Shown: in pieces, positions 1-64,000 of the stretch
How the letters are laid out: each line of letters opens with the position of its first letter
How positions within the stretch are numbered: position 1 is the stretch's first letter
Assembly: GCF_000378245.1 (NCBI RefSeq)
Contig: NZ_KB899491.1
Coordinates: forward strand, 310,001-374,000
Direction of reading: 5' to 3'
Origin: Aromatoleum toluclasticum ATCC 700605
GTDB taxonomy: Bacteria > Pseudomonadota > Gammaproteobacteria > Burkholderiales > Rhodocyclaceae
DNA length: 64,000 nt
Notes under the pieces: generated by a model
What the model saw: the letters and a program-made list of their open reading frames with translations, nothing else
What the model was told of the DNA's origin: nothing
The model's database searches: none
Translations under genes and position numbers: made by a program

Positions 1-18
1 CGCGCATCATGAAGAGCC

Positions 19-633
19 TCACAGGGCCTCCCGCAGCCGGTCGGCGAAGCGGTCCGGTGCGTCGAGATCGGCAATTTCGGCGAGCCGGCCGTCGCGGCCG
101 ACGAGATGGATCGCGGCGTTGTGCTCGAATTCGCCAAATTTGTCGGCAATCACGACGATGCCGAAGGCGGCGAGCAGCGCCTCGAGCTGCGCCGTGTCAC
201 TCACGCGCGCGATCCGCCAGTGTTCGCCATCGGCGCCGTGGCTGCGGCCGTAGGCCTTGAGGCTCGGCGGGTCGTCGCGGGCGGGGTCGAAACTGATGCT
301 GAGCAAGGCGACATCGCGCCCGAGTGCGTCGGGCGGCAGGCGGTCGCGGAGCTGTTTGAACGCCACGCCGAGGCTGCGGCAGATCGTCGTGCAGCGCGTA
401 TAGATGAATTCGACCGCCAGCAGCCGCCCACGGTAGTCGTCGAGACTGAAGACGCGGCCGTCCTGGTCTTCGAGGACCGCCGCGGGCAGCGCCCGCGGGC
501 TGCGCAGGATGTCCGCCCGCCGCGCCGCTTCGGCGGTGAAGGCGGTGAAGCCGTCGGTGCCCCGCCAGAAAACGCCGGCGCCGAGGACGGTCACCAGCGT
601 CGTGACGAGGACGGTGCGCGCGATCGCTTTCAT
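19..633 (-). CDS. senC: SCO1/SenC-type copper chaperone
   Basis: A 204-residue protein anchored by one N-terminal membrane helix (about residues 8-24), followed by a thioredoxin-like Sco domain. The copper-binding CxxxC is at Cys81/Cys85 (motif CTTIC) and the third ligand is probably His171 in EHNAAIH. Sco proteins deliver copper to CuA sites of heme-copper enzymes in the periplasm. It follows the catalytic subunit by 24 bp on the same strand, so it most likely matures the CuA centre of the norS product. Beyond its stop, an ATG at 10..8 on the same strand could start a fourth operon gene, which the window cuts off. Confidence 0.9.
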   Translation of the reverse strand: MKAIARTVLVTTLVTVLGAGVFWRGTDGFTAFTAEAARRADILRSPRALPAAVLEDQDGRVFSLDDYRGRLLAVEFIYTRCTTICRSLGVAFKQLRDRLPPDALGRDVALLSISFDPARDDPPSLKAYGRSHGADGEHWRIARVSDTAQLEALLAAFGIVVIADKFGEFEHNAAIHLVGRDGRLAEIADLDAPDRFADRLREAL

Positions 634-657
634 GCGCGGCGACTCACGCCAGCGGTT

Positions 658-2145
658 TCACGCGACCGCGCTGCGTGCGACCGGCGCACGCTGGTAGTCG
701 TGCCGCGCCAGGCCGATGCGGGCGAAGAAGCGGCCGACGAACAGCAGCGACGAGGCGATCACCAGCACGGCGAACACCGACGCGATGCGGTCGTACGGCA
801 CCCATTCGGGCAGGTGGGCGGCGTAGCGGCGGGCGACGCTTTCCTTGCCGGAATACAGGAAGCTCAGCGTGAAACCGAGCACCGACGACGTGAACAGCCA
901 GAACGCGATGCGGTCGATCAGGCGGTCGTCGGCCTCGTGGTCCGGCTTGCCGAGGTAGTACATGAAGCCGAACACCATCGCGACCATGCCGAGCAGCAGA
1001 TAGGTGTGGAAGTGTCCCGGCACCCACAGCGTGTTGTGCATCACGTAGTTCACCGTGATCGTGCCGTCGATGAATGCCGGCATCGCGCCCGCGGCCCAGC
1101 CGAACAGCGACAGGAATAGCAGCTTTGATGCCATGTCCCAGCGGATGCCAGAGCGATAGACGATCATCAGCGCGCCATAGCCGGTGACGACGAGGATAGG
1201 CACGGTGTTCAGGTAGCCGATGATGTGGCCCATGATCAGCATCCACTTCGGGAACGCGAAGTCCATCAGCAGGTGGTGCGGGAAAATGAACAGCACCATC
1301 AGCGTCGACGCGGTCCACGAGGCGAGGAACACCTTGTTCGACTTCCACGGCCGCTGCGTGTAGCGCGGCAGGATCTCGTAGACCGCGATCACCGCCATGT
1401 AGATCGTCGCGTTGATGAAGACGTGGCCGAAGAAGTAGATCATCCCCTTCGCCAGTAGCGCATCGATGGCGAAGCCGGGCACGTAGAGGTTCACCAGCAT
1501 CATCGTCAGGATGCTCGCGCCGACGACCAGGCCGATGACGTTGACGATCGTGACCATCGCGCTCGCCACCACCGTCGGCGGCGGCGCCTTGCCGTCGTCG
1601 TGGCCGAAGAGCTGTGGCCAGCCGAGCGCGCGGGCGAAATTGCCGTAGCGCGCGACGATCGCGCGGGCGACGTCCAGGTGCAGCAGCAGGAAGCCGACGC
1701 CGATCACGAGCAGTCCGCCCATGAAGAGCGCCGCTGCGTCCGCACTCCACATGCCCATCGACTTGCCGGGCAGCGGGAACAGGAAGGTCCATGCACCGTG
1801 GAAATGCCCGAGCAGCACGCTCGCGAGGATCATCACGACCCCGGCGAGGAACAGCACGAGGTTCGCGATGAAGATGCGCGACGACAGATCGACGTACTGG
1901 CGCAGGAAGTGCCACATCACCGACGCACCGGCGATCGCCGCGATGCCCACCATGCCGGCGCCGTGCAGGGTCATCAGCTGGTAGAAACGGTCTGCGCCGA
2001 TCGAGATCCACTGCGCCTGTTCGAGGCGCATCAGCAGGCCGAAGACCATCATCAGCAGCAGCACCGCCGCCGAGGTCGCCAGGTAGGCCAGCACGCCGGC
2101 CTTCGCCCCGTGGTCGGGGCGGTGTTCGTATGCGTAGGTCGCCAT
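658..2145 (-). CDS. norY: Heme-copper enzyme subunit I, probable sNOR-type nitric oxide reductase (NorY)
   Basis: A 495-residue, roughly 12-helix membrane protein of the heme-copper superfamily. All six metal-binding histidines can be placed: His61 (low-spin heme, MTLHG), His241 (first CuB/FeB ligand, GHVFIN), His290-His291 (FPHH) and His378/His380 (GHFH). The residue four after His241 is Asn245. Oxidases of the A and B types have the cross-linked Tyr at or near this place, and cNOR has an iron-binding Glu. Together with the CuA subunit upstream and senC downstream, this matches the norSY-senC order described for the sNOR of ammonia oxidisers. Reduction of NO at the cytoplasmic membrane is the inferred role. 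A divergent oxidase is the alternative. Confidence 0.82.
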   Translation of the reverse strand: MATYAYEHRPDHGAKAGVLAYLATSAAVLLLMMVFGLLMRLEQAQWISIGADRFYQLMTLHGAGMVGIAAIAGASVMWHFLRQYVDLSSRIFIANLVLFLAGVVMILASVLLGHFHGAWTFLFPLPGKSMGMWSADAAALFMGGLLVIGVGFLLLHLDVARAIVARYGNFARALGWPQLFGHDDGKAPPPTVVASAMVTIVNVIGLVVGASILTMMLVNLYVPGFAIDALLAKGMIYFFGHVFINATIYMAVIAVYEILPRYTQRPWKSNKVFLASWTASTLMVLFIFPHHLLMDFAFPKWMLIMGHIIGYLNTVPILVVTGYGALMIVYRSGIRWDMASKLLFLSLFGWAAGAMPAFIDGTITVNYVMHNTLWVPGHFHTYLLLGMVAMVFGFMYYLGKPDHEADDRLIDRIAFWLFTSSVLGFTLSFLYSGKESVARRYAAHLPEWVPYDRIASVFAVLVIASSLLFVGRFFARIGLARHDYQRAPVARSAVA

Positions 2146-2157
2146 GTTCGTGTCCCC

Positions 2158-2688
2158 TTACCGAGCGTCGACGCGGATTTCGGTCATCATGTTGTGGTGG
2201 GCGACGCCGCAGTACTCCATGCACAGGATGCGGTACGTCCCCGGCTCCTCGAAGGCGTGGCGCAGCGTGTTGGTGTAGCCGGGCATCCCCTGCGTCTGCG
2301 CTACCAGATGCAGGTTGGCGTCGTAGATGCCGAACCCGTGGTTGACGTCCGCGCTGGTGACGCGGAACTCGACCGGCTGGCCGGCGGTGACGTGGTCCTG
2401 GCTCAGTTCCCAGCGCCACTGGTAGCCGGTGGCCTCGACGACCTGCACGGGTCCCGAGCCGCTTCGGGCACGCGCGGCGTCATAAGGCAGATCCATGAGC
2501 GTGTAGATCATGGCTGGTCCGAACACCAGCACGAGGCCCCAGAAGAGACGGGTGCGCAGGCGGTAGGCGCGCTTCTGCAGCGGCGTGTAGTCGTCCTGCC
2601 GTCGGCCGGAATTGATGGCGACAAAGGCGAAGCCGAACGCCACGAGCGTCATCAGCGCAAGTGATAGCTGCCAGGCGATGGGTTGCAC
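2158..2688 (-). CDS. norS: CuA-containing subunit II of the heme-copper enzyme (NorS-like)
   Basis: A 176-residue protein with two N-terminal membrane helices (about 5-25 and 48-66) and a periplasmic cupredoxin domain. The CuA ligands are visible: His117, then Cys156, Glu158, Cys160, His164 and Met167 in the canonical CxExCxxxHxxM spacing. It would take electrons from a soluble or membrane cytochrome c and pass them to subunit I. It is first in the operon, 12 bp ahead of norY. A -24/-12 promoter lies about 60 bp upstream of its ATG. It is shorter than usual subunit II proteins because it lacks the long C-terminal extension. Confidence 0.85.
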   Translation of the reverse strand: MQPIAWQLSLALMTLVAFGFAFVAINSGRRQDDYTPLQKRAYRLRTRLFWGLVLVFGPAMIYTLMDLPYDAARARSGSGPVQVVEATGYQWRWELSQDHVTAGQPVEFRVTSADVNHGFGIYDANLHLVAQTQGMPGYTNTLRHAFEEPGTYRILCMEYCGVAHHNMMTEIRVDAR

Positions 2689-2748
2689 GATGGGTTCTCC
2701 TGTCCAGGTGGTTGCGATCGGGACGAGGTGTCCCCTTGGGACGTGTAT

Positions 2749-2764
2749 AGCCAGTGCCGTGCCA
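2749..2764 (-). promoter_or_regulatory. Sigma-54 (-24/-12) promoter of norSY-senC
   Basis: On the minus strand the sequence reads TGGCACGGCACTGGCT. It matches the sigma-54 consensus TGGCACG-N4-TTGC at every fixed position except one (TGGC instead of TTGC). The GG and GC elements have the required spacing. The start of transcription would fall near 2739, leaving a leader of about 50 nt to the norS ATG. The activator gene is divergent, next door. Confidence 0.82.
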
Positions 2765-2778
2765 TCTTTTTCAACTGA

Positions 2779-2792
2779 TTGATACCAATCAT
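2779..2792. promoter_or_regulatory. FNR/DNR-type box
   Basis: TTGATACCAATCAT matches the FNR/DNR consensus TTGAT-N4-ATCAA in nine of ten fixed bases. It lies between the sigma-54 promoter and the activator gene. It is placed so that a -41.5 site would put a plus-strand start near 2827, about 55 bp ahead of the activator ATG. An oxygen- or NO-responsive regulator of the Crp/Fnr family could act here, either on the activator gene or on norS. Confidence 0.5.
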
Positions 2793-2838
2793 TTTTCAGG
2801 AGCGGCGGCGATGTTCAAATGTGTTCATCGATCCACAC

Positions 2839-2861
2839 TGAACGTTCATTGCGAACGTTCA
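2839..2861. promoter_or_regulatory. Tandem palindromes, probable upstream activator sites
   Basis: TGAACGTTCA (2839-2848) and CGAACGTTCA (2852-2861) are two nearly identical palindromes with centres 13 bp apart. Further GTTCA/TGAAC half-sites lie at about 2812-2816, 2823-2827 and 2865-2870. They sit 75-100 bp upstream of the sigma-54 promoter, the usual place for enhancer sites, and just ahead of the activator gene, so autoregulation is also possible. They do not match the GT-N7-AC site known for NorR. Confidence 0.65.
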
Positions 2862-2882
2862 ATCTGAACGGAAGGCAATCAC

Positions 2883-4223
<1,341 letters not shown>

Positions 4224-4249
4224 AGCTCCATGCCGAGGTTGGTGGCGCC

Positions 4250-4828
4250 TCAGCGCATTCCGACGCCGATCAGCGCCGCAACGCCGAGTGCGCCGAAGAT
4301 CGCCGCCGCGATGCCGTGCACGAGCTTCACCGGAATGCGCTGGGCGGCGCCGTTGCCGAGAAGCACGGCCGGCACGTTCGCGATCATCATGCCCAGTGTC
4401 GTGCCGGTAACGACCGCCGCAAACGCGTCGTATTGTGCGGCCAGCGCGACGGTCGCGATCTGTGTCTTGTCGCCCATCTCGGCGAGGAAGAATGCGACGA
4501 TGGTCGTGGCGAGCACGCCGAGCTTGGGTGCGGTGATCTCGTCTTCGTCGAGCTTGTCCGGAATCATCATCCACACCGCCATCGCGATGAATGAGAGCCC
4601 CAGCACCCAGCGCAGCACGTCCGGGCCGAGCAGGGTGGTGATCCAGGTGCCGACCGCGCCGGCGAAGGCGTGATTCGCGATGGTGGCGATGAATATGCCG
4701 GCGATGATCGGCCACGGGCGGCGGAAGCGCGCGGCGAGCATGAATGCGAGCAATTGCGTCTTGTCGCCGATTTCGGCGAGCGCGACGATGCCGGTGGAGA
4801 CTGCAAGGGGTTCGAGAGGGAAGTTCAT
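4250..4828 (-). CDS. UPF0016/GDT1 family manganese exporter
   Basis: A 192-residue membrane protein with about six helices and the two signature repeats EIGDKTQ and EMGDKTQ, the cation-binding motifs E-x-G-D-K-[TS] of the UPF0016/TMEM165 family. Bacterial members such as Vibrio MneA export Mn2+. I take the ATG at 4828 as start (MNFPLEP) because upstream codons run back through the leader and the riboswitch. The gene is expressed alone, convergent with the sigma-54 activator. Control by a manganese riboswitch supports the function. Confidence 0.85.
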   Translation of the reverse strand: MNFPLEPLAVSTGIVALAEIGDKTQLLAFMLAARFRRPWPIIAGIFIATIANHAFAGAVGTWITTLLGPDVLRWVLGLSFIAMAVWMMIPDKLDEDEITAPKLGVLATTIVAFFLAEMGDKTQIATVALAAQYDAFAAVVTGTTLGMMIANVPAVLLGNGAAQRIPVKLVHGIAAAIFGALGVAALIGVGMR

Positions 4829-4894
4829 CAGGTTCTCCGGGCCGGCGCATGACCGATGACCGCACGCCTCCCCGGCCCGAACAATCGGAGAGCA

Positions 4895-5003
4895 TGCGGT
4901 CAAAAGTCTCGCCAGGTCCGAGGACTGGCCACGCCATGCCCGGATGGGCAAGTTTGTTGACGTGGTCCCTCCGAAGGGCTCGGAGGCGGCTACTCCCTAA
5001 TGA
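4895..5003 (-). ncRNA. yybP-ykoY manganese riboswitch
   Basis: The leader of the exporter gene contains the class hallmarks in order on the minus strand: TTAGGGAGTAGCC (5000 downward), a GC-rich hairpin closed by a TTCG-like loop, the conserved ACGTCAACA, a second hairpin, and the closing GGCGAGACTTTTGACC (ending near 4897). A TACAAT -10-like element lies just upstream at 5012-5017. The class binds Mn2+ and switches on Mn efflux genes. About 65 nt separate the aptamer from the ATG, enough for an expression platform. Confidence 0.85.
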
Positions 5004-5177
5004 CGGCGCGGATTGTAACCGCATGCCCGCAGTGAAGGGAAGGGACGCGTGCAGGTGAGGCTAAAGATTCGCGGATTGCTGCCGAAGATCTCCGCATGGA
5101 GGATCCGGCCGTTGCCGGGTCCGTTGATGAATCCCGACAAAATTCCGTTCGGGCCGAGTGTGCCGAAGCCCTGTCAG

Positions 5178-5204
5178 CGCCCTTCGATACACTCAGGGCG
5201 AACG
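5178..5204. repeat. Short dispersed-repeat-like palindrome
   Basis: A small inverted repeat (CGCCCT ... AGGGCG) within the phrase CTTCGAtacacTCAGGGCGAACGG. Variants of this phrase (TTCGACAGGCTCAGGGCGAACGG type) occur between genes in many proteobacterial genomes. Only one copy is in this window, so the repeat nature is from memory of the motif. The surrounding 5020-5257 stretch otherwise holds only the promoter regions of its flanking genes. Confidence 0.4.
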
Positions 5205-5257
5205 GGCGTGTCTGACCCTAAGATCGATCCATCGCGTTGTCCGACTTCCTGCCCGCC

Positions 5258-6652
5258 ATGACTGCTCGCTTCCCCGTCCGTTACGCACTGATCGCGGCCC
5301 TCCTGCTGCCGGGTTTCGCTTCGGCCGAGCAGACCTGGGACCTGGTCGTGCGCGACCGCGAACGCACGGTCGAGATCGACCGATCGAGCGTGATCCAGTC
5401 CGACGGCGGCCAGAAGGTCGCTTGGGCGCGTATCGTCCTGTCGCCCGAACGTGCCGCGATCGAGGGCTACGTGTCGGTGAAGGCGATGAACCGCTACGAC
5501 TGCTACAACCGCAGCTTCTTCACGCTCAAGCGCGTGTACATGGACGAGCGCCACGTCGTCCTGCGCGAGGAGGGCGGCCTCGACGAGAGCCCTGTGCTGG
5601 CGGCACGCAACAGCGTGGACGAACGCCTGTGGCAGGAGGTGTGCAAACCGCCTTCGGTCTCCGAACTGAAGAAAATTGCGCGCGACGTGACCGCGATTGC
5701 CGAGGCCGCGAACGCCGACGTCACCCCGCTGGTGCCCCTTAGCCGTTCGGTGGCCGTGCCGACCGACACCCCCGCGCGCGAGACCGAGCGCATCGCTCGT
5801 CAGGCGCGGAGTCGGGTGCCGGCAACCGAGACGAAAGCCGTACCGGCGGAACCCTCGCCTTCGGCGAAGAAAGCATCATCGCCGCGACGCAGTGCGGCAC
5901 CTTCCTCCGAGGCCGTCGCTGCGCTCGCGCCTGCGCCGTCCCGGCTGTCGTCCGTCCCTGACTTCGCTTTGCGGCGTCCCGAATGGAGCTACGAAGGCGA
6001 CACAGGCCCCGACAAATGGGCCGCGCTGCGCCCGGACTGGGCCGTCTGCGCCCAAGGCAAGCGCCAGTCGCCGATCGACCTGCGCAACGGCATCAAGGTC
6101 GACCTCGAAGCGCCGCGCTTCGACTACCGCGAAACCGGTTTCCGCATCGCCGATACCGGCCGCACGCTGCGCGTGCACGTCGGTGCCGGCATGGGCGTGG
6201 TGCTGCGCGGCCAGCGCTACGAGCTGGAATCCTTCGAATTCCACCGCCCCTCGGTCGAACGCATCGGCGGCCAAGCCTCCGACATGGTCGTGCACTTCCG
6301 TCATCGCGACGCCGCCGGCAACATCGCGATCGTCGCCGTGCTGCTCGAAGGCAGTGAGCGTCCGCACCCGCTGATCCAGACCCTATGGAACAACCTGCCA
6401 CTGGAGCGCGGCATGGACTACACGCCGACGGTGACGATCGACCCCGCCCAGTTGCTGCCCGCGTCCTCGGGGCATTACCTCTTCATGGGCTCGCTCGAAT
6501 CCCCGCCCTGCACCGAAGGCGTGCTGTGGGCGGTGATGAAGGAGCCGCTCCACCTCTCGTCCGAACAGCTCGCGATCTTCGCGCGCCTCTACGCCCGCAA
6601 CGGCCGCCCGATCCAGCCGCACAACGGAAGACTGATCCTCGAGTCGCGCTGA
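5258..6652 (+). CDS. Secreted alpha-carbonic-anhydrase-like protein with N-terminal adhesin-E-like domain
   Basis: A 464-residue exported protein: signal peptide ending ASA (about residue 23), a first domain (about 25-130) resembling surface-adhesin protein E, a Ser/Ala/Pro-rich linker, then an alpha-carbonic anhydrase fold (about 240-464) with QSPIDL, ESPPCTEGVLW and the closing NGR. Alpha enzymes bind zinc through FHFH plus a distal His. Here the first motif reads FEFH, so the first zinc His is Glu, and the SEH segment reads VER. The distal His (VVHFRH) is kept. The protein may be catalytically weak or a non-catalytic binding protein. I chose the ATG at 5258 because it starts directly with the signal peptide. 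Confidence 0.78.
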   Translation: MTARFPVRYALIAALLLPGFASAEQTWDLVVRDRERTVEIDRSSVIQSDGGQKVAWARIVLSPERAAIEGYVSVKAMNRYDCYNRSFFTLKRVYMDERHVVLREEGGLDESPVLAARNSVDERLWQEVCKPPSVSELKKIARDVTAIAEAANADVTPLVPLSRSVAVPTDTPARETERIARQARSRVPATETKAVPAEPSPSAKKASSPRRSAAPSSEAVAALAPAPSRLSSVPDFALRRPEWSYEGDTGPDKWAALRPDWAVCAQGKRQSPIDLRNGIKVDLEAPRFDYRETGFRIADTGRTLRVHVGAGMGVVLRGQRYELESFEFHRPSVERIGGQASDMVVHFRHRDAAGNIAIVAVLLEGSERPHPLIQTLWNNLPLERGMDYTPTVTIDPAQLLPASSGHYLFMGSLESPPCTEGVLWAVMKEPLHLSSEQLAIFARLYARNGRPIQPHNGRLILESR

Positions 6653-6692
6653 CGAGCCGCATTGTCAGCGAATACCCGCCAAGGGGAGGCCT

Positions 6693-6839
6693 TCACGGCG
6701 GCTTGAGTCGCACGCCCAATTGTTCGTCGCTGTCGTCGATGACGAATTGGATGTAGTGTGCTCCGGCTTGATGGCTGGAGACGCGCATCCAGCAGTTCGA
6801 GTGGCCGTTGAGACTCTCGCCGAAAGGGTTGGTGGTCAT
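6693..6839 (-). pseudogene. VgrG remnant behind the effector gene
   Basis: A 48-codon frame (ATG to TGA) encodes two stretches that mirror separate parts of the intact VgrG at 10.2-13.1 kb. NCWMRVSSHQAGA mirrors SCWVRVASRQAGA, and IQFVIDDSDEQLGVRLK mirrors NQLVFDDSDQQLRVQLK. The residues lying between these parts in the intact protein are missing. It sits immediately downstream of the DUF2235 gene, so it looks like the scar left when an effector module was exchanged. Confidence 0.6.
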
Positions 6840-6861
6840 GAACAGGCGCGGTCAAAACCCC

Positions 6862-8670
6862 TCAGCTTCGGTCGAACACCACCCTGACGCGCAAATGTCC
6901 ATCGCTTTCACGCCGCGTCGTGGTCATGACCTTTACCACCGCCTCGGTGGATGCGCTTTCGAGGTCGAGCAGATCCTCGAAATCCCCGTCGGTCATGACC
7001 GGAAATTCGCCGGGCTGCGTCGCGTCAACTTCGAGCATGCGTTGCTCGAAGGGCGTGAGCGTATTTCCCCGCCTTTGTTTTTCCTTTACGAGTTTGAGCT
7101 TCTCGGACTTATCGTGGGCCGTTACCGGGCCCGCGAGATAGAACGAGGCATGGGAGTCGTGGATAAATCCGTCGAAGAATTCATGTACAGCCTGCGGTAC
7201 TTTGTCGATTGCCCGCGCCTCCTCGGCGGCGGCCGCGTACAGCGGCGAGAGTGGTGGCGGAGTGGTCCCACGGCGTTGTCGGACCAATTCGATCTGACGC
7301 TTGCGCTGTATCACCTGCTGCATGTCGCGCTGGAAATCGCGTTCGCTGGCGCGGAGGTCCTCCCTGTCCTGCGGATTCGCTTGCTGGACGCTGGCAAGCT
7401 CCTCGAAGTGCGGCGCGGTCTTGAGGCGCCAGCGCCAATAGAGGCGCATGTGCTGGAAAAGGAGATCCTCGACGGAAACGGACGAGACGCGGGACCATAT
7501 GGCGTAATCACGGAAACGTTGGGCAAGATCGGGGGAGATATCTAGATCGTCGGCAACGTCCCTTTGCTCGATTGCCGTGAGTTTCGCGATATCCCAGAGA
7601 GGAACTCCGGACTTTCGCGCCTCGTGGTACATGTTCAGCAGAGGAACCTGCGACGCAAGCCGGTTGCGGGCTCCAATCGATTTCCCCTGCTCACCGGGTG
7701 CGTAGCCGCCGCCGATATCCGAATGAGCGCCGGGATAGACAATTTCGGTGCAATTGGCCGGATAGATCCGGCCTTGGCGAACCGACGAAAGCGGAAAGGA
7801 TTTGCGGATCTCGTGGGCTGCCACGTAGTGCACGCAACGCTCCACGGCCGAGGGGATTGCCATCGTTCCATCTGCCCAATCCATCAGACCGGCTCCGCCG
7901 ACGGGCGACGAGTCCGCAAGGCCGACGGAGGCAACTGTGTCGAACAGACCCACGAACTGGAGGCGGATCGGAATGCCACAGAATACGTATGAGTCGATCT
8001 GCTTTGTGCAGCACTCGAGAATCCAGTTGCAGTAGGTGCGAGCCTCGGCCGCGCCGCGCGAAAAACCGAAGACTGATAGATTGATTTGCACAATCTCGGA
8101 CTTGCGGTTCGCAATGGCGCGCTTGAGTCGTGATTCGAGGCCCATGAAAAAACTGCGGCGCTTGCCGGAATCCAGCGTCCAGGCGTTCTTGAGCGCATCG
8201 GGACGGTTGATGGACTTCCTTGACTCGTCGGTGTCGACGAGATTGCGTTTGTGGGCCGCCCAATGAACGGCGTTGTAGAGCTGAATCATCGCCCAGTGAA
8301 GGCGAGGCTCTCCACCCTGCGCCATCGATTTCCCGCTCGAACTCTCTGCCTCCTCACCTATCTGGGGGAAGGTCGTACCGACTCCCGGAATGTAGTATCG
8401 GAAATACCCTGAATCGGCGTCGGCGCGAAACGCGTCGTGGAGAACGACCACGTTGGAATGACTGCGCTTTGCCGGATTCGCAATATCTTCCTTGTCTCGT
8501 TTCTTGTTGTTGTTGGTTCCGTCAAAGAACATCCCCACCCAGATAGGCTTGCGGCAATCCGGCTGTGAATTCGCCGGCACGCCGCCATAGGCTGCAGCAC
8601 GGCTGCAGCGATCACGCACAGACACGCTGGTCAGGGTCGGAATACGGGCGTCGGGCGTTTGGACGGTCAT
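6862..8670 (-). CDS. DUF2235 alpha/beta-hydrolase, probable T6SS phospholipase effector (Tle1-like)
   Basis: A 602-residue protein with the DUF2235 fold: FFDGTNNN near residue 48, the nucleophile elbow GFSRGA (Ser204), the acid in LFDTVAS (Asp244) and the catalytic His in GAHSDIGGGY (His316). The C-terminal third is charged and helical. DUF2235 proteins next to VgrG are lipases delivered by the type VI system into rival cells. Its ATG overlaps the stop of the upstream lipoprotein gene (ATGA), which couples toxin to probable immunity. No signal peptide is present, as expected for a T6SS cargo. Confidence 0.83.
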   Translation of the reverse strand: MTVQTPDARIPTLTSVSVRDRCSRAAAYGGVPANSQPDCRKPIWVGMFFDGTNNNKKRDKEDIANPAKRSHSNVVVLHDAFRADADSGYFRYYIPGVGTTFPQIGEEAESSSGKSMAQGGEPRLHWAMIQLYNAVHWAAHKRNLVDTDESRKSINRPDALKNAWTLDSGKRRSFFMGLESRLKRAIANRKSEIVQINLSVFGFSRGAAEARTYCNWILECCTKQIDSYVFCGIPIRLQFVGLFDTVASVGLADSSPVGGAGLMDWADGTMAIPSAVERCVHYVAAHEIRKSFPLSSVRQGRIYPANCTEIVYPGAHSDIGGGYAPGEQGKSIGARNRLASQVPLLNMYHEARKSGVPLWDIAKLTAIEQRDVADDLDISPDLAQRFRDYAIWSRVSSVSVEDLLFQHMRLYWRWRLKTAPHFEELASVQQANPQDREDLRASERDFQRDMQQVIQRKRQIELVRQRRGTTPPPLSPLYAAAAEEARAIDKVPQAVHEFFDGFIHDSHASFYLAGPVTAHDKSEKLKLVKEKQRRGNTLTPFEQRMLEVDATQPGEFPVMTDGDFEDLLDLESASTEAVVKVMTTTRRESDGHLRVRVVFDRS

Positions 8671-9230
8671 TTTCCGAAAATCCTCGTGACGTCGTCGGCC
8701 GAGAGCGGCCTTGCCGTACCTATGCGGGCGGGGTGCTCAGGATGGGAGGGTGACAAGCCGGTAACGTAAATCCTGATCTCGTCATCCGGCAAAAACAATA
8801 CCTGTAGGTCCTCAGGCTTTTCATACGGCTCGATCAGGATGGTTTTCTTGAGTGCCCGCGTGGGGTTAGCCGGGTCGTTGCGGCAGTTGCTCCATCCGTT
8901 CTCGTCGACGCCCTTGCCGCAGTCGCTCCGACGCCATTCGATCGTCGTGCTCAGCCCGGCATGCCAGTATTTCGGGAGAGCCACGCAGCAAACCACGCCG
9001 CCACCGCCTCCAATACCCACGCCGCTCCCCCACGCACCGTCCAGGTAAAACTCCTGAATTCCTTCCGTAGTGTAGTTGTACGCGGATAGTCCGCTTGCGC
9101 TGGATGTGTCGTCATGTGCGTCGCGCGTGGCGACATCACACCCGGTGAGTGCGAAGGCCAGGAGCCCTAACAGAAGTGCTTGCCCGAGAAGGTCTGAAAG
9201 CCATCCGGTCAAGGTGGTTGTCTTATACAT
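8667..9230 (-). CDS. DUF3304-like lipoprotein, probable immunity protein
   Basis: A 187-residue lipoprotein with a hydrophobic leader and lipobox LTGC near residue 30, so it is probably anchored in a membrane with its body in the periplasm. The rest has several cysteines and a Gly-rich stretch (GIGGGGGVV) and resembles the DUF3304 family found beside DUF2235 effectors. A periplasmic lipoprotein next to a lipase effector is the usual form of self-protection. I use the second ATG (9230) because GGAG lies six bases ahead of it; a start at 9242 is possible. Confidence 0.7.
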   Translation of the reverse strand: MYKTTTLTGWLSDLLGQALLLGLLAFALTGCDVATRDAHDDTSSASGLSAYNYTTEGIQEFYLDGAWGSGVGIGGGGGVVCCVALPKYWHAGLSTTIEWRRSDCGKGVDENGWSNCRNDPANPTRALKKTILIEPYEKPEDLQVLFLPDDEIRIYVTGLSPSHPEHPARIGTARPLSADDVTRIFGK

Positions 9231-9267
9231 ATGTCGCTCCATTGGATGGAGTTATCCGGGTTTCAAT

Positions 9268-10203
9268 TCAATAAAGGGCACTAACCAGGCGTGAATTCAT
9301 CGCCTCAAGCTCGTTCCATTGATCATCGGTCCATCGCATTACTGCATCGCGGAAGCGAAGTTTGCCGCTGCGCGTTGTGCTCCAGGTTTCTGCGAGACTC
9401 GCGAGTTCGTGAAACTTCTCGGAAGTGCTCCAAGCTATGGTTACGAACTGCAATTGATCCGGCGTGTCGGTAATCCCATATTGCCGCGCAACCTCGACAA
9501 GCGACGCGAGGCGGGCGTGTATCGTGGAGGGCGCTTGCGCCGGGGTGATTTCAGGGGAAATTTCGCTCAGCTGCCCGAACAGAATGTCGGGTTCGGCTGC
9601 CTGCATCAGGGCAGTGAATTGGTCGTCGTTCAGGGTGAGCAGCGTTCGAGTTTCGCCGCCGCCCGTGGCCGCGTCGGCGAGGTACTGTGTTTCGAGATGA
9701 CCGTCACGACCGATCCAGGCCCAGCGGCGCACCGTTTGCGCCAACCCGCTTCGCTGGTTGTGGCCCAGAACTCGAAGCACGCCCGGTAGTACGCGCGTAT
9801 CCGTGAACCGGCAATATAGCTGCAGGCCGTCTGGGGTTTCCACGCACGCGAGTTTTGCCAGTTCTTCGCGCCGGGGCATCGTCCCGTCGGTCTTCAACTC
9901 GACGAACGACAATGCAGGCAGGGCGTTTGCCATGGTGAGCAGACGTTCGAGGAACTGCTCTGAAACTCCCTGTACGGAAATCAGGCACGGGCCGATTTCC
10001 TCGTAGGCCGCATAAGGGGTTCCATCCAGGAGGGCGACGGTGGGCGATGCCGACCGCTCGATCTTGCGCAGGGCCGTTGCGCCCAGGATGCTCAGGTCAG
10101 CGATTGCCCACAACTGGAAGCCGGGCGGGCGCGGCGCGGCAAGCCAGGCGCATAGCGCCGGCGCAAGCTCAGGTTGGTGGGGGTCTTGCAGGTAGGTTGG
10201 CAT
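9268..10203 (-). CDS. DUF4123 adaptor/chaperone of a T6SS effector
   Basis: A 311-residue protein whose first 130 residues follow the DUF4123 pattern (LWAIADLSILG, then SPTVALLDGTPYAAYEEIGPCLISV). DUF4123 proteins (Tap/TEC) load a specific effector onto the cognate VgrG and are always encoded between the two, as here. The start at 10203 (MPTYLQDPH) is eight bases after the VgrG stop. The open frame extends further upstream inside vgrG but that part has no family likeness. The C-terminal half is helical and unassigned. Confidence 0.78.
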   Translation of the reverse strand: MPTYLQDPHQPELAPALCAWLAAPRPPGFQLWAIADLSILGATALRKIERSASPTVALLDGTPYAAYEEIGPCLISVQGVSEQFLERLLTMANALPALSFVELKTDGTMPRREELAKLACVETPDGLQLYCRFTDTRVLPGVLRVLGHNQRSGLAQTVRRWAWIGRDGHLETQYLADAATGGGETRTLLTLNDDQFTALMQAAEPDILFGQLSEISPEITPAQAPSTIHARLASLVEVARQYGITDTPDQLQFVTIAWSTSEKFHELASLAETWSTTRSGKLRFRDAVMRWTDDQWNELEAMNSRLVSALY

Positions 10204-10211
10204 GAAGTGGA

Positions 10212-13088
10212 TTACTGCGCGGTGGCGAACGGAGAGCCCGACCGTACGGCCGCGAGCAGGCATTCCTTGCATACGCTTTTCGGGAACAGCGGTAAACCGT
10301 ATTCCTCCTGCACCGGCCCCCCGAAGCTCTTCTTCGACGCATGTACCGTGATCGTCCCCGGACACGCGACGGTGACGCCGCCGTCGATGGTGATGCTGGC
10401 GCCGCCTTCGACGCTCAACACGATCTTCTTCGCCGCGGCGAAGTCGATGTTCGTGCCGGCGCTGACGAGTTTCATCTCGTCGCGGGCGAGGAGCTTGAGT
10501 TCGTCGCTTTGCGCCTGCAGCGTGATGTCGTCCTTCGCGGCGATGAGGCGGATGCCGGTGTTGCTCTCGCCCGCATGGACGGCGCCGGCGACGAGGCCGA
10601 TCGCCTGGCCCGCGTGGATGCGCGCGGCTCCGGCCGCTGCGAGGTTCGTGTCCGCGCCGCTCATGAGGGTCGCGGTATCGCCGGCGGCGATCTGCACGCT
10701 CTGGCCGGCGACGAGGCCGATGCCGGCCTGGGCCACCTGCAGGATCGCGGGGGCGGCGAGGTGGGGGACGCGTTGGCCGGTGACGGCGGTGTTGCCGGCG
10801 TCCGCGTCAGCGGTGGCCTCGGCCGGATCGCGCGCCGAGACCATGCCGCCGGCGAGGCGGCTGAGGGCCGCGAGGGGCGGGTGGTCGGGATCGGCGGCGC
10901 TGGTGCGGGCCGCGGTGCTGCCGATCGCGGCCGCGAGCTTGACAGTCTGGTGTGTCGCGGCCGCGTGCGACAGGGTGTCGGCGAGCGTGCAGGCCTGTTT
11001 CAGTAGCGCCATGCCGGGCGCGAAGTCGCCGGCCGGTTCGCCCGCGTGGCGGGCGGGCCAGGTGCTCATGACGATGCCGCGGCCGGCGCGTAGCGCGCCC
11101 CAGGCATCCGTGCGCAACTCGGCGCCGCTGCCACGGAAGGATCCGCGGTAGTTGCCGGCCTGGTGGATGAGGTGGCCGAGGTTGAGCTCCGAGGCATGCT
11201 GCGTGCTCTTGAGCTGCACGCGCAACTGCTGGTCGCTGTCGTCGAAGACGAGCTGGTTGTAGCCGGCGCTGGGGCCGCGGGCGCCGAATTCCTTGCTCTT
11301 GAAGCCGCTCAGGGCATCCGGGTGGCGGTGGCCCGCTGCCGCGGCGCCGTGCCAGGCGGGGCTGTTGCCTCCTGTGAGGTTGCCCTGTCCGGCCGCGCGA
11401 TGGTCGCTCGCGCCGTCGAACACGCCGGTGTCGGATGCCGGCCCGGCGCGTCCGCCCGGCGTGGGAGCGATGCCGCCTTCGCCGCGGCCGTTGTAGAGGG
11501 CGCCGAGCACGACGGGGCGATCGATGTCGCCGCCGAGGAAACCGACCAGCACTTCCTGGCCGATGCGCGGCAGCCACTGCCAGCCCATGCCCGCACCGGC
11601 CTGGCGGCTGGCGACGCGGACCCAGCAGCTCGAACGGTCGTCAGCGGCTTTGCCTTCCTGCCAGTGGAAGCGCAGCTTGATGCGGCCCAGCGCGTCGCAC
11701 CACAGCTCGTCGGCGCCGTTCGGCACGCTCTCGCCCTGTGGGCCGACGACGATGGCGCTCATCGGGCCGGGCGCGGTCGGGCGCGGGTTGATGCGCGTGC
11801 CGGTGTCGTCCGCGAGCACCGGGCGCCACGGCAGCTCGGCGCGCAGCGCGTCGAAGGCGTTGCCGTAGCCGCGCCTGCGTGCGAGTTCGACGAGGGCGGC
11901 GGGAAGCTCCCGCGGCGCCTGCGCCGGTTCGAGCGCGTCGCCGGTCGCAAGCGCGTCCTCATCCTCGGAGGACAGGTTCTGCGCGAGTCGCGCCGCGATC
12001 GCATCGATCCGCTCGGCGTCGAGGTTGTTGATGCCGACGTGCAGGACGTCGAGCACGGCGAAGCGCTCGCCTTCGGGGGCGGGCGCTGTAGCGGGGTCGA
12101 GCGGCAGCCCGTTCACCGCGACGAAGCTGCCGGGGCGCAGGCTGCGCACGGTGCCGCGGCCGAGAAAGGTGCTCGCGCGCGCCTCCGCGGCCTCCATCGC
12201 GAGGCGTTGGTAGCGCTCGGCCTCGGCCACGCTCGCATGGGCGTACTGGCCGGCGTAGTCGTAGTGTTCGAGCGGCGGCAGATCCGCGCTGCCGACGCGG
12301 TGCGCCGTCGGCACGCTCGCCGCGATCGAGCGCTTGGCGTGGTAGTCGTAGCCGAGCACGGTGCCGAGGGTGGGCGCGAGGCGGTGCTGCGCGCCGAAGG
12401 CGACGATGCTGTCCTGGTCTTCCTGCGAGTCGGCACGGTGGAAGCGGATGCCGCGTCCGCCGAGTGCATGCGCCGAAAGGGGATCTTCCGGGAAGCGCGT
12501 GCTGTCGGCGAAGAGGCGCATGCGGTGGCGGGCCGGACTGTCCGCATCCTCCTCGATGCACCAGCCAAGCCCTTCCTCGGCGAGCAGGCGCGACACGAAG
12601 GCGTAGTCCGATTCGCGGTACTGCACGCAGTAGCTGCGCGGACGGGCGGTCGCGAGGAAAGGAGCGACGTCCTCGTGCCAGTGCCACGCCGCGTGTTCGT
12701 GGTAATCGGCGAACACCGCGTCGAGAATCTCGGGCACGGACTTGTCCTGGAACACGCGGTTGTGGCGTCCGCGCGTCAGCAGCCAGGTCCATGGCACCAC
12801 GGTCAGGCGGTAGCGCGCCCAGCCGCCGTCGCTGCCGAGTTGTGCGGCCGTGCGCACGAGGCCCGAACGCTCGCTGCGGCTGTCGTCGGAGAGCGCGGTG
12901 CGCAGCGTCACCGCCTGCCCGAGCATCGGCTCGAGGGCGAGGAAGGCGTCCTGCGACAGTGTGTCGAGATGGAATTCGAAGCCGCCCGACAGGCTTTCGC
13001 GTCCCCACCAGGCCTCGACCGCGAGCGGCGGGCCGTCCGTGTGCCAGTGCAGGTCGTACAGGCGGGAGCATGCGGCGAGTAGGGGCAT
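10212..13088 (-). CDS. vgrG: Type VI secretion spike protein VgrG
   Basis: A protein of about 958 residues with the VgrG architecture: gp27-like N-terminal region, gp5 OB-fold and spike region (WVRVASRQAGAGMGWQWLPR, GQEVLVGFLGGDIDRP, ALYNG) and a long C-terminal DUF2345 beta-helix. It forms the trimeric tip of the T6SS tube. No other T6SS structural gene is present in the window, so this is an orphan vgrG module that depends on a system elsewhere. The start MPLLAACSR (13088) fits family N-termini; a longer start at 13139 is possible and no strong ribosome site decides. Confidence 0.88.
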   Translation of the reverse strand: MPLLAACSRLYDLHWHTDGPPLAVEAWWGRESLSGGFEFHLDTLSQDAFLALEPMLGQAVTLRTALSDDSRSERSGLVRTAAQLGSDGGWARYRLTVVPWTWLLTRGRHNRVFQDKSVPEILDAVFADYHEHAAWHWHEDVAPFLATARPRSYCVQYRESDYAFVSRLLAEEGLGWCIEEDADSPARHRMRLFADSTRFPEDPLSAHALGGRGIRFHRADSQEDQDSIVAFGAQHRLAPTLGTVLGYDYHAKRSIAASVPTAHRVGSADLPPLEHYDYAGQYAHASVAEAERYQRLAMEAAEARASTFLGRGTVRSLRPGSFVAVNGLPLDPATAPAPEGERFAVLDVLHVGINNLDAERIDAIAARLAQNLSSEDEDALATGDALEPAQAPRELPAALVELARRRGYGNAFDALRAELPWRPVLADDTGTRINPRPTAPGPMSAIVVGPQGESVPNGADELWCDALGRIKLRFHWQEGKAADDRSSCWVRVASRQAGAGMGWQWLPRIGQEVLVGFLGGDIDRPVVLGALYNGRGEGGIAPTPGGRAGPASDTGVFDGASDHRAAGQGNLTGGNSPAWHGAAAAGHRHPDALSGFKSKEFGARGPSAGYNQLVFDDSDQQLRVQLKSTQHASELNLGHLIHQAGNYRGSFRGSGAELRTDAWGALRAGRGIVMSTWPARHAGEPAGDFAPGMALLKQACTLADTLSHAAATHQTVKLAAAIGSTAARTSAADPDHPPLAALSRLAGGMVSARDPAEATADADAGNTAVTGQRVPHLAAPAILQVAQAGIGLVAGQSVQIAAGDTATLMSGADTNLAAAGAARIHAGQAIGLVAGAVHAGESNTGIRLIAAKDDITLQAQSDELKLLARDEMKLVSAGTNIDFAAAKKIVLSVEGGASITIDGGVTVACPGTITVHASKKSFGGPVQEEYGLPLFPKSVCKECLLAAVRSGSPFATAQ

Positions 13089-13263
13089 TTCGTCGAGTCT
13101 GGAACCGGCAGAGATTTTAAAAGACCAATAGCATAGCACTTTGACATGTATGACGCGGTCGTTGCGGGTTGGACGTTATCGGGCGGCCGCGTGCCCGTCA
13201 GCTCAGCGGCGAGTAAATGAATCCGAGGTGCCTTGTATTTGCCCGCGAAACATCCTAAATTAC

Positions 13264-13277
13264 TGACTGGTTAGTCA
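13264..13277. promoter_or_regulatory. Operator for the TetR-type repressor
   Basis: TGACTGGTTAGTCA is an inverted repeat (TGACT/AGTCA arms, 4-bp centre) 35 bp ahead of the tetR-family ATG. Motifs of this TGACT-AGTCA shape are typical operators of TetR proteins that regulate RND pumps. It lies between the divergent vgrG and tetR genes and probably mediates autorepression of the efflux operon. Confidence 0.65.
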
Positions 13278-13311
13278 TTAATACGGCGCAGTTCGCCGGT
13301 TCCCCGCCCGC

Positions 13312-13962
13312 ATGTCCGACTCCATCCGCCCGCCAGCACGCCGACGCCGCAAGGAGGCGCGCCCGCAGGAGCTCACCGCCGCCGCGCTGTCGCTCTTCGT
13401 CGAGAAGGGTTTCGCGGCGACGCGGCTCGATGACATCGCCGAACGCGCAGGCGTCTCCAAGGGCACCCTGTACCTCTATTTCGACAGCAAGGACGCGCTG
13501 TTCAAGGCCGTGATCAAGGAGGGCATCGTCTCTGCGCTGCACGCGGGCGAAGCGCTGTTCGACGAGTACGACGATCCGCTGGAACTGTTGCGCACGATCC
13601 TGCTGGGCTGGTGGGAGCGTATCGGCAATACCGAACTGGGCGGCATCCCGAAGTTGATGATGTCCGAAGCACGCAATTTCCCCGACGTTGCCCTCTATTA
13701 CCAGCAGGAAGTCCTGCAGCGCGGCACGGCGCTCCTGCGCAAGGCCGTCACGCTCGGCATCGAGCGCGGCGTGTTCCGGCAGGTCGACGCCGATGCGATC
13801 TGCAGTGTCCTGATCGCGCCGCTCGTCTATCGGGCGATGTGGCGACAGTCCTTTGGTCCCGCCTGCGGACAGGAAACCGACACGGCGCAGTACCTGCACA
13901 CCTATTTCGACCTGATCCTGAACGGCCTGCTGGCCGGGGCGCCAAGCGGAGATGCGCGATGA
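13312..13962 (+). CDS. TetR/AcrR-family repressor of an RND pump
   Basis: A 216-residue regulator with the N-terminal helix-turn-helix typical of the family (AALSLFVEKGFAATRLDDIAERAGVSKGTLYLYF, split here by motif: FVEKGF, IAERAGVSKGTLY) and a ligand-binding C-terminal helical domain. It is the first gene of an operon: its stop overlaps the ATG of the adaptor gene (ATGA at 13959). This and the palindrome upstream suggest it represses its own pump until a toxic ligand binds. Confidence 0.9.
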   Translation: MSDSIRPPARRRRKEARPQELTAAALSLFVEKGFAATRLDDIAERAGVSKGTLYLYFDSKDALFKAVIKEGIVSALHAGEALFDEYDDPLELLRTILLGWWERIGNTELGGIPKLMMSEARNFPDVALYYQQEVLQRGTALLRKAVTLGIERGVFRQVDADAICSVLIAPLVYRAMWRQSFGPACGQETDTAQYLHTYFDLILNGLLAGAPSGDAR

Positions 13963-15050
13963 AGACGACACTGAGGGCCCTCTCCCTGGCCGCCCTGCTT
14001 GCCGGATGTTCCGGTCCGGCACCCATCGACAAGCCTCCCCGCGCCGTCCTGGTGCGCACCATCGGGAGTGCCGCGTCCGAGCCGCAGCTGCGCGTATACA
14101 CCGGCGAGGTGCGCGCGCGCCATGAGGCGGACATCGGATTCCGCATTGGCGGCAAGCTCGTCGAGCGCAACGTCGATGTCGGCGCGCGCGTGCGGCCCGG
14201 CGCGGTGCTCGCGCGCCTGGACCCGCAGGACGTGAGGCTCGCCGAACAGGCGGCCGCGGCGCAAGTGTCGGCGGCGGAGGCCGAGGTCGCGCTGGCGCGT
14301 GCGGAATTCGAGCGCGTGCAGAACCTGCACGCACGCAACTTCGTCAGTGCTTCCGCGCTGGATGGCCGGCGTACCGCGCAGCAGGCGGCCGAAGCGCGGT
14401 TGCGCCAGGCCCGTGCGCAACTCGCGACGGCCGGCAATCAGGCTGCTTATGCGGCCCTGAGCGTTGCCGACGAGGGTGTGGTCACCGCCGCCCTCGCGGA
14501 AGCCGGGCAGGTCGTCGCGGCTGGCCAGCCGGTGCTGCGCGTCGCGCGCCCCGACGAACGCGAAATCCTGATCCACGTGCCGGAAGGCCGGATCGCGGAA
14601 CTGCAGCCGGGTTCGCCCGCTGCCGTGCGCGCGTGGGCAAATCCGGCGCGCACTTACGCCGCGACGGTCCGCGAAATTGCCCCCGCGGCTGATGTCGCGA
14701 CCCGTTCCTACGCCGTGCGCGTGAGCGTGGCGGAGGCCGACGACGCCCTGCCGCTCGGCGCAACGGCGAGCGTCGCCTTCACGGAGGTCCACGATGCCGC
14801 GCAGACGATTCTTCCGCTGGCCGCGGTGACCCGCGTCGATGGCCGTGCGACGGTGTGGGTTGTCGACGAGGCTTCGCACCTCGCGCCGCTCGCCGTGGAT
14901 GCACGGGCGTTCCGCGAAGACGGCGTGGTCGTTGGCGGGCTGGCCGCGGGTTCGCGCGTCGTGCTCACGGGCGTGCATCGCCTGGTCGCGGGCGAAACCG
15001 TGCGCGCGGTCGACGAGGCCGCGCCGGTGGCGCTGGACGTACGCAAATGA
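13959..15050 (+). CDS. RND efflux periplasmic adaptor lipoprotein (HlyD/AcrA type)
   Basis: A 363-residue membrane-fusion protein. Lipobox LLAGC near residue 18 anchors it to the inner membrane. A barrel-sandwich hybrid domain (IGFRIGGKLVERNVDVGARV) is split by a coiled-coil hairpin (about 95-160), followed by beta-barrel and membrane-proximal domains. It links the pump encoded next to an outer-membrane channel, perhaps the TolC protein at 19.4 kb. ATGA overlaps join it to both neighbours, so the three genes are translationally coupled. Confidence 0.9.
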   Translation: MKTTLRALSLAALLAGCSGPAPIDKPPRAVLVRTIGSAASEPQLRVYTGEVRARHEADIGFRIGGKLVERNVDVGARVRPGAVLARLDPQDVRLAEQAAAAQVSAAEAEVALARAEFERVQNLHARNFVSASALDGRRTAQQAAEARLRQARAQLATAGNQAAYAALSVADEGVVTAALAEAGQVVAAGQPVLRVARPDEREILIHVPEGRIAELQPGSPAAVRAWANPARTYAATVREIAPAADVATRSYAVRVSVAEADDALPLGATASVAFTEVHDAAQTILPLAAVTRVDGRATVWVVDEASHLAPLAVDARAFREDGVVVGGLAAGSRVVLTGVHRLVAGETVRAVDEAAPVALDVRK

Positions 15051-18000
15051 CCGCCCCGCGGGATTTTCACGAAGGGCGCTTCAACATCTCCGCCTGGGGC
15101 CTGCGCCACCAGACGCTGGTGGCCTACTTCATGGCCGTGCTGGCGGTGATCGGCCTCTACTCGTATTCCCGTCTCGGCCAGTCGGAGGACCCGCCCTTCA
15201 CCTTCAAGGTGATGGTGATCCGCACCGAGTGGCCGGGCACTTCCGCCGAAGAGGTCGCGCGCCAGGTCACCGACAAGATCGAAAAGAAGCTGCAGGAAGT
15301 CGCCCAGGTCGACGTGCTGCGCAGCTTCTCGCGCCCGGGCGAGTCGATGGTGTTCTTCGTCGCAAAGGATTCGACCCCGGCGCGCGAGATGCCCGAAGTC
15401 TGGTACCAGGTGCGCAAGAAGGTCGGCGACATGCGCCACACCCTGCCGCAGGGCATCGTCGGACCGACCTTCAATGACGAATTCGGCGACACCTACGGCA
15501 ACATCTTCGCGCTGGTTGGCGAGGGCCTCGACTACGCCGAGCTCAAGCGCTACGCCGAGGCGATCCGCGGCGAAGTCCTGCGCGTGCCCGACGTCGCGAA
15601 GGTCAGTTTCTTCGGCGAGCAGCCCGAGCGCGTGTACATCGAGCTGTCGAACATCAAGCTCGCGACCTTCGGCCTGTCGGTGCGCGACATCGCCGGCGCG
15701 CTCGCGGGCCAGAACGCGACCACCGGCGCCGGTTTCTTCGATACCGGCGACGAGCGCGTGTGGCTGCGCCCGAGCGGCGCTTTCGAGGACCTCGACGCGA
15801 TCCGCGACACCGTCATCCGCGCCCAGGGGCGCAGCTTCCGCCTGGGCGACGTCGCCGAAGTGCGCCGCGGCTTCGCCGACCCGCCGCGCGAGCGCATGCG
15901 CTTCAAGGGCGAGGACGCCCTCGGCATCGGCGTGTCGATGCGATCAGGCGGCGACATCATCGCACTCGGCCGCCACCTCGATCAGGCCATCGCGCGCATC
16001 GACGCGCAACTTCCCGTCGGAGTCCGCCTCGAGCGCGTCGCCGATCAGCCGCGCGCGGTCGCGCGCTCGGTCGGCGAGTTCGTCCGCGTACTCGCCGAGG
16101 CGGTCGTCATCGTCATGGCGGTGAGCCTGCTCTCGCTCGGCCTGCGCACGGGGGTCGTCGTGCTCGTGATCATCCCCGTCGTGCTTGCGATCACCTTCCT
16201 CTTCATGAACATCCTGGGCATTGGCCTGCACAAGATATCGCTCGGTGCGCTGATCCTCGCGCTGGGCCTGCTCGTCGACGACGCGATCATCGCCGTCGAG
16301 ATGATGGCCACGAAGATGGAGCAGGGCTGGGAGCGCGCGAAGGCCGCAAGTGCCGCCTACGTCTCCACCGCGATGCCCATGCTCTCCGGTACGCTCGTGA
16401 CCGCGGCGGGCTTCCTGCCGATCGCGACCGCAGCATCGGCAACGGGCGAATACACGCGCTCGATCTTCCAGGTCACGGTCATCGCGCTGCTGGTCTCGTG
16501 GGTTGCGGCGGTGCTCTTCGTGCCTTGGCTCGGCTACCACATCCTGCCCGACTTCCAAGCGCAGCGCGGCAAACCGTCGGTGCTCGCGCGTCTCCTCGGC
16601 CGTCTGTCGCCGCGGCTCGGAACGCGTCTCGCCGAACGCGACGCCCATGCTCACGAACTGCACGACGAATACGCGATCTACCACTCGTCCTTTTATACGC
16701 GCCTGCGTGCGGTCGTCGATGCCTGTGTCGCGCACCGCTGGATCGTCATTGCACTGACCTTGCTCGTCTTCGCCGCTTCACTGGTCGTGTTCGGGCGTTT
16801 CGTGCCGCAGCAGTTCTTTCCCGAGTCGACCCGCCCGGAACTGCTTGTAGACCTGCGCCTTTCCGAGGGCGCCTCCCATCAGGCGACGGAGCGCGCCGTT
16901 CGGCGTCTGGAAACCTTTCTCGACACCCAAACAGGCATCGAAAACTACGTCGCCTGGGTCGGTGGCGGCAGTCCGCGCTTCTACCTGCCGCTCGACCAGC
17001 AGCTTCCGCAAACGAGCTTTGCCCAGTTCGTGATCCTGACCGCAGGCCCGGAAGCGCGCGAAGCCTTGCGCACCAAGCTGATCGCGCTGTTCGACGAAGC
17101 ACCGGCCGAACTCATCGGTGTCGTCAATCGGCTCGAGAACGGCCCGCCGGTCGGCTTCCCCGTGCAGTATCGCGTCAGCGGCCAGGATCTCGACGAATTG
17201 CGCCGCATCGCGCACGAGGTCGCCGCGAACATGCGCACCCACCCGCAACTCTCCAATGTCCATCTCGACTGGGAAGAGCCCTCCAAGCGTGTGCGCCTCA
17301 AGGTCGATCAGGACAAGGCGCGACTTCTCGGTCTCACTACGCAGGACATCGCGACGCTGCTCAACACCTCGGTGCAGGGATTCGCCGTCACCCAGTTCCG
17401 CAAAGGCACCGAGACCATCGACGTGATGCTGCGCGGCGCCGAATCCGAGCGCGTGCATCTGGGGCTGCTGCCGGACCTTGCGATCCCGGTCGGCGGCGGC
17501 CGCAGCGTCTCCCTCGCCCAGGTCGCGACTGCCGAATACGGTTTCGAGCAGGGCGTTGTCTGGCGCCGCAACCGCGTCCCCACCGTCACGGTCCGCGCGA
17601 CCCTGTACGGCGGCGTCCAACCGGCTGTCGTCGTCGCCGATCTCGCCCCGCAGATCGCGTCGATCGAAGCCGCGCTGCCCTTGGGATACCGCGTCGAGGT
17701 CGGCGGCGCAGTAGAGGAGAGCGCCAAGGGGGGTACGTCCGTCGCCGCGGGTATGCCGCTCTTTCTCATCGCCGTGCTCACCGTGCTCATGCTGCAGTTG
17801 CAGAGCTTCTCGCTCGTCGCGATGGTGGTCCTCACGGCTCCGCTCGGCATGATCGGCGTCACCGCCTTCCTGCTCGCCTTCGGCAAACCCTTCGGCTTCG
17901 TCGCCATGCTCGGCACGATCGCGCTCTCCGGCATGATCATGCGCAACTCCGTGATCCTCATCGACCAGATCGGCCAGGACCGCGAGCACGGCCGCAGCGC

Positions 18001-18262
18001 ATGGGATGCCATCGTCGAATCGACCGTGCGCCGCTTCCGCCCCATCATGCTCACTGCCGCCGCGGCGATCCTCGCGATGATCCCGCTCTCGCGCAGCGCC
18101 TTCTTCGGCCCCATGGCCGTCGCCATCATGGGCGGCCTCACCGTCGCCACCGTGCTCACCCTGATCTTCCTGCCCGCGTTGTATGCAGCGTGGTACCGCG
18201 TGCGGCGCGAACCGCGGAAAGGCGGGGAAGACGGGCAGCCCGCACCGCAGCAAGTACGCTAA
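15047..18262 (+). CDS. RND efflux transporter (AcrB/HAE-1 superfamily)
   Basis: A 1071-residue inner-membrane pump with the 12-helix RND layout and two large periplasmic loops. The proton-relay acidic pair is visible in GLLVDDAIIAVE (helix 4). Helix-rich blocks appear at about 30-50, 340-530 and 870-1055. The length fits HAE-1 multidrug pumps. The DD pair and lack of a metal-binding signature argue against a CzcA metal pump, but the substrate cannot be told. The operon tetR-adaptor-pump has no channel gene of its own. Confidence 0.9.
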   Translation: MTAPRDFHEGRFNISAWGLRHQTLVAYFMAVLAVIGLYSYSRLGQSEDPPFTFKVMVIRTEWPGTSAEEVARQVTDKIEKKLQEVAQVDVLRSFSRPGESMVFFVAKDSTPAREMPEVWYQVRKKVGDMRHTLPQGIVGPTFNDEFGDTYGNIFALVGEGLDYAELKRYAEAIRGEVLRVPDVAKVSFFGEQPERVYIELSNIKLATFGLSVRDIAGALAGQNATTGAGFFDTGDERVWLRPSGAFEDLDAIRDTVIRAQGRSFRLGDVAEVRRGFADPPRERMRFKGEDALGIGVSMRSGGDIIALGRHLDQAIARIDAQLPVGVRLERVADQPRAVARSVGEFVRVLAEAVVIVMAVSLLSLGLRTGVVVLVIIPVVLAITFLFMNILGIGLHKISLGALILALGLLVDDAIIAVEMMATKMEQGWERAKAASAAYVSTAMPMLSGTLVTAAGFLPIATAASATGEYTRSIFQVTVIALLVSWVAAVLFVPWLGYHILPDFQAQRGKPSVLARLLGRLSPRLGTRLAERDAHAHELHDEYAIYHSSFYTRLRAVVDACVAHRWIVIALTLLVFAASLVVFGRFVPQQFFPESTRPELLVDLRLSEGASHQATERAVRRLETFLDTQTGIENYVAWVGGGSPRFYLPLDQQLPQTSFAQFVILTAGPEAREALRTKLIALFDEAPAELIGVVNRLENGPPVGFPVQYRVSGQDLDELRRIAHEVAANMRTHPQLSNVHLDWEEPSKRVRLKVDQDKARLLGLTTQDIATLLNTSVQGFAVTQFRKGTETIDVMLRGAESERVHLGLLPDLAIPVGGGRSVSLAQVATAEYGFEQGVVWRRNRVPTVTVRATLYGGVQPAVVVADLAPQIASIEAALPLGYRVEVGGAVEESAKGGTSVAAGMPLFLIAVLTVLMLQLQSFSLVAMVVLTAPLGMIGVTAFLLAFGKPFGFVAMLGTIALSGMIMRNSVILIDQIGQDREHGRSAWDAIVESTVRRFRPIMLTAAAAILAMIPLSRSAFFGPMAVAIMGGLTVATVLTLIFLPALYAAWYRVRREPRKGGEDGQPAPQQVR

Positions 18263-18292
18263 AATGCACAAGTTTACTTATCGCGCACTAAA

Positions 18293-18306
18293 TTAGCGTG
18301 TGCTAA
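18293..18306. promoter_or_regulatory. Inverted repeat ahead of the methyltransferase gene
   Basis: TTAGCGTGTGCTAA has perfect TTAGC/GCTAA arms around a 4-bp centre. It overlaps a larger imperfect palindrome (GCGCACTAA ... TTAGCGTGTGC) and a -10-like TAATAT (18304-18309). It is 24 bp ahead of the ATG at 18330, within the gap behind the RND pump gene. An operator for an unknown repressor is the simplest reading. Confidence 0.4.
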
Positions 18307-18329
18307 TATTTGCACAGGAAGCCAATGCC

Positions 18330-18983
18330 ATGAACTTCGAACGCGCCCGCTTCAACATGGTCGAGCAGCAGATCCGCCCCTGGGATGTGCTGGACATGGA
18401 CGTCCTCGACCTCCTGATGACGGTCAAGCGCGAGGAATTCGTTCCTCCCGCGCACAAGACGCTTGCCTTCGCGGACGTCGAGATCCCCATCGGCTGCGGC
18501 CAGACCATGCTCAAGCCCGTCATCGAGGGCCGCATCCTGCAGGCGCTGCCGCTCAAGCGTTCGGATTCGGTGCTCGAGATCGGCACCGGCTCCGGCTACT
18601 TCGCCGCATTGCTTGCCGCGCGCACCGACTGGGTCCGCTCGGTCGAGATCGAGCCCGAACTCGCCAAATTCGCGACCGACAACCTCAACCGCGCCGGTGT
18701 CGAGAACGTCATCGTCGAGGAAGGCGACGCCGCTCGCGGCTGGAGCGGCCGTGCGCCGTATGACGTCATCGTCGTCACGGGTGGTCTGCCGATGGTGCCG
18801 CAAAGCCTGCTCGACCAGCTCAAGGTCGGAGGCCGCATGTTCGCCTTCGTCGGCGAGGCTCCGGTCATGGAAGGCCGCCTGATCACGCGCGTCTCGGAAG
18901 ACCAGTACCAGACCGAAGACGTTTTCGAAACTGTCGTCCCGATGCTGAAGAATGCGCAGCGCAAGGACGAATTCCGCTTCTGA
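18330..18983 (+). CDS. pcm: Protein-L-isoaspartate O-methyltransferase family protein
   Basis: A 217-residue SAM-dependent methyltransferase with motif I VLEIGTGSGY, the Pcm-type GCGQTMLKP loop and VRSVEIEPEL as motif II. Pcm repairs isoaspartyl residues in damaged proteins; this branch commonly sits ahead of tolC in betaproteobacteria and may have another substrate. The start MNFERARFNM at 18330 is preceded by AGGAAG. The gene leads a short plus-strand operon with the rhodanese (11 bp gap) and tolC. Confidence 0.85.
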   Translation: MNFERARFNMVEQQIRPWDVLDMDVLDLLMTVKREEFVPPAHKTLAFADVEIPIGCGQTMLKPVIEGRILQALPLKRSDSVLEIGTGSGYFAALLAARTDWVRSVEIEPELAKFATDNLNRAGVENVIVEEGDAARGWSGRAPYDVIVVTGGLPMVPQSLLDQLKVGGRMFAFVGEAPVMEGRLITRVSEDQYQTEDVFETVVPMLKNAQRKDEFRF

Positions 18984-18994
18984 GGAATCACCGC

Positions 18995-19318
18995 ATGCGA
19001 CAGATCACCGCCACCGAACTCGCCGAACGGCTTGCCGCCCCGCAAGGGGGCAAACCATTCCTGCTCGACGTACGCGAGCCGATCGAGTTCGAGATCTGTC
19101 GCATCGAAGGTTCGACGCTGATGCCGATGGCCTCCGTGCCGGCGCGCCAGACCGAGCTCGATCCCGACGACGAGATCGTCGTCATCTGCCATCACGGCGG
19201 CCGCAGTGCCCAGGTGTGCATGTTCCTCGAGCGTCAGGGCTTCTCCAGGGTCATCAACCTTGCGGGCGGGGTCGCGGCCTGGGCCGCCCAGGTCGACCCG
19301 GCCATGCCGCGGTACTGA
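18995..19318 (+). CDS. Single-domain rhodanese sulfurtransferase
   Basis: A 107-residue cytoplasmic rhodanese. The active-site loop is CHHGGRS with the persulfide-forming Cys near residue 65; the CH2A-like DVREPIEFE element near residue 26 and the closing LAGGVAAWA are typical. It is of the GlpE/PspE size class and could transfer sulfane sulfur. It is cotranscribed between pcm and tolC, a conserved neighbourhood whose logic is not clear. A GAGGAA ribosome site precedes the ATG. Confidence 0.88.
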   Translation: MRQITATELAERLAAPQGGKPFLLDVREPIEFEICRIEGSTLMPMASVPARQTELDPDDEIVVICHHGGRSAQVCMFLERQGFSRVINLAGGVAAWAAQVDPAMPRY

Positions 19319-19361
19319 CGCCACAGCGCCGAAACCACAGCGACTTGCCCCGGAGAAGCCG

Positions 19362-20675
19362 ATGAAGCGCGTGATTGCCCTCAGTCTCGTTACCCTATGT
19401 TCCGCCAGCGCGTGGTCGGCCGACCTCCTGCAGGTCTATCGCGACGCGCTCGCCAACGACGCGCGCTTCGCCGCAGCCCGCGCCCAGTACGATGCAGGCC
19501 AGGAACGGGTCGTACAGGGCCGGGCCGGACTGTTGCCGAGCATCGGCGCCAGCGCCAACACCACCTGGAACGACGTCGACACGCATACCCGGGTCTTCGG
19601 CACGCGCGAATACAACAGCAACGGCTACGGCGTGCAACTCACGCAGCCGCTGTTCCGCTGGCAGAACTGGATCCAGTACAAGCAGGGCGAACTCCAGACC
19701 GCGCTCGCCGAAGTCCAGCTCGGACAGGCGCGGCACGATCTGATCCTGCGAGTCTCGCAAGCCTACTTCGACGTCCTCAACGCCCAGGACGTCCTCGCGG
19801 CGCAGTCCCAGCTGAAGAAGGCCGCCTCCGAGCAGCTCGAACTCGCGAAGGCCAGCTTCGAGGTCGGCACCGTCACGATCACCGACGTGCACGAAGCGCA
19901 ATCGCGCTTCGACCTCGCGTCGGCGCAGGAAATCGCCGCGCAGAACGACCTGGATGTACGCCGCCAGACCCTCGTACAGATCGTCGGCCAGGATCCCTCG
20001 CCGCTCGCCGGCCTGCGGCAGGGCGTCTCGCTGTCCCGCCCGCAGCCCGACAGCATCGCGGAATGGGCAGCTGCCGCGGAACAGGGCAGCTACGCGGTGC
20101 AGGCGCAACAGATCGCGCGCGAAATTGCTGAACGCGAAGTCGAGCGCAACCGCGCCGGCCACTACCCGACCCTCGACGTCGTCGCCGCCCGCAGCCACAA
20201 CAGCGCAGGCTTCAGCTCCAGCGCTGCAGGCGGCTCGACGCGCACCGACGCCAACACCGTCGGCCTGCAGCTCAATGTCCCCATCTTCGCCGGCGGAGCC
20301 GTTTCGTCGCGCGAACGCGAAGCGGCCGCCCTCAAGGTCAAGGCCGACGCCGACCTCGACGACGCCCGCCGCTCCGCCGCCCTCGCCGCACGTCAGGCCT
20401 ACCTCGGCGTCACTAGCGGCATGGCGCAAGTCAAGGCCCTCGAAGCCGCCCAGGTCTCATCGACCTCCGCGCTCGAAGCCAACCGTCTCGGCTACGAAGT
20501 TGGCGTCCGCATCAACATCGACGTCCTCAACGCCCAGTCCCAACTCGCCGACACCCAGCGTCAGCTCGCCCGCTCCCGCTACGACACCATCCTCGCCCAA
20601 CTGCGCCTCAAGGCCGCCGCCGGTACCCTTGGCGAGGAAGACGTCCAGCTCATCGACGCGCTGCTGGCAGAGTAA
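19362..20675 (+). CDS. tolC: TolC-family outer-membrane channel
   Basis: A 437-residue outer-membrane efflux protein. The signal peptide ends near SAWSA (residue 19). Two repeated halves of long helices follow, as in TolC (TLVQIVGQDPSPLAGL; AARQAYLGVTSGMAQVKALEAA; YEVGVRINIDVLNAQ). It forms the trimeric exit duct for RND pumps and type I secretion, and may complete the pump encoded at 14-18 kb. I use the ATG at 19362 because it opens the signal peptide; the frame is open further upstream only by chance. Confidence 0.9.
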   Translation: MKRVIALSLVTLCSASAWSADLLQVYRDALANDARFAAARAQYDAGQERVVQGRAGLLPSIGASANTTWNDVDTHTRVFGTREYNSNGYGVQLTQPLFRWQNWIQYKQGELQTALAEVQLGQARHDLILRVSQAYFDVLNAQDVLAAQSQLKKAASEQLELAKASFEVGTVTITDVHEAQSRFDLASAQEIAAQNDLDVRRQTLVQIVGQDPSPLAGLRQGVSLSRPQPDSIAEWAAAAEQGSYAVQAQQIAREIAEREVERNRAGHYPTLDVVAARSHNSAGFSSSAAGGSTRTDANTVGLQLNVPIFAGGAVSSREREAAALKVKADADLDDARRSAALAARQAYLGVTSGMAQVKALEAAQVSSTSALEANRLGYEVGVRINIDVLNAQSQLADTQRQLARSRYDTILAQLRLKAAAGTLGEEDVQLIDALLAE

Positions 20676-20771
20676 TTCGGGCGATCATACGAACTCGCCG
20701 CTACCCTGACGGTCCGGAGTCCCCTTCGAGCTGTTGGCCTGGAAATTCGCCGTCGTTCGCCGCGGTGTCCG

Positions 20772-20843
20772 ATGGTGGGCGGAAATTTCGCCCCGGAGCT
20801 GAAGCGATTACTGCGTGAGGCCGGCCTGCCCAAACACTTCTGA
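20772..20843 (+). pseudogene. Possible HicA-type toxin remnant
   Basis: A 23-codon frame (GNFAPELKRLLREAGL) resembles the first helix of HicA-like mRNA interferases (LKRLLREAGC pattern) and then stops. The rest of the toxin is absent. It lies in a 415-bp stretch behind tolC that holds no intact gene. The likeness is short and may be chance. Confidence 0.28.
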
Positions 20844-20890
20844 TTCAAGAAGCCGTACAAGGGTGGAAAACGCAGTTTCGGCGCAGGACA

Positions 20891-20990
20891 CGTAGGGCGG
20901 GAGGAGCCAAAGGCGTATCCCGCTATGCGGCCCTTGGGCCGCTTCCGACCCCGGGACTGGCAGGATGCCCTGCGCTCGTCCCGCCCTACG
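20891..20990. repeat. REP-like palindromic element, copy 1
   Basis: A 100-bp element bounded by the inverted ends CGTAGGGCGGGAGGAGC (20891-20907) and GCTCGTCCCGCCCTACG (20974-20990), with an inner hairpin GCGGCCCTTGGGCCGC (20927-20942). A closely similar copy lies at 51121-51219, and the flanking CGAACCC-type sequence is also shared. It fits a non-autonomous REP or MITE-type repeat. It separates tolC from the convergent waaA and could also end transcription. Confidence 0.75.
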
Positions 20991-21090
20991 CGGGTTCGTG
21001 CGATTGCCCCGCACAGTCAAACTGCTCCCGTACGCCCGACACGAGTCCGGCGATGCTGCTCTCCAATCACGAATTCAGGATAGCCACGAA

Positions 21091-22356
21091 TCAAGAGCCG
21101 GCAAATAGTCGCTCTACGATCGCCATCGTCCTCGCCGTAGCCCCCCGATGCGCAGCAGCGAAACTCCGTCCCGCCTCACCCGCTGCAATGCGAGCCTGCT
21201 TGTCGCCAAGCAACGCGACCGCGACCTGCATCCCCTCATCGACGTCCGCCGCGCGCCGCGCCGCCCCTGCGGCAACCGCCAGCTCCGCAACCTGCGCGAA
21301 GTTGAAGGTATGTGGCCCCAGCGCCACCGGCGTCCCCACTGCGCACGCCTCGATCAGGTTCTGCCCGCCAAAAGGCAGCCAGCTGCCGCCGATCAGCGCC
21401 ACATCGGCCGCCGCGTAATACGCAAACATCTCGCCCATCGAATCACCCAGCCACACGCGCGTCTCAGCCTCGACCGCCGCCTCGTCCGAACGCCGCTGCA
21501 GTTTGAATCCGCCGGCTTCGACCAGACGCGCAACCTCATCGAAGCGTTGCGGATGCCGCGGCACCAGTGCGAGCAGCGCGTCGTCAGGTGCCTGCGCCCG
21601 GAACGCCTCGAGAATCAGCGTCTCCTCCCCCTCGCGGGTGCTCGCCGCGAGCAGGACCGGACGCCCGCCAAGGCGTTGGCGGAAACTCGCCCCAAGCGCG
21701 AACAGCGCATCCGGTGGTGAAATGTCGAACTTGATGTTCCCCGTCACCGCCACCTCGCTCGCGCCCAAGTCCCCCAGACGCCGTGCGTCCGCCTCGGTCT
21801 GCGCGCCGATCCCGGCAAGCGCACCCACGGTCATGCGTGTCAGGGCGGGCCAGCGTGCATAGCGCCGCGCCGAACGCTCGGAAAGCCGCGCATTCGCAAG
21901 CAGCACCGGCACCCCGCGCGCGCAACAACTGGCCAACAGCGTGGGCCACAGTTCCGTCTCCATCACGATGCCGACGCGCGGACGAAAGTGCGACAGAAAG
22001 CTTCGACAGGCCGGCCCCAGGTCGTACGGCAGATAGCCGCGCAGCACGCGGGGCTCCCCGCCGAACAGGTTCTCGGACGTCTCCCGTCCCGTCGGCGTCA
22101 TGTGCGTCAGCAGCACCGCGTGATCCGGCCAACGCGCCAGCAGCGCACGCACCAGCGGTTCCGCCGCGCGCGTCTCCCCCACCGACACCGCATGCACCCA
22201 GATCACAGGCAGCGGTGCGCGGACCGCGTAATGCCCGAAGCGCTCGCCCAGATGCTTCAGGTAGGCAGGCTGCCGCCGCGCGCGCCACGCCAGGCGCAGC
22301 AGCACGAAGGGCAGGGCACACAGCCACAGCAAGGCATAGGACAATCTGGCGAGCAT
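21091..22356 (-). CDS. waaA: 3-deoxy-D-manno-octulosonic acid (Kdo) transferase
   Basis: A 421-residue GT30 enzyme that adds Kdo from CMP-Kdo to lipid IVA at the inner face of the cytoplasmic membrane, the first step of LPS core. Seen: an N-terminal membrane anchor (ALLWLCALPFVLLRL), HAVSVGE near residue 60, the acceptor-side TxTPTGR-like MTPTGRET, METELWP and the C-terminal GGSWLPFGGQNLIEACAVGTPV. The start at 22356 (MLARLSY) opens directly into the anchor. Its place next to the polysaccharide locus fits a role in LPS assembly. Confidence 0.95.
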   Translation of the reverse strand: MLARLSYALLWLCALPFVLLRLAWRARRQPAYLKHLGERFGHYAVRAPLPVIWVHAVSVGETRAAEPLVRALLARWPDHAVLLTHMTPTGRETSENLFGGEPRVLRGYLPYDLGPACRSFLSHFRPRVGIVMETELWPTLLASCCARGVPVLLANARLSERSARRYARWPALTRMTVGALAGIGAQTEADARRLGDLGASEVAVTGNIKFDISPPDALFALGASFRQRLGGRPVLLAASTREGEETLILEAFRAQAPDDALLALVPRHPQRFDEVARLVEAGGFKLQRRSDEAAVEAETRVWLGDSMGEMFAYYAAADVALIGGSWLPFGGQNLIEACAVGTPVALGPHTFNFAQVAELAVAAGAARRAADVDEGMQVAVALLGDKQARIAAGEAGRSFAAAHRGATARTMAIVERLFAGS

Positions 22357-22462
22357 GGGGCGTCCGGTTCTGGCAAGCCGCCAAGTATATCGTCGCCCGT
22401 CGCCACGACCGGCCGGGAGTAGGGCAGGGCGGGTCAAAACGGTAGCAATGCGCTAATCATTC

Positions 22463-22503
22463 TTGGTTGATCACGCCCTTCCTGGAAAGGCGCGATCAAC
22501 CAA
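22463..22503 (-). terminator. Hairpin between toxin-antitoxin remnant and waaA
   Basis: TTGGTTGATC (22463-22472) and GATCAACCAA (22494-22503) form a perfect 10-bp stem, extended inward by CGCC/GGCG-type pairs. It lies downstream of the antitoxin gene and upstream of waaA on the same strand. There is no clear run of T, so a factor-independent terminator is only one option. Confidence 0.4.
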
Positions 22504-22535
22504 AACTTTGGCCCGGCCTGCCGGCAGCCCGCAGG

Positions 22536-22766
22536 CTATCCGGCGGATTTGCCATCCCGAGCATCGAGCCGATCGAGGATAGCCAGGGCCCGGCTCACGT
22601 TCCCGGTGGCAGCAAGCGCGCGGAAATGGTTCTCCGTGTCCCACGCAGCCAAAGCTTGAGCGCTCAATTCTTCAACCAGCTTGTTCATGCGCTGGCCACG
22701 CGCCCGTGCCAATTGCTTGAGGCGAAGCGCCGTGTCGTCCGGTAGCCGGATCGTCAAAGCACTCAT
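22536..22766 (-). CDS. Ribbon-helix-helix antitoxin
   Basis: A 76-residue protein with an N-terminal ribbon-helix-helix DNA-binding fold (SALTIRLPDDTALRLKQLA, RMNKLVEELSAQAL) and a tail that would wrap a toxin. It overlaps the truncated PIN gene upstream, as in toxin-antitoxin operons. With the toxin broken, it is likely a leftover, though it is itself intact. Confidence 0.75.
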   Translation of the reverse strand: MSALTIRLPDDTALRLKQLARARGQRMNKLVEELSAQALAAWDTENHFRALAATGNVSRALAILDRLDARDGKSAG

Positions 22767-22911
22767 TGTATTCCTCCAGACACTGTGCGGGCGTCATGGC
22801 GCGCAATCTGCCCAACTGCAACTCTCCCCGCTCGAGGTCACGGATGTTGTGCGTGACGATCGCATCGGTCCCGCCGGCCAAGGCCAACTCGATGAGATGG
22901 TTGTCCGCTTC
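22672..22911 (-). pseudogene. Truncated PIN-domain toxin
   Basis: The frame carries the C-terminal third of a PIN ribonuclease: [20 protein letters not shown] and LRAMTPAQCLEEY, with two of the expected acidic residues. An in-frame TGA lies at 22914-22912, just ahead of these residues, and the N-terminal part with the first catalytic Asp is absent. It overlaps the RHH antitoxin gene. The broken end faces the start of the polysaccharide locus. Confidence 0.65.
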
Positions 22912-22946
22912 TCACTTCCTGTAACGAAAGCGCCCCCCGGACATGG

Positions 22947-22952
22947 GATAAT
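22947..22952 (+). promoter_or_regulatory. -10-like element ahead of the polysaccharide locus
   Basis: GGGATAATCT contains a good sigma-70 -10 hexamer (GATAAT) 36 bp ahead of the first gene of the locus. No good -35 hexamer is seen at the right distance, so this is a weak call. No JUMPstart or ops element was recognised here. Confidence 0.3.
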
Positions 22953-22988
22953 CTGCGGTCAAATTTCCCACGTAAATTCGGAAGGCGT

Positions 22989-23996
22989 ATGAAGATCCTG
23001 GTTACCGGTGCAGCCGGATTCATCGGCATGCACACCAGCGAGGTGCTCCTCGCCCGCGGCGACGAAGTCGTCGGCCTCGACAACCTCAACGACTACTACG
23101 ACCCGCAGCTCAAGCTCGACCGCCTCGCGCGCCTCACTCCGCACCCTGCATTCCGCTTCGTCAAACTCGACGTCGCCGATCGCGCCGGCATGGAACGCAT
23201 CTTCGCCGAGGAAAAGTTCGACCGCGTCATCCATCTCGCCGCCCAGGCCGGCGTGCGCTACTCCCTGCAGAACCCGCACGCCTACGTCGACAGCAACCTC
23301 GTCGGCTTCATCAACGTCCTCGAAGGCTGCCGCCACAGCAAGGTGCAGCACCTCGTGTACGCCAGCAGCTCCAGCGTCTACGGCGGCAACACCAAGATGC
23401 CGTTCTCCGAGCACGACAGCGTCGACCACCCCGTCAGCCTCTACGCCGCAACGAAGAAGGCCAACGAGCTGATGGCCCACACCTACAGCCACCTCTACGG
23501 CCTACCCACCACCGGACTGCGCTTCTTCACCGTCTACGGCCCCTGGGGTCGCCCCGATATGGCGCTCTTCCTGTTCACGAAGGCCATCCTCGAAGGGCTC
23601 CCGATAGACGTCTTCAACCACGGCAAGATGAAGCGCGACTTCACCTATATCGACGACATCGTCCAAGGCGTCATCCGCACCCTCGATCACGTCGCCGAAT
23701 CTGACCCCGCCTTCAATCCCCTTCAGCCCGATCCGGGTCGCAGCGCCGCCCCCTACCGCGTGTTCAACATCGGCAACCATGATCCCGTCGAGCTGATGAG
23801 TTTCATCGATGCGATCGAAGAGGCGGTTGGACGGAAGGCGGAGAAGAATTTTCTGCCGATGCAGGACGGCGACGTGCCCGCCACCTATGCGGACACGACG
23901 GAACTCAATGCCTGGACGGGTTTTGCTCCGGCTACGAGCGTGAAAAAAGGTGTGCAGCGCTTTATCGGCTGGTACCGGAGTTACTACGGTTTGTAA
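22989..23996 (+). CDS. UDP-glucuronate 4-epimerase (CapI-type)
   Basis: A 335-residue short-chain dehydrogenase of the extended type: NAD site GAAGFIG (7-13), catalytic YAATKK, and the LDNLNDYYD and [17 protein letters not shown] signatures of bacterial UDP-GlcA epimerases. It would make UDP-galacturonate from UDP-glucuronate, which the ugd product at 41.4 kb can supply. GGAAGG lies ahead of the ATG. It opens the polysaccharide locus and is followed by a 180-bp gap before manC. Confidence 0.88.
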
Positions 23997-24178
23997 CGCA
24001 ATATTACTTTGGTCGAATAGTAGTTGGCGTTCTGCAGTGCAATAATTCGAGCTTTTGCTCACAGATCGCACGTGCACCATTGAAGTATCGTCGCCGGTTC
24101 GGAATGGTCGCTTAGTTCAGCGACGAGCGTACTCCAGATTTTATTTTTAGCCCAAGTCAAATATTTGCACGGTAGAAC

Positions 24179-25627
24179 ATGATAACTCCTGTGATCCTCT
24201 CTGGTGGTTCGGGTACTAGGCTTTGGCCCTTGTCCCGCGAATTGCAGCCCAAGCAACTCCTCGCGCTGACCGGCGAACGCACCATGCTGCAGGAGACGGC
24301 CTTGCGTCTCGAGGGCTTCATGCAGGGGCAGGGTACCGGTCCGGCCATCGTTGTATGCAATAACGAGCACCGTTTCATGGCTGCCGAGCAGCTTCGATCT
24401 GTCGGTATCGCAGCGCCGCGCATTATTCTTGAACCGGTCGGACGAAACACCGCACCGGCGCTGACGCTTGCCGCTTTGGCTGCCTCCTGCGTGGATGGTG
24501 AGGATCCGATCCTTCTCGTGATGCCGGCCGATCACGTGGTCACCGACCGTGATGCATTCCAGTCCGCGGTAGCAAGCGGCCTGCCTGCAGCGACCAATGG
24601 GGCAATCGTAACCTTCGGAATCGTTCCTGCCCGCCCCGAAACGGGATACGGCTACATCCGCACCGGCGTTCGTCGCGACGACGGCGCGCTTAAGCTGGTC
24701 AAGTTCGTCGAAAAACCAAACCTTGACAGGGCGACCGAGTACGTTGCTTCCGGTGAGTATCTCTGGAACAGCGGCCTCTTCATGATGCGCGCCAGCGTCT
24801 GGCTCAAGGCCCTGGACACGCTTGATCCGTCAATGTCGCTCGCCTGCAAGGAGGCTTTTGCTGCAGGAAAGCAGGACACTGATTTTCTGCGCGTGGATCC
24901 GCAATCCTTCGAGGCCTGCCCTTCGGACTCCATTGACTACGCTGTGATGGAAAAGCTGGCGACTCACGCTGGTCTGGGTATCGACGGCGTTGTAATCCCC
25001 ATGTCCGCAGGCTGGTCGGACGTCGGTGCGTGGGACGCCCTTTGGGACGTGATGGAGAAGGATGAGAACGGAAATGCAGCCTTCGGCGAAACCATCGTCG
25101 AAGGCTGCCAGGGCAGCCTGCTGTATGGTGGCGGGCGCCTCGTTGCCGGCGTTGGCCTGAAGGACGTCATCGTCGTGGAAACCCCCGATGCTGTCCTTGT
25201 GGCCGACAAGTCCCGCACGCAGGATGTAAAGAAGATCGTTACTCGCCTCAAGGCCGAAGGCCGTACGCTCGCCGACTCGCACCGCAAGATCTACCGCCCT
25301 TGGGGCTGGTATGACTCGATCGACTTCGGCGATCGTTTCCAGGTTAAGCGCATCGTCGTGGAGCCCGGCGCCAAGTTGAGCCTCCAGATGCACCACCACC
25401 GCGCCGAGCACTGGATCGTCGTCAAGGGCACCGCCGAAGTCACCAACGGCGAAAAGGTGTTCCTTCTGTCGGAAAACGAATCCACCTACATCCCCCTCGG
25501 TCATGTCCATCGCCTCGCGAACCCTGGCAAGGTCCCGCTCGAGATCATCGAGGTCCAGTCCGGTAGCTACCTCGGCGAGGACGATATCGTGCGTTTCGAG
25601 GACACCTACGGTCGCGCGCCGAACTGA
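24179..25627 (+). CDS. manC: Mannose-1-phosphate guanylyltransferase / mannose-6-phosphate isomerase
   Basis: A 482-residue bifunctional type II enzyme. The N-terminal nucleotidyltransferase has GGSGTRLWP (9-17) and FVEKP; the C-terminal cupin isomerase (about 360-475) has RPWGWY and QMHHHRAEHW. It makes GDP-mannose, the precursor of GDP-D-rhamnose via the gmd and rmd products at 42.7-44.7 kb. Its TGA overlaps the next ATG by one base, so manC and manB are coupled. The 182-bp leader ahead of it holds an A+T-rich stretch that may contain a promoter. Confidence 0.95.
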   Translation: MITPVILSGGSGTRLWPLSRELQPKQLLALTGERTMLQETALRLEGFMQGQGTGPAIVVCNNEHRFMAAEQLRSVGIAAPRIILEPVGRNTAPALTLAALAASCVDGEDPILLVMPADHVVTDRDAFQSAVASGLPAATNGAIVTFGIVPARPETGYGYIRTGVRRDDGALKLVKFVEKPNLDRATEYVASGEYLWNSGLFMMRASVWLKALDTLDPSMSLACKEAFAAGKQDTDFLRVDPQSFEACPSDSIDYAVMEKLATHAGLGIDGVVIPMSAGWSDVGAWDALWDVMEKDENGNAAFGETIVEGCQGSLLYGGGRLVAGVGLKDVIVVETPDAVLVADKSRTQDVKKIVTRLKAEGRTLADSHRKIYRPWGWYDSIDFGDRFQVKRIVVEPGAKLSLQMHHHRAEHWIVVKGTAEVTNGEKVFLLSENESTYIPLGHVHRLANPGKVPLEIIEVQSGSYLGEDDIVRFEDTYGRAPN

Positions 25628-27036
25628 TGCAGATCTCCACGATGAGCGAAATCGATCCCGGCCTGGCGTGCGCGCGGGTCGCAGTCAATTGTTTCAAGGC
25701 CTACGACATCCGCGGCCGGGTTCCCGATGAACTCAACGCCGATATCGCCTACCGCATCGGCCGCGCCCTCGTCGTCGAGCTCGCCGCCGCGACCATCGTC
25801 GTCGGCCGCGACATGCGCATCGAAAGCCCATTGCTTGCAGAGGCGCTGACGCGCGGCATCACCGACGCTGGCGCCGACGTCATCGACATCGGCCTCTGCG
25901 GCACCGAGGAGGTCTACTTCGCCACTAGCCACGAGCGCGCCGACGGCGGCGTGATGGTCACCGCCAGCCATAACCCCAAGGGTTATAACGGTATGAAGCT
26001 GGTGCGCGAAAAGTCGAAGCCCATCAGCGGCGACTCGGGCCTCTCCGCCATCCGCGAGCGTGTCGCAGCGGGCAACCTCGGGTCCCGCGCAACTCGCCCC
26101 GGCACCGTGCAGCACAAGGCGGACAAGTCCGCCTACATCCGCCATCTCCTAAGCTATGTCGACGCCGGCGCGCTCAAGCCCTTCACCATCCTCGCCGACC
26201 CGGGCAACGGCGCGGCGGGCCCCGTGGTCGAGGAAATCTCCCGCCACCTGCCGTTCCGCTGGATCTTCATCAACCGCGAACCCGACGGGAACTTCCCCAA
26301 CGGCGTCCCCAATCCGCTGCTGCCGGAAAACCGTGAGCTCACGCGCAAGGCCCTGCTTGCCAACCGTTGCGACTTCGGCCTGGCATGGGACGGCGACTTC
26401 GACCGCTGCTTCTTCTTCGATGCCGAAGGCCGCTTCATCGAGGGCTACTACCTCGTCGGCCTGCTGGGCGAAATGATGCTCAAGCGCCACCCCGGCGCAA
26501 AGATCATCCACGACCCGCGGCTCACTTGGAACACGCAGGCGCAGGTCGCCGAGGCAGGCGGCATCGCCATCCAGTCCAAGACGGGCCACGCCTTCATCAA
26601 GGAGCGCATGCGCCTCGAAGACGCCATCTACGGCGGCGAGATGAGCGCCCATCACTACTTCCGCGATTTCGCCTACTGCGACAGCGGCATGATCCCGTGG
26701 CTGCTGGTGGCCGCGCTGATGTCCGAATCGGGCAAGACGCTGGCCCAGCTCGTCGATGAACGCATCGCTGCCTTCCCTTGCAGCGGCGAGATCAACTACC
26801 GCGTCGAGAATATCCCCGCCGCGATCGACCGCCTCCGCGCGCACTTCGCGCCGGAGAATTCGACGGTCGATATGACCGACGGTCTCAGCATGGATTTCGC
26901 TGATTGGCGCTTCAATCTGCGCGGGTCCAATACGGAACCCCTGCTGCGACTCAATGTGGAGACCCGCGGCGATGCAGGCGCCATCCAGCGGCACGTTGCA
27001 GCGCTCGAAACCCTGATCCAGGGAGCGAATCGATGA
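25627..27036 (+). CDS. manB: Phosphomannomutase / phosphoglucomutase
   Basis: A 469-residue alpha-D-phosphohexomutase with the phosphoserine loop TASHNPKGYNGMK (about 115), the Mg loop DGDFDRC (about 255), the sugar loop GGEMSAHHYF and the phosphate loop RGSNTEP. It converts mannose-6-P to mannose-1-P for manC. In this family it can also supply glucose-1-P. A second ATG five codons in (MSEIDPG) is an alternative start. Its stop overlaps wzm (ATGA). Confidence 0.93.
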   Translation: MQISTMSEIDPGLACARVAVNCFKAYDIRGRVPDELNADIAYRIGRALVVELAAATIVVGRDMRIESPLLAEALTRGITDAGADVIDIGLCGTEEVYFATSHERADGGVMVTASHNPKGYNGMKLVREKSKPISGDSGLSAIRERVAAGNLGSRATRPGTVQHKADKSAYIRHLLSYVDAGALKPFTILADPGNGAAGPVVEEISRHLPFRWIFINREPDGNFPNGVPNPLLPENRELTRKALLANRCDFGLAWDGDFDRCFFFDAEGRFIEGYYLVGLLGEMMLKRHPGAKIIHDPRLTWNTQAQVAEAGGIAIQSKTGHAFIKERMRLEDAIYGGEMSAHHYFRDFAYCDSGMIPWLLVAALMSESGKTLAQLVDERIAAFPCSGEINYRVENIPAAIDRLRAHFAPENSTVDMTDGLSMDFADWRFNLRGSNTEPLLRLNVETRGDAGAIQRHVAALETLIQGANR

Positions 27037-27827
27037 GTGCAATGCTCAGAGCGCTGTGGAACTACCGTGGTTTCATCCTCGGCAGCGTCAAGCGTGAGTT
27101 CCAGTCGAAATACCGCAACTCGCTGCTGGGCGCAGCCTGGACCGTGCTCAATCCTCTGGCGATGATTCTCGTCTATACCGTGATCTTCGCCGAGGTCATG
27201 CGCGCCAGGCTCCCCGGTGTCGACAATGGCTTTGCCTACAGCATTTACCTGTGCGCGGGCCTTCTCACCTGGGGCCTGTTCGCCGAGATCATCGGACGCG
27301 GTCAGAACGTCTTTCTCGAGAACGCGAACCTCCTGAAGAAGCTCAGCTTCCCGCGCATGTGCCTGCCGGTGGTCATCATCCTGAGCGCACTGCTCAACTT
27401 CGCCATCGTCTTCGGCTTGTTTACGGTTTTCCTGCTGGTCTCCAGTAATTTTCCGGGTGATGCCTTCCTGGCGATGCTGCCCCTTCTGGCTATCCTCGTA
27501 CTGTTTTCGATCGGGCTCGGGATTACGTTGGGCGTGCTCAACGTGTTCTTTCGCGACATTGGTCAGTTTTTCGGAATCTTCATCACCTTCTGGTTCTGGC
27601 TCACGCCCATCGTCTATCCCGTGTCGGCTCTGTCGGACGGAATTCGCGACGCCATGGTCTGGAATCCGATGGCAGCGCTGATGGAGGGATTCCAGCAGAT
27701 CTTCATCGCCAACCGCTGGCCCCAATGGGAAAACCTGTGGCCCATAACGCTGTTGGCGCTCTTTCTGTGCGTAACCGGGCTGGGGCTCTTCCGCCGCCAT
27801 GTCGGTGAAATGGTGGACGAACTCTGA
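27033..27827 (+). CDS. wzm: ABC-2 type polysaccharide exporter, permease
   Basis: A 264-residue integral membrane protein with about six helices and the ABC-2 family start (YRGFILGSVKREFQSKYRNSLLG, seen as KREFQSKYRNS). With Wzt it exports a complete undecaprenyl-linked O-polysaccharide to the periplasm. The ATG at 27033 overlaps the manB stop, and its TGA overlaps the wzt ATG. The presence of this pair means that at least one glycan is made by the ABC route, not by Wzx/Wzy. Confidence 0.92.
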   Translation: MSAMLRALWNYRGFILGSVKREFQSKYRNSLLGAAWTVLNPLAMILVYTVIFAEVMRARLPGVDNGFAYSIYLCAGLLTWGLFAEIIGRGQNVFLENANLLKKLSFPRMCLPVVIILSALLNFAIVFGLFTVFLLVSSNFPGDAFLAMLPLLAILVLFSIGLGITLGVLNVFFRDIGQFFGIFITFWFWLTPIVYPVSALSDGIRDAMVWNPMAALMEGFQQIFIANRWPQWENLWPITLLALFLCVTGLGLFRRHVGEMVDEL

Positions 27828-29092
27828 TGGGTAGCATCTCCGTAAGCAATCTCGGCAAGGCATATAAGCAGTACCCCACACGCTGGTCCCGTCTGCTGGA
27901 GTGGATCACCCCGGGCCACAAGCCGCACCACACCCTGCGGTGGGTGCTGCAGGACGTCTCCTTCTCGGTTGAACCGGGCGAATCGGTCGGTATAGTCGGC
28001 GTGAACGGTGCGGGCAAGAGCACGCTGCTAAAGATGATTACCGGCACCACGCAACCCACCACCGGCGGTGTCCATGTCAACGGACGAATCGCTGCGTTGC
28101 TTGAACTCGGCATGGGGTTTCATCCCGATTTCACGGGTAGGCAGAACGTGTTCATGGCCGGCCAGTTACAAGGGCTTACGGTGCGGCAACTGATGGAGCT
28201 CATGCCGGAAATCGAACGGTTTGCGGATATAGGCGATTACATAGACCAGCCCGTTCGCGTCTTCTCGAGTGGCATGCAGGTGCGCCTCGCTTTTGCCGTT
28301 GCGACTGCGCTCAGGCCCGACATTCTTATCGTCGATGAGGCTCTTGCCGTTGGCGATGCCGCATTTCAGCGCAAGTGCTTTCGGCGGATCGAGGAGTTCC
28401 GTGCGCAAGGGACAACACTGCTCTTTGTTAGTCACGATGTCGACTGTGTTAAGAAGCTCTGCAGCAAAGCGCTTTTTTTGAAAGACGGGTGCGTCGCTGC
28501 GTTCGGCGTCGCCAAGACCGTCTGCGATATGTACGAAAAGGCTTTGTTCGGAGGGTTAGAGGGTATTTCAGCGGGTGTAGACATAGACGCACGCCTATTG
28601 GAACCTCTTGTCGACGAAAGCCTGATGAGTAATTGCGAAGTCGCTTACGGCGACGGTCGTGCGGTAATCGAAGCGATCTGGCTGGAGAATGAGCGGGGCG
28701 AGCGTGCGAATGTCTTTGGCAGTCGTGGTCTGCTTGTTTTGAAATACCGCGTACGCTTTAACGAAGCGGTCGGCCGGATCGCGTTCGCATTTATGGCTAA
28801 GACGCGCGATGGGGTCGCGTTGTTCGGCATGGATACGTCGCACATGCCTGAAATTAACGGCCGTGCGTTTGCCCTCGGAGATATCTTCATCGCACGCTTT
28901 GAACTAGAAAACGCGTTTGCTCCAGGGGTTTACTATATCAATTGTGGTATTCGCGACGATAGCGCCGATCCGCCGGTATTCCTGCATCGCAGGGTGGATT
29001 CGGTACTTTTTCGTGTTAAGTCGGATGAGCTCACGTTTGTAAAATCCGGCGTGATCAATACCGTCGCTGCATTCGAGTTGGCTTCAGCATGA
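27827..29092 (+). CDS. wzt: ABC-type polysaccharide exporter ATPase with C-terminal glycan-binding domain
   Basis: A 421-residue ATPase. Walker A GVNGAGKST (58-66), signature FSSGMQVRLAF and Walker B ILIVDEALAVGD lie in the first 240 residues. The last 150 residues form a separate beta-rich Wzt-C-like domain. In E. coli O9a and O8, such a domain recognises the chemical cap at the non-reducing end and so licenses export only of finished chains. That feature is important because the next gene looks like a capping enzyme. The last third of the gene is visibly A+T-richer than manB. Confidence 0.92.
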   Translation: MGSISVSNLGKAYKQYPTRWSRLLEWITPGHKPHHTLRWVLQDVSFSVEPGESVGIVGVNGAGKSTLLKMITGTTQPTTGGVHVNGRIAALLELGMGFHPDFTGRQNVFMAGQLQGLTVRQLMELMPEIERFADIGDYIDQPVRVFSSGMQVRLAFAVATALRPDILIVDEALAVGDAAFQRKCFRRIEEFRAQGTTLLFVSHDVDCVKKLCSKALFLKDGCVAAFGVAKTVCDMYEKALFGGLEGISAGVDIDARLLEPLVDESLMSNCEVAYGDGRAVIEAIWLENERGERANVFGSRGLLVLKYRVRFNEAVGRIAFAFMAKTRDGVALFGMDTSHMPEINGRAFALGDIFIARFELENAFAPGVYYINCGIRDDSADPPVFLHRRVDSVLFRVKSDELTFVKSGVINTVAAFELASA

Positions 29093-30951
29093 CAGACCAC
29101 ACGACACTCGCTGGGGAAACGTTGGCCCCAATATTCATCCACTCGTTGTTTCGCGCCGGAAGTACGTACCTATTCAACGTCTTTCGGCGGTCAAGTGACG
29201 GGTATTGGTGTTATCAGGAACCTTTACATGAGGTTGCGCTACTCGCGCGTGCAAACCCCGAAAACCTTTTGGCGTTTCGCGGTGAGTATGTTAAGCATCT
29301 GAGACATCCGGCCATCGAGGTGTCCTACTTTCGTGAGCTTTACGATGTGTCTGACGCCTGTCTGGATAAGCTTTCGAAAGAGGCTATCTATGATGGATAT
29401 TTCGGTTGTGTCGGTGATTTTGGGCTGAATTACTGGGCGGCGCTTATCGCTGCGGCAAAGGGGCGTCCGGTAATTCAGGAATGTCGTACCTCATCGCGAA
29501 TTGGAGCGATGAAGAATGCCCTCGGGGGCTATCATATTTACTTGTGGCGCAATCCTTGGGATGAGTGGTGGTCCTATAAGGTCACCGATTATTTTGATGC
29601 GACGAGCCAACTGTTTCTAAATGCGCCCTCGCGTCCTCCTGTGATTGAGCGGCTGCGTCGCGAAATCGCGTTCGAAGGATTCGAATCGGACGATCTGAGT
29701 GCCCAGATAGATTGGTTCATCAAGAGGCGTCTTGCGCCCGAACAGTCCTACCTTATCTTCTATGTACTTTGGATTCTAGGGTTGGGAGAGGCGGTAGCCA
29801 ACGCTAATCTGTTGCTGAACATCGACCGCATGAGCGACAGTGCGGAATACCGGAACGAGATTGCGAGTAAGCTGCTGGCGAGTGGGGCAAAGGGACTCAA
29901 TTTCTCGGACTGTTCGGTGCCGCAAACCTGCTATGGCGACGGTGATCGAGAATTTTTTGAACGCATTGAGGACAAGGCGCACGGACTGCTGCTTTTGTCA
30001 GGAACGACGCAGCGCGAACTCGACCAATTACTGACGTTACGCCGAAGTTCCGAACCCCTAACTTGGCGCGAGTGCGCCGCGCGCGCAACTTGTGGAGGAT
30101 CAATCCGAGACGCCGATCGGGCACGGGCGTTGGTCCTAACGGGTGAGCGCCGTGAGGTCGAGTTGCGCTCGCAATTCGCAGAGCAGAGTCGGGTGCTGGA
30201 ACAGCGCACGTGTTCCGCAGAGGAGCGAGCCGTGAAAGCGGAGGCACTCCTTGCGGAGTTGCGAAATGGACTTGCTGCTGCTACGAGGCGATCCGAGGAA
30301 CTCGCTCGTCGGGCGGCGGTGGCCGAAGCGACGTCCGCGGAGATGGGTAACAGGTTCACGGCGGCTGAGGAGAAGTGGCAGCACGAAGCTGCATTGGTGG
30401 GCGTCCTCCATGCTGAGCGCGATGAATTGCAGCGGATGCTGGCGGAAACGCGGGGTAGTGTCCACTACTGGCGTTTGGAGTCCGATCAGTGGCACGAACG
30501 GCTCTTGTCCGTTCATCGCAGCAGTTCATGGAGGATAACAGCCCCGATTCGGGCACTGAAGCGGGTCGTCAAAGGCGATCTTTCGCCAATGCGACGGACT
30601 GCCGGATGGGCTGTGACGGGAGTTCGGAGGGCTCTGCGTCGGCCAGCAGTCGCTGCCGCTCGTATCGTGTTGAATCAGCCGAGGCTGCGTCACAAGATCA
30701 GCACGTCCCTCCGCAAGTATCCTGGCCTGCGGCAGCACCTTGTGCTGTTCGTGCGTAACGCAGGTCTTATGCCTGACGCAAGCACTGTCGCGCTAACAGC
30801 ACACCGAAAAGCAGATCCAGTGACTAACTCCCCCGGTACTGAGCTTTTGCATGAGACGTTCAACCCGGAGTTGGCGCATATGACCGCTTCGGCGAGGCAG
30901 ATCTATGTGGATCTCAAGGTTGCCATCGAAGCCAAGAAGAGGAATAGCTGA
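29089..30951 (+). CDS. Sulfotransferase-like protein with long coiled coil, possible chain terminator
   Basis: A 620-residue protein not known to me as a named family. The first 300 residues look like a PAPS-dependent sulfotransferase: a phosphosulfate loop HSLFRAGSTYLFNVF (19-33) and a 3'-phosphate motif LWRNPWDEWWSYK with Arg154 and Ser162. Residues about 345-475 are rich in heptads of Glu/Arg/Leu/Ala and predict a coiled coil. SSSWRITAPIRAL (478-490) is the tail motif often seen in O-antigen assembly proteins. It sits between wzt and a multi-domain glycosyltransferase, the place of the ruler-type terminator WbdD in E. coli O9a. A sulfate-adding cap is an inference. The ATG overlaps the wzt stop. 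Confidence 0.65.
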   Translation: MTDHTTLAGETLAPIFIHSLFRAGSTYLFNVFRRSSDGYWCYQEPLHEVALLARANPENLLAFRGEYVKHLRHPAIEVSYFRELYDVSDACLDKLSKEAIYDGYFGCVGDFGLNYWAALIAAAKGRPVIQECRTSSRIGAMKNALGGYHIYLWRNPWDEWWSYKVTDYFDATSQLFLNAPSRPPVIERLRREIAFEGFESDDLSAQIDWFIKRRLAPEQSYLIFYVLWILGLGEAVANANLLLNIDRMSDSAEYRNEIASKLLASGAKGLNFSDCSVPQTCYGDGDREFFERIEDKAHGLLLLSGTTQRELDQLLTLRRSSEPLTWRECAARATCGGSIRDADRARALVLTGERREVELRSQFAEQSRVLEQRTCSAEERAVKAEALLAELRNGLAAATRRSEELARRAAVAEATSAEMGNRFTAAEEKWQHEAALVGVLHAERDELQRMLAETRGSVHYWRLESDQWHERLLSVHRSSSWRITAPIRALKRVVKGDLSPMRRTAGWAVTGVRRALRRPAVAAARIVLNQPRLRHKISTSLRKYPGLRQHLVLFVRNAGLMPDASTVALTAHRKADPVTNSPGTELLHETFNPELAHMTASARQIYVDLKVAIEAKKRNS

Positions 30952-33900
30952 TGCGCATCGTAATTGATATGCAGGGCGCGCAGACAGAGAGTCGATTTCG
31001 CGGCATCGGTCGTTATTCTATGTCGCTTGCCTTGGCGATCGCACGAAACCGAAATGACCACGAAGTTATACTTGCACTAAGCGGACTATTTCCCGATACG
31101 ATCGAGCGCATTAGAGCCGTATTCGACAGCGTATTGCCGCAAGAAAACATTCGTGTGTGGCATGCTCCCGGCCCTGTTCGTGAAATGGAATCGAATAATA
31201 CTCGGCGCAGGGCCGCGGCTGAGCTCATTCGTGAAGCATTTCTGGCTAGTCTGAGGCCGGACGTTATCCATGTTACCAGCCTCTTCGAGGGCTATATTGA
31301 CGATGCGGTTACGAGCGTCGGCCGTTTCGATCAGTCCACCTTAGTCAGCGTGTCGCTGTATGACCTCATTCCGTTACTGAATCCTGATCATTACCTCAGG
31401 CCAAATCCGACCTACGAGAAGTTTTATTTCCGTAAATTAAAGGATCTCGCGCGCGCTGATGCGTGGCTTGCGATTTCAGACTTCTCCCGCCGTGAAGCGC
31501 TTGAGTATCTGGATGTTCCAAGTTTCGATGCCGTGAACATTGGTACTGCGGTTGACGATTGTTTCAAATCGTTAGGCATTGTGAATGAGGATGCAAAGTT
31601 CGTAGAAAAAAAGAATGGAATTTCTCGTCCTTTTGTGCTATATGCGGGCGGGTCAGACGAACGAAAAAATCTCCCTCGCCTGATTCAAGCGTATGCATGC
31701 TTGCCTAGGATTCTAAGAAAATCTTACCAGCTAGTTCTGGCCGGAAAATTTTCCGAAGGTGATATCAGCATATTGTTGAGCCATGCTTCCGTCGCAGGTC
31801 TGGATGATGATGAACTTCGGTTTACTGGCTACATCACCGACCAAGAGCTCATCGGGCTTTATAATCACTGCGAACTTTTTGTATTCCCGTCGTGGCACGA
31901 AGGCTTTGGTCTTCCAGCGCTCGAAGCCATGGCGTGCGGAGCTGCAGTAATCGGTGCGAATACCTCCAGTCTGCCCGAAGTCATTGGGCGAGAAGACGCC
32001 CTGTTTGATCCGTACGATGTCATGAGTATTGCGGGAAAGATGGAGCAAGCATTGTCAGACGAGGCATTTCGTCGTGACCTTGAGGCTCACAGCCTTGCTC
32101 AGGCGAAACGTTTTTCGTGGGATTCGAGTGCGAGACGTGCGATTGTCGCGTTTGAGCGATTATACGAACGGACGCGCAACGTCGTGCCGCAGAAACTTAA
32201 ACAACGAGAAATTGTTTCCAGATTGGTTCGCGCTATTGCATGTGGGAACGATGCGACGAATCTAAGTGACGCCGACTGCGTAAGCATCTCGGCCGCAATC
32301 GCAAGGAACCATCCCGATCCAGAGCGTCGACGCAGAATTTATGTCGATGTTTCCGAACTGGTGCGGCGCGACGCTAGAACGGGCATTCAGCGCGTTACGC
32401 GGGCCATTTTGTGGGAACTACTTTCAAATCCTCCGGCAGGATACGTTGTTCAAGCAGTTTACTCGACAGTAGGTAGCGGAACGTACAGACAAGCAAATAC
32501 TTTTACGCGTGGTTTTTTTGGTGACGTCTTGATCGATGAGCCGGATAGCGTCCTTGAGCCACAATCAGGAGATATATTTATTGGGCTTGACCTCCAGCCA
32601 CAGATAGTCCCTGAATGTCGTGATTACTATCAATCGCTGCGCCATCAAGGTGTTCAGGTTTTCTTCGTGGTTTATGATCTGCTTCCAATAAGTCATCCAA
32701 GTTCATTTCCAGTGGGGGCGAGCGAGTCCCATCTTCATTGGCTAGAGGTCGTGACCGAAGCAGATGGCGTGGTTTGCATCTCTAAGGCCGTTGCGGACGA
32801 TTTGCGCAACTGGATGAATTCCAAGCTTAAGTTGTGTAGTCGCCCGTTTGCGTTGAGGTGGTTCCACCTAGGCGCTGATATACGGAATTCGGCACCGACC
32901 CAAGGGCTGCCCCCGGAAGCCGATAAAGTTTTGGAAGTAATCCGATCAAGACCGACTTTCCTGATGGTTGGTACCGTCGAACCTCGGAAGGGGCACGCGC
33001 AGGCCTTAGCTGCATTTCAATCGTTGTGGGCACAAGGCAACGACCTCGGATTAGTTATCGTGGGCAAGCGTGGGTGGGCGGTTGACCTCTTAGTGGCGTC
33101 TCTTGAGGCGCACGCTCAGCGCGGTAAGCGTCTGTTTTGGCTCGAGGGAATAAGTGACGAGTACCTTGAAAAAATTTATTCCGTTGCTACTTGTTTGCTT
33201 ATGGCGTCAGAGGGTGAGGGATTTGGCTTGCCCTTGATTGAAGCAGCACAACATGGATTGCCAATAGTTGCTCGGGATCTTCCGGTCTTTCGGGAGATTG
33301 CTGGTGAAAATGCTTTTTATTTCAATGGAACAGCTCCTGACGCACTTCGATCAGCGATCGCAGAGTGGCTGTCCGCGCACGATGAAGGACGGGCGCCGTC
33401 ATCGGCAAGGATCCAATCGTTGACCTGGGCCGAGAGCGCCCAGCAGTTGATTGCAGCGATACTTGGAGATGAGGAGCGGTTGGGAAATCGTGGAACGGAC
33501 GATGAGCGGGTGATCGCCGCGAAACGTTCCCGAATGGGCGGAGATCGTCGTCCGGGTGTCCTTCTTCTGTCGCCTTACCCGATCCGTAGGCCCCGTCATG
33601 GTGGGCAATTGCGGACGGATGCAGTCCGAAAGGCGTTCGAAGAGGTCGGGAATAAAGTGCGCGTCGTCGGATTTTACCAATCCGAGGCATATAGTCGGGA
33701 AGATCTTGGTCCGTTTGATATTGAGTTTCCTCCCGATAGTCGATTCCGCCTCTACCGCGGCAAAGTCCTTCCTGCACTGTCTGATTTTCTTATGGCAGAT
33801 TTTGCTGTGTCAGATGAAGAAATTTTCCGCAGAGTTGCAAATTGCGTTGACGTTGACGTCGACGTAATTGTCGTAGAGCAGCCATGGTTCTATCCGCTTG

Positions 33901-34784
33901 CGAAGCGGCTTAAGCGTGAGGTGCCGCGATGTCGAAATTCGGTCGTCGTCTTTAGTTCACAGAATATTGAAGCGCCAATGAAACAGCAGATTCTTGAGTC
34001 TGCGACGGATAGCGAACTAGCGCGCTTGGCAATTGCGGATATTTCAGCATTGGAGCGCGCGGCAGCGCAAGAGTCCGATCTCAGCGTGGCCGTTACGAAT
34101 GAAGATGCGGAGGTATTGCGTGGTTACGGGGCGGCAAATGTGATCGTGGCGCGGAACGGGATAAGCCCTTGGGTTGCGAGTTCCGAGAGGCGAGAGGCAT
34201 GGCGGGCGAAGTTGCCTAGTCGTCCTTGGCCGCTTTTTATTGCGAGCGCGCATCCGCCAAATTTCACCGGATTCATTGACTCGCTCGGAGACGCTCTTGC
34301 ATGTATTCCGCCTGGGTCGAAACTAGTCGTCGTTGGCGGCGTCGGTCCCTGCCTTATGCAGGAATTTTCAAAATCTCGTTGGCGCGATCTGAATCTATCG
34401 CGCTTGCTTGTGCTCGGGGTCCTTGATGACGCCGACCTCTCGGCAGTAAAAAGTTTAGCTCACGCTTTTCTACTACCAATAGGTGCAGGCGGCGGGTCGA
34501 ATATTAAGACTGCAGAGGCGCTATATTCAGGTAAACAGGTAATTTGCACTAGTGTGGCGCTTCGTGGGTTCGATGCGTATCGCTCGATGCCAAGTGTGTG
34601 GGTCGCAGACACGCCAAGAGAATTTCAGGCGGCGATTCGCACAGTACTCGGCGTAAGTGGACGGACAGAGCGCGAAATTGAAACAGATGACACTTTGCGA
34701 CGGCAGTTGTTATGGGACGTAAGTCTGCGCGTGCTACCGGAGGAGGTGTCACGAATATTGGGTATTCAAGGGGGCGCACAATGA
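30951..34784 (+). CDS. Three-domain GT4-type glycosyltransferase
   Basis: A 1277-residue fusion of three GT-B glycosyltransferases. Domain 1 (about 1-400) has GIGRYS and HEGFGLPALEAMACG; domain 2 (about 460-850) has TGIQRVTRA, GTVEPRKGH and GEGFGLPLIEAAQHG; domain 3 (about 867-1277) has the weaker PIGAGGGSNIKTAEALYSG. Domains 1 and 2 look like mannosyl/rhamnosyltransferases of family 4. Fusions of this kind (WbdA type) polymerise repeating units in ABC-exported O antigens, each domain making a different linkage. It starts one base inside the previous stop codon and ends with an ATGA overlap to the next gene. Base composition is A+T-rich here. Confidence 0.85.
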   Translation: MRIVIDMQGAQTESRFRGIGRYSMSLALAIARNRNDHEVILALSGLFPDTIERIRAVFDSVLPQENIRVWHAPGPVREMESNNTRRRAAAELIREAFLASLRPDVIHVTSLFEGYIDDAVTSVGRFDQSTLVSVSLYDLIPLLNPDHYLRPNPTYEKFYFRKLKDLARADAWLAISDFSRREALEYLDVPSFDAVNIGTAVDDCFKSLGIVNEDAKFVEKKNGISRPFVLYAGGSDERKNLPRLIQAYACLPRILRKSYQLVLAGKFSEGDISILLSHASVAGLDDDELRFTGYITDQELIGLYNHCELFVFPSWHEGFGLPALEAMACGAAVIGANTSSLPEVIGREDALFDPYDVMSIAGKMEQALSDEAFRRDLEAHSLAQAKRFSWDSSARRAIVAFERLYERTRNVVPQKLKQREIVSRLVRAIACGNDATNLSDADCVSISAAIARNHPDPERRRRIYVDVSELVRRDARTGIQRVTRAILWELLSNPPAGYVVQAVYSTVGSGTYRQANTFTRGFFGDVLIDEPDSVLEPQSGDIFIGLDLQPQIVPECRDYYQSLRHQGVQVFFVVYDLLPISHPSSFPVGASESHLHWLEVVTEADGVVCISKAVADDLRNWMNSKLKLCSRPFALRWFHLGADIRNSAPTQGLPPEADKVLEVIRSRPTFLMVGTVEPRKGHAQALAAFQSLWAQGNDLGLVIVGKRGWAVDLLVASLEAHAQRGKRLFWLEGISDEYLEKIYSVATCLLMASEGEGFGLPLIEAAQHGLPIVARDLPVFREIAGENAFYFNGTAPDALRSAIAEWLSAHDEGRAPSSARIQSLTWAESAQQLIAAILGDEERLGNRGTDDERVIAAKRSRMGGDRRPGVLLLSPYPIRRPRHGGQLRTDAVRKAFEEVGNKVRVVGFYQSEAYSREDLGPFDIEFPPDSRFRLYRGKVLPALSDFLMADFAVSDEEIFRRVANCVDVDVDVIVVEQPWFYPLAKRLKREVPRCRNSVVVFSSQNIEAPMKQQILESATDSELARLAIADISALERAAAQESDLSVAVTNEDAEVLRGYGAANVIVARNGISPWVASSERREAWRAKLPSRPWPLFIASAHPPNFTGFIDSLGDALACIPPGSKLVVVGGVGPCLMQEFSKSRWRDLNLSRLLVLGVLDDADLSAVKSLAHAFLLPIGAGGGSNIKTAEALYSGKQVICTSVALRGFDAYRSMPSVWVADTPREFQAAIRTVLGVSGRTEREIETDDTLRRQLLWDVSLRVLPEEVSRILGIQGGAQ

Positions 34785-36001
34785 GCATTTGGCTCGACGT
34801 GACTACCACGCTCGGATGGCGACGTCCAGCGTTGGGGATCGTACGTGTCGAAGCGGAGACCGCTAGGCATTTCTTGAACTCCGGAACATCGGACGTGCGA
34901 TTCTGCCACTTCGACGCAGAAGCGGGAAGCTACCTAGAGGTTCCGTATGGCGACATCCGTACGGCATTGGAGCGGCTTGACACGGGCGCGTCTCCTGCCC
35001 CGACGCAAGCGATTTCGCCCGATCCACGCACCCCGCAGTCAATGCTTACTCTGCCGAGAGGGTGTGTACAGCCCTTTAACGCAGGAGATGTATACGTTTC
35101 CCTCGGTTTAGATTGGGATCAGAAGGATTTGGAGTTTTTGTACGAGTTGAAGCAGCGACTAAAATTGAAGGTGTTGCTATTTTGTTATGACATTATTCCG
35201 ATTCTTCTGCCGACATATTGCGTTTCAGGTGTTGCGGAGAAATTTCCGCGATATTTTGTGGATGCAGCTTGGTGTGCGGACAAGATTCTTTGTATCTCTA
35301 ATTGCTCCCGAAGAGATTTAACGGAATTTCTGGAGACTGTTGGCGCACCCGTTCCAGCCCTTGATATTGTGCGACTTGGAAATAATATACGCCCGCATCC
35401 TGACGCGCCACCGTCCACCGCAGTAGGGGAGCTTGGTGAGCAGCGCTTCATTCTGTTTGTGTCGACCATAGAGGGTCGTAAGAATCACGAAATTTTGTGC
35501 CGTGCCTACAAGCGTCTTCAAGAACAAGGAGCTGAGGACTTGCCGCTGCTTGTCTTTGTTGGGATGCAGGGGTGGGGGGTCGAAACGTTGATGGAACTTC
35601 TTCGTGGTGATGCACAAGTGCGATCATATGTTCGAATCCTCGACCATGTTTCCGATAGCGATCTTGTCTATCTATATCGGAAATGTATGTTTACGGTCTA
35701 TCCATCACTATATGAGGGATGGGGTCTCCCCGTGGCCGAAAGCCTTGCGCATGGAAAGTTTTGTTTGGCCTCCAGTGCCGCCTCAATCCCAGAGGTCGGG
35801 GGGGGGCTGATTGAATATGTCGAGCCGCTTGACGACGCTGCGTGGGCGGCGCGGTTGTTATGGTATTTGCAGAATCCTGAAGTAGTGGCAACTCGTGAAT
35901 CCGAGATTGTGCGACGCTACCGTGATACGTCTTGGCAACAGACTGGAGCTGCGGTTCTTAGCGCTGCTCAGGGTTTGACGATGAGCTCGGCGTTATTATG
36001 A
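34781..36001 (+). CDS. GT4 family glycosyltransferase
   Basis: A 406-residue GT-B enzyme. FVSTIEGRKNHEIL and YEGWGLPVAESLAHGKFCLAS are the donor-binding region with the E-x7-E pattern of family 4. The N-terminal half (IWLDVTTTLGWRRPALGIVRVE) resembles domain 2 of the preceding fusion protein, so it may belong to the same rhamnan/mannan assembly group. The ATG at 34781 overlaps the preceding stop; an earlier in-frame start at 34712 would overlap by more than 70 bases and is less likely. Confidence 0.85.
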   Translation: MSIWLDVTTTLGWRRPALGIVRVEAETARHFLNSGTSDVRFCHFDAEAGSYLEVPYGDIRTALERLDTGASPAPTQAISPDPRTPQSMLTLPRGCVQPFNAGDVYVSLGLDWDQKDLEFLYELKQRLKLKVLLFCYDIIPILLPTYCVSGVAEKFPRYFVDAAWCADKILCISNCSRRDLTEFLETVGAPVPALDIVRLGNNIRPHPDAPPSTAVGELGEQRFILFVSTIEGRKNHEILCRAYKRLQEQGAEDLPLLVFVGMQGWGVETLMELLRGDAQVRSYVRILDHVSDSDLVYLYRKCMFTVYPSLYEGWGLPVAESLAHGKFCLASSAASIPEVGGGLIEYVEPLDDAAWAARLLWYLQNPEVVATRESEIVRRYRDTSWQQTGAAVLSAAQGLTMSSALL

Positions 36002-36352
36002 CAATAACTATGCAGACGTTATGTTCGAATTGTTGTGCGGGCTTTTCTCGCACCCTCTCCCGTGACAACGGGCGCTAAAGTAGTGCTTACAACTTCGGGC
36101 TAGATGGCCGCTTCGAATTCCTGCGAAGTGCGAAGTCTTGCGAAGGTTGGCGAAATAGCCTAGTTAGGTTCTTTCTTTCAACAAAGTGCGTTTATTCCTG
36201 AACGACGGAATTCCACTGGATGGGCGAGAAGTCTGGGCTTGTTGCGAGGTGATGGCGACGGTACTCCGCGCCACACTCACTCGTTAGAAAGTAACGTGGC
36301 CTGTAGGGCTTGTAAGAAAGACAAATTGAACTCTAAAGAAAGGTTGTTAAAC
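36002..36352. other. Intergenic stretch of 351 bp
   Basis: No gene is seen. The stretch is A+T-rich and separates the translationally coupled group manC to GT4 from the uxs cassette. It probably carries the promoter of the cassette and may be its insertion border. No clear -35/-10 pair, JUMPstart or ops element was found by eye. Confidence 0.5.
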
Positions 36353-37306
36353 ATGCGAGTTGCTAATAGAAAAAGGGTGATGGTCACTGGTGGTGCGGGC
36401 TTCTTGGGGTCGCATCTGTGTGAGAGATTGCTAGAAGACGGGTGCGACGTTCTTTGCGTGGACAATTTTTACAGCGGGACGAAGGATAATGTTGCTCATT
36501 TAATGAGTAATCCGCATTATGAGCTGATACGCCACGATGTAACCTTCCCCCTCTATGTAGAAGTCGACGAAATCTACAATCTGGCATGTCCGGCATCGCC
36601 AATCCATTACCAGTGGGATCCAGTTCAGACCACAAAAACTAGCGTTCATGGCGCGATCAACATGCTGGGCCTGGCTAAACGTACAAAGGCGAAGATTTTG
36701 CAGGCCTCAACCAGTGAGGTTTACGGCGATCCAGAGGTTCATCCGCAGCAGGAAAGTTATTGGGGGCATGTCAATCCGGTTGGTATTCGGTCCTGCTACG
36801 ATGAGGGAAAGCGCTGCGCAGAGACGCTGTTTTTCGATTACTACAGGCAACACGGACTGGAAATTAAAGTTGTCCGAATATTTAACACCTATGGACCACG
36901 GATGCATCCGAACGATGGCCGTGTTGTGAGTAACTTCATCGTTCAGGCGTTGCGTGGCGACGATATCACCATTTACGGCGATGGGTTGCAAACCAGAAGC
37001 TTCTGCTATGTTGATGACTTGATCGAAGGCTTTGTCCGCATGATGGGAAGCCCGAAGGACGTGACCGGTCCGATCAACATGGGCAATCCAGTTGAGTTCA
37101 CGATTAGAGAGCTTGCGGAGACCGTCTTGAAGATGGTCGGCGGAAAGTCAAAGCTCGTCTTCAAACCATTGCCGCAAGACGATCCTAAACAGCGGCAGCC
37201 GAACATTACGCTCGCAAGAGAAACACTTGGGTGGGAACCCCGCGTGAGGCTCGAAGCGGGGCTTGAAAAGACAGTCGGTTACTTTCGGAACTTCCTCGCG
37301 CTATGA
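36353..37306 (+). CDS. uxs: UDP-glucuronate decarboxylase (UDP-xylose synthase)
   Basis: A 317-residue extended SDR enzyme with [10 protein letters not shown] (NAD site), [11 protein letters not shown], the family hallmark [12 protein letters not shown] and catalytic Y in SCYDEGKR. These are the signatures of UDP-xylose synthases, which decarboxylate UDP-glucuronate to UDP-xylose. I chose the ATG at 36353, preceded by AAAGAAAGG; the frame is open back to 36239 but that part has no family likeness. It is coupled by ATGA to the GT2 gene, which hints that UDP-xylose is the donor for that enzyme. Confidence 0.92.
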
Positions 37307-38274
37307 GTTTCGGTCAGCATCAGGTGATCATCGTCACGCCGGTTTACGAGGACGTCGAGGCGAGTAGCCGATTGTTCAAAGAACTGTCGGCCCAATTCAA
37401 CGATGACGTATTTGTCGTTGCGGTGGACGACGGCTCGGTGAAGCAGCCGCTAGACGTCTCCAGCCTCGAAGGCGCGTGCATCGAAGGGGTGATTCTCAAG
37501 CTTCGGCGTAACGTGGGCCACCAGCGGGCGATCGCGATTGGGCTGGGGTACGTCTCGGAGCGCATACAGCCACATCAGCGGGTGGTCGTCATGGACTCCG
37601 ATGGTGAGGATCTGCCGGGTACGATTCCTGAGCTTCTGGAGCGATTGGTTGCCGACGATGTCGACGTCGTCGTTGCGCAACGCAAGAGCCGCGTCGAAAC
37701 CTTTCGGTTCAAGGCATTTTATGCGGCCTACAAGAGCTTTTTCGGGCTGATGACCGGCAGGGCGATCAGCTTCGGCAACTTCATGGCGCTCAAGGCTCAT
37801 GCGGTGAAGCGGCTCGTGGCCATGCAGGAGTTGTCGATACACGTTGCAGGAGCGGTACTGGCCTCAAAACTCCGCACAGAAACGCGCCCGCTGAATCGCG
37901 GGCCCCGGTATGCGGGCCAATCAAAGATGAATTTTGTCGGGCTGGCCTTGCATGGGTTCAAGGGGCTGATGGTCTTTGCCGAGGACGTTCTTGTGCGCGT
38001 GGGCATCGCGTGTGCGATTATTGCGACGCTCTCCGTTCTCGGTGCCGTCGCCGCGGTCATCCTGAAACTGCTCGGCTTCTCCACGCCAGGATGGTTCTCG
38101 GTGGCACTGGGGATACTGGTCTTGATGTTCCTTCAGACCGGTGCGCTTGCGCTGATGACGTTGATGCTGACAGGCGTAGTGCGGGGCGGAACGGTGACAA
38201 CGGCAATTGCGTACCACGAGTTCGTGGACTACGTGATTGAAACGAAAGTCTCTCTTCTGGCAAGAAGCGCGTGA
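37303..38274 (+). CDS. GtrB/ArnC-type polyprenyl-phosphate glycosyltransferase (GT2)
   Basis: A 323-residue enzyme with a GT-A catalytic domain ([21 protein letters not shown] with DxD) and two C-terminal membrane helices (about 235-262, 268-295). GtrB proteins transfer one sugar to undecaprenyl phosphate on the cytoplasmic face. Gene overlaps with uxs and gtrA (GTGA) suggest that the sugar is xylose. This specificity is inferred from context only. Confidence 0.87.
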
Positions 38275-38657
38275 AATACCACCAGAGCGAGTTGATGCGA
38301 TATGCGATCAACGGCGTCGTCGCAACAGCGGTGCACTATGGCGTCCTGACGATTAATTTGCGCGTACTCGAGTTCTCATCCGCCGGGCTGGCTAATCTAG
38401 TCGCCGCACTCTTCGGTATAACAGCTTCCTTTCTCGGTAGCCGTTATTTCGTCTTTCAGAAGGCTGATGGTTCGCTCTTGCTGCAAGCGATGAAGTTCAG
38501 CGGTCTGTATGGCGCGATAGCTGTCCTGCACGGGGTGATATTGCTGGTCTGGACGGACTGGATGCGGTATGACCACCGCGCGGGTTTTCTGATAGCCACG
38601 CTAATCCAGGTCGCACTGAGCTATGTCGGTAATAGAAGAATGGTGTTCAACGTATGA
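38271..38657 (+). CDS. GtrA-family lipid-sugar flippase
   Basis: A 128-residue membrane protein with four helices and the GtrA look (RYAINGVVATAVHYGVL; FLGSRYFVF; VGNRRMVFNV). GtrA moves the undecaprenyl-phosphate monosaccharide to the periplasmic side. The start is a GTG that overlaps the GT2 stop codon (GTGA), and the stop overlaps the next gene (ATGA). It completes the standard GtrA-GtrB pair of O-antigen modification clusters. Confidence 0.9.
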   Translation: MKYHQSELMRYAINGVVATAVHYGVLTINLRVLEFSSAGLANLVAALFGITASFLGSRYFVFQKADGSLLLQAMKFSGLYGAIAVLHGVILLVWTDWMRYDHRAGFLIATLIQVALSYVGNRRMVFNV

Positions 38658-39250
38658 AAATAAGCCGTGCGACGGCGGCCACTGTGCTATTCGTGGTCTT
38701 GCTGGTTCTGATCTATTGGCTGCATATTGCCTACCTCAAGGTTGACGTTGTTTTTTATTCAGCTATTGCGGACGGCGTTTTGGCAGCATCGATCTCCGGT
38801 GTGGTGTTGTTCGCGACCCCCTATTTTTCCTCGTTAAACAAGTTTGAGAGAACCCAGCTCGTCGTGATCTGGCTGCTTGCCGGCTATGGTTTCGCAATTT
38901 CTGTTCCGACGGTTATTGACAGGTCTTTGTCGTTTTACATTCTCGAAAAGCTTCAGCAGCGCGGTGGGGGAATTAGGCAGGATGCTTTCGAATATGTATT
39001 CACAAAGGAATACGTTCGGGAGCACCGGTTAGTTGACGTCAGGCTGACCGAGCAACAAGAGTCGGGGACGGTTGTTATAAGGGATGGATGCGTGAAGTTG
39101 ACAGCGAAGGGCGACAAGCTTGCATCCTTTAGTCGGATGTTTAGGCGAAATTTCTTGCCAAGGGAACGTCTTCTCATGGGTGGGTATTCGGATGATCTCA
39201 CAGATCCGTTTCGCACCTCAATCGAACAACCTCAATATCTGTGCAAATGA
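38654..39250 (+). CDS. Unknown membrane protein of the modification cassette
   Basis: A 198-residue protein that I do not recognise. Three hydrophobic segments lie in the first 100 residues (about 8-28, 38-56, 70-90). A soluble, charged C-terminal half with EYVFTKEYVREH and VKLTAKGDKLASFSRMFRR follows. It is locked between gtrA and the large membrane protein by ATGA overlaps on both sides, so it should act with them. A helper of the periplasmic glycosyl transfer step is possible. Confidence 0.6.
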   Translation: MKISRATAATVLFVVLLVLIYWLHIAYLKVDVVFYSAIADGVLAASISGVVLFATPYFSSLNKFERTQLVVIWLLAGYGFAISVPTVIDRSLSFYILEKLQQRGGGIRQDAFEYVFTKEYVREHRLVDVRLTEQQESGTVVIRDGCVKLTAKGDKLASFSRMFRRNFLPRERLLMGGYSDDLTDPFRTSIEQPQYLCK

Positions 39251-41043
39251 GTGCGTCTATAAAGTCCGTCACGATGGCTCAACTCGCTGTCGTAACGCTT
39301 ATGCTTCTTATTGGGTGCCTCGCTCTTGGCATAATGGTGTGGCCTCCCATGTTTTCGGCTGTAGACTTCCCAGCGTGGGGAGGGGATTGGTCAAAATTCG
39401 TATGTAAGCTACGAGAGAACAATGAGTGCGGCGCGCTCAGTAAATTTCCTGTTGCATATCTCGCAGTTTCCTTCATTGTTTCGCTGCTAGGTGGCGGTTC
39501 CGCTAGCAAGGTGCTGCTGTTTAGTCTCAATGTTGCTTTTCTCTTGCTGCCCGTAGCTCTTGCTTTCAGAATTCTGGATATTCGGCTTGCCAAGGCGGGA
39601 ACTCTTCTCTATACGGCGGCGATCCTTTCATCAGTGGTGCCGCCGTTTTATTTGTATTCAGGCGGGCTTGAAGTGCAGTCCGGCGTAATACTTGGGTTGT
39701 TTGTCGTTTTGATTGTTTTGTCCGTCGTCTATCGGCAGAAGTCGACCTTATTTGTTCCTGCCTTATTTCTTTGCTCCTTGGTCGGTCCTTGGTACAAAGA
39801 TACAAACATCTTGGTGATGTGTGCAGCCATTTGCAGTGTCTACGCGTGGCGTGCGAAGGCGTCCGGCATGGGGTTCGTGAAGACTTTTGTCGCTGAAAGG
39901 AAGTTAGTCATAGCATTTGCTTTCGGGGCGTTGATCGCGATCATAGTTGCGGTTGCCTACAATTATCTCAGATATGCATCGTATCTGCCTGTGCCCTATA
40001 TGGTTGAAGCTGCGGAGGCGTCCCCAGATCTCAGGCTTAGCAGCGTTTATTTTTTGGCATCCATTTTTTCACCGAGCGGCGGAGTCTTGGTGGCGTGGTC
40101 GTTATCGGTTTGTGTGTTGTTCATAATAGGTCGTTCAGTCGGTTACTGTTTCTCACGAGGCGCCTTGTGGTTAGCAGCTGGGATATTGCTTCTTCAGCTC
40201 GGGGCTTTCTCTCGGTGGTGGACTCCATTCGGGTGGGAGGGGTGGGGTAATAGACTAATTATTCCGGCGGCGATTGCGGGTCTCATTATTGTGATTTTCA
40301 CGGGGTCTCGTCACCCTAAGGATGATTTGGCGTCGATGGTGGGGAGGGAGGCCCTTTTAAAGAGGGGGTGGAACAACTGGTTTGTGACGCTTTTGTGTGT
40401 TCCCCTATTTCTCGTCTCAGGGAGCTATGTGATCAGATCCTATTCTAAGGAGCGCGATCTACTTCTCGATCAGTCGATGTGGGGGAGCGATGCATGCCAA
40501 GCGATGCGGATTGTCAGGGCGAAGTATGATAGTTGGGCGTTCAAGAGAACCGACGTTCACAGGCAATGCCATTTTGAGAGATTTCAATATTGGCCAGGAA
40601 AGCAGGTGAAGGTGTTGCCGATGGCCATCGTTAACGCCGGACAACGCGTGGAAATTAAAGCCGGAAATTCCGGGGGCGTGCTAGGGCGCGGATGGTCAGA
40701 ACTTGAAGAGTGGGGTGTCTGGTCTGAAGGCAACGTAGCGGAAATTAGATTTGTCCCCTCTTCTGCAGTTGAGAGGCTCTCCTTGGAGCTGCAACCATTT
40801 GTTGCGGGAAGTCTTACGTCCCAAGGCGTAAAAATTTACGTTGACGATGTAGAAGTGGACCGGGTGGAGTTGGTCGAACTGAGCACTGTTACGGTCCAGC
40901 TGTCAAATCCAAATGTCTTTGATGGAAAAAAATTGCTTTCGCTACGGTTGCATCTTCCGCAGGCGGCGTCGCCACAGAGTCTCGGCGTTAATTCGGATCA
41001 AAGGCGTATTGCCGTGGGGCTGAGGGCGGTATCCTTCGAGTGA
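39247..41043 (+). CDS. Large membrane protein, candidate GT-C glycosyltransferase of a gtr cassette
   Basis: A 598-residue protein with about ten to eleven helices in the first 420 residues and a beta-rich C-terminal periplasmic-type domain (about 430-598). The last gene of gtr clusters is a serotype-specific GT-C enzyme that moves the sugar from the lipid carrier to the O antigen. A pair of acidic residues in the first loop (VDFPAWGGDW) may serve as the catalytic site. The family is not certain. It ends the coupled cassette; a 310-bp gap follows. Confidence 0.6.
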   Translation: MSASIKSVTMAQLAVVTLMLLIGCLALGIMVWPPMFSAVDFPAWGGDWSKFVCKLRENNECGALSKFPVAYLAVSFIVSLLGGGSASKVLLFSLNVAFLLLPVALAFRILDIRLAKAGTLLYTAAILSSVVPPFYLYSGGLEVQSGVILGLFVVLIVLSVVYRQKSTLFVPALFLCSLVGPWYKDTNILVMCAAICSVYAWRAKASGMGFVKTFVAERKLVIAFAFGALIAIIVAVAYNYLRYASYLPVPYMVEAAEASPDLRLSSVYFLASIFSPSGGVLVAWSLSVCVLFIIGRSVGYCFSRGALWLAAGILLLQLGAFSRWWTPFGWEGWGNRLIIPAAIAGLIIVIFTGSRHPKDDLASMVGREALLKRGWNNWFVTLLCVPLFLVSGSYVIRSYSKERDLLLDQSMWGSDACQAMRIVRAKYDSWAFKRTDVHRQCHFERFQYWPGKQVKVLPMAIVNAGQRVEIKAGNSGGVLGRGWSELEEWGVWSEGNVAEIRFVPSSAVERLSLELQPFVAGSLTSQGVKIYVDDVEVDRVELVELSTVTVQLSNPNVFDGKKLLSLRLHLPQAASPQSLGVNSDQRRIAVGLRAVSFE

Positions 41044-41355
41044 GGGCGATGTTCGTCTGGTTCTGTCAAGTATGTGCCGTGAAATAATTTTGTATCGTGG
41101 TGTGCAGGTGGCAACGATTTCGTACGATTGTTATCGTGAGCCGATGATAGCCGCTTGTGCTGGCGGAGTTTTGATGACAAAGGGATATGGGCCGTCGTAT
41201 GTGTTGATGTGGTGACTTCCGGTCAGTGTATGGGTCCCTTGTTTGATCGCTGCTCGTGTGGCGCCGAGCGGCTATTCGGAACGTGCCATGATCGGGTTGG
41301 TGGCGAAGCGAGTAAATGTTACTTCGAATTATTTTTAATGGCATGTAGATAGATA
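41044..41355. other. Intergenic stretch of 312 bp
   Basis: No gene with family likeness is seen and no convincing promoter or terminator could be picked by eye. It separates the gtr-like cassette from ugd and, like uxs-side gap 36002-36352, may mark a join between independently acquired blocks. Confidence 0.45.
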
Positions 41356-42522
41356 ATGAAGATCGCTATTGCGGGTACGGGCTATGTCGGGCTTTCAAAT
41401 GCTGTTTTGCTCGCGCAGAGCAACGAGGTGGTCGCCCTAGATATTGCGTCCGAGAGAGTTGAAATGCTCAATCGCAGACAGTCTCCTATCGTCGATTCGG
41501 AAATCGAAGAATATCTTCAGAGACGTTCTCTGGATTTGCGCGCTTCGCTTGATAAGCGTGATGCTTACTTGGGGGCCAAGTACGTCATTATTGCAACTCC
41601 TACGGACTACGATCCAGAAACCAATTACTTCAACACTGAGTCCGTAGAGTCTGTCATTCGAGATGTGATGACGATCACTCCCAGTGCGGTTATGGTTATC
41701 AAGTCTACCGTGCCAGTCGGGTTTACCGTCAAGATGAAGGCAAAGTTCGGCTGCGAAAACCTGATTTTCTCGCCGGAATTCTTGCGTGAAGGGCGCGCAC
41801 TGCATGACAACCTTTACCCGTCTCGCATCGTCGTCGGGGAGCGTTCGCAGCGGGCACATGTGTTCGCCGAGCTGTTGAAGCGGGGGGCGCTGAAGAAGGA
41901 TATTCCCACGCTGTTTACCGATCCGACAGAAGCCGAGGCGATAAAGTTGTTCGCCAACACGTACTTGGCCATGCGGGTGGCGTTTTTCAATGAGCTGGAC
42001 ACTTACGCGGCGAGTCACGGCCTGGATACGAGGCAGATTATAGAAGGAGCCGAGCTCGATCCGCGTATTGGGAAAGGGTACAACAACCCTTCTTTCGGTT
42101 ACGGGGGGTACTGCCTGCCTAAAGATACTAAGCAGCTACTTGCGAACTATCGTGATGTTCCGCAGAATCTTATTCACGCCATCGTAGAGGCAAACACGAC
42201 GCGAAAAGACTTCATCGCGGACAGCATTCTTAAGCGTAATCCGAAGGTTGTCGGTGTGTATCGGTTGATCATGAAGGCTGGTTCGGATAATTTCCGGGCT
42301 TCCAGTATTCAGGGCATCATGAAACGCATCAAGGCGAAGGGAGTTGAGGTCATCGTATATGAACCAGTCCTGGAAGGTAGCGAATTCTTTAAGTCGCGAG
42401 TCGTAAATGACTTGGATGCATTCAGGAATGAAGCTGACGTAATCGTGGCAAACCGACTCACGGATGACCTAAGGGGGGTTGAAGAAAAGGTCTACAGTCG
42501 GGATCTGTTTGGCGATAACTGA
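41356..42522 (+). CDS. ugd: UDP-glucose 6-dehydrogenase
   Basis: A 388-residue NAD-dependent dehydrogenase with GTGYVGLSN (NAD site, 7-15), PEFLREG, and the catalytic Cys in [13 protein letters not shown] (about 256). It oxidises UDP-glucose to UDP-glucuronate. This product feeds both the uxs enzyme (UDP-xylose) and the epimerase at 23 kb (UDP-galacturonate), which ties the two ends of the locus together. The length fits the short Ugd type of enteric bacteria. Confidence 0.94.
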
Positions 42523-42672
42523 AAGAAAATGCGGTGGGGCGTGAGTGGTCGTGCGCCAATAGAGGGTTGTGATCGAAAATCGCGGTGCAATTGCAGTCGT
42601 TACGCCATGAATGGCTTGGCTGGATTTTATGATGGATGGAAACTGAGGTCTGAGAGTGCTCGCTGGTTTTAG

Positions 42673-43782
<1,110 letters not shown>

Positions 43783-43793
43783 CCGTGCATGCG

Positions 43794-44690
43794 ATGAAGC
43801 GAGCGCTGATTACCGGCGTCAAGGGCTTTACCGGCCGGTACGTGGCTGCGGAATTGGAGGCACACGGCTGGGAAGTGTGGGGCACGGGCGCGCACGACGA
43901 CGAAGCCGGAGATGCCCTGTATCGGCACGTCGACCTGGCGGACGTCGCCGGCCTGCGAGAGGTGATCGCCGAGGTGCGGCCGGATGCGGTGGTGCACCTC
44001 GCGGCGATTGCCTTTGTCGGGCATGGCGATGCCGACGCCTTCTATCGCGTCAATCTGATCGGCACGCGCAACTTGTTGGCCGCGCTGGCTGCCGCTGAGC
44101 AGCGGCCTGAATGTGTGCTGCTGGCGAGCAGCGCGAACGTCTACGGCAACGCGACCGAAGGGGTCCTGAACGAGTCGATGCTGCCGAATCCGGCCAACGA
44201 CTATGCGGTCAGCAAGCTTGCGATGGAGTGGATGGCGCGTTTGTGGATGGACCGATTGCCGATCGTGATCGCGCGCCCGTTCAACTACACGGGCGTGGGG
44301 CAGGCCGAATCCTTTCTGTTGCCGAAGATCGTCGCGCATTTCCGCCGGCGGACGGAGACCATCGAGTTGGGTAACCTGGATGTCTGGCGCGATTTTTCGG
44401 ATGTGCGTGCGGTGGCTCGCGCCTACCGTCGCCTGCTCGAAGTCCGTCCCGTGGGTGATACGGTCAACGTGTGCTCGGGGCGCACGCATTCGCTACGCGA
44501 GGCCTTGGCGATGGCGGAGGCGATTACCGGGCACGCGATGCGCGCGGAAGTGAATTCGGCGTTTGTCCGTGCGAATGAGGTGCGAAGCCTGTGTGGTGAT
44601 CCAGCAAAGTTGCGTAGGCTGATCGGCGACTGGGATAGCCCTCCGCTTGAAGAGACGCTGCAGTGGATGCTTCAAGGGGTTGCCGATTGA
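43794..44690 (+). CDS. rmd: GDP-4-keto-6-deoxy-D-mannose reductase
   Basis: A 298-residue SDR enzyme with GVKGFTGRYVA (cofactor site), SSANVYGN and catalytic DYAVSKLAME. Together with the gmd neighbour this fits Rmd, giving GDP-D-rhamnose; the alternative partner Fcl (GDP-L-fucose) has a different sequence pattern. The ATG at 43794 is taken; TTG 43779 and GTG 43785 are in frame ahead. Its stop overlaps a TTG that likely starts the next gene. Confidence 0.85.
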   Translation: MKRALITGVKGFTGRYVAAELEAHGWEVWGTGAHDDEAGDALYRHVDLADVAGLREVIAEVRPDAVVHLAAIAFVGHGDADAFYRVNLIGTRNLLAALAAAEQRPECVLLASSANVYGNATEGVLNESMLPNPANDYAVSKLAMEWMARLWMDRLPIVIARPFNYTGVGQAESFLLPKIVAHFRRRTETIELGNLDVWRDFSDVRAVARAYRRLLEVRPVGDTVNVCSGRTHSLREALAMAEAITGHAMRAEVNSAFVRANEVRSLCGDPAKLRRLIGDWDSPPLEETLQWMLQGVAD

Positions 44691-45838
44691 AGGTGATTCT
44701 TTCCATCGACGCGATCCGGTATCCGCTGACCGGAATCGGTCGCTACACCTACGAGCTGGCGAGTCATCTTCAACAGCTGCCGGAGGTCACGGATCTCCGT
44801 TTTTTTTTCGGTAGGCGGTTTGCGGATGCGTTGCCGTCACCGTCGCCGGTTGGCGTCCCGTCTCACGCGGGAGAGGGGGTTCGCAGGAGTGCCTTGAAGA
44901 GCCGAGTGATCGTCGAGCTCTATCGGTTTCTCGCCCCCAGGCTCAAGGCACGTGCCCTGCGAGGACTGGAGGGCCATGTGTTTCATGGCCCGAATTTCTA
45001 CCTGCCACCGTTTCGCGGCCGAGGGGTTGTGACGATGCACGACCTGTCGCCGTTCACATGGGCCCACTGTCACCCCCCCGAGAGGGTGCGATACATGCAG
45101 GCGGAAATCGGACAGTCCCTGAAGCGCGCTGCCGTACTGATTACCGATTCGGAGTTCACGCGTCGCGAGCTCGCCGCCTATTTCGGCTGGTCGATCGAAC
45201 GTATTCGCGCCGTGTCGCTCGCGTGCTCGCCGGACTTCCGGCCGCGCAACGAGGAGGAACTGTCGCATACCTTGGGGACATACGGTTTGGTGGCCGGCGG
45301 ATATAGTCTTTACGCAGGCACGATCGAGCCGAGGAAGAATCTCGACGCCTTGCTTGATGCGTATGGATCGCTCCCCGAGTGTGTGCGCCGGAGGTGGCCA
45401 CTTGTGCTTTCCGGGTACAAGGGGTGGCGCAGCGAAGGAATTCACTCGCGTATCACGGAAGCGGAACGGGCCGGCTGGGCGCGTTATCTCGGGTTCGTGC
45501 CGGCCGAGCATCTGCCGCTGCTGTATGCTGGCGCGCGTCTGTTCGCGTTCCCATCCCTGTACGAAGGCTTTGGCCTGCCGGTGCTGGAGGCGATGGCGTC
45601 GGGCGTGCCTGTCGTGTGCTCTGACTCTTCCTCGCTTCCTGAGGTGGTGGGCGACGCCGCGGCCATGTGTCCGGCCGAGGACGTGGATGCCTTGGGTCGT
45701 CTGATCGCGCGCGGGCTGGAGGATGATGCATGGCGTGGCGAGGCGATTCGGAAGGGGCTGGATAGGGCGCAGCAATTCAGTTGGAAGAGATGTGCTCAGG
45801 AAACGGTTGCCGCATATCGTGCGGCCGTCGAACTCTGA
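44687..45838 (+). CDS. GT4 family glycosyltransferase
   Basis: A GT-B enzyme of about 383 residues. GIGRYTYELA lies near the N-terminus, TIEPRKNLDALL begins the donor domain and YEGFGLPVLEAMASGVPVVCS carries the E-x7-E motif. It is like WbpY/WbpX-type rhamnosyl and mannosyl transferases. The best start is TTG at 44687, overlapping the rmd stop (TTGA) and nine bases behind AAGGGG; GTG at 44663 is the alternative. Confidence 0.87.
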   Translation: MKVILSIDAIRYPLTGIGRYTYELASHLQQLPEVTDLRFFFGRRFADALPSPSPVGVPSHAGEGVRRSALKSRVIVELYRFLAPRLKARALRGLEGHVFHGPNFYLPPFRGRGVVTMHDLSPFTWAHCHPPERVRYMQAEIGQSLKRAAVLITDSEFTRRELAAYFGWSIERIRAVSLACSPDFRPRNEEELSHTLGTYGLVAGGYSLYAGTIEPRKNLDALLDAYGSLPECVRRRWPLVLSGYKGWRSEGIHSRITEAERAGWARYLGFVPAEHLPLLYAGARLFAFPSLYEGFGLPVLEAMASGVPVVCSDSSSLPEVVGDAAAMCPAEDVDALGRLIARGLEDDAWRGEAIRKGLDRAQQFSWKRCAQETVAAYRAAVEL

Positions 45839-45857
45839 CTGTTGCGCGGATCGATCA

Positions 45858-46982
45858 GTGAAGGTCTTGCACGTCTATCGCACCTATTTCCCGGATCCAC
45901 CCGGCGGGCTTCAGGAGGCAATCCGACAGATTTGTCTGTCGGTGCAGCCATTTGGCATTGAGAATACGATTTTCACCCTTTCTCCCACTCCGGATCCTGC
46001 GGAGCTTATTCGGCCCGAGGCTCGGGTCGTGCGGCAGCGCTCGTGGGCGGCGCCGGCATCGTGTGATCTGGGCGGCGTGGCTGCGTTCGGGCGGTTTCGG
46101 CGACTCGCCGCCGAGGCTGATGTCATTCATTACCTTTTCCCGTGGCCATTCGGGGATTTGCTTCACCGCGCCGCGCCGCCGGGAAAGCCGGCAGTATTGA
46201 CCTACATTTCCGACATCGTGCGTCAGCAGTGGATAGGCAAGCTCTATTCGCCCTTGATGTGGAAGACCCTGCATGACATGCGGGCCATTGTGGCGAATGC
46301 GCCCGCGTACGCACAGACCAGTCCGGTGCTGTCCAATCCTGCGATCCGTGATCGTGTCCGGGTGGTCCCGCTAGGGATCGACGAGCGATCCTGCGCGCAG
46401 TGCGGCGACGAGGCGATTCTCGGCAGGTTGCAGCTTGCTGAAGGGGAGTCGTTCTTTCTCTTTGTCGGCGTGCTGCGCTATTACAAGGGGCTGCACAATC
46501 TGGTGCAGGCAGCGGGGAGCGTCGGCGCAAAAATAGTCATCGCCGGGTCAGGGCCCGAGGGGCGCTCGCTGCACAGCCTTGTCGCGAGCGTCGGGGCTAG
46601 GAACGTGATCTTCGCCGGGCAAGTGTCGGACGAGGAGAAGACGGCCTTGATAAGGTGTTGCCGTGCCCTGGTCTTGCCTTCGCACCTGCGCTCCGAGGCC
46701 TTCGGCATGGTCCTGGTCGAGGCTGCCATGCTTGGCAAGCCGATGATCTCGTGCGAGATTGGTACCGGGACATCTTTCGTAAATGCCGATGGGGAAACGG
46801 GTTGTGTGGTTGAACCGGACAAGCCGGCTGCGCTGGCGGATGCCATGAACCATCTTCTCGCCGACGACGTGCTCACCACCCGCCTGGGCGTGGCTGCGCG
46901 GGCGCGCTACGAGCGACTGTTTTCGGGGGAGGCGCTGGGGCGCGAATACGCTGCGTTGTTCCGTGAGGTGGGAAACGGTTGA
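45858..46982 (+). CDS. GT4 family glycosyltransferase (WbpZ-like)
   Basis: A GT-B enzyme of about 374 residues. YRTYFPDPPGGLQEAI opens it, FLFVGVLRYYKGLHNLV begins the donor domain, and HLRSEAFGMVLVEAAMLGKPMIS gives the E-x7-E motif. The pattern is close to WbpZ of Pseudomonas A-band synthesis, which adds the first D-rhamnose or mannose. I use GTG at 45858 because the coding likeness begins there; an ATG-started frame from 45723 would overlap the previous gene by more than 100 bases. Confidence 0.85.
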   Translation: MKVLHVYRTYFPDPPGGLQEAIRQICLSVQPFGIENTIFTLSPTPDPAELIRPEARVVRQRSWAAPASCDLGGVAAFGRFRRLAAEADVIHYLFPWPFGDLLHRAAPPGKPAVLTYISDIVRQQWIGKLYSPLMWKTLHDMRAIVANAPAYAQTSPVLSNPAIRDRVRVVPLGIDERSCAQCGDEAILGRLQLAEGESFFLFVGVLRYYKGLHNLVQAAGSVGAKIVIAGSGPEGRSLHSLVASVGARNVIFAGQVSDEEKTALIRCCRALVLPSHLRSEAFGMVLVEAAMLGKPMISCEIGTGTSFVNADGETGCVVEPDKPAALADAMNHLLADDVLTTRLGVAARARYERLFSGEALGREYAALFREVGNG

Positions 46983-47061
46983 TTCTGTCCGCATACACGT
47001 TGTCTACATCGCACGGTGGTATCCGCCTGAGCACGCGGGTGCTTGAAGCACGGAGAAATAC

Positions 47062-48006
47062 ATGACGGTTCGCACGCTGGTGACCGGCGGCAGCGGTTTC
47101 GTCGGCTCCGCAGTGCTTGCGCGATTGCGTCACGCGCAGGTGCCAGTGCTGGGCGTGGCGCGCCATGAGGTGCCTGGCAGCGACTGCGTACGTGGCCCTG
47201 CCCTCGAGGGCGTTGCTGACTGGTCGCAGTTGCTGCAGGACTGTGGTGTCGTCGTGCACACCGCAGCGCGCGTCCACGTGATGCGCGATTCGGCGTCCGA
47301 CCCGCTGAATGCATATCGTGCCGCGAACGTCGAGGGAACCCTGAACCTCGCCCGGCAGGCAGCCGCCGCCGGTGTGTGGCGCTTCGTGTTCATCAGCTCG
47401 ATCAAGGTCAATGGCGAGGAGACGGCACCGGGGCGGCCCTTTACCGCCGATGACGAGCCGGCGCCGCTGGACCCTTATGGCATGTCCAAGGCCGAGGCGG
47501 AGTCAGGGTTGAGGGTCCTTGCCACGGAGACCGGCATGGAAGTCGTCATCATCCGTCCGCCGCTGGTTTACGGGCCGGGCGTGAAGGCAAATTTTCTGAG
47601 CATGATGCGCTGGCTGCGGAGGGGCGTGCCGTTGCCGCTGGGCGCGGTCGAGCACAATCGCCGCTCGATGGTAGCGCTGGACAATCTTGTGGATCTGATT
47701 GTGACCTGTCTGGATCATCCCGCTGCGGCAAACCGGACATTTCTCGTGTCCGACGGAATCGATCTCGCGACGAGCGAGTTGCTGCGCCGACTGGCTGCGG
47801 CGATGGGCGTGCCTGCGCGCTTGCTGCCCGTTCCGGTGTGGGCACTGCATGTGGGTGCGAAGTTGGCTGGCCGGAACGCGCTCTTTCAGAAGCTGTGCGG
47901 AAGTCTTCAGGTGGATATCTCCACGACACGGCAACTGCTTGACTGGAGGCCCCCGATATCCGTCGATGAGGGGTTGCGGCGAGCGGCAGCCGGGTTGCTG
48001 ACGTGA
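47062..48006 (+). CDS. NAD-dependent epimerase/reductase, WbpV-like
   Basis: A 314-residue SDR enzyme with TGGSGFVGSAVLARL (NAD site), SSIKVNGE and catalytic YGMSKAEAE. In O-antigen loci this type lies directly ahead of wbpL and wbpM, as here, and reduces the 4-keto-6-deoxy product of WbpM to UDP-FucNAc or UDP-QuiNAc. GGAGAAATAC precedes the ATG, and its stop overlaps the GTG of the next gene. Confidence 0.83.
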   Translation: MTVRTLVTGGSGFVGSAVLARLRHAQVPVLGVARHEVPGSDCVRGPALEGVADWSQLLQDCGVVVHTAARVHVMRDSASDPLNAYRAANVEGTLNLARQAAAAGVWRFVFISSIKVNGEETAPGRPFTADDEPAPLDPYGMSKAEAESGLRVLATETGMEVVIIRPPLVYGPGVKANFLSMMRWLRRGVPLPLGAVEHNRRSMVALDNLVDLIVTCLDHPAAANRTFLVSDGIDLATSELLRRLAAAMGVPARLLPVPVWALHVGAKLAGRNALFQKLCGSLQVDISTTRQLLDWRPPISVDEGLRRAAAGLLT

Positions 48007-49028
48007 CGGGTCTTGGGTGGCTGGTCGCCCTCGTCGCCGTGTCTGCGGGGTTAATGACCTGGGGCTTGCGGCATTACGCGCTCGCGCGCAGCCTCATGGA
48101 CGTCCCCAATGCCCGCAGTTCCCACTCGGTGCCCACGCCGCGCGGCGGCGGGGTCGCCATCGTGCTGAGTTTCTTGTGCGCGGTGTCGGTGCTGATGGCA
48201 GGGGGGCGGGCGGAGTCTGGGGGGGCGTGGGCGATTCTTGGAGCCGGCGCGCTGGTCGCTGCGGTTGGGTTTATCGACGACCATCGCCACCTTGCGGCAC
48301 GCTGGCGCCTTGCTGCGCATTTCGTGGCGGCTGTCTGGGTGCTCATGTCGCTTGGCGGGCCGCCGCGCCTCGACTGGTTCGGCTCCGTTTTGGATTTAGG
48401 GTGGCTCGGTGCTGCGCTCGCGGCGCTCTATCTCATCTGGTTGTTGAATCTGTACAACTTCATGGATGGTATAGATGGGATCGCCAGTGTCGAGGCGATC
48501 TCGGTCTGCGCGGGAGGGGCTGTCCTGTACTGGTTTGTCGGACGCGCAGATTTGATGGCCGAGCCCTTGCTGCTGGCCGCCGCCGTCGTAGGGTTCCTCT
48601 GCTGGAACTTCCCGCCCGCGAAGATCTTCATGGGCGACGCCGGCAGCGGTTTCTTGGGCATCGTGCTCGGCATCTTCTCGCTGCAGGCGGCTTGGGTGTC
48701 TCCGGCCCTGTTCTGGAGTTGGCTGGTCCTGCTTGGCGTGTTCGTCGTCGACGCGACCTGGACGCTGTTGCGGCGCATGGCTCGCGGCGAGCGTGTGTAT
48801 GAGGCGCATCGCAGCCATGCCTACCAGCGCGCGAGCCGGCGATGGGGGGGGCATCTACCCGTGACCCTGGGCGTTGGAGCCATCAACATCTTCTGGCTGC
48901 TGCCGATAGCCTTGTGCGTCGGCGCAGGATTGCTTGATGGAGTCGTGGCGATTGGAATAGCATATGCTCCCCTGTTTGGCGCTGAGATCGTTCTGGGGGC
49001 AGGAAAGTCCGACGTGTCGAAGCGCTGA
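48003..49028 (+). CDS. wbpL: WbpL-type initiating glycosyl-1-phosphate transferase
   Basis: A 341-residue membrane enzyme of the MraY/WecA superfamily with about ten helices. Seen: SSHSVPTPRGGG near residue 40, FIDDHRHL, NLYNFMDGIDGIA and the HxHxYQR-like AHRSHAYQR loop. It transfers an N-acetyl-6-deoxyhexosamine phosphate to undecaprenyl phosphate, the first step of O-antigen assembly. In Pseudomonas WbpL starts both the A-band and B-band chains. The start is GTG overlapping the preceding stop. Confidence 0.9.
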   Translation: MTGLGWLVALVAVSAGLMTWGLRHYALARSLMDVPNARSSHSVPTPRGGGVAIVLSFLCAVSVLMAGGRAESGGAWAILGAGALVAAVGFIDDHRHLAARWRLAAHFVAAVWVLMSLGGPPRLDWFGSVLDLGWLGAALAALYLIWLLNLYNFMDGIDGIASVEAISVCAGGAVLYWFVGRADLMAEPLLLAAAVVGFLCWNFPPAKIFMGDAGSGFLGIVLGIFSLQAAWVSPALFWSWLVLLGVFVVDATWTLLRRMARGERVYEAHRSHAYQRASRRWGGHLPVTLGVGAINIFWLLPIALCVGAGLLDGVVAIGIAYAPLFGAEIVLGAGKSDVSKR

Positions 49029-49170
49029 CGTCGAGCGTTGCCGGCGTTGCTCTTTTTGGGTACTTGTCTTGTACCTGAATGTTGCGCTGCGGAAAGTGGC
49101 GACGGATATCCGCTAGAATCGCAAACGGCATTGCTGCATACCCCAACTTCGTCAGGAGGAGCCGTTCAGA

Positions 49171-51057
49171 ATGAAGCGCTTGAGCCGTTCCGCCCTCGTC
49201 CTGCTGTTTGACCTGCTTGCCGCGTGTGCGGCGTGGGTGTCAACGTACTTCCTGCGGTTCAACTTCGAGTGGCCGGCGGAATATGAGGCCCAGATAGCCT
49301 TGGGCCTGCTTGTTCTGCTGCCGGTTCACGCGACCGTATGCACGCGGGTCGGTCTGTACCGTGGCATCTGGGTGTTCGCCAGCCTGCCCGACCTGGCGCG
49401 CGTGCTGCGCGCGGTTGCAATTTCGTCCCTCGCGGTGTGGGCGTTTGTGGCGCTGTATCGGGCCTCGCCGGGGGTGCCGCGTTCGACCCTGGTTCTCTAT
49501 CCGATGCTGCTCGTCCTGATCATGGCGGGGGGGCGGGCGGCTTACCGCATGTGGAAGGAGCATCGGCTGTATGGCGGCCTGATCGCGAAGGGCAAACCGG
49601 TGGTCGTGGTCGGCGCAGGGCGTGGTGGAGCCATGTTGTTGCGCGAACTTCAGCGTAGCCCGGATTGGCGGGTGATCGGGCTGGTAGATGACGACGCGGA
49701 CAAGTGGGGGCGGGAGCTCCTCGGTTTGCCGGTGTTCGGGCCGGTCGGTGCGCTATCCGAGATACTTGTGGCTGAACGCGTCGAGCACGTGATCCTGGCC
49801 ATGCCGTCGGCTGCGACGAAGGTCCGGCGTGCGGCGACGGATCTCGCGGTGCGCGCCGGAGCGAAGGTTTTTACGGTTCCCGGGCTCGAAGATGTGATGG
49901 CCGGGCGCGTTGCGGTGTCCGCCATCCGTCGCGTCGATATCGAGGATCTGCTGGGGCGTGAGCCTGTGTGGATCGACACGCCGCACGTCGAGGCGATGCT
50001 CAAGGACAAGGTCGTCCTGGTCACCGGGGCCGGTGGGTCCATCGGTAGTGAACTTTGCCGGCAGTTGGCGCGATTCGCTCCGCGTCGCGTGGTGCTGTAC
50101 GAACTGAACGAGTTCGCGCTGTACAACGTCGAGCAGTGGTTCGCGAATAATGCTCAGGGAATCGAGATTGTGCCCCTCGCGGGCGACGTCAAGGATGTTG
50201 CGCGTCTCGACGAGGTGTTTGCTGCGTGGCGCCCCGAGGTCGTGTTTCATGCCGCCGCCTACAAGCACGTGCCGCTGATGGAGGTGGCCAATGCATGGCA
50301 GGCGGTGCGGAACAACGTGCTGGGGACCTTGCGCGTAGGTGAGGCGGCGCAGCGTCATGGCGCGGGGCGCTTCATCCTGATCTCGACCGACAAGGCGGTG
50401 AACCCCACCAACGTGATGGGAGCAAGCAAGCGTCTGGCTGAACTCGTCTGTCAGGCTTTGCAGCAGCGGGTCCAGGGCACGCAGTTCGAAATGGTGCGTT
50501 TCGGCAACGTGCTCGGGAGCACCGGCAGCGTGATTCCGAAATTCCAGGAGCAGATTGCGCGGGGTGGGCCGATTACGGTCACCCATCCGGAGATCAATCG
50601 GTACTTCATGTCCATCCCCGAGGCGGCACAGCTGGTCCTTCAGGCGGCGGCGATGGGGCAGGGTGGCGAGATCTTCGTCATGGACATGGGCGATCCGGTG
50701 AAAATCGTCGATCTTGCGCGCAACATGATCCGGCTGTCGGGGTATTCCGAGGAAGAGATCCGGATCGAGTTCACGGGGCTGCGTCCAGGCGAAAAGCTCT
50801 ATGAGGAACTCCTGGCCGACAGCGAGGAGACACGCGAAACCCCGCATCCGAAGCTGCGGATTGCGCGCTCCGTGCCGGCAGCGTCATCGCTCCTTGCCGA
50901 GTTGGCTGGATGGTTTGCGCAGAAGGACTGCCTCGGCGATGACGAGGTGCGCCGCGCGTTGTTGCGCTGGGTGCCGGAGTATGTCCCGATGGGGGGGCGG
51001 CCAGCTTTGCGTGTGGTCGAGTCGCGTGAGCAGAACTCGGTGCGCGCGCGCCGCTAG
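49171..51057 (+). CDS. wbpM: UDP-GlcNAc 4,6-dehydratase, WbpM/CapD type
   Basis: A 628-residue protein with four N-terminal membrane helices (to about 125), a first Rossmann domain (VVVGAGRGGAMLL) and the catalytic SDR domain from about 280 (LVTGAGGSIGSELC). The active site reads STDKAVNPTNVMGASK, with Met in place of the usual Tyr, the SMK triad of this family. It supplies the 4-keto intermediate for the WbpV-like enzyme. AGGAGG lies 11 bases ahead of the ATG. It is the last gene of the polysaccharide locus. Confidence 0.93.
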   Translation: MKRLSRSALVLLFDLLAACAAWVSTYFLRFNFEWPAEYEAQIALGLLVLLPVHATVCTRVGLYRGIWVFASLPDLARVLRAVAISSLAVWAFVALYRASPGVPRSTLVLYPMLLVLIMAGGRAAYRMWKEHRLYGGLIAKGKPVVVVGAGRGGAMLLRELQRSPDWRVIGLVDDDADKWGRELLGLPVFGPVGALSEILVAERVEHVILAMPSAATKVRRAATDLAVRAGAKVFTVPGLEDVMAGRVAVSAIRRVDIEDLLGREPVWIDTPHVEAMLKDKVVLVTGAGGSIGSELCRQLARFAPRRVVLYELNEFALYNVEQWFANNAQGIEIVPLAGDVKDVARLDEVFAAWRPEVVFHAAAYKHVPLMEVANAWQAVRNNVLGTLRVGEAAQRHGAGRFILISTDKAVNPTNVMGASKRLAELVCQALQQRVQGTQFEMVRFGNVLGSTGSVIPKFQEQIARGGPITVTHPEINRYFMSIPEAAQLVLQAAAMGQGGEIFVMDMGDPVKIVDLARNMIRLSGYSEEEIRIEFTGLRPGEKLYEELLADSEETRETPHPKLRIARSVPAASSLLAELAGWFAQKDCLGDDEVRRALLRWVPEYVPMGGRPALRVVESREQNSVRARR

Positions 51058-51120
51058 GCATCCTGCAGAAGCGCTCTGAACGCGAGTTGCGCGTGGCCGC
51101 AGGGCAATCGGACGAACCCA

Positions 51121-51219
51121 TGTAGGGCGGGAGGAGCCGAAGGCATCTCCCGCCATGCGGCCCTTGGGCCGCTTCCGACCCGGGACTGGCGGGATACGCT
51201 GCGCTCCTCCCGCCCGACG
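51121..51219. repeat. REP-like palindromic element, copy 2
   Basis: A 99-bp element with ends TGTAGGGCGGGAGGAGC and GCTCCTCCCGCCCGACG and an inner hairpin GCGGCCCTTGGGCCGC, closely matching the copy at 20891-20990. The left flank (GCAATCGGACGAACCC) matches the reverse complement of the right flank of copy 1, so the two elements lie in opposite overall orientation. It occupies most of the 370-bp gap 51058-51427, whose remainder should hold the apaH promoter. The two copies bracket waaA and the polysaccharide locus. Confidence 0.78.
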
Positions 51220-51427
51220 AATTCGTGCTACCAGGAACAACGGTACGCGCCGGTCAATCAGAAGGCCAATAGTGCGCGAACCTACGTGTGTTGCAGCGCT
51301 GGAGAGCGCGGGAGCGTGTTGTACCTGCGTCGCTTCGAGGGAACTGCTTTCGCAAGATAGAATTACAGCGTTTTGTTCTTGGGCTGGTGCTTCGTGTTCG
51401 CGACGTCGGCGAGGCGCCTGATTCTCG

Positions 51428-52225
51428 ATGGCGATTTACGCGGTAGGTGATATTCAGGGTTGTTACTCGGTGCTGCAGCGCTTGCTGGAGCGGATTGCGT
51501 TCGACCCTGCTGTCGATCGCCTGTGGGTGGTCGGCGACATGGTGAACCGCGGGCCGGAGTCGGTGCAGACGCTGCGCTTCCTGCGCGGACTGGGCGATGC
51601 GGCCACGGTCGTGCTCGGCAATCACGATCTTTACCTGCTGATGGTCGGTGCGGGCCACAAGCGGCTCGATGACGACGACACCTTGTTCCAGGTGCTGGAA
51701 GCGCCGGATCGCGACGATCTCCTGGCGTGGGTGGCGAGCCGCCCGTTGTTGCACGTCGAGGGCGGGTTCGCGATGGTGCATGCGGGCGTGCTCCCCGGCT
51801 GGACGATTGCGCGGGCGCAGCAGCTCGCGGCCGAGGTGGGCGAGGTGCTTGCGGGGCCCGCGGCGAACGATCTGTTGCTGCACCTGGGCGGCAACGAGCC
51901 AGAAACTTGGTCAGACGAACTCGTGGACTGGGATCGCTATCGGGTGATCGTGAATGCGCTGACGCGGATGCGTTTCTGCACGGCCGACGGCAGTATGGCA
52001 TTGCAGGCGAAGGGACCGCCGATGAAGGCTCCGATCGGGACGATGCCGTGGTTCCTGGTGCCCGGCAGGCTGAGCCGTTCGCATACCATCGTCTGCGGCC
52101 ACTGGTCGGCACTGGGCTTTTATCGCACGCCCGGCCTCATCGCGCTCGATTCGGGCTGCGTGTGGGGCGGGAAGCTTACCGCCGTGCGGCTAGAGGACGA
52201 TGCGGTGTTTCAGGTGCAGGCCTAG
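51428..52225 (+). CDS. apaH: Symmetrical bis(5'-nucleosyl)-tetraphosphatase
   Basis: A 265-residue metallophosphatase with YAVGDIQGCY, VVGDMVNRGPES and LGNHDLYLL, the three metal-ligand motifs of the family. It splits Ap4A to two ADP and so clears a stress alarmone and NpnN RNA caps. The gene stands alone between the REP-like element and the convergent olsA. Its length is close to the 270-280 residues usual for ApaH. Confidence 0.94.
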   Translation: MAIYAVGDIQGCYSVLQRLLERIAFDPAVDRLWVVGDMVNRGPESVQTLRFLRGLGDAATVVLGNHDLYLLMVGAGHKRLDDDDTLFQVLEAPDRDDLLAWVASRPLLHVEGGFAMVHAGVLPGWTIARAQQLAAEVGEVLAGPAANDLLLHLGGNEPETWSDELVDWDRYRVIVNALTRMRFCTADGSMALQAKGPPMKAPIGTMPWFLVPGRLSRSHTIVCGHWSALGFYRTPGLIALDSGCVWGGKLTAVRLEDDAVFQVQA

Positions 52226-52270
52226 GCCGCGGGCAATTACGGCTGCCCAATGTCGTGACGCAGGTACGGG

Positions 52271-53110
52271 TCAATCGACGGTGGCAGGCAGGTCGCGCCC
52301 TGAGCCTTCGTCAGCCCCTTCCTGTTCGGGCTTCCCTTCATCGATGCCGGTGGCCCCCATGATTGCCTCGCGCGCGGTGTGGGCGAGATCGCGACGGTGG
52401 ATGCCCCGGCTGTCGAGCGGCCTTCCCACGTGCAGGCTGGCGATGAGTCCTTGCGTGGCGATGATGTTCGCGATGCACTGACCCAGCGTGAGATCGCCGT
52501 CGTAGGCGGCGGCGCGGGACGGAGAACCGTCCGGGTGGTGGTACGAGATCGCAATCGGCTGGATCGCGTGGCCCGATTCGATCGCCGGCTGCAGCAGTGC
52601 AGCGTGGAAGTGCAGGACGTGGCTGCCGTCGGTGGTCGTGCCTTCGGGAAACAGCGCGACGTTGCGTCCTGCGTCGAGCAGGGCGCCGATCTCCGCGTTG
52701 ATGATCTTCGCGTGTCCGCGGCTGCCGCGCCGCAGGAACACGGTTTCGTTCTTCGCTGCGAACCAGCCGATGAGCGGCCAGGCGCGTACCTCGGCTTTCG
52801 AGACGAAGGCGGATGGCGCGATTGCGTTGATGACGAAGATGTCGAGCCACGAGATGTGGTTGGCGACGAGCATGCAGCCGGGCTCCACCGCCGTACCTTT
52901 CGTTTGCAGTTCGACGCCGAGGATCGCGAGCAGGCGTTGCGACCAGCGTCGGCACAGGCTGAGGTGTGTGGACTGCCCGGTCAGGGGATAGACCGTCAGG
53001 ACCGTCAACAAGCCCCGGGCGATGTGCAGGGCGAGCCGCAGGTAGCGCCAGGACCGGACGAGGCGTCCGGTCGTCGGCCGGGCGGCTGGGATGGGGGCTG
53101 CGGAATTCAG
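52271..53110 (-). CDS. olsA: 1-acyl-glycerol-3-phosphate-type acyltransferase, OlsA-like
   Basis: A PlsC-family acyltransferase of about 279 residues: NHISWLDIF holds the HX4D catalytic pair, FPEGTTTDG the glycerol-site motif. Following olsB on the same strand, it should acylate lyso-ornithine lipid to ornithine lipid in the inner membrane. No ATG or GTG fits its start. The likeliest start is CTG at 53110, which overlaps the olsB stop (CTGA) and lies behind GGACG; an ATG further upstream would lie deep in olsB. Confidence 0.8.
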   Translation of the reverse strand: MNSAAPIPAARPTTGRLVRSWRYLRLALHIARGLLTVLTVYPLTGQSTHLSLCRRWSQRLLAILGVELQTKGTAVEPGCMLVANHISWLDIFVINAIAPSAFVSKAEVRAWPLIGWFAAKNETVFLRRGSRGHAKIINAEIGALLDAGRNVALFPEGTTTDGSHVLHFHAALLQPAIESGHAIQPIAISYHHPDGSPSRAAAYDGDLTLGQCIANIIATQGLIASLHVGRPLDSRGIHRRDLAHTAREAIMGATGIDEGKPEQEGADEGSGRDLPATVD

Positions 53111-53865
53111 TCTTTGCGTCCCATGAAGTGTTTGGCGTAACGGCCGTCCACCTTGGTCATCGGCATCAGGATGGGCAGGTCGGCGGTGTTGAAGTCGGGG
53201 TCCCATGCAGGTTCGCCGCAGATCCACGCGCCGGCACGCAGGTATCCCTTGATCAGCGGCGGCGCATCGCCCGGCAGGTCGGAGCGCAGGTGTTCGAGCG
53301 GCAGCGGACAGCGCGGGAACACGCGGTATTCAAGCGGCGAGGCGTGTTCGTCCTTGAGCCGATTGTACAGGCTTGCTGCGGTGTGTCCGCCGTCGGCCAT
53401 GCTGATGGAGGCGCAGCCGATCAGGTGATCGTAGCCGTTCTCCTGCATGTAGCGGGCGAGGCCGCCCCACAGGAGGGCGATGACCGCGCCGCTGCGGTAG
53501 TCGGCGTCGATGCAGGAGCGGCCGATTTCGACGATGCGGCTGCGCAGGTGCTGCAGGCGGGTGAGGTCGAATTCGTTCTCCGAGTAGTAGCCGCCGACCT
53601 TGCGCGCTGCTGCCGGAGAGAGGATGCGGTAGGTGCCGACGATGCGCCCGGCAGACTCGTCACGCACGATCAGGTGTTCGCAGTAGGGGTCGTAGATGTC
53701 ACGATCGACGCCCGGGGTGCGGCTCGGCAGGCGGGCGCCCATTTCGTCGGCGAAGACGCGGTAGCGCAGTTTCTGCGCTTCGAGAATTTCCGTTTCGCAG
53801 GTGGCCAGCCCCACGTGCAGGCTGCGTCCGCGCCGTTCGGCGATCTGTGCTTGTTTCTGGAGCAT
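53107..53865 (-). CDS. olsB: L-ornithine N-alpha-acyltransferase (OlsB-like, GNAT)
   Basis: A 252-residue GNAT-fold protein of the hemolysin/OlsB group: RYRVFADEMGAR near residue 35, VGTYRIL, EIGRSCIDADYRSGAVI and the closing GYLRAGAWICGEPAWDPDFNTADL. OlsB moves a 3-hydroxyacyl group from ACP to ornithine, giving lyso-ornithine lipid. Pairing with olsA supports this. It is divergent from the HIT gene; the 118-bp spacer must hold both promoters. Confidence 0.85.
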   Translation of the reverse strand: MLQKQAQIAERRGRSLHVGLATCETEILEAQKLRYRVFADEMGARLPSRTPGVDRDIYDPYCEHLIVRDESAGRIVGTYRILSPAAARKVGGYYSENEFDLTRLQHLRSRIVEIGRSCIDADYRSGAVIALLWGGLARYMQENGYDHLIGCASISMADGGHTAASLYNRLKDEHASPLEYRVFPRCPLPLEHLRSDLPGDAPPLIKGYLRAGAWICGEPAWDPDFNTADLPILMPMTKVDGRYAKHFMGRKD

Positions 53866-53983
53866 GGGGCAATTCCTCGTTCAGGCGTGTGTCACGCATT
53901 GTCGAAATGCTGCGTTGCGGCGCCATGACGAGGGCGTTACGATGGGGTGACGAAATCGAGTTCGATACGCTTTGGGGGAGTTG

Positions 53984-54394
53984 ATGGAAAATTGTGTGTT
54001 CTGCCGCATCGTGAAGGGTGAGCTGCCGGCGTCGAAGGTGTTCGAGGACGAGTCGACGATCGTGTTCATGGATCTGCAGTCGGTGAATCCCGGACACGTG
54101 CTGGTGGTCGTGAAGCCGCACCGCGCGAACATCTACGAACTCGATGACGAACTGGCCGGGGCGGTGTTCCGCACCGCCGCGCGCATGGCGCGTGCAGTGA
54201 AGGCGGCCGTCGGCTGCGAGGGGGTGACGCTCTTCCAGGCGAACGAGAAGGCCGGTGCGCAGACCGTGTTTCATTTCCATATCCACGTGCTGCCGCGCTG
54301 GGAGGGTGACGGGATGGCGCTGGCGTGGCCGGCGAAGAACCCGCCGCGCGAGGCGCTCGAGGAGATGGCGGCGAAGCTGCGTGCGGCGATGTGA
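53984..54394 (+). CDS. HIT-family nucleotide hydrolase/transferase
   Basis: A 136-residue HIT protein with the N-terminal zinc-type CVFCRIV and the catalytic triad loop HFHIHVLPR near residue 96. Such proteins split purine nucleoside phosphoramidates or dinucleoside polyphosphates. GGGGGAG lies ahead of the ATG at 53984; an in-frame TTG at 53972 is less likely. Confidence 0.88.
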   Translation: MENCVFCRIVKGELPASKVFEDESTIVFMDLQSVNPGHVLVVVKPHRANIYELDDELAGAVFRTAARMARAVKAAVGCEGVTLFQANEKAGAQTVFHFHIHVLPRWEGDGMALAWPAKNPPREALEEMAAKLRAAM

Positions 54395-54418
54395 GGGGCG
54401 GAGCGGTGGTGTGGGGGT

Positions 54419-54492
54419 GTGGGAGCGGCTTCAGCCGCGAATCGGCGGCATCGCTCGCTGAGTGGCCCATTCGCGGCTGAAGCCGCTCCCAC
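54419..54492. repeat. REPIN-type palindrome
   Basis: Two perfect 24-bp inverted arms (54419-54442 and 54469-54492), each beginning GTGGGAGCGGCTTCAGCCGC on its own strand and each containing its own small hairpin (GCGGCTTCAGCCGC), around a 26-bp spacer. This is the layout of REP doublets known from Pseudomonas and relatives. It lies between the HIT gene and the PfkB gene and may also act as a terminator. Confidence 0.8.
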
Positions 54493-54570
54493 AGGAGACG
54501 ACCGGCGCTGCGCCGCGGATATTTGGCGCGGCGCCCTATAATGGCGGGATTTATCCACCCGGATTCCTGA

Positions 54571-55506
54571 ATGTCCATCCTCGTTTGCGGCTCCATGGCC
54601 TACGATACGATCATGGTGTTCCACGATCGTTTCAAGCGCCACATTCTCCCTGATCAGATCCACATCCTGAACGTGTCCTTCCTCGTGCCCGACATGAGGC
54701 GCGAGTTCGGCGGGTGCGCCGGGAACATCGCTTACAACCTGAAACTGCTGGGCGCCGATCCGCTGATCATGGCGACGGTGGGCGACGACGCCGAGCCCTA
54801 TCGCCAGCGCCTGCAGCGCCTCGGGCTGCGCCAGGATCACGTCAGGCACGTACCCGAAAGCTTCACCGCGCAGGCCTTCATCACCACCGATCTCGACGAC
54901 AACCAGATCACGGCCTTCCACCCCGGGGCGATGAACCATTCGCACCTCAACCGGGTGCAGGATACGAACGGCGTGAAGCTCGGCATCGTGTCGCCGGACG
55001 GTCGCGAGGGTATGTTGACCCATGTCGCGCAGTTCGCCGATGCGGACATTCCCTTCGTGTTCGATCCGGGCCAGGGGATGCCGCTGTTCTCGGGCGAGGA
55101 GTTGCTCCATTGCCTGAACCAGGCGAGCTATTGCACGGTCAATGATTACGAAGCGCGCCTGTTGTGCGAGCGGACCGGGTGTTCGCTCGACGAGCTGGCG
55201 GGCAAGGTCGAGGCGCTGATCGTGACGCTCGGGCCCGAGGGCTCGCGCATTTACGCCGGCGGGGCATGCATCGAGATTCCCTGCGTGCAGGCCGATGAGG
55301 TGGTCGATCCGACCGGATGTGGTGATGCCTACCGGGCGGGGCTGCTGTACGGAATTGCAGAAGGTTACGATTGGACCCGGACCGGGCGCTTGGCGTCCCT
55401 GATGGGATCGATCAAGATCGCGAGCCGCGGGGGGCAGAATCACGCGCCGGACCGCGCGGAGATTGGGGCGCGTTATACGAAGGCATTTGGAGAGGCATTA
55501 TGGTGA
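54571..55506 (+). CDS. PfkB-family carbohydrate/nucleoside kinase (adenosine-kinase-like)
   Basis: A 311-residue ribokinase-fold enzyme. GGCAGNIAYNLKLLG is the sugar-binding signature and DPTGCGDAYRAGLLYG the catalytic one, with the base Asp in GCGD (GAGD in most relatives). The substrate cannot be told; adenosine or a related nucleoside is the closest family guess. The next gene begins within its last codons, so both are probably cotranscribed. Confidence 0.85.
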   Translation: MSILVCGSMAYDTIMVFHDRFKRHILPDQIHILNVSFLVPDMRREFGGCAGNIAYNLKLLGADPLIMATVGDDAEPYRQRLQRLGLRQDHVRHVPESFTAQAFITTDLDDNQITAFHPGAMNHSHLNRVQDTNGVKLGIVSPDGREGMLTHVAQFADADIPFVFDPGQGMPLFSGEELLHCLNQASYCTVNDYEARLLCERTGCSLDELAGKVEALIVTLGPEGSRIYAGGACIEIPCVQADEVVDPTGCGDAYRAGLLYGIAEGYDWTRTGRLASLMGSIKIASRGGQNHAPDRAEIGARYTKAFGEALW

Positions 55507-55976
55507 TGGATATGAGGCAGCGTGCCCTTGCTGCGGCATTTGCCGTGGCGGTGCTTGGGTTTGGGCTGGGTGGTTGCGCGACGGGTCTGGGCGGCGAGAC
55601 CTATTCGCGCGGCGAAGCGCGCCGGGCAATGACGGTGCAGTACGGTGTGGTCGAATCAGTTCGCTACGTGAAGCTCGAGGGAACCAAGACCCCGATCGGC
55701 GCGCTAGGGGGTGCGGCGGTCGGCGGCATTGCGGGCAGTGGCATCGGCGAAGGACGCGGTGCCGCGATCGCGACGGTGATCGGTGCGGTCGCAGGCGGCC
55801 TTGCCGGTTCGGCGATCGAGGAGGGCGCAACGCGCTCCCAGGGCGTCGAGGTCACGGTCCGGTTCGAGAACAATCAGCTCATGGCGGTCGTCCAGGACGA
55901 CAAGGGCGAGGATTTCCGTTCCGGCGATTCGGTCCGCGTCGTGCGCGACGGATCGACTACCCGCGTGACGCGCTGA
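55500..55976 (+). CDS. SlyB/Pcp-type glycine-zipper outer-membrane lipoprotein
   Basis: A 158-residue lipoprotein: signal peptide with lipobox LGGC near residue 26, then a glycine-zipper region (GALGGAAVGGIAGSGIGEGRGAA, seen in pieces GAAVGGIAGSGIG and AVAGGLAGSAI) and a small beta domain (VEVTVRFENNQ). SlyB-like proteins stabilise the outer membrane. The ATG at 55500 follows GGAGAGG and overlaps the kinase stop region. It is convergent with dgkA with only 16 bp between stops. Confidence 0.87.
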   Translation: MVMDMRQRALAAAFAVAVLGFGLGGCATGLGGETYSRGEARRAMTVQYGVVESVRYVKLEGTKTPIGALGGAAVGGIAGSGIGEGRGAAIATVIGAVAGGLAGSAIEEGATRSQGVEVTVRFENNQLMAVVQDDKGEDFRSGDSVRVVRDGSTTRVTR

Positions 55977-55992
55977 GCGTGCTCCCGAAGGA

Positions 55993-56385
55993 TTAGCCGA
56001 GCAGGACCAGTCCCCACACGCAGGCAAGATTGACGAGCGCTAGAAGGACGGCGGCGCTGCCGATGTCCTTCGCCCGCTTGGCGAGCAGGTGGCGTTCGAG
56101 GGAAACCCGATCGACGGTCGCCTCTATCGCCGAATTGATCAGTTCCACGATCATCACGAACAGCACGCTGCCGATGAGCAGGGCCTTGCCCGTGCCCGTG
56201 ACGGGCATGAACAGCGCGAGCGGGATGAGGATCACGGCGAGGATGCACTCCTGGCGGAAGGCGTCCTCGTGCCGGAAGGCTGCGCTCAAGCCGTCGAACG
56301 AGTAGCGCAGCGCGTTGAACAGGCGGGTGAGTCCGGTCTTGCCCTTGAAGGGGCTTTCGTGATGCTCGCGGGGCGGCTGGGTCAT
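55993..56385 (-). CDS. dgkA: Diacylglycerol kinase
   Basis: A 130-residue membrane kinase with three helices; the catalytic region VELINSAIEATVDRVSLERHLLAKRAKDIGSAAVLL (motifs ELINSAIEA, KDIGSAAV) is the DgkA hallmark. It recycles diacylglycerol to phosphatidic acid. It is the last gene of a minus-strand run that begins at 62.2 kb, 18 bp behind the zinc-ribbon gene. Confidence 0.92.
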   Translation of the reverse strand: MTQPPREHHESPFKGKTGLTRLFNALRYSFDGLSAAFRHEDAFRQECILAVILIPLALFMPVTGTGKALLIGSVLFVMIVELINSAIEATVDRVSLERHLLAKRAKDIGSAAVLLALVNLACVWGLVLLG

Positions 56386-56403
56386 GGGGGCGTCGCGTGT
56401 GGG

Positions 56404-57624
56404 TCAGGGGTAGAAGGCGTAGATCCGGTATCCGGTCGCACCCAGTCCGTCGGCCGCAAAGGGCAGGGTGACGGCAATGTCGCGTCCGGCGGCGAATCCC
56501 TGTTCGAGATCCGCGCCCGGAAACCATTCCTGCGGCGTGAGCACTCGCCTGACGAGAGGGCGATCCCGCGCGTCCGTCAGGGTCAGTTCGAGGTGCGGCC
56601 AAGCCAGCGGATGGGGCGCGCGGTTGCGGATCGCTGCGTTCAGGACGAAGTGGGCCGCCTTGCCGGGCTCGGACTGCAAGTCCGAGGATTCCACGCTGAT
56701 CAAGCTGGCGATGTGTGGCAGTTCGACGGTACAGCCCAGGGCGTGGCACGCCTTTACCAGTACAGGCCTCAAGGACGGCCATTCCCGTGCGAAGTCGGCG
56801 CGGAATAGATAGAGCAACTGCACCGCGAGCATCCCGCCCAGCAGGCCGATGGCGAGGCCGGTGAGGGCGCGGCGGGCAGGGGCGCGCGCCGGCGGGGCGT
56901 AGTCGGCGAAGTCGTCCTCGGTGTCCGTCGGCGGTTCGGCGGGCGCGGGCCTGGATTCTTCGGCAGGGAAATCTTCTTCGGGGTCTGGCAGCGTCGGGAT
57001 GCCAGGTTCGATCCTGTCCGGTGATGCAAAGCTCGGCATCAAGGTGTCAGGAGCCGCTTCCTCGGCCGGCTCCGGTTCCTCGCGATAATCGATATCCCGC
57101 CACGACCGGACGCCTTTGCGGCGTGCGGCGTTGTCAATCTTTTCTTCGCCTGGGTGCGCAGGTTCGCGCAGCGACCCGTCTGTGCCGCCCGGTGTCCGCG
57201 GTGCGTCGATGACGGGGTTCAGGTTCTCCGGGGGCGCAGATGGCACGGCTGCCGCGCGGCGTTCATCTTTTGCCGAATCGGGCGGAAGCGGCGGCGGAGG
57301 GGGGTGTTCCGCGGGTTCCTGGCGCGCGTCCTCTGCCTCGCGTTGCGCCGCGCGCTGCGGGACGAGCGCGTCGGGCAATTCGAAGTCGAGCTGGTCCGAG
57401 AACGCGTCCGCCGCCTTGTCTTCGAGCACGAAGAAGCGATCGGAGCGGTCCGGTGCCGTTTCGGGCGTTCGCGGGGCTTCCGGAGGGAGGGGCTCCTCGA
57501 TCAGGTTTTTCAGCGCGTCGAATGGTACCAGGCAGCTGCCGCAGCGCACCTGGCCGTGGTGTGTGCGCAACTGTTCGCTCCGCACCCGGAATACCGTGTG
57601 GCAGGCCGGGCAACGGGCGAGCAT
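56404..57624 (-). CDS. Zinc-ribbon and DUF3426 membrane protein
   Basis: A 406-residue protein. The N-terminal MJ0042-type zinc ribbon (CPACHTVFRV, VRCGSC) is followed by a long acidic, Pro-rich disordered stretch (about 50-235), one membrane helix (about 255-280) and a C-terminal DUF3426 domain. The role is unknown; it follows prmA in many betaproteobacteria. The ATG at 57624 overlaps the prmA stop codon, which decides the start. Confidence 0.82.
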   Translation of the reverse strand: MLARCPACHTVFRVRSEQLRTHHGQVRCGSCLVPFDALKNLIEEPLPPEAPRTPETAPDRSDRFFVLEDKAADAFSDQLDFELPDALVPQRAAQREAEDARQEPAEHPPPPPLPPDSAKDERRAAAVPSAPPENLNPVIDAPRTPGGTDGSLREPAHPGEEKIDNAARRKGVRSWRDIDYREEPEPAEEAAPDTLMPSFASPDRIEPGIPTLPDPEEDFPAEESRPAPAEPPTDTEDDFADYAPPARAPARRALTGLAIGLLGGMLAVQLLYLFRADFAREWPSLRPVLVKACHALGCTVELPHIASLISVESSDLQSEPGKAAHFVLNAAIRNRAPHPLAWPHLELTLTDARDRPLVRRVLTPQEWFPGADLEQGFAAGRDIAVTLPFAADGLGATGYRIYAFYP

Positions 57625-58532
57625 CAGTCCTTGCCGGCCCCGGTGGCGGGCCGGGTGCCTTCCAGTCGCGCCCAGCCCTCGTGGGTCGCGCCGACGCGCA
57701 GTGCGATGAAGGGGGCGTAGGCAGCGATGACCTGATCGGTCTGGGTGTCGAGCACGCCCGACAGCGCGATCCGTCCGCCGGGCGCCACGCGCGCGGCCAG
57801 CAGGGGCGCGAGCACGCACAGCGGGTTGGTGAGGATGTTTGCAACGACGACGTCGAACTGCACGTCGAGCGCTGCGCGCGAATGTTGCAGGCGCATCGTC
57901 ACGCCGTTGCGCTGCGCATTGTCGTGCGCGGCCTCGAGTGCCTTGTCGTCGATGTCGACGCCCAGTACGTCGGCGGCGCCCAGTTTTGCCGCGGCGATGC
58001 CGAGGATGCCCGAGCCGCAGCCGTAATCGAGTACGCCGGCGCCGGGCGTGACGGCTTCACACAGCCATTCGAGGCACAGGCGCGTGGTGGGATGCGAGCC
58101 CGTGCCGAAGGCCATGCCGGGATCGAGTTCGATGTTGATCGCAGCCGGATCGGGGGCGGTGTGCCAGGACGGGACGATCCACATCCGGTCGGTGATGCGG
58201 ATCGGGTCGAACTGGCTTTGCGTGAGCTGCACCCAGTTCTGTTCCGCGACATCTTCCAGCGTGAAGGGGGGTACCGCGTCGAAGCCGGCGTCGGCGGCAG
58301 CCTGCGCCAGAGCGACCGCGAGGTCGGCATTGGCGTCGAACAGTGCGATCACGCGGCTGTGGTCCCACAGGCCCACCGGGTGATGGCCCGGCTCGCCGAA
58401 CTGCGGCTTCTCCGCATCGGTGCCGGCGTCAGCGTCTTCGATGCTGATGGAGAGCGCTCCCGCCTCCATCAGCGCGTCCGACAGCGCCTCGGCCTTCTGC
58501 GCCTCGGCCTGCAGGGTCACGGAAATCCACAT
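57624..58532 (-). CDS. prmA: Ribosomal protein L11 methyltransferase
   Basis: A 302-residue SAM methyltransferase with the N-terminal substrate domain (ISVTLQAEAQKAEALSDALMEAGA in part) and motif I LDYGCGSGILGIAAAKLG, preceded by the PrmA-specific GTGSHPTTRLCLEWL. NILTNPL is the substrate-site motif. It trimethylates L11. It lies 19 bp behind accC in the same operon. Confidence 0.94.
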   Translation of the reverse strand: MWISVTLQAEAQKAEALSDALMEAGALSISIEDADAGTDAEKPQFGEPGHHPVGLWDHSRVIALFDANADLAVALAQAAADAGFDAVPPFTLEDVAEQNWVQLTQSQFDPIRITDRMWIVPSWHTAPDPAAINIELDPGMAFGTGSHPTTRLCLEWLCEAVTPGAGVLDYGCGSGILGIAAAKLGAADVLGVDIDDKALEAAHDNAQRNGVTMRLQHSRAALDVQFDVVVANILTNPLCVLAPLLAARVAPGGRIALSGVLDTQTDQVIAAYAPFIALRVGATHEGWARLEGTRPATGAGKD

Positions 58533-58551
58533 GAGCGGCGGCTCCGGCTCG

Positions 58552-59913
58552 TCAGCTCTTCTTGACTTCGTTGCGGTCGGCCAGCTTGTGCTCCAGGTAG
58601 TGGATGCTGGTGCCGCCTTCGATGAAGCGTGCGTCGAGCATGAGCTCCTGGTGCAGCGGCACGTTCGTCTTGATGCCCTCGACGACCATCTCCGACAGCG
58701 CGATGCGCATGCGGCGGATCGCCTGCTCGCGCGTGTCGCCGTAGGCGATCAGCTTGCCGATCATCGAGTCGTAGTGCGGCGGGATCGTGTAGCCGTTGTA
58801 GACGTGCGAATCGACACGGATGCCCGGCCCGCCCGGCGTGTGCCAGTTGGTTATTTTGCCGGGGCAGGGCGTGAATTTGAACGGATCTTCGGCGTTGATG
58901 CGGCATTCGATCGAGTGGCCGCGGAAGGTGATGTCCTTCTGGTTGAACCACAGCTTTTCGTTCGCCGCGATGCGGATCTGCGCCTGCACGATGTCGATGC
59001 CGGTGATCAGCTCGGTGACCGGGTGTTCGACCTGCACGCGCGTGTTCATTTCGATGAAGTAGAACTCGCCGTTTTCGAACAGGAATTCGAAGGTGCCGGC
59101 GCCGCGGTAACCGATCTTGCGGCAGGCCTCCGCGCAGCGTTCGCCGACCTTGGCGATCGCCTTGCGGTCGATGCCGGGGGCGGGCGCTTCCTCGATGACC
59201 TTCTGATGGCGGCGCTGCATCGAGCAGTCGCGTTCGCCCAGATATACCGCGTTGCCGTGTTCGTCGGCCAGAACCTGGATCTCCACGTGGCGCGGGTGCT
59301 CGAGGAACTTCTCCATGTAGACGACCGGGTTGCCGAATGCGGCCTGCGCTTCGGCGCGGGTCGTTGCGACGGCGTTGAGCAGCGCGGCTTCCGTGTGGAC
59401 CACGCGCATGCCGCGGCCGCCGCCGCCGCCGGCGGCCTTGATGATCACCGGATAGCCGACCGTACGCGCGATCTTGACGATCTCCTTGGGATCTTCCGGC
59501 AGGGCGCCGTCGGAGCCTGGCACGCAGGGTACGCCCGCGGCCTTCATCGCGTCCTTCGCGCTGACCTTGTCGCCCATCAGGCGGATCGTTTCGGCGCGCG
59601 GGCCGATGAACGCGAAGCCCGACTGCTCGACGCGTTCGGCGAAGTCGGCGTTTTCCGACAGGAAGCCGTAGCCGGGGTGAATTGCCTCGGCGTCGGTGAC
59701 TTCCGCCGCCGAGATGATGGCCGGAACGTTGAGATAGCTCAGCGCCGAGGCGGCCGGCCCGATGCACACCGACTCGTCGGCGAGCTTCACGTACTTGGCT
59801 TCGGTGTCCGCGACCGAATGCACGGCGACGGTGCGGATGCCGAGCTCGCGGCAGGCGCGCAGCACCCTCAGGGCAATCTCTCCGCGGTTCGCGATCAGGA
59901 TCTTTTCGAACAT
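58552..59913 (-). CDS. accC: Acetyl-CoA carboxylase, biotin carboxylase subunit
   Basis: A 453-residue enzyme with [17 protein letters not shown] at the start, the ATP-grasp Gly-rich loop [11 protein letters not shown] and [14 protein letters not shown]. It carboxylates the biotin of AccB for fatty acid synthesis. It lies 10 bp behind accB. Length and motifs are fully normal. Confidence 0.97.
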
Positions 59914-59923
59914 GGCGTGCCGG

Positions 59924-60373
59924 TCAGGCGATGACGAACAGCGGCTGGCCGTACTCGACCGGTTGGCCGTTTTCGACCAGGATCGCCTTGATCGTGCCGG
60001 TAAACTCCGACTCGATCTCGTTCATGAGCTTCATCGCCTCGATGATGCACAGGCGGTCGCCGACGGCGACGCTCTGGCCGACGTCGGCCAGCGGCTTCGC
60101 GCCCGGCGCGGTCGCACGGTAGAAGGTGCCGACCATCGGCGACTTGACGACGTTGCCGTCGGGCAGCGCATCGGCAGCGGGCGCCACGACGACATTGGTG
60201 GCGGGGGCTGCCGCGGGAGCGGCCATCGGCGCGGCCGCCAGGTAGGCGGGGGCCGTGGGGGCTGCGATGTGCTTGGCGATGCGTACTTTCTCTTCGCCCT
60301 CGGTGACCTCCAGTTCGGAAATGCCCGATTCCTGGACGAGGTCGATCAACTTCTTCAGCTTGCGCAGATCCAT
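59924..60373 (-). CDS. accB: Acetyl-CoA carboxylase, biotin carboxyl carrier protein
   Basis: A 149-residue BCCP: N-terminal helix ([17 protein letters not shown]), an Ala/Pro-rich linker (about 45-70), and a C-terminal biotinyl domain with [10 protein letters not shown], whose Lys is biotinylated. It is the carrier between AccC and the carboxyltransferase. It lies 57 bp behind aroQ. Confidence 0.97.
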
Positions 60374-60430
60374 GCTGTTGTTCTCCGGACAATGCGGCGC
60401 ATCCGGGGCGCCGCCAGAGGGGTTTTGTGT

Positions 60431-60922
60431 TTAGCTTTTCCGCAGTTGCGTGAGGGCGAATTCGAGTGCGGCCATGTAGCCGTATGCGCCCAGTCCGCAG
60501 ATCACGCCGATGGCGTGATCGGAAAAATAGGAGTGATGCCGGAACGGTTCCCGGGCGTGGATGTTGGACAGGTGCACTTCCACGTAGGGAATCGCCACCG
60601 CGGCCAGCGCGTCGCGCAGGGCGACGCTCGTGTGGCTGTATCCGGCCGGGTTGATGATGATGTAGTCGACTGCTTCCACGGCTGCAGCCTGGATGCGGTC
60701 GATGAGTTGTCCTTCGTGATTGCTCTGGAAGGACTCGACGACGACGCCGGCTGCACGGGCGCGGGCGTCCATTGCCGAATGGATGTCAGCCAGCGTGGTG
60801 CGGCCGTAGACATCGGGTTCGCGAGTGCCGAGGAGGTTCAGGTTGGGGCCGTGTAGAACCAGGATTCGGGTCTGCGGAGGCGGTGGAGCCTCGGTGGTTT
60901 TGCTGCGTTTTGAGCGCGTCAT
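60431..60922 (-). CDS. aroQ: Type II 3-dehydroquinate dehydratase
   Basis: A 163-residue enzyme with [18 protein letters not shown], the catalytic Tyr in this loop, [16 protein letters not shown] and [15 protein letters not shown]. It dehydrates 3-dehydroquinate in the shikimate pathway. The protein has about 17 extra basic and Pro-rich residues ahead of the usual start, with no alternative ATG to remove them. The order aroQ-accB-accC is common in this group. Confidence 0.95.
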
Positions 60923-60979
60923 GACAGCAAGTTTGCCGCAAATCGCAGCACTTTGTCCAGTGGAGACGGTTCGACGGCG

Positions 60980-61531
60980 TCAGCGCGAAGCGAGGAGTGC
61001 GCGAATTTTGCCCTCAAGTTCCGCTTCATTCAAGGTGCCCAGCTTCACGAAGTCCAGTTCGCCCTGCCGATCGAAGATCGCGGTGAATGGGAGGGCCTGG
61101 GAGGTGTTTCCGAGTGCGCTCGTCACGGCCAGCGTCTGCAGCGGGGCGATCAGTAGCGGGTAGGGAACCTTGTTTTCCTCGGAGAATCTGCGCACGTTGT
61201 CCGGCTGGTCGATGCCGATGCCGACGAATTGCACCGGCGCATCGGCGAAGCGCCGGCTGACGGCGGCGAATTCGGGGATCTCGCGCAGGCAGGGCGGACA
61301 CCACGTCGCCCAGAAGTTGACGACCAGCACCTTGCCGCGCCACTGCGCGAGTGCCTGCGGCTGGCCGTTGCTGTCGGGCAGCTCGAGGGCCAGTATCGGA
61401 GCGCCGGCGTCGCGCGCAACCTGTGGCGGCGCAGGACGGGAGGGCGAAGCCGCGTGCCGGGTGAGATAACCGGCGAACCCTGCCACTGCGGCGACGGCGA
61501 GGATCAAGGTGTTGCGGACGAGTGGCTTCAT
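60980..61531 (-). CDS. TlpA/ResA-type periplasmic thioredoxin
   Basis: A 183-residue protein with an N-terminal membrane anchor (about 8-26) and a thioredoxin fold whose active site is WCPPC in FWATWCPPCLREIPEF. It is probably a periplasmic disulfide reductase, for example in cytochrome c assembly. It lies 12 bp behind the nucleotidyltransferase-like gene and ahead of aroQ. Confidence 0.9.
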   Translation of the reverse strand: MKPLVRNTLILAVAAVAGFAGYLTRHAASPSRPAPPQVARDAGAPILALELPDSNGQPQALAQWRGKVLVVNFWATWCPPCLREIPEFAAVSRRFADAPVQFVGIGIDQPDNVRRFSEENKVPYPLLIAPLQTLAVTSALGNTSQALPFTAIFDRQGELDFVKLGTLNEAELEGKIRALLASR

Positions 61532-61543
61532 GTCGTGACCGGT

Positions 61544-62161
61544 TCAGCGCACGGGTTCGGCTGCGGTCTCGCTGCCACCGGCGGCCAGCAGGGCCTCGAC
61601 CGCCGGCAGGCGCGCCCTTTCGGCGTGTCGCCGGTTGGAGCGTTCGGAGTCGGCCGGATAGATCGACAGGCGGATCGGAACCTGCTCCCAGTCGAAGCTC
61701 AGGATGGCTTCCGGCGCGTGCGGCGCGGGGCGGCGCGGTTCGCGGTGTTCGTAGGCGATGTCCTGGTTGAGGAAGAAGATCTCGACTTCCTTGGCGCTTT
61801 CCGGGAACAGCTCGATATCGACCTCGGTGTAGCGGCCCGCGGTGCCGTCGAGCGCGCCGCCGGTGAGGTAGGGGCGGAATTCGTCGAGCAGGCGCATCAC
61901 GCCGACGGCGGCGCGGCGCATCTCGAGCAGGCGTTCGGCCTGTTCCTCGTCCTGGTAGAGCGCCTGCCAGGCGCGCAGCTCGGCTTCGATCTCGGCGTTG
62001 TTGGGCAGGGAATCGGTGTCGGATGCACCGAGTTGCCGTGCGGCCTTGCGCTTGGCGAAGCCGAAATCGGAGATGCCGTCTTCGGCCATCATGCGGGCCG
62101 CCGCGGCGGCGATTTCACGCCTCAGGGTCGCGGAGCGGGATGGAGGCACGCGGAATGTCAT
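61544..62161 (-). CDS. Conserved protein with nucleotidyltransferase-like motif
   Basis: A 205-residue protein of unknown function. YLTGGALDGTAGRYTEVDIELF has the GxxxGtxxxxSDiDl-like shape of minimal nucleotidyltransferases, with Asp and Glu where metal ligands would be (TEVDIELF). The N-terminal third is helical (AAAAARMMAEDGI, FAKRKAARQLG). Similar proteins occur in many betaproteobacteria. The ATG at 62161 is taken because the longer frame runs back through the palindromic promoter. It heads the tlpA-aroQ-accBC operon. Confidence 0.65.
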   Translation of the reverse strand: MTFRVPPSRSATLRREIAAAAARMMAEDGISDFGFAKRKAARQLGASDTDSLPNNAEIEAELRAWQALYQDEEQAERLLEMRRAAVGVMRLLDEFRPYLTGGALDGTAGRYTEVDIELFPESAKEVEIFFLNQDIAYEHREPRRPAPHAPEAILSFDWEQVPIRLSIYPADSERSNRRHAERARLPAVEALLAAGGSETAAEPVR

Positions 62162-62180
62162 GGTCGCGAGTCCGGCTGAG

Positions 62181-62215
62181 GGTCCGTGTAGAATGCGCAC
62201 CATTCTACACGGACC
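62181..62215. promoter_or_regulatory. Perfect palindrome in the divergent promoter region of mpl
   Basis: GGTCCGTGTAGAATG (62181-62195) and CATTCTACACGGACC (62201-62215) are perfect inverted arms around CGCAC. Each strand carries a TAGAAT -10-like hexamer (plus strand 62189-62194; minus strand 62202-62207), so the site could drive both mpl and the opposite operon, or bind a dimeric regulator. No -35 hexamer is clear on either side. Confidence 0.6.
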
Positions 62216-62258
62216 GGTTTCAGGCACATTGCAGCGGTCCGTCAGTCCCGGAGTTTCG

Positions 62259-63608
62259 ATGCACATCCACATCCTTGGAATCTGCGGCACCTTCATGGGT
62301 GGCGTGGCGCTGCTCGCGCGTTCGGCCGGTCACAAGGTGACCGGTTGCGACGCGAACGTCTATCCGCCGATGAGCGTCCAGCTCGAAGCGCAGGGCATCG
62401 GCCTGACGGAAGGCTACGATGCGTCGCAGATCGACCTTGCGCCCGACGTGTTCGTCATCGGCAATGCCATCTCGCGCGGCAATCCGCTGCTGGAGGCCAT
62501 CCTCGAGCGCGGGCTCCCCTACGTGTCCGGTCCTCAATGGCTCGCCGAGCACGTCCTCCAGGGGCGCTGGGTGTTGGCCGTCGCGGGCACGCACGGCAAG
62601 ACGACGACAACCTCCATGCTCGCGTGGATGCTGGAGGACGCAGGGCTGAATCCCGGCTTCCTCGTCGGCGGCGTGCCGGGCAACTTCGGCGTGTCGGCGC
62701 GCCTCACCGATTCGCCCTTCTTCGTCATCGAAGCGGACGAGTACGACACCGCGTTCTGCGACAAGCGCTCGAAGTTCGTGCATTACCGTCCGCGCACGGC
62801 GATCCTCAACAATCTCGAATTCGACCACGCCGACATCTTTGCGGACCTCGCGGCGATCGAGACGCAGTTCCATCATCTCGTGCGCACGATTCCGACATCT
62901 GGCCGTATCGTCGCCAATGCTGCCGAAGAGAGCCTGAAGCGCGTGCTGGCGCGCGGCTGCTGGTCCGAGCTGGAGTGGTTCGGCGATGCGTCGCAGTGGT
63001 CGGCCGAGCCGGGTGCGGATGAGGGCGAGGCCGTGTTCAGGCTGCGCGGGGAGGAGGTCGGGCGTATCGCGATGCCGATGTCCGGGAGCCACAACCGCGG
63101 CAATGCGCTGGCGGCCATCGCTGCGGCCCGCCATGTCGGCGTGACGCCGACGCAGGCCATCGCGAGCCTTGCGCGTTTCCAGGGGATCAAGCGTCGCATG
63201 GAGGTGCGCGGGAGTGTGGGCGGGATTACCGTCTATGACGATTTCGCCCACCATCCGACGGCGATTGCACTGACGGTCGAAGGGCTGCGCAAACGTGAAT
63301 CGCAGGGGCGCATCCTCGCGGTGCTCGAGCCGCGCTCGAACACAATGAAGCTAGGGGTAATGAAGAGTCGGCTGCCGGAAAGCCTGGCGCTGGCCGATCG
63401 CGTCTTCTGCTACGCGAACGGCTTGGGCTGGGATGCAGGCGAAGCGCTGGCGCCACTGGGCGGGCGGGCCGGCGCCTTCGATTCGCTGGAAGAGCTGGTC
63501 GCTGCGGTCGTCGCCGAGGCGCGCTCCGGCGATCACGTGCTGGTCATGAGCAACGGTGGTTTCGGCGGCGTGCACGACAAGCTGCTCGCCGCGCTGCAGG
63601 CACGGTGA
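62259..63608 (+). CDS. mpl: UDP-N-acetylmuramate:L-alanyl-gamma-D-glutamyl-meso-diaminopimelate ligase
   Basis: A 449-residue Mur ligase. HILGICGTFMGGVALLA is the N-terminal UMag-binding loop of Mpl, VAGTHGKTTTTSM the ATP loop, and FAHHPTAI and LEPRSNTMKLG are C-terminal Mpl signatures. It recycles the murein tripeptide onto UDP-MurNAc. The ATG at 62259 is set by this N-terminus. It is divergent from the operon starting at 62161. Confidence 0.95.
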   Translation: MHIHILGICGTFMGGVALLARSAGHKVTGCDANVYPPMSVQLEAQGIGLTEGYDASQIDLAPDVFVIGNAISRGNPLLEAILERGLPYVSGPQWLAEHVLQGRWVLAVAGTHGKTTTTSMLAWMLEDAGLNPGFLVGGVPGNFGVSARLTDSPFFVIEADEYDTAFCDKRSKFVHYRPRTAILNNLEFDHADIFADLAAIETQFHHLVRTIPTSGRIVANAAEESLKRVLARGCWSELEWFGDASQWSAEPGADEGEAVFRLRGEEVGRIAMPMSGSHNRGNALAAIAAARHVGVTPTQAIASLARFQGIKRRMEVRGSVGGITVYDDFAHHPTAIALTVEGLRKRESQGRILAVLEPRSNTMKLGVMKSRLPESLALADRVFCYANGLGWDAGEALAPLGGRAGAFDSLEELVAAVVAEARSGDHVLVMSNGGFGGVHDKLLAALQAR

Positions 63609-63614
63609 TGTGCG

Positions 63615-63644
63615 GCGCTTGCGGGATCGGCGTCCCGCAAGCGC
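63615..63644. terminator. Bidirectional terminator between convergent genes
   Basis: GCGCTTGCGGGA (63615-63626) and TCCCGCAAGCGC (63633-63644) form a perfect 12-bp stem with a 6-base loop. It begins seven bases after the mpl stop and ends 12 bases before the stop of the opposite BON gene. No T run follows on either strand. Confidence 0.6.
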
Positions 63645-63656
63645 CCGGGCCTGACT

Positions 63657-64000
63657 TCAGTCCTTCTTGCCTTCGAGCTGGCGGGCCTGCTGGTCGGTGA
63701 TGTATTCGAACACCTTCACGACCTTGCGTACGCCATCCGTGCGGCGCGCCACCTCGGTGGCTGCGTCTGCCTCGCGGCGCGTCACGATGCCGAGCAGGAA
63801 CACGGTGCCGGCTTCGGTCACAACCTTGACGTGATTCGCGCTGAACTGCGCTGAATCGACGAAGCGGGCTTTCACCTTCGATGTGAGAAGCGAGTCGTTG
63901 CCGCGCGAGGTCATCGACGACGTGCCGGCGACCTGGATCTCATTGACGATACCCTTGACGTTGGCGATCCCGCTGGCGACGCGCTCGGCTTCGGCGCGAT
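63657..64000 (-). CDS. BON-domain periplasmic protein (DolP/OsmY-like), 5' end missing
   Basis: The frame stays open through the right edge of the window, so the N-terminus is cut. The visible part holds the end of one BON domain (AERVASGIANVKGIVNEIQV) and a complete second one (LLTSKVKARFVDS, TVFLLGIVTRREADAATEVARRTDGVRKVVKVFEY in part). Two BON domains suggest DolP/YraP, an outer-membrane lipoprotein that binds phospholipids. The lipobox would lie outside the window. An ATG at 63914 is inside the domain series and not the true start. Confidence 0.87.
   Translation of the reverse strand, partial: RAEAERVASGIANVKGIVNEIQVAGTSSMTSRGNDSLLTSKVKARFVDSAQFSANHVKVVTEAGTVFLLGIVTRREADAATEVARRTDGVRKVVKVFEYITDQQARQLEGKKD

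Follow-up and report, generated by a model that had tools for sequence, protein, structure and literature searches.

A gtr-type cassette with its own predicted UDP-xylose supply in an O-antigen gene cluster of Aromatoleum toluclasticum

Several O antigens carry xylose side branches, and we found no paper in the open-access literature on a gene set that adds such branches from lipid-linked xylopyranose. A 64,000-nucleotide stretch of Aromatoleum toluclasticum DNA, referred to here as the window, contains a gtr-like gene cassette headed by a UDP-xylose synthase gene, raising the question as to which sugar this cassette transfers, and to what. We consider it likely that this is a transmembrane glycosylation cassette of the gtr type with its own sugar supply, in which Ugd and Uxs would provide UDP-xylose, and GtrB, GtrA and a large membrane protein would together xylosylate the O chain.

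The cassette and its genomic setting

The cassette consists of uxs, gtrB, gtrA, the gene for a protein that we call X, and a large membrane protein gene (Table 1). Direct reading of the junctions confirms the preliminary description of these five genes as one overlapping unit, since all four junctions are 4-base overlaps. The ATGA overlap with X at 39247-39250 makes 39247, rather than the mechanical start at 39241, the most likely start of the large-protein gene, and the start of uxs was placed by eye at the methionine with which the conserved stretch of homologues, among them those of loci L016 and L023, likewise begins. The downstream position of ugd given in the same description stands; 312 bases separate this gene from the cassette, and it lies outside the overlapping unit.

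Table 1. Coordinates of the cassette, its junctions and neighbouring genes in the window.
Feature	Position	Strand	Description
wzt	27827..29092	+	ATPase of O-polysaccharide ABC exporter
uxs	36353..37306	+	UDP-glucuronate decarboxylase / UDP-xylose synthase, 317 aa
uxs/gtrB junction	37303-37306	+	ATGA, 4-base overlap
gtrB	37303..38274	+	GT2 polyprenyl-phosphate glycosyltransferase, 323 aa; predicted undecaprenyl-phosphate-xylose maker
gtrB/gtrA junction	38271-38274	+	GTGA, 4-base overlap
gtrA	38271..38657	+	predicted flippase, 128 aa
gtrA/X junction	38654-38657	+	ATGA, 4-base overlap
X	38654..39250	+	198-aa unnamed protein; winged-helix domain after three predicted membrane helices
X/large protein junction	39247-39250	+	ATGA, 4-base overlap
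large membrane protein	39247..41043	+	598 aa; predicted GT-C type xylosyltransferase, C-terminal part non-membrane
ugd	41356..42522	+	UDP-glucose 6-dehydrogenase; outside overlapping unit
gmd and rmd-like gene	42745..44690	+	GDP-D-rhamnose synthesis

Profile and structure searches assign Uxs, GtrB and GtrA to their families. The best match of Uxs among solved structures (phmmer) is human UXS1, UDP-xylose synthase 1 (E 3.9e-125), which it matches over residues 5-315 of 317, and the stretches STSEVYG, YDEGK and QTR are seen by eye to be common to both in the alignment; the bacterial protein resembles the human UXS1 family over nearly its full length but differs in being embedded in a gtr-like operon. 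GtrB matches PF00535 (E 2.2e-11, 44.4 bits against a cut-off of 23.3) and, among solved structures, Synechocystis GtrB (5ekp; E 1.6e-12) as well as ArnC structures, and GtrA matches PF04138 with 61.5 bits (cut-off 26.1). Ugd exceeds the cut-off of TIGR03026 (334.6 bits, cut-off 189.8) and falls under that of NF011631, UDP-glucose 6-dehydrogenase (678.7 bits, cut-off 757). The second-best matches in the genome to uxs and ugd have 28% and 33% identity, respectively.

The cassette is surrounded by an O-antigen cluster of the ABC-transporter type that includes genes for GDP-D-rhamnose. The cluster in the window encodes ManC, a phosphomannomutase, Wzt, group 1 glycosyltransferases, Gmd, an initiating transferase of PF00953 and a WbpM-like protein. 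Wzt matches ABC_tran and Wzt_C (PF14524, 81.6 bits, cut-off 30.4), and the reading frame that ends at 27827, next to wzt, looks by eye like that of a wzm permease. Gmd is recognized by TIGR01472 (460.2 bits, cut-off 415), and the rmd assignment rests on its place and SDR family only.

Recurrence of the gene order

Loci were gathered with the GtrB alignment, and the counts refer to the best 80 of 438 relatives (L016-L095), two of which (L069 and L074) derive from one metagenome-assembled genome (MAG); L075 and L005 are one region, and three loci with weak X matches but neither gtrB nor uxs (L007, L014 and L015) were dropped. Among these best 80 of 438, 58 have uxs immediately before gtrB and five have it at another place in the locus, at a uxs identity limit of 55%; X is present in 75 and gtrA in 72, gtrB-gtrA-X occur in order in 71, and all four genes, uxs-gtrB-gtrA-X, in 50. 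Neither uxs (identity limit 45%) nor X was found in any of 40 control loci with more distant GtrBs, which were picked by hand from matches of 26% to 37% GtrB identity, and of which 13 have no gtrB match in tblastn and four (L128, L130, L131 and L132) are short contigs of less than 7.5 kb. The two nearest candidates, G479 and G491, were excluded from the controls, X having already been found there; uxs adjoins gtrB in G491, and G479 has no uxs nearby and one elsewhere. The survey of the uxs-gtrB-gtrA order that had been proposed in the preliminary description is thus clearly positive; the four genes are associated across genomes more than chance would give, and the core of the cassette, including X, recurs in many bacteria. 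This comparison of gene order across loci supports xylose as the donor sugar.

Seventeen loci lack uxs, 11 of which sit in genomes that carry it elsewhere, so that uxs is present in locus or genome for 74 of the 80, as against 113 of 398 genomes in a sample of the phylum. In the genomes of the other six, all labelled as MAGs, the search for uxs was negative. Two of these loci, L019 and L056, have another SDR next to the cassette, and by eye the L019 enzyme has SSTKFG where UXS has STSEVYG. The donor may therefore differ or change, yet the L019 GtrB is 79% identical to that of the window. In the GtrB tree, which has long branches and an unsure deep part, loci without adjacent uxs cluster no more than do shuffled labels.

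The gene order itself varies, with the association kept. It is X-gtrB-gtrA-uxs on a Hirschia baltica plasmid and ugd-uxs-membrane protein-gtrB on an Azospirillum lipoferum plasmid, where gtrA is on the other strand and X is not annotated; in L058 and four Stenotrophomonas loci uxs follows X on the opposite strand. Plasmid searches returned one record for X and, at E <= 1e-30, one for GtrB, that of Azospirillum, the Hirschia GT2 falling short of this limit. X gave no match in phages or, with a two-row alignment, in viral contigs; it is present in 19 of 91 Stenotrophomonas genomes, and was not found in three of the four Roseibium genomes whose uxs-gtrB locus is without X.

The motif DSDGED was considered as a xylose signature of GtrB and rejected; the sequence patterns by which the loci were selected favour it, and the wider GtrB clade with D[SG]DGED includes control loci without nearby uxs. 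Of the control GtrBs, 27 showed a match that could be read: four have DSDGED and two DGDGED (with no uxs nearby), 14 have DADLQD, and in seven another motif or none was found.

Protein X and the large membrane protein

X matches no Pfam family at E <= 1 and no NCBIfam profile above its cut-off. Its AlphaFold2 model (mean pLDDT 87.3) predicts three membrane helices followed by a winged-helix domain, which may be akin to MarR/PadR-like regulators, its fold matches reaching a Z of 10.7 across model residues 82-170 and a Foldseek E of 0.08 at best; the fold matches listed span mainly residues 79-179 and barely cover the membrane part. The N terminus has on average 1.84 lysine plus arginine residues, the loop between helices 1 and 2 has 0.98 and that between helices 2 and 3 has 2.30, and Cys146 occurs together with Cys197 in 61 of 63 X sequences; from this charge distribution and the conserved cysteines we infer that the winged-helix domain is periplasmic. 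The segment past the third helix, with 3.65 such residues on average, fits a periplasmic domain less well. The predicted topology does not suggest a role as a DNA-binding regulator, and X would be a conserved fourth component, possibly an adaptor facing the periplasm.

The large protein is predicted to be a GT-C type xylosyltransferase. Its sole Pfam match, DUF7024 in the C-terminal part, is below threshold (23.4 bits, cut-off 24.4), and its AlphaFold2 model, built from an alignment of two rows, has a pLDDT of 38.2. Stenotrophomonas sp. 278 carries the same cassette with a homologue of 34% identity, three other frames in the fetched loci are homologous to it, and 150 genomes of the order contain, besides the protein itself, two weak matches confined to its tail. 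A multi-helix frame lies next to X in 25 of the 61 loci with enough sequence, and the large membrane proteins are not conserved.

Proposed pathway, alternatives and known systems

In the pathway that we propose, Ugd would make UDP-glucuronate in the cytoplasm, where Uxs would convert it to UDP-xylose. GtrB, using this rather than another UDP-sugar, would transfer xylose to undecaprenyl phosphate, GtrA would flip the resulting undecaprenyl-phosphate-xylose to the periplasmic side, and the 598-residue protein, acting as a GT-C enzyme, would move xylose onto the O-polysaccharide after its export by Wzm/Wzt. The acceptor would be the O antigen, probably a D-rhamnose-containing chain.

Other explanations of the same genes have to be weighed against this one. 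UDP-xylose could instead feed a cytoplasmic backbone glycosyltransferase, with GtrB loading another sugar such as glucose and the adjacency of uxs and gtrB reflecting O-antigen gene clustering only; the cluster does encode several group 1 glycosyltransferases that might use it. However, uxs immediately precedes gtrB in 58 of the best 80 of 438 loci, is absent from all 40 controls and goes with gtrB in other gene orders, also where no gmd or rmd is seen, which makes this alternative unlikely. We think it quite unlikely that xylose is only the parent of the lipid-linked sugar, as it would be if this sugar were a methylated or epimerised derivative or if this GtrB subfamily took several UDP-pentoses. 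A methyltransferase homologue (E <= 1e-15) is found in 15 of the best 80 of 438 loci, a count that includes the query, and lies between gtrB and X in six; the SDRs adjoining the cassette in L019 and L056 point the same way, as does the 3-O-methylxylose given for S. maltophilia O8 in a passage of PMC5932162. Against this, the same methyltransferase family is present in four of the 40 control loci and so is not specific to xylose, which weakens the case for it as a partner, and, Uxs aside, none of the five proteins encoded by the window cassette has a Pfam match to methyltransferases or epimerases. Finally, the system could be the pathway that Kelly and others (2024) described for pentofuranose, with undecaprenyl-phosphate-xylofuranose as its product, in that both would attach xylose from a lipid-linked donor outside the cytoplasm; however, as described in passages of PMC11127046, that pathway starts from PRPP and uses a synthase unlike GtrB and a MATE flippase, where the window cassette has a GT2, GtrA and a UDP-xylose synthase, and the Pfam matches of the five proteins include neither a PRPP-dependent polyprenyl phosphoribose synthase nor a MATE flippase family, making this very improbable.

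A UDP-xylose-fed gtr cassette, the reading that we prefer, offers a testable gene set, would provide a marker by which xylosylated surface glycans could be predicted from the genomes of many genera, and ties a conserved unnamed protein family, X, to predicted xylosylation. More tentatively, and with rather less than even confidence, we suggest that it represents a widespread four-component xylosylation system made up of a UDP-xylose synthase, a dedicated undecaprenyl-phosphate-xylopyranose synthase, a GtrA flippase, and X, with its membrane anchor, periplasm-facing winged-helix domain and nearly invariant cysteine pair. Its core would have moved between many Pseudomonadota lineages with exchange of the final transferase, and it could explain why rhamnose O antigens, for example those of Stenotrophomonas, bear side branches of xylose.

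The cassette resembles the three-component gtr systems for O-antigen glucosylation in that a single operon encodes a GtrB-type GT2, GtrA and a large membrane protein, the first two recognizable by family and the last being the variable part. It differs from them in the UDP-xylose synthase gene that overlaps gtrB, the extra protein X, the ABC-exporter type of cluster and the predicted xylose donor. In giving glucose as the sugar of standard gtr clusters, the preliminary description is too narrow, as a galactose system in Klebsiella and a pentofuranose system in Citrobacter are described in passages of PMC11127046. The Klebsiella system likewise has three components and modifies an O chain that is ABC-exported, but it adds galactose, and neither uxs nor X is mentioned in those passages. 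The Citrobacter youngae O1/O2 system described there also places a pentose side branch on the O chain from a periplasmic polyprenyl-phosphate donor, and its glycosyltransferase has a carbohydrate-binding part, which we count as a further likeness to the cassette; it differs in its PRPP-derived furanose, PPPRS synthase, MATE flippase and GT136 enzyme. Multi-component transmembrane glycosylation in Gram-positive bacteria follows the same logic of lipid-phosphate-sugar, flippase and GT-C enzyme, and the review (PMC8035078) allows for more than three components, but the sugars and acceptors are others, and its passages mention no homologue of X. Among the three-component gtr systems, the cassette would be a new variant.

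The proposed xylose cassette and its O-antigen cluster

The genes uxs, gtrB, gtrA, X (encoding an unnamed protein of 198 residues) and that for a large membrane protein of 598 residues form one overlapping unit, and the four-base overlaps reported in the preliminary description are present at all four junctions. That description also had ugd following the cassette, which it does, but at a distance of 312 bases from the cassette end to the ugd start, so that it is not part of the overlapping unit. The uxs product matches human UDP-xylose synthase nearly end to end, Pfam and comparison with solved structures both place the gtrB product among the GT2 enzymes of GtrB/ArnC type, and the gtrA product passes the PF04138 cut-off. 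At E <= 1 X matches no Pfam family, nor does it pass the cut-off of any NCBIfam model, and the sole Pfam match of the large protein is a sub-threshold one to DUF7024 in its tail. The genome contains no second close copy of either uxs (next best match 28% identity) or the cassette-side ugd (33%).

The surrounding cluster encodes ManC, a phosphomannomutase, a wzm-like frame, a Wzt with a C-terminal domain, several group 1 glycosyltransferase proteins, Gmd, an rmd-like SDR, a PF00953 initiating transferase and a WbpM-like PF02719 protein, a gene set of the kind that makes a D-rhamnose-containing O polysaccharide exported by an ABC transporter. Rmd, WbpL and WbpM are named by comparison with Pseudomonas. 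Counted in windows, G+C lies at 0.50-0.58 between 27 and 43 kb; it is higher, 0.62-0.68, in the stretches 20-22 kb and 43-55 kb. By eye, the 620-residue protein of this cluster has a sulfotransferase-like start.

Coordinates of features in the window and in related loci (L numbers)
Feature	Location	Strand	Remarks
Five-gene cassette uxs-gtrB-gtrA-X-large protein	window 36353-41043	+	each gene overlaps the next by four bases
620-aa protein	window 29089-30951		between wzt and glycosyltransferase genes; no Pfam match at E <= 0.001
1277-aa protein	window 30951-34784		several group 1 glycosyltransferase domains in a single chain
Different SDR beside uxs-less cassette	L019 12188-13060		directly after ugd
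Different SDR beside uxs-less cassette	L056 3629-4516
833-aa membrane protein	L005 4525-7026		upstream of the Uliginosibacterium cassette
Methyltransferase family	L044 7963-8673; L042 8360-9175; L073 9242-9955; others		within or beside the cassette

Conservation of gene order among GtrB relatives

Named genomes scanned with a GtrB alignment yielded 438 relatives, and the loci of the best 80 of these bear out the proposed association of uxs, gtrB and gtrA. In 58 of the 80, uxs lies immediately upstream of gtrB on the same strand, with a further five having it elsewhere in the locus; X is present in 75 and gtrA in 72, the order gtrB-gtrA-X occurs in 71, and the full order uxs-gtrB-gtrA-X in 50. 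The 40 control loci, which surround GtrBs of lower similarity (26%-37% identity), contain neither uxs nor X; the two nearest matches, where X was already known, had been left out of this set. In a phylum sample, uxs is present at E <= 1e-100 in 113 of 398 genomes. With starts chosen mechanically, four-base overlaps join uxs to gtrB in 29 of 83 loci and gtrA to X in 58 of 83, a count in which L005 and L075 are one region. Genome comparison gives good support to the earlier interpretation as a xylose cassette, and probably Uxs supplies UDP-xylose from which GtrB would form undecaprenyl-phosphate-xylose. What is new is that the sugar supply is tied to gtrB in many lineages, together with an unnamed partner, X.

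Seventeen loci lack uxs; 11 of these are in genomes with a uxs elsewhere (67-78% identity), and for the other six, all MAGs, none was found in the genome. Two loci with no detectable uxs, L019 and L056, have a different SDR beside the cassette, which may supply another sugar; that of L019 lacks the STSEVYG stretch of UXS, with UXS1 still among its best solved-structure matches. Some cassette loci are MAG contigs, and those labelled Actinomycetota, Bacteroidota and Campylobacterota (L054, L022, L049, L056) possibly reflect wide transfer or binning errors.

Other orders are annotated on plasmids: X, glycosyltransferase, GtrA and UDP-glucuronic acid decarboxylase in Hirschia baltica, and dehydrogenase, decarboxylase, hypothetical protein and glycosyltransferase, with GtrA on the other strand, in Azospirillum lipoferum 4B. 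The decarboxylases are 75.5% (over 306 residues) and 73.5% (over 310) identical to the window's Uxs, respectively. The Hirschia glycosyltransferase is distant, with a long tree branch, and was not reached in the GtrB plasmid search at E <= 1e-30.

A methyltransferase family found within or beside several cassettes also occurs near other GtrB genes in four of the 40 controls. Six GtrB relatives among these controls (L127, L129, L130, L131, L133, L134) have D[SG]DGED in place of DADLQD and no uxs nearby; they belong to a wider GtrB clade.

Distribution and predicted structure of X

In a set made up of the window's genome and the 60 genomes nearest to it, X occurs in two: the window's genome itself and a member of its family, Uliginosibacterium aquaticum, whose locus has uxs-gtrB-gtrA-X, a different large membrane protein, gmd and rmd. 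None of the 16 other genomes of the genus in that set has X. A class sample of 369 genomes gave two matches (its own and one weak), and the 398-genome phylum sample five (its own, two strong and two weak). Of five genomes searched because their locus lacks X, three have none. In the genus to which Stenotrophomonas cyclobalanopsidis belongs, 19 of 91 genomes carry X, in keeping with a variable trait of the O antigen.

An AlphaFold2 model from a 63-sequence alignment (mean pLDDT 87.3) has long helices at residues 2-27, 33-54 and 63-83, followed by a helix/strand domain in winged-helix order. Winged-helix regulators make up most of the structural matches listed for residues ∼82-170 (Z up to 10.7; best Foldseek E 0.08). 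Cys146 and Cys197 are both kept in 61 of the 63 sequences, the remaining two ending early or without the tail, and because of these cysteines and the charges we infer that the predicted domain is periplasmic.

The large membrane protein and known xylose-containing polysaccharides

A multi-helix frame adjoins X in only 25 of 61 judgeable loci, though 51 have one somewhere on the + strand; this, the three genomes without X, the MAG contigs and the uxs-less L019 and L056 count against the xylose reading. Stenotrophomonas sp. 278 has a large-protein homologue (34% identity) in the same cassette, which stops before the C-terminal tail; both proteins have D40 and D47 close to the first predicted loop, and these may correspond to the acidic motif of GT-C enzymes. 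Structure prediction gave no reliable model of the large protein. By eye, the C-terminal stretch of the 833-residue Uliginosibacterium protein is similar to the large-protein tail.

Our search of the open-access literature found no paper combining UDP-xylose, GtrB and GtrA, and nothing on a lipid-linked xylose gtr pathway among the matches listed. The O antigen of Stenotrophomonas maltophilia is known to contain xylose (PMC5932162), which is also indicated for Xanthomonas translucens (PMC8042644); the L-xylose described for Ralstonia solanacearum (PMC10450222) would not be a direct product of the proposed pathway. For Xanthomonas campestris, the authors conclude that synthesis of the rhamnose main chain does not depend on that of its side branches (PMC4878081). 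The sole match for a lipid-linked xylose name is a furanose pathway (PMC11127046), and a glycosyltransferase with a carbohydrate-binding part, a possible parallel for the large protein, is described there for Citrobacter.
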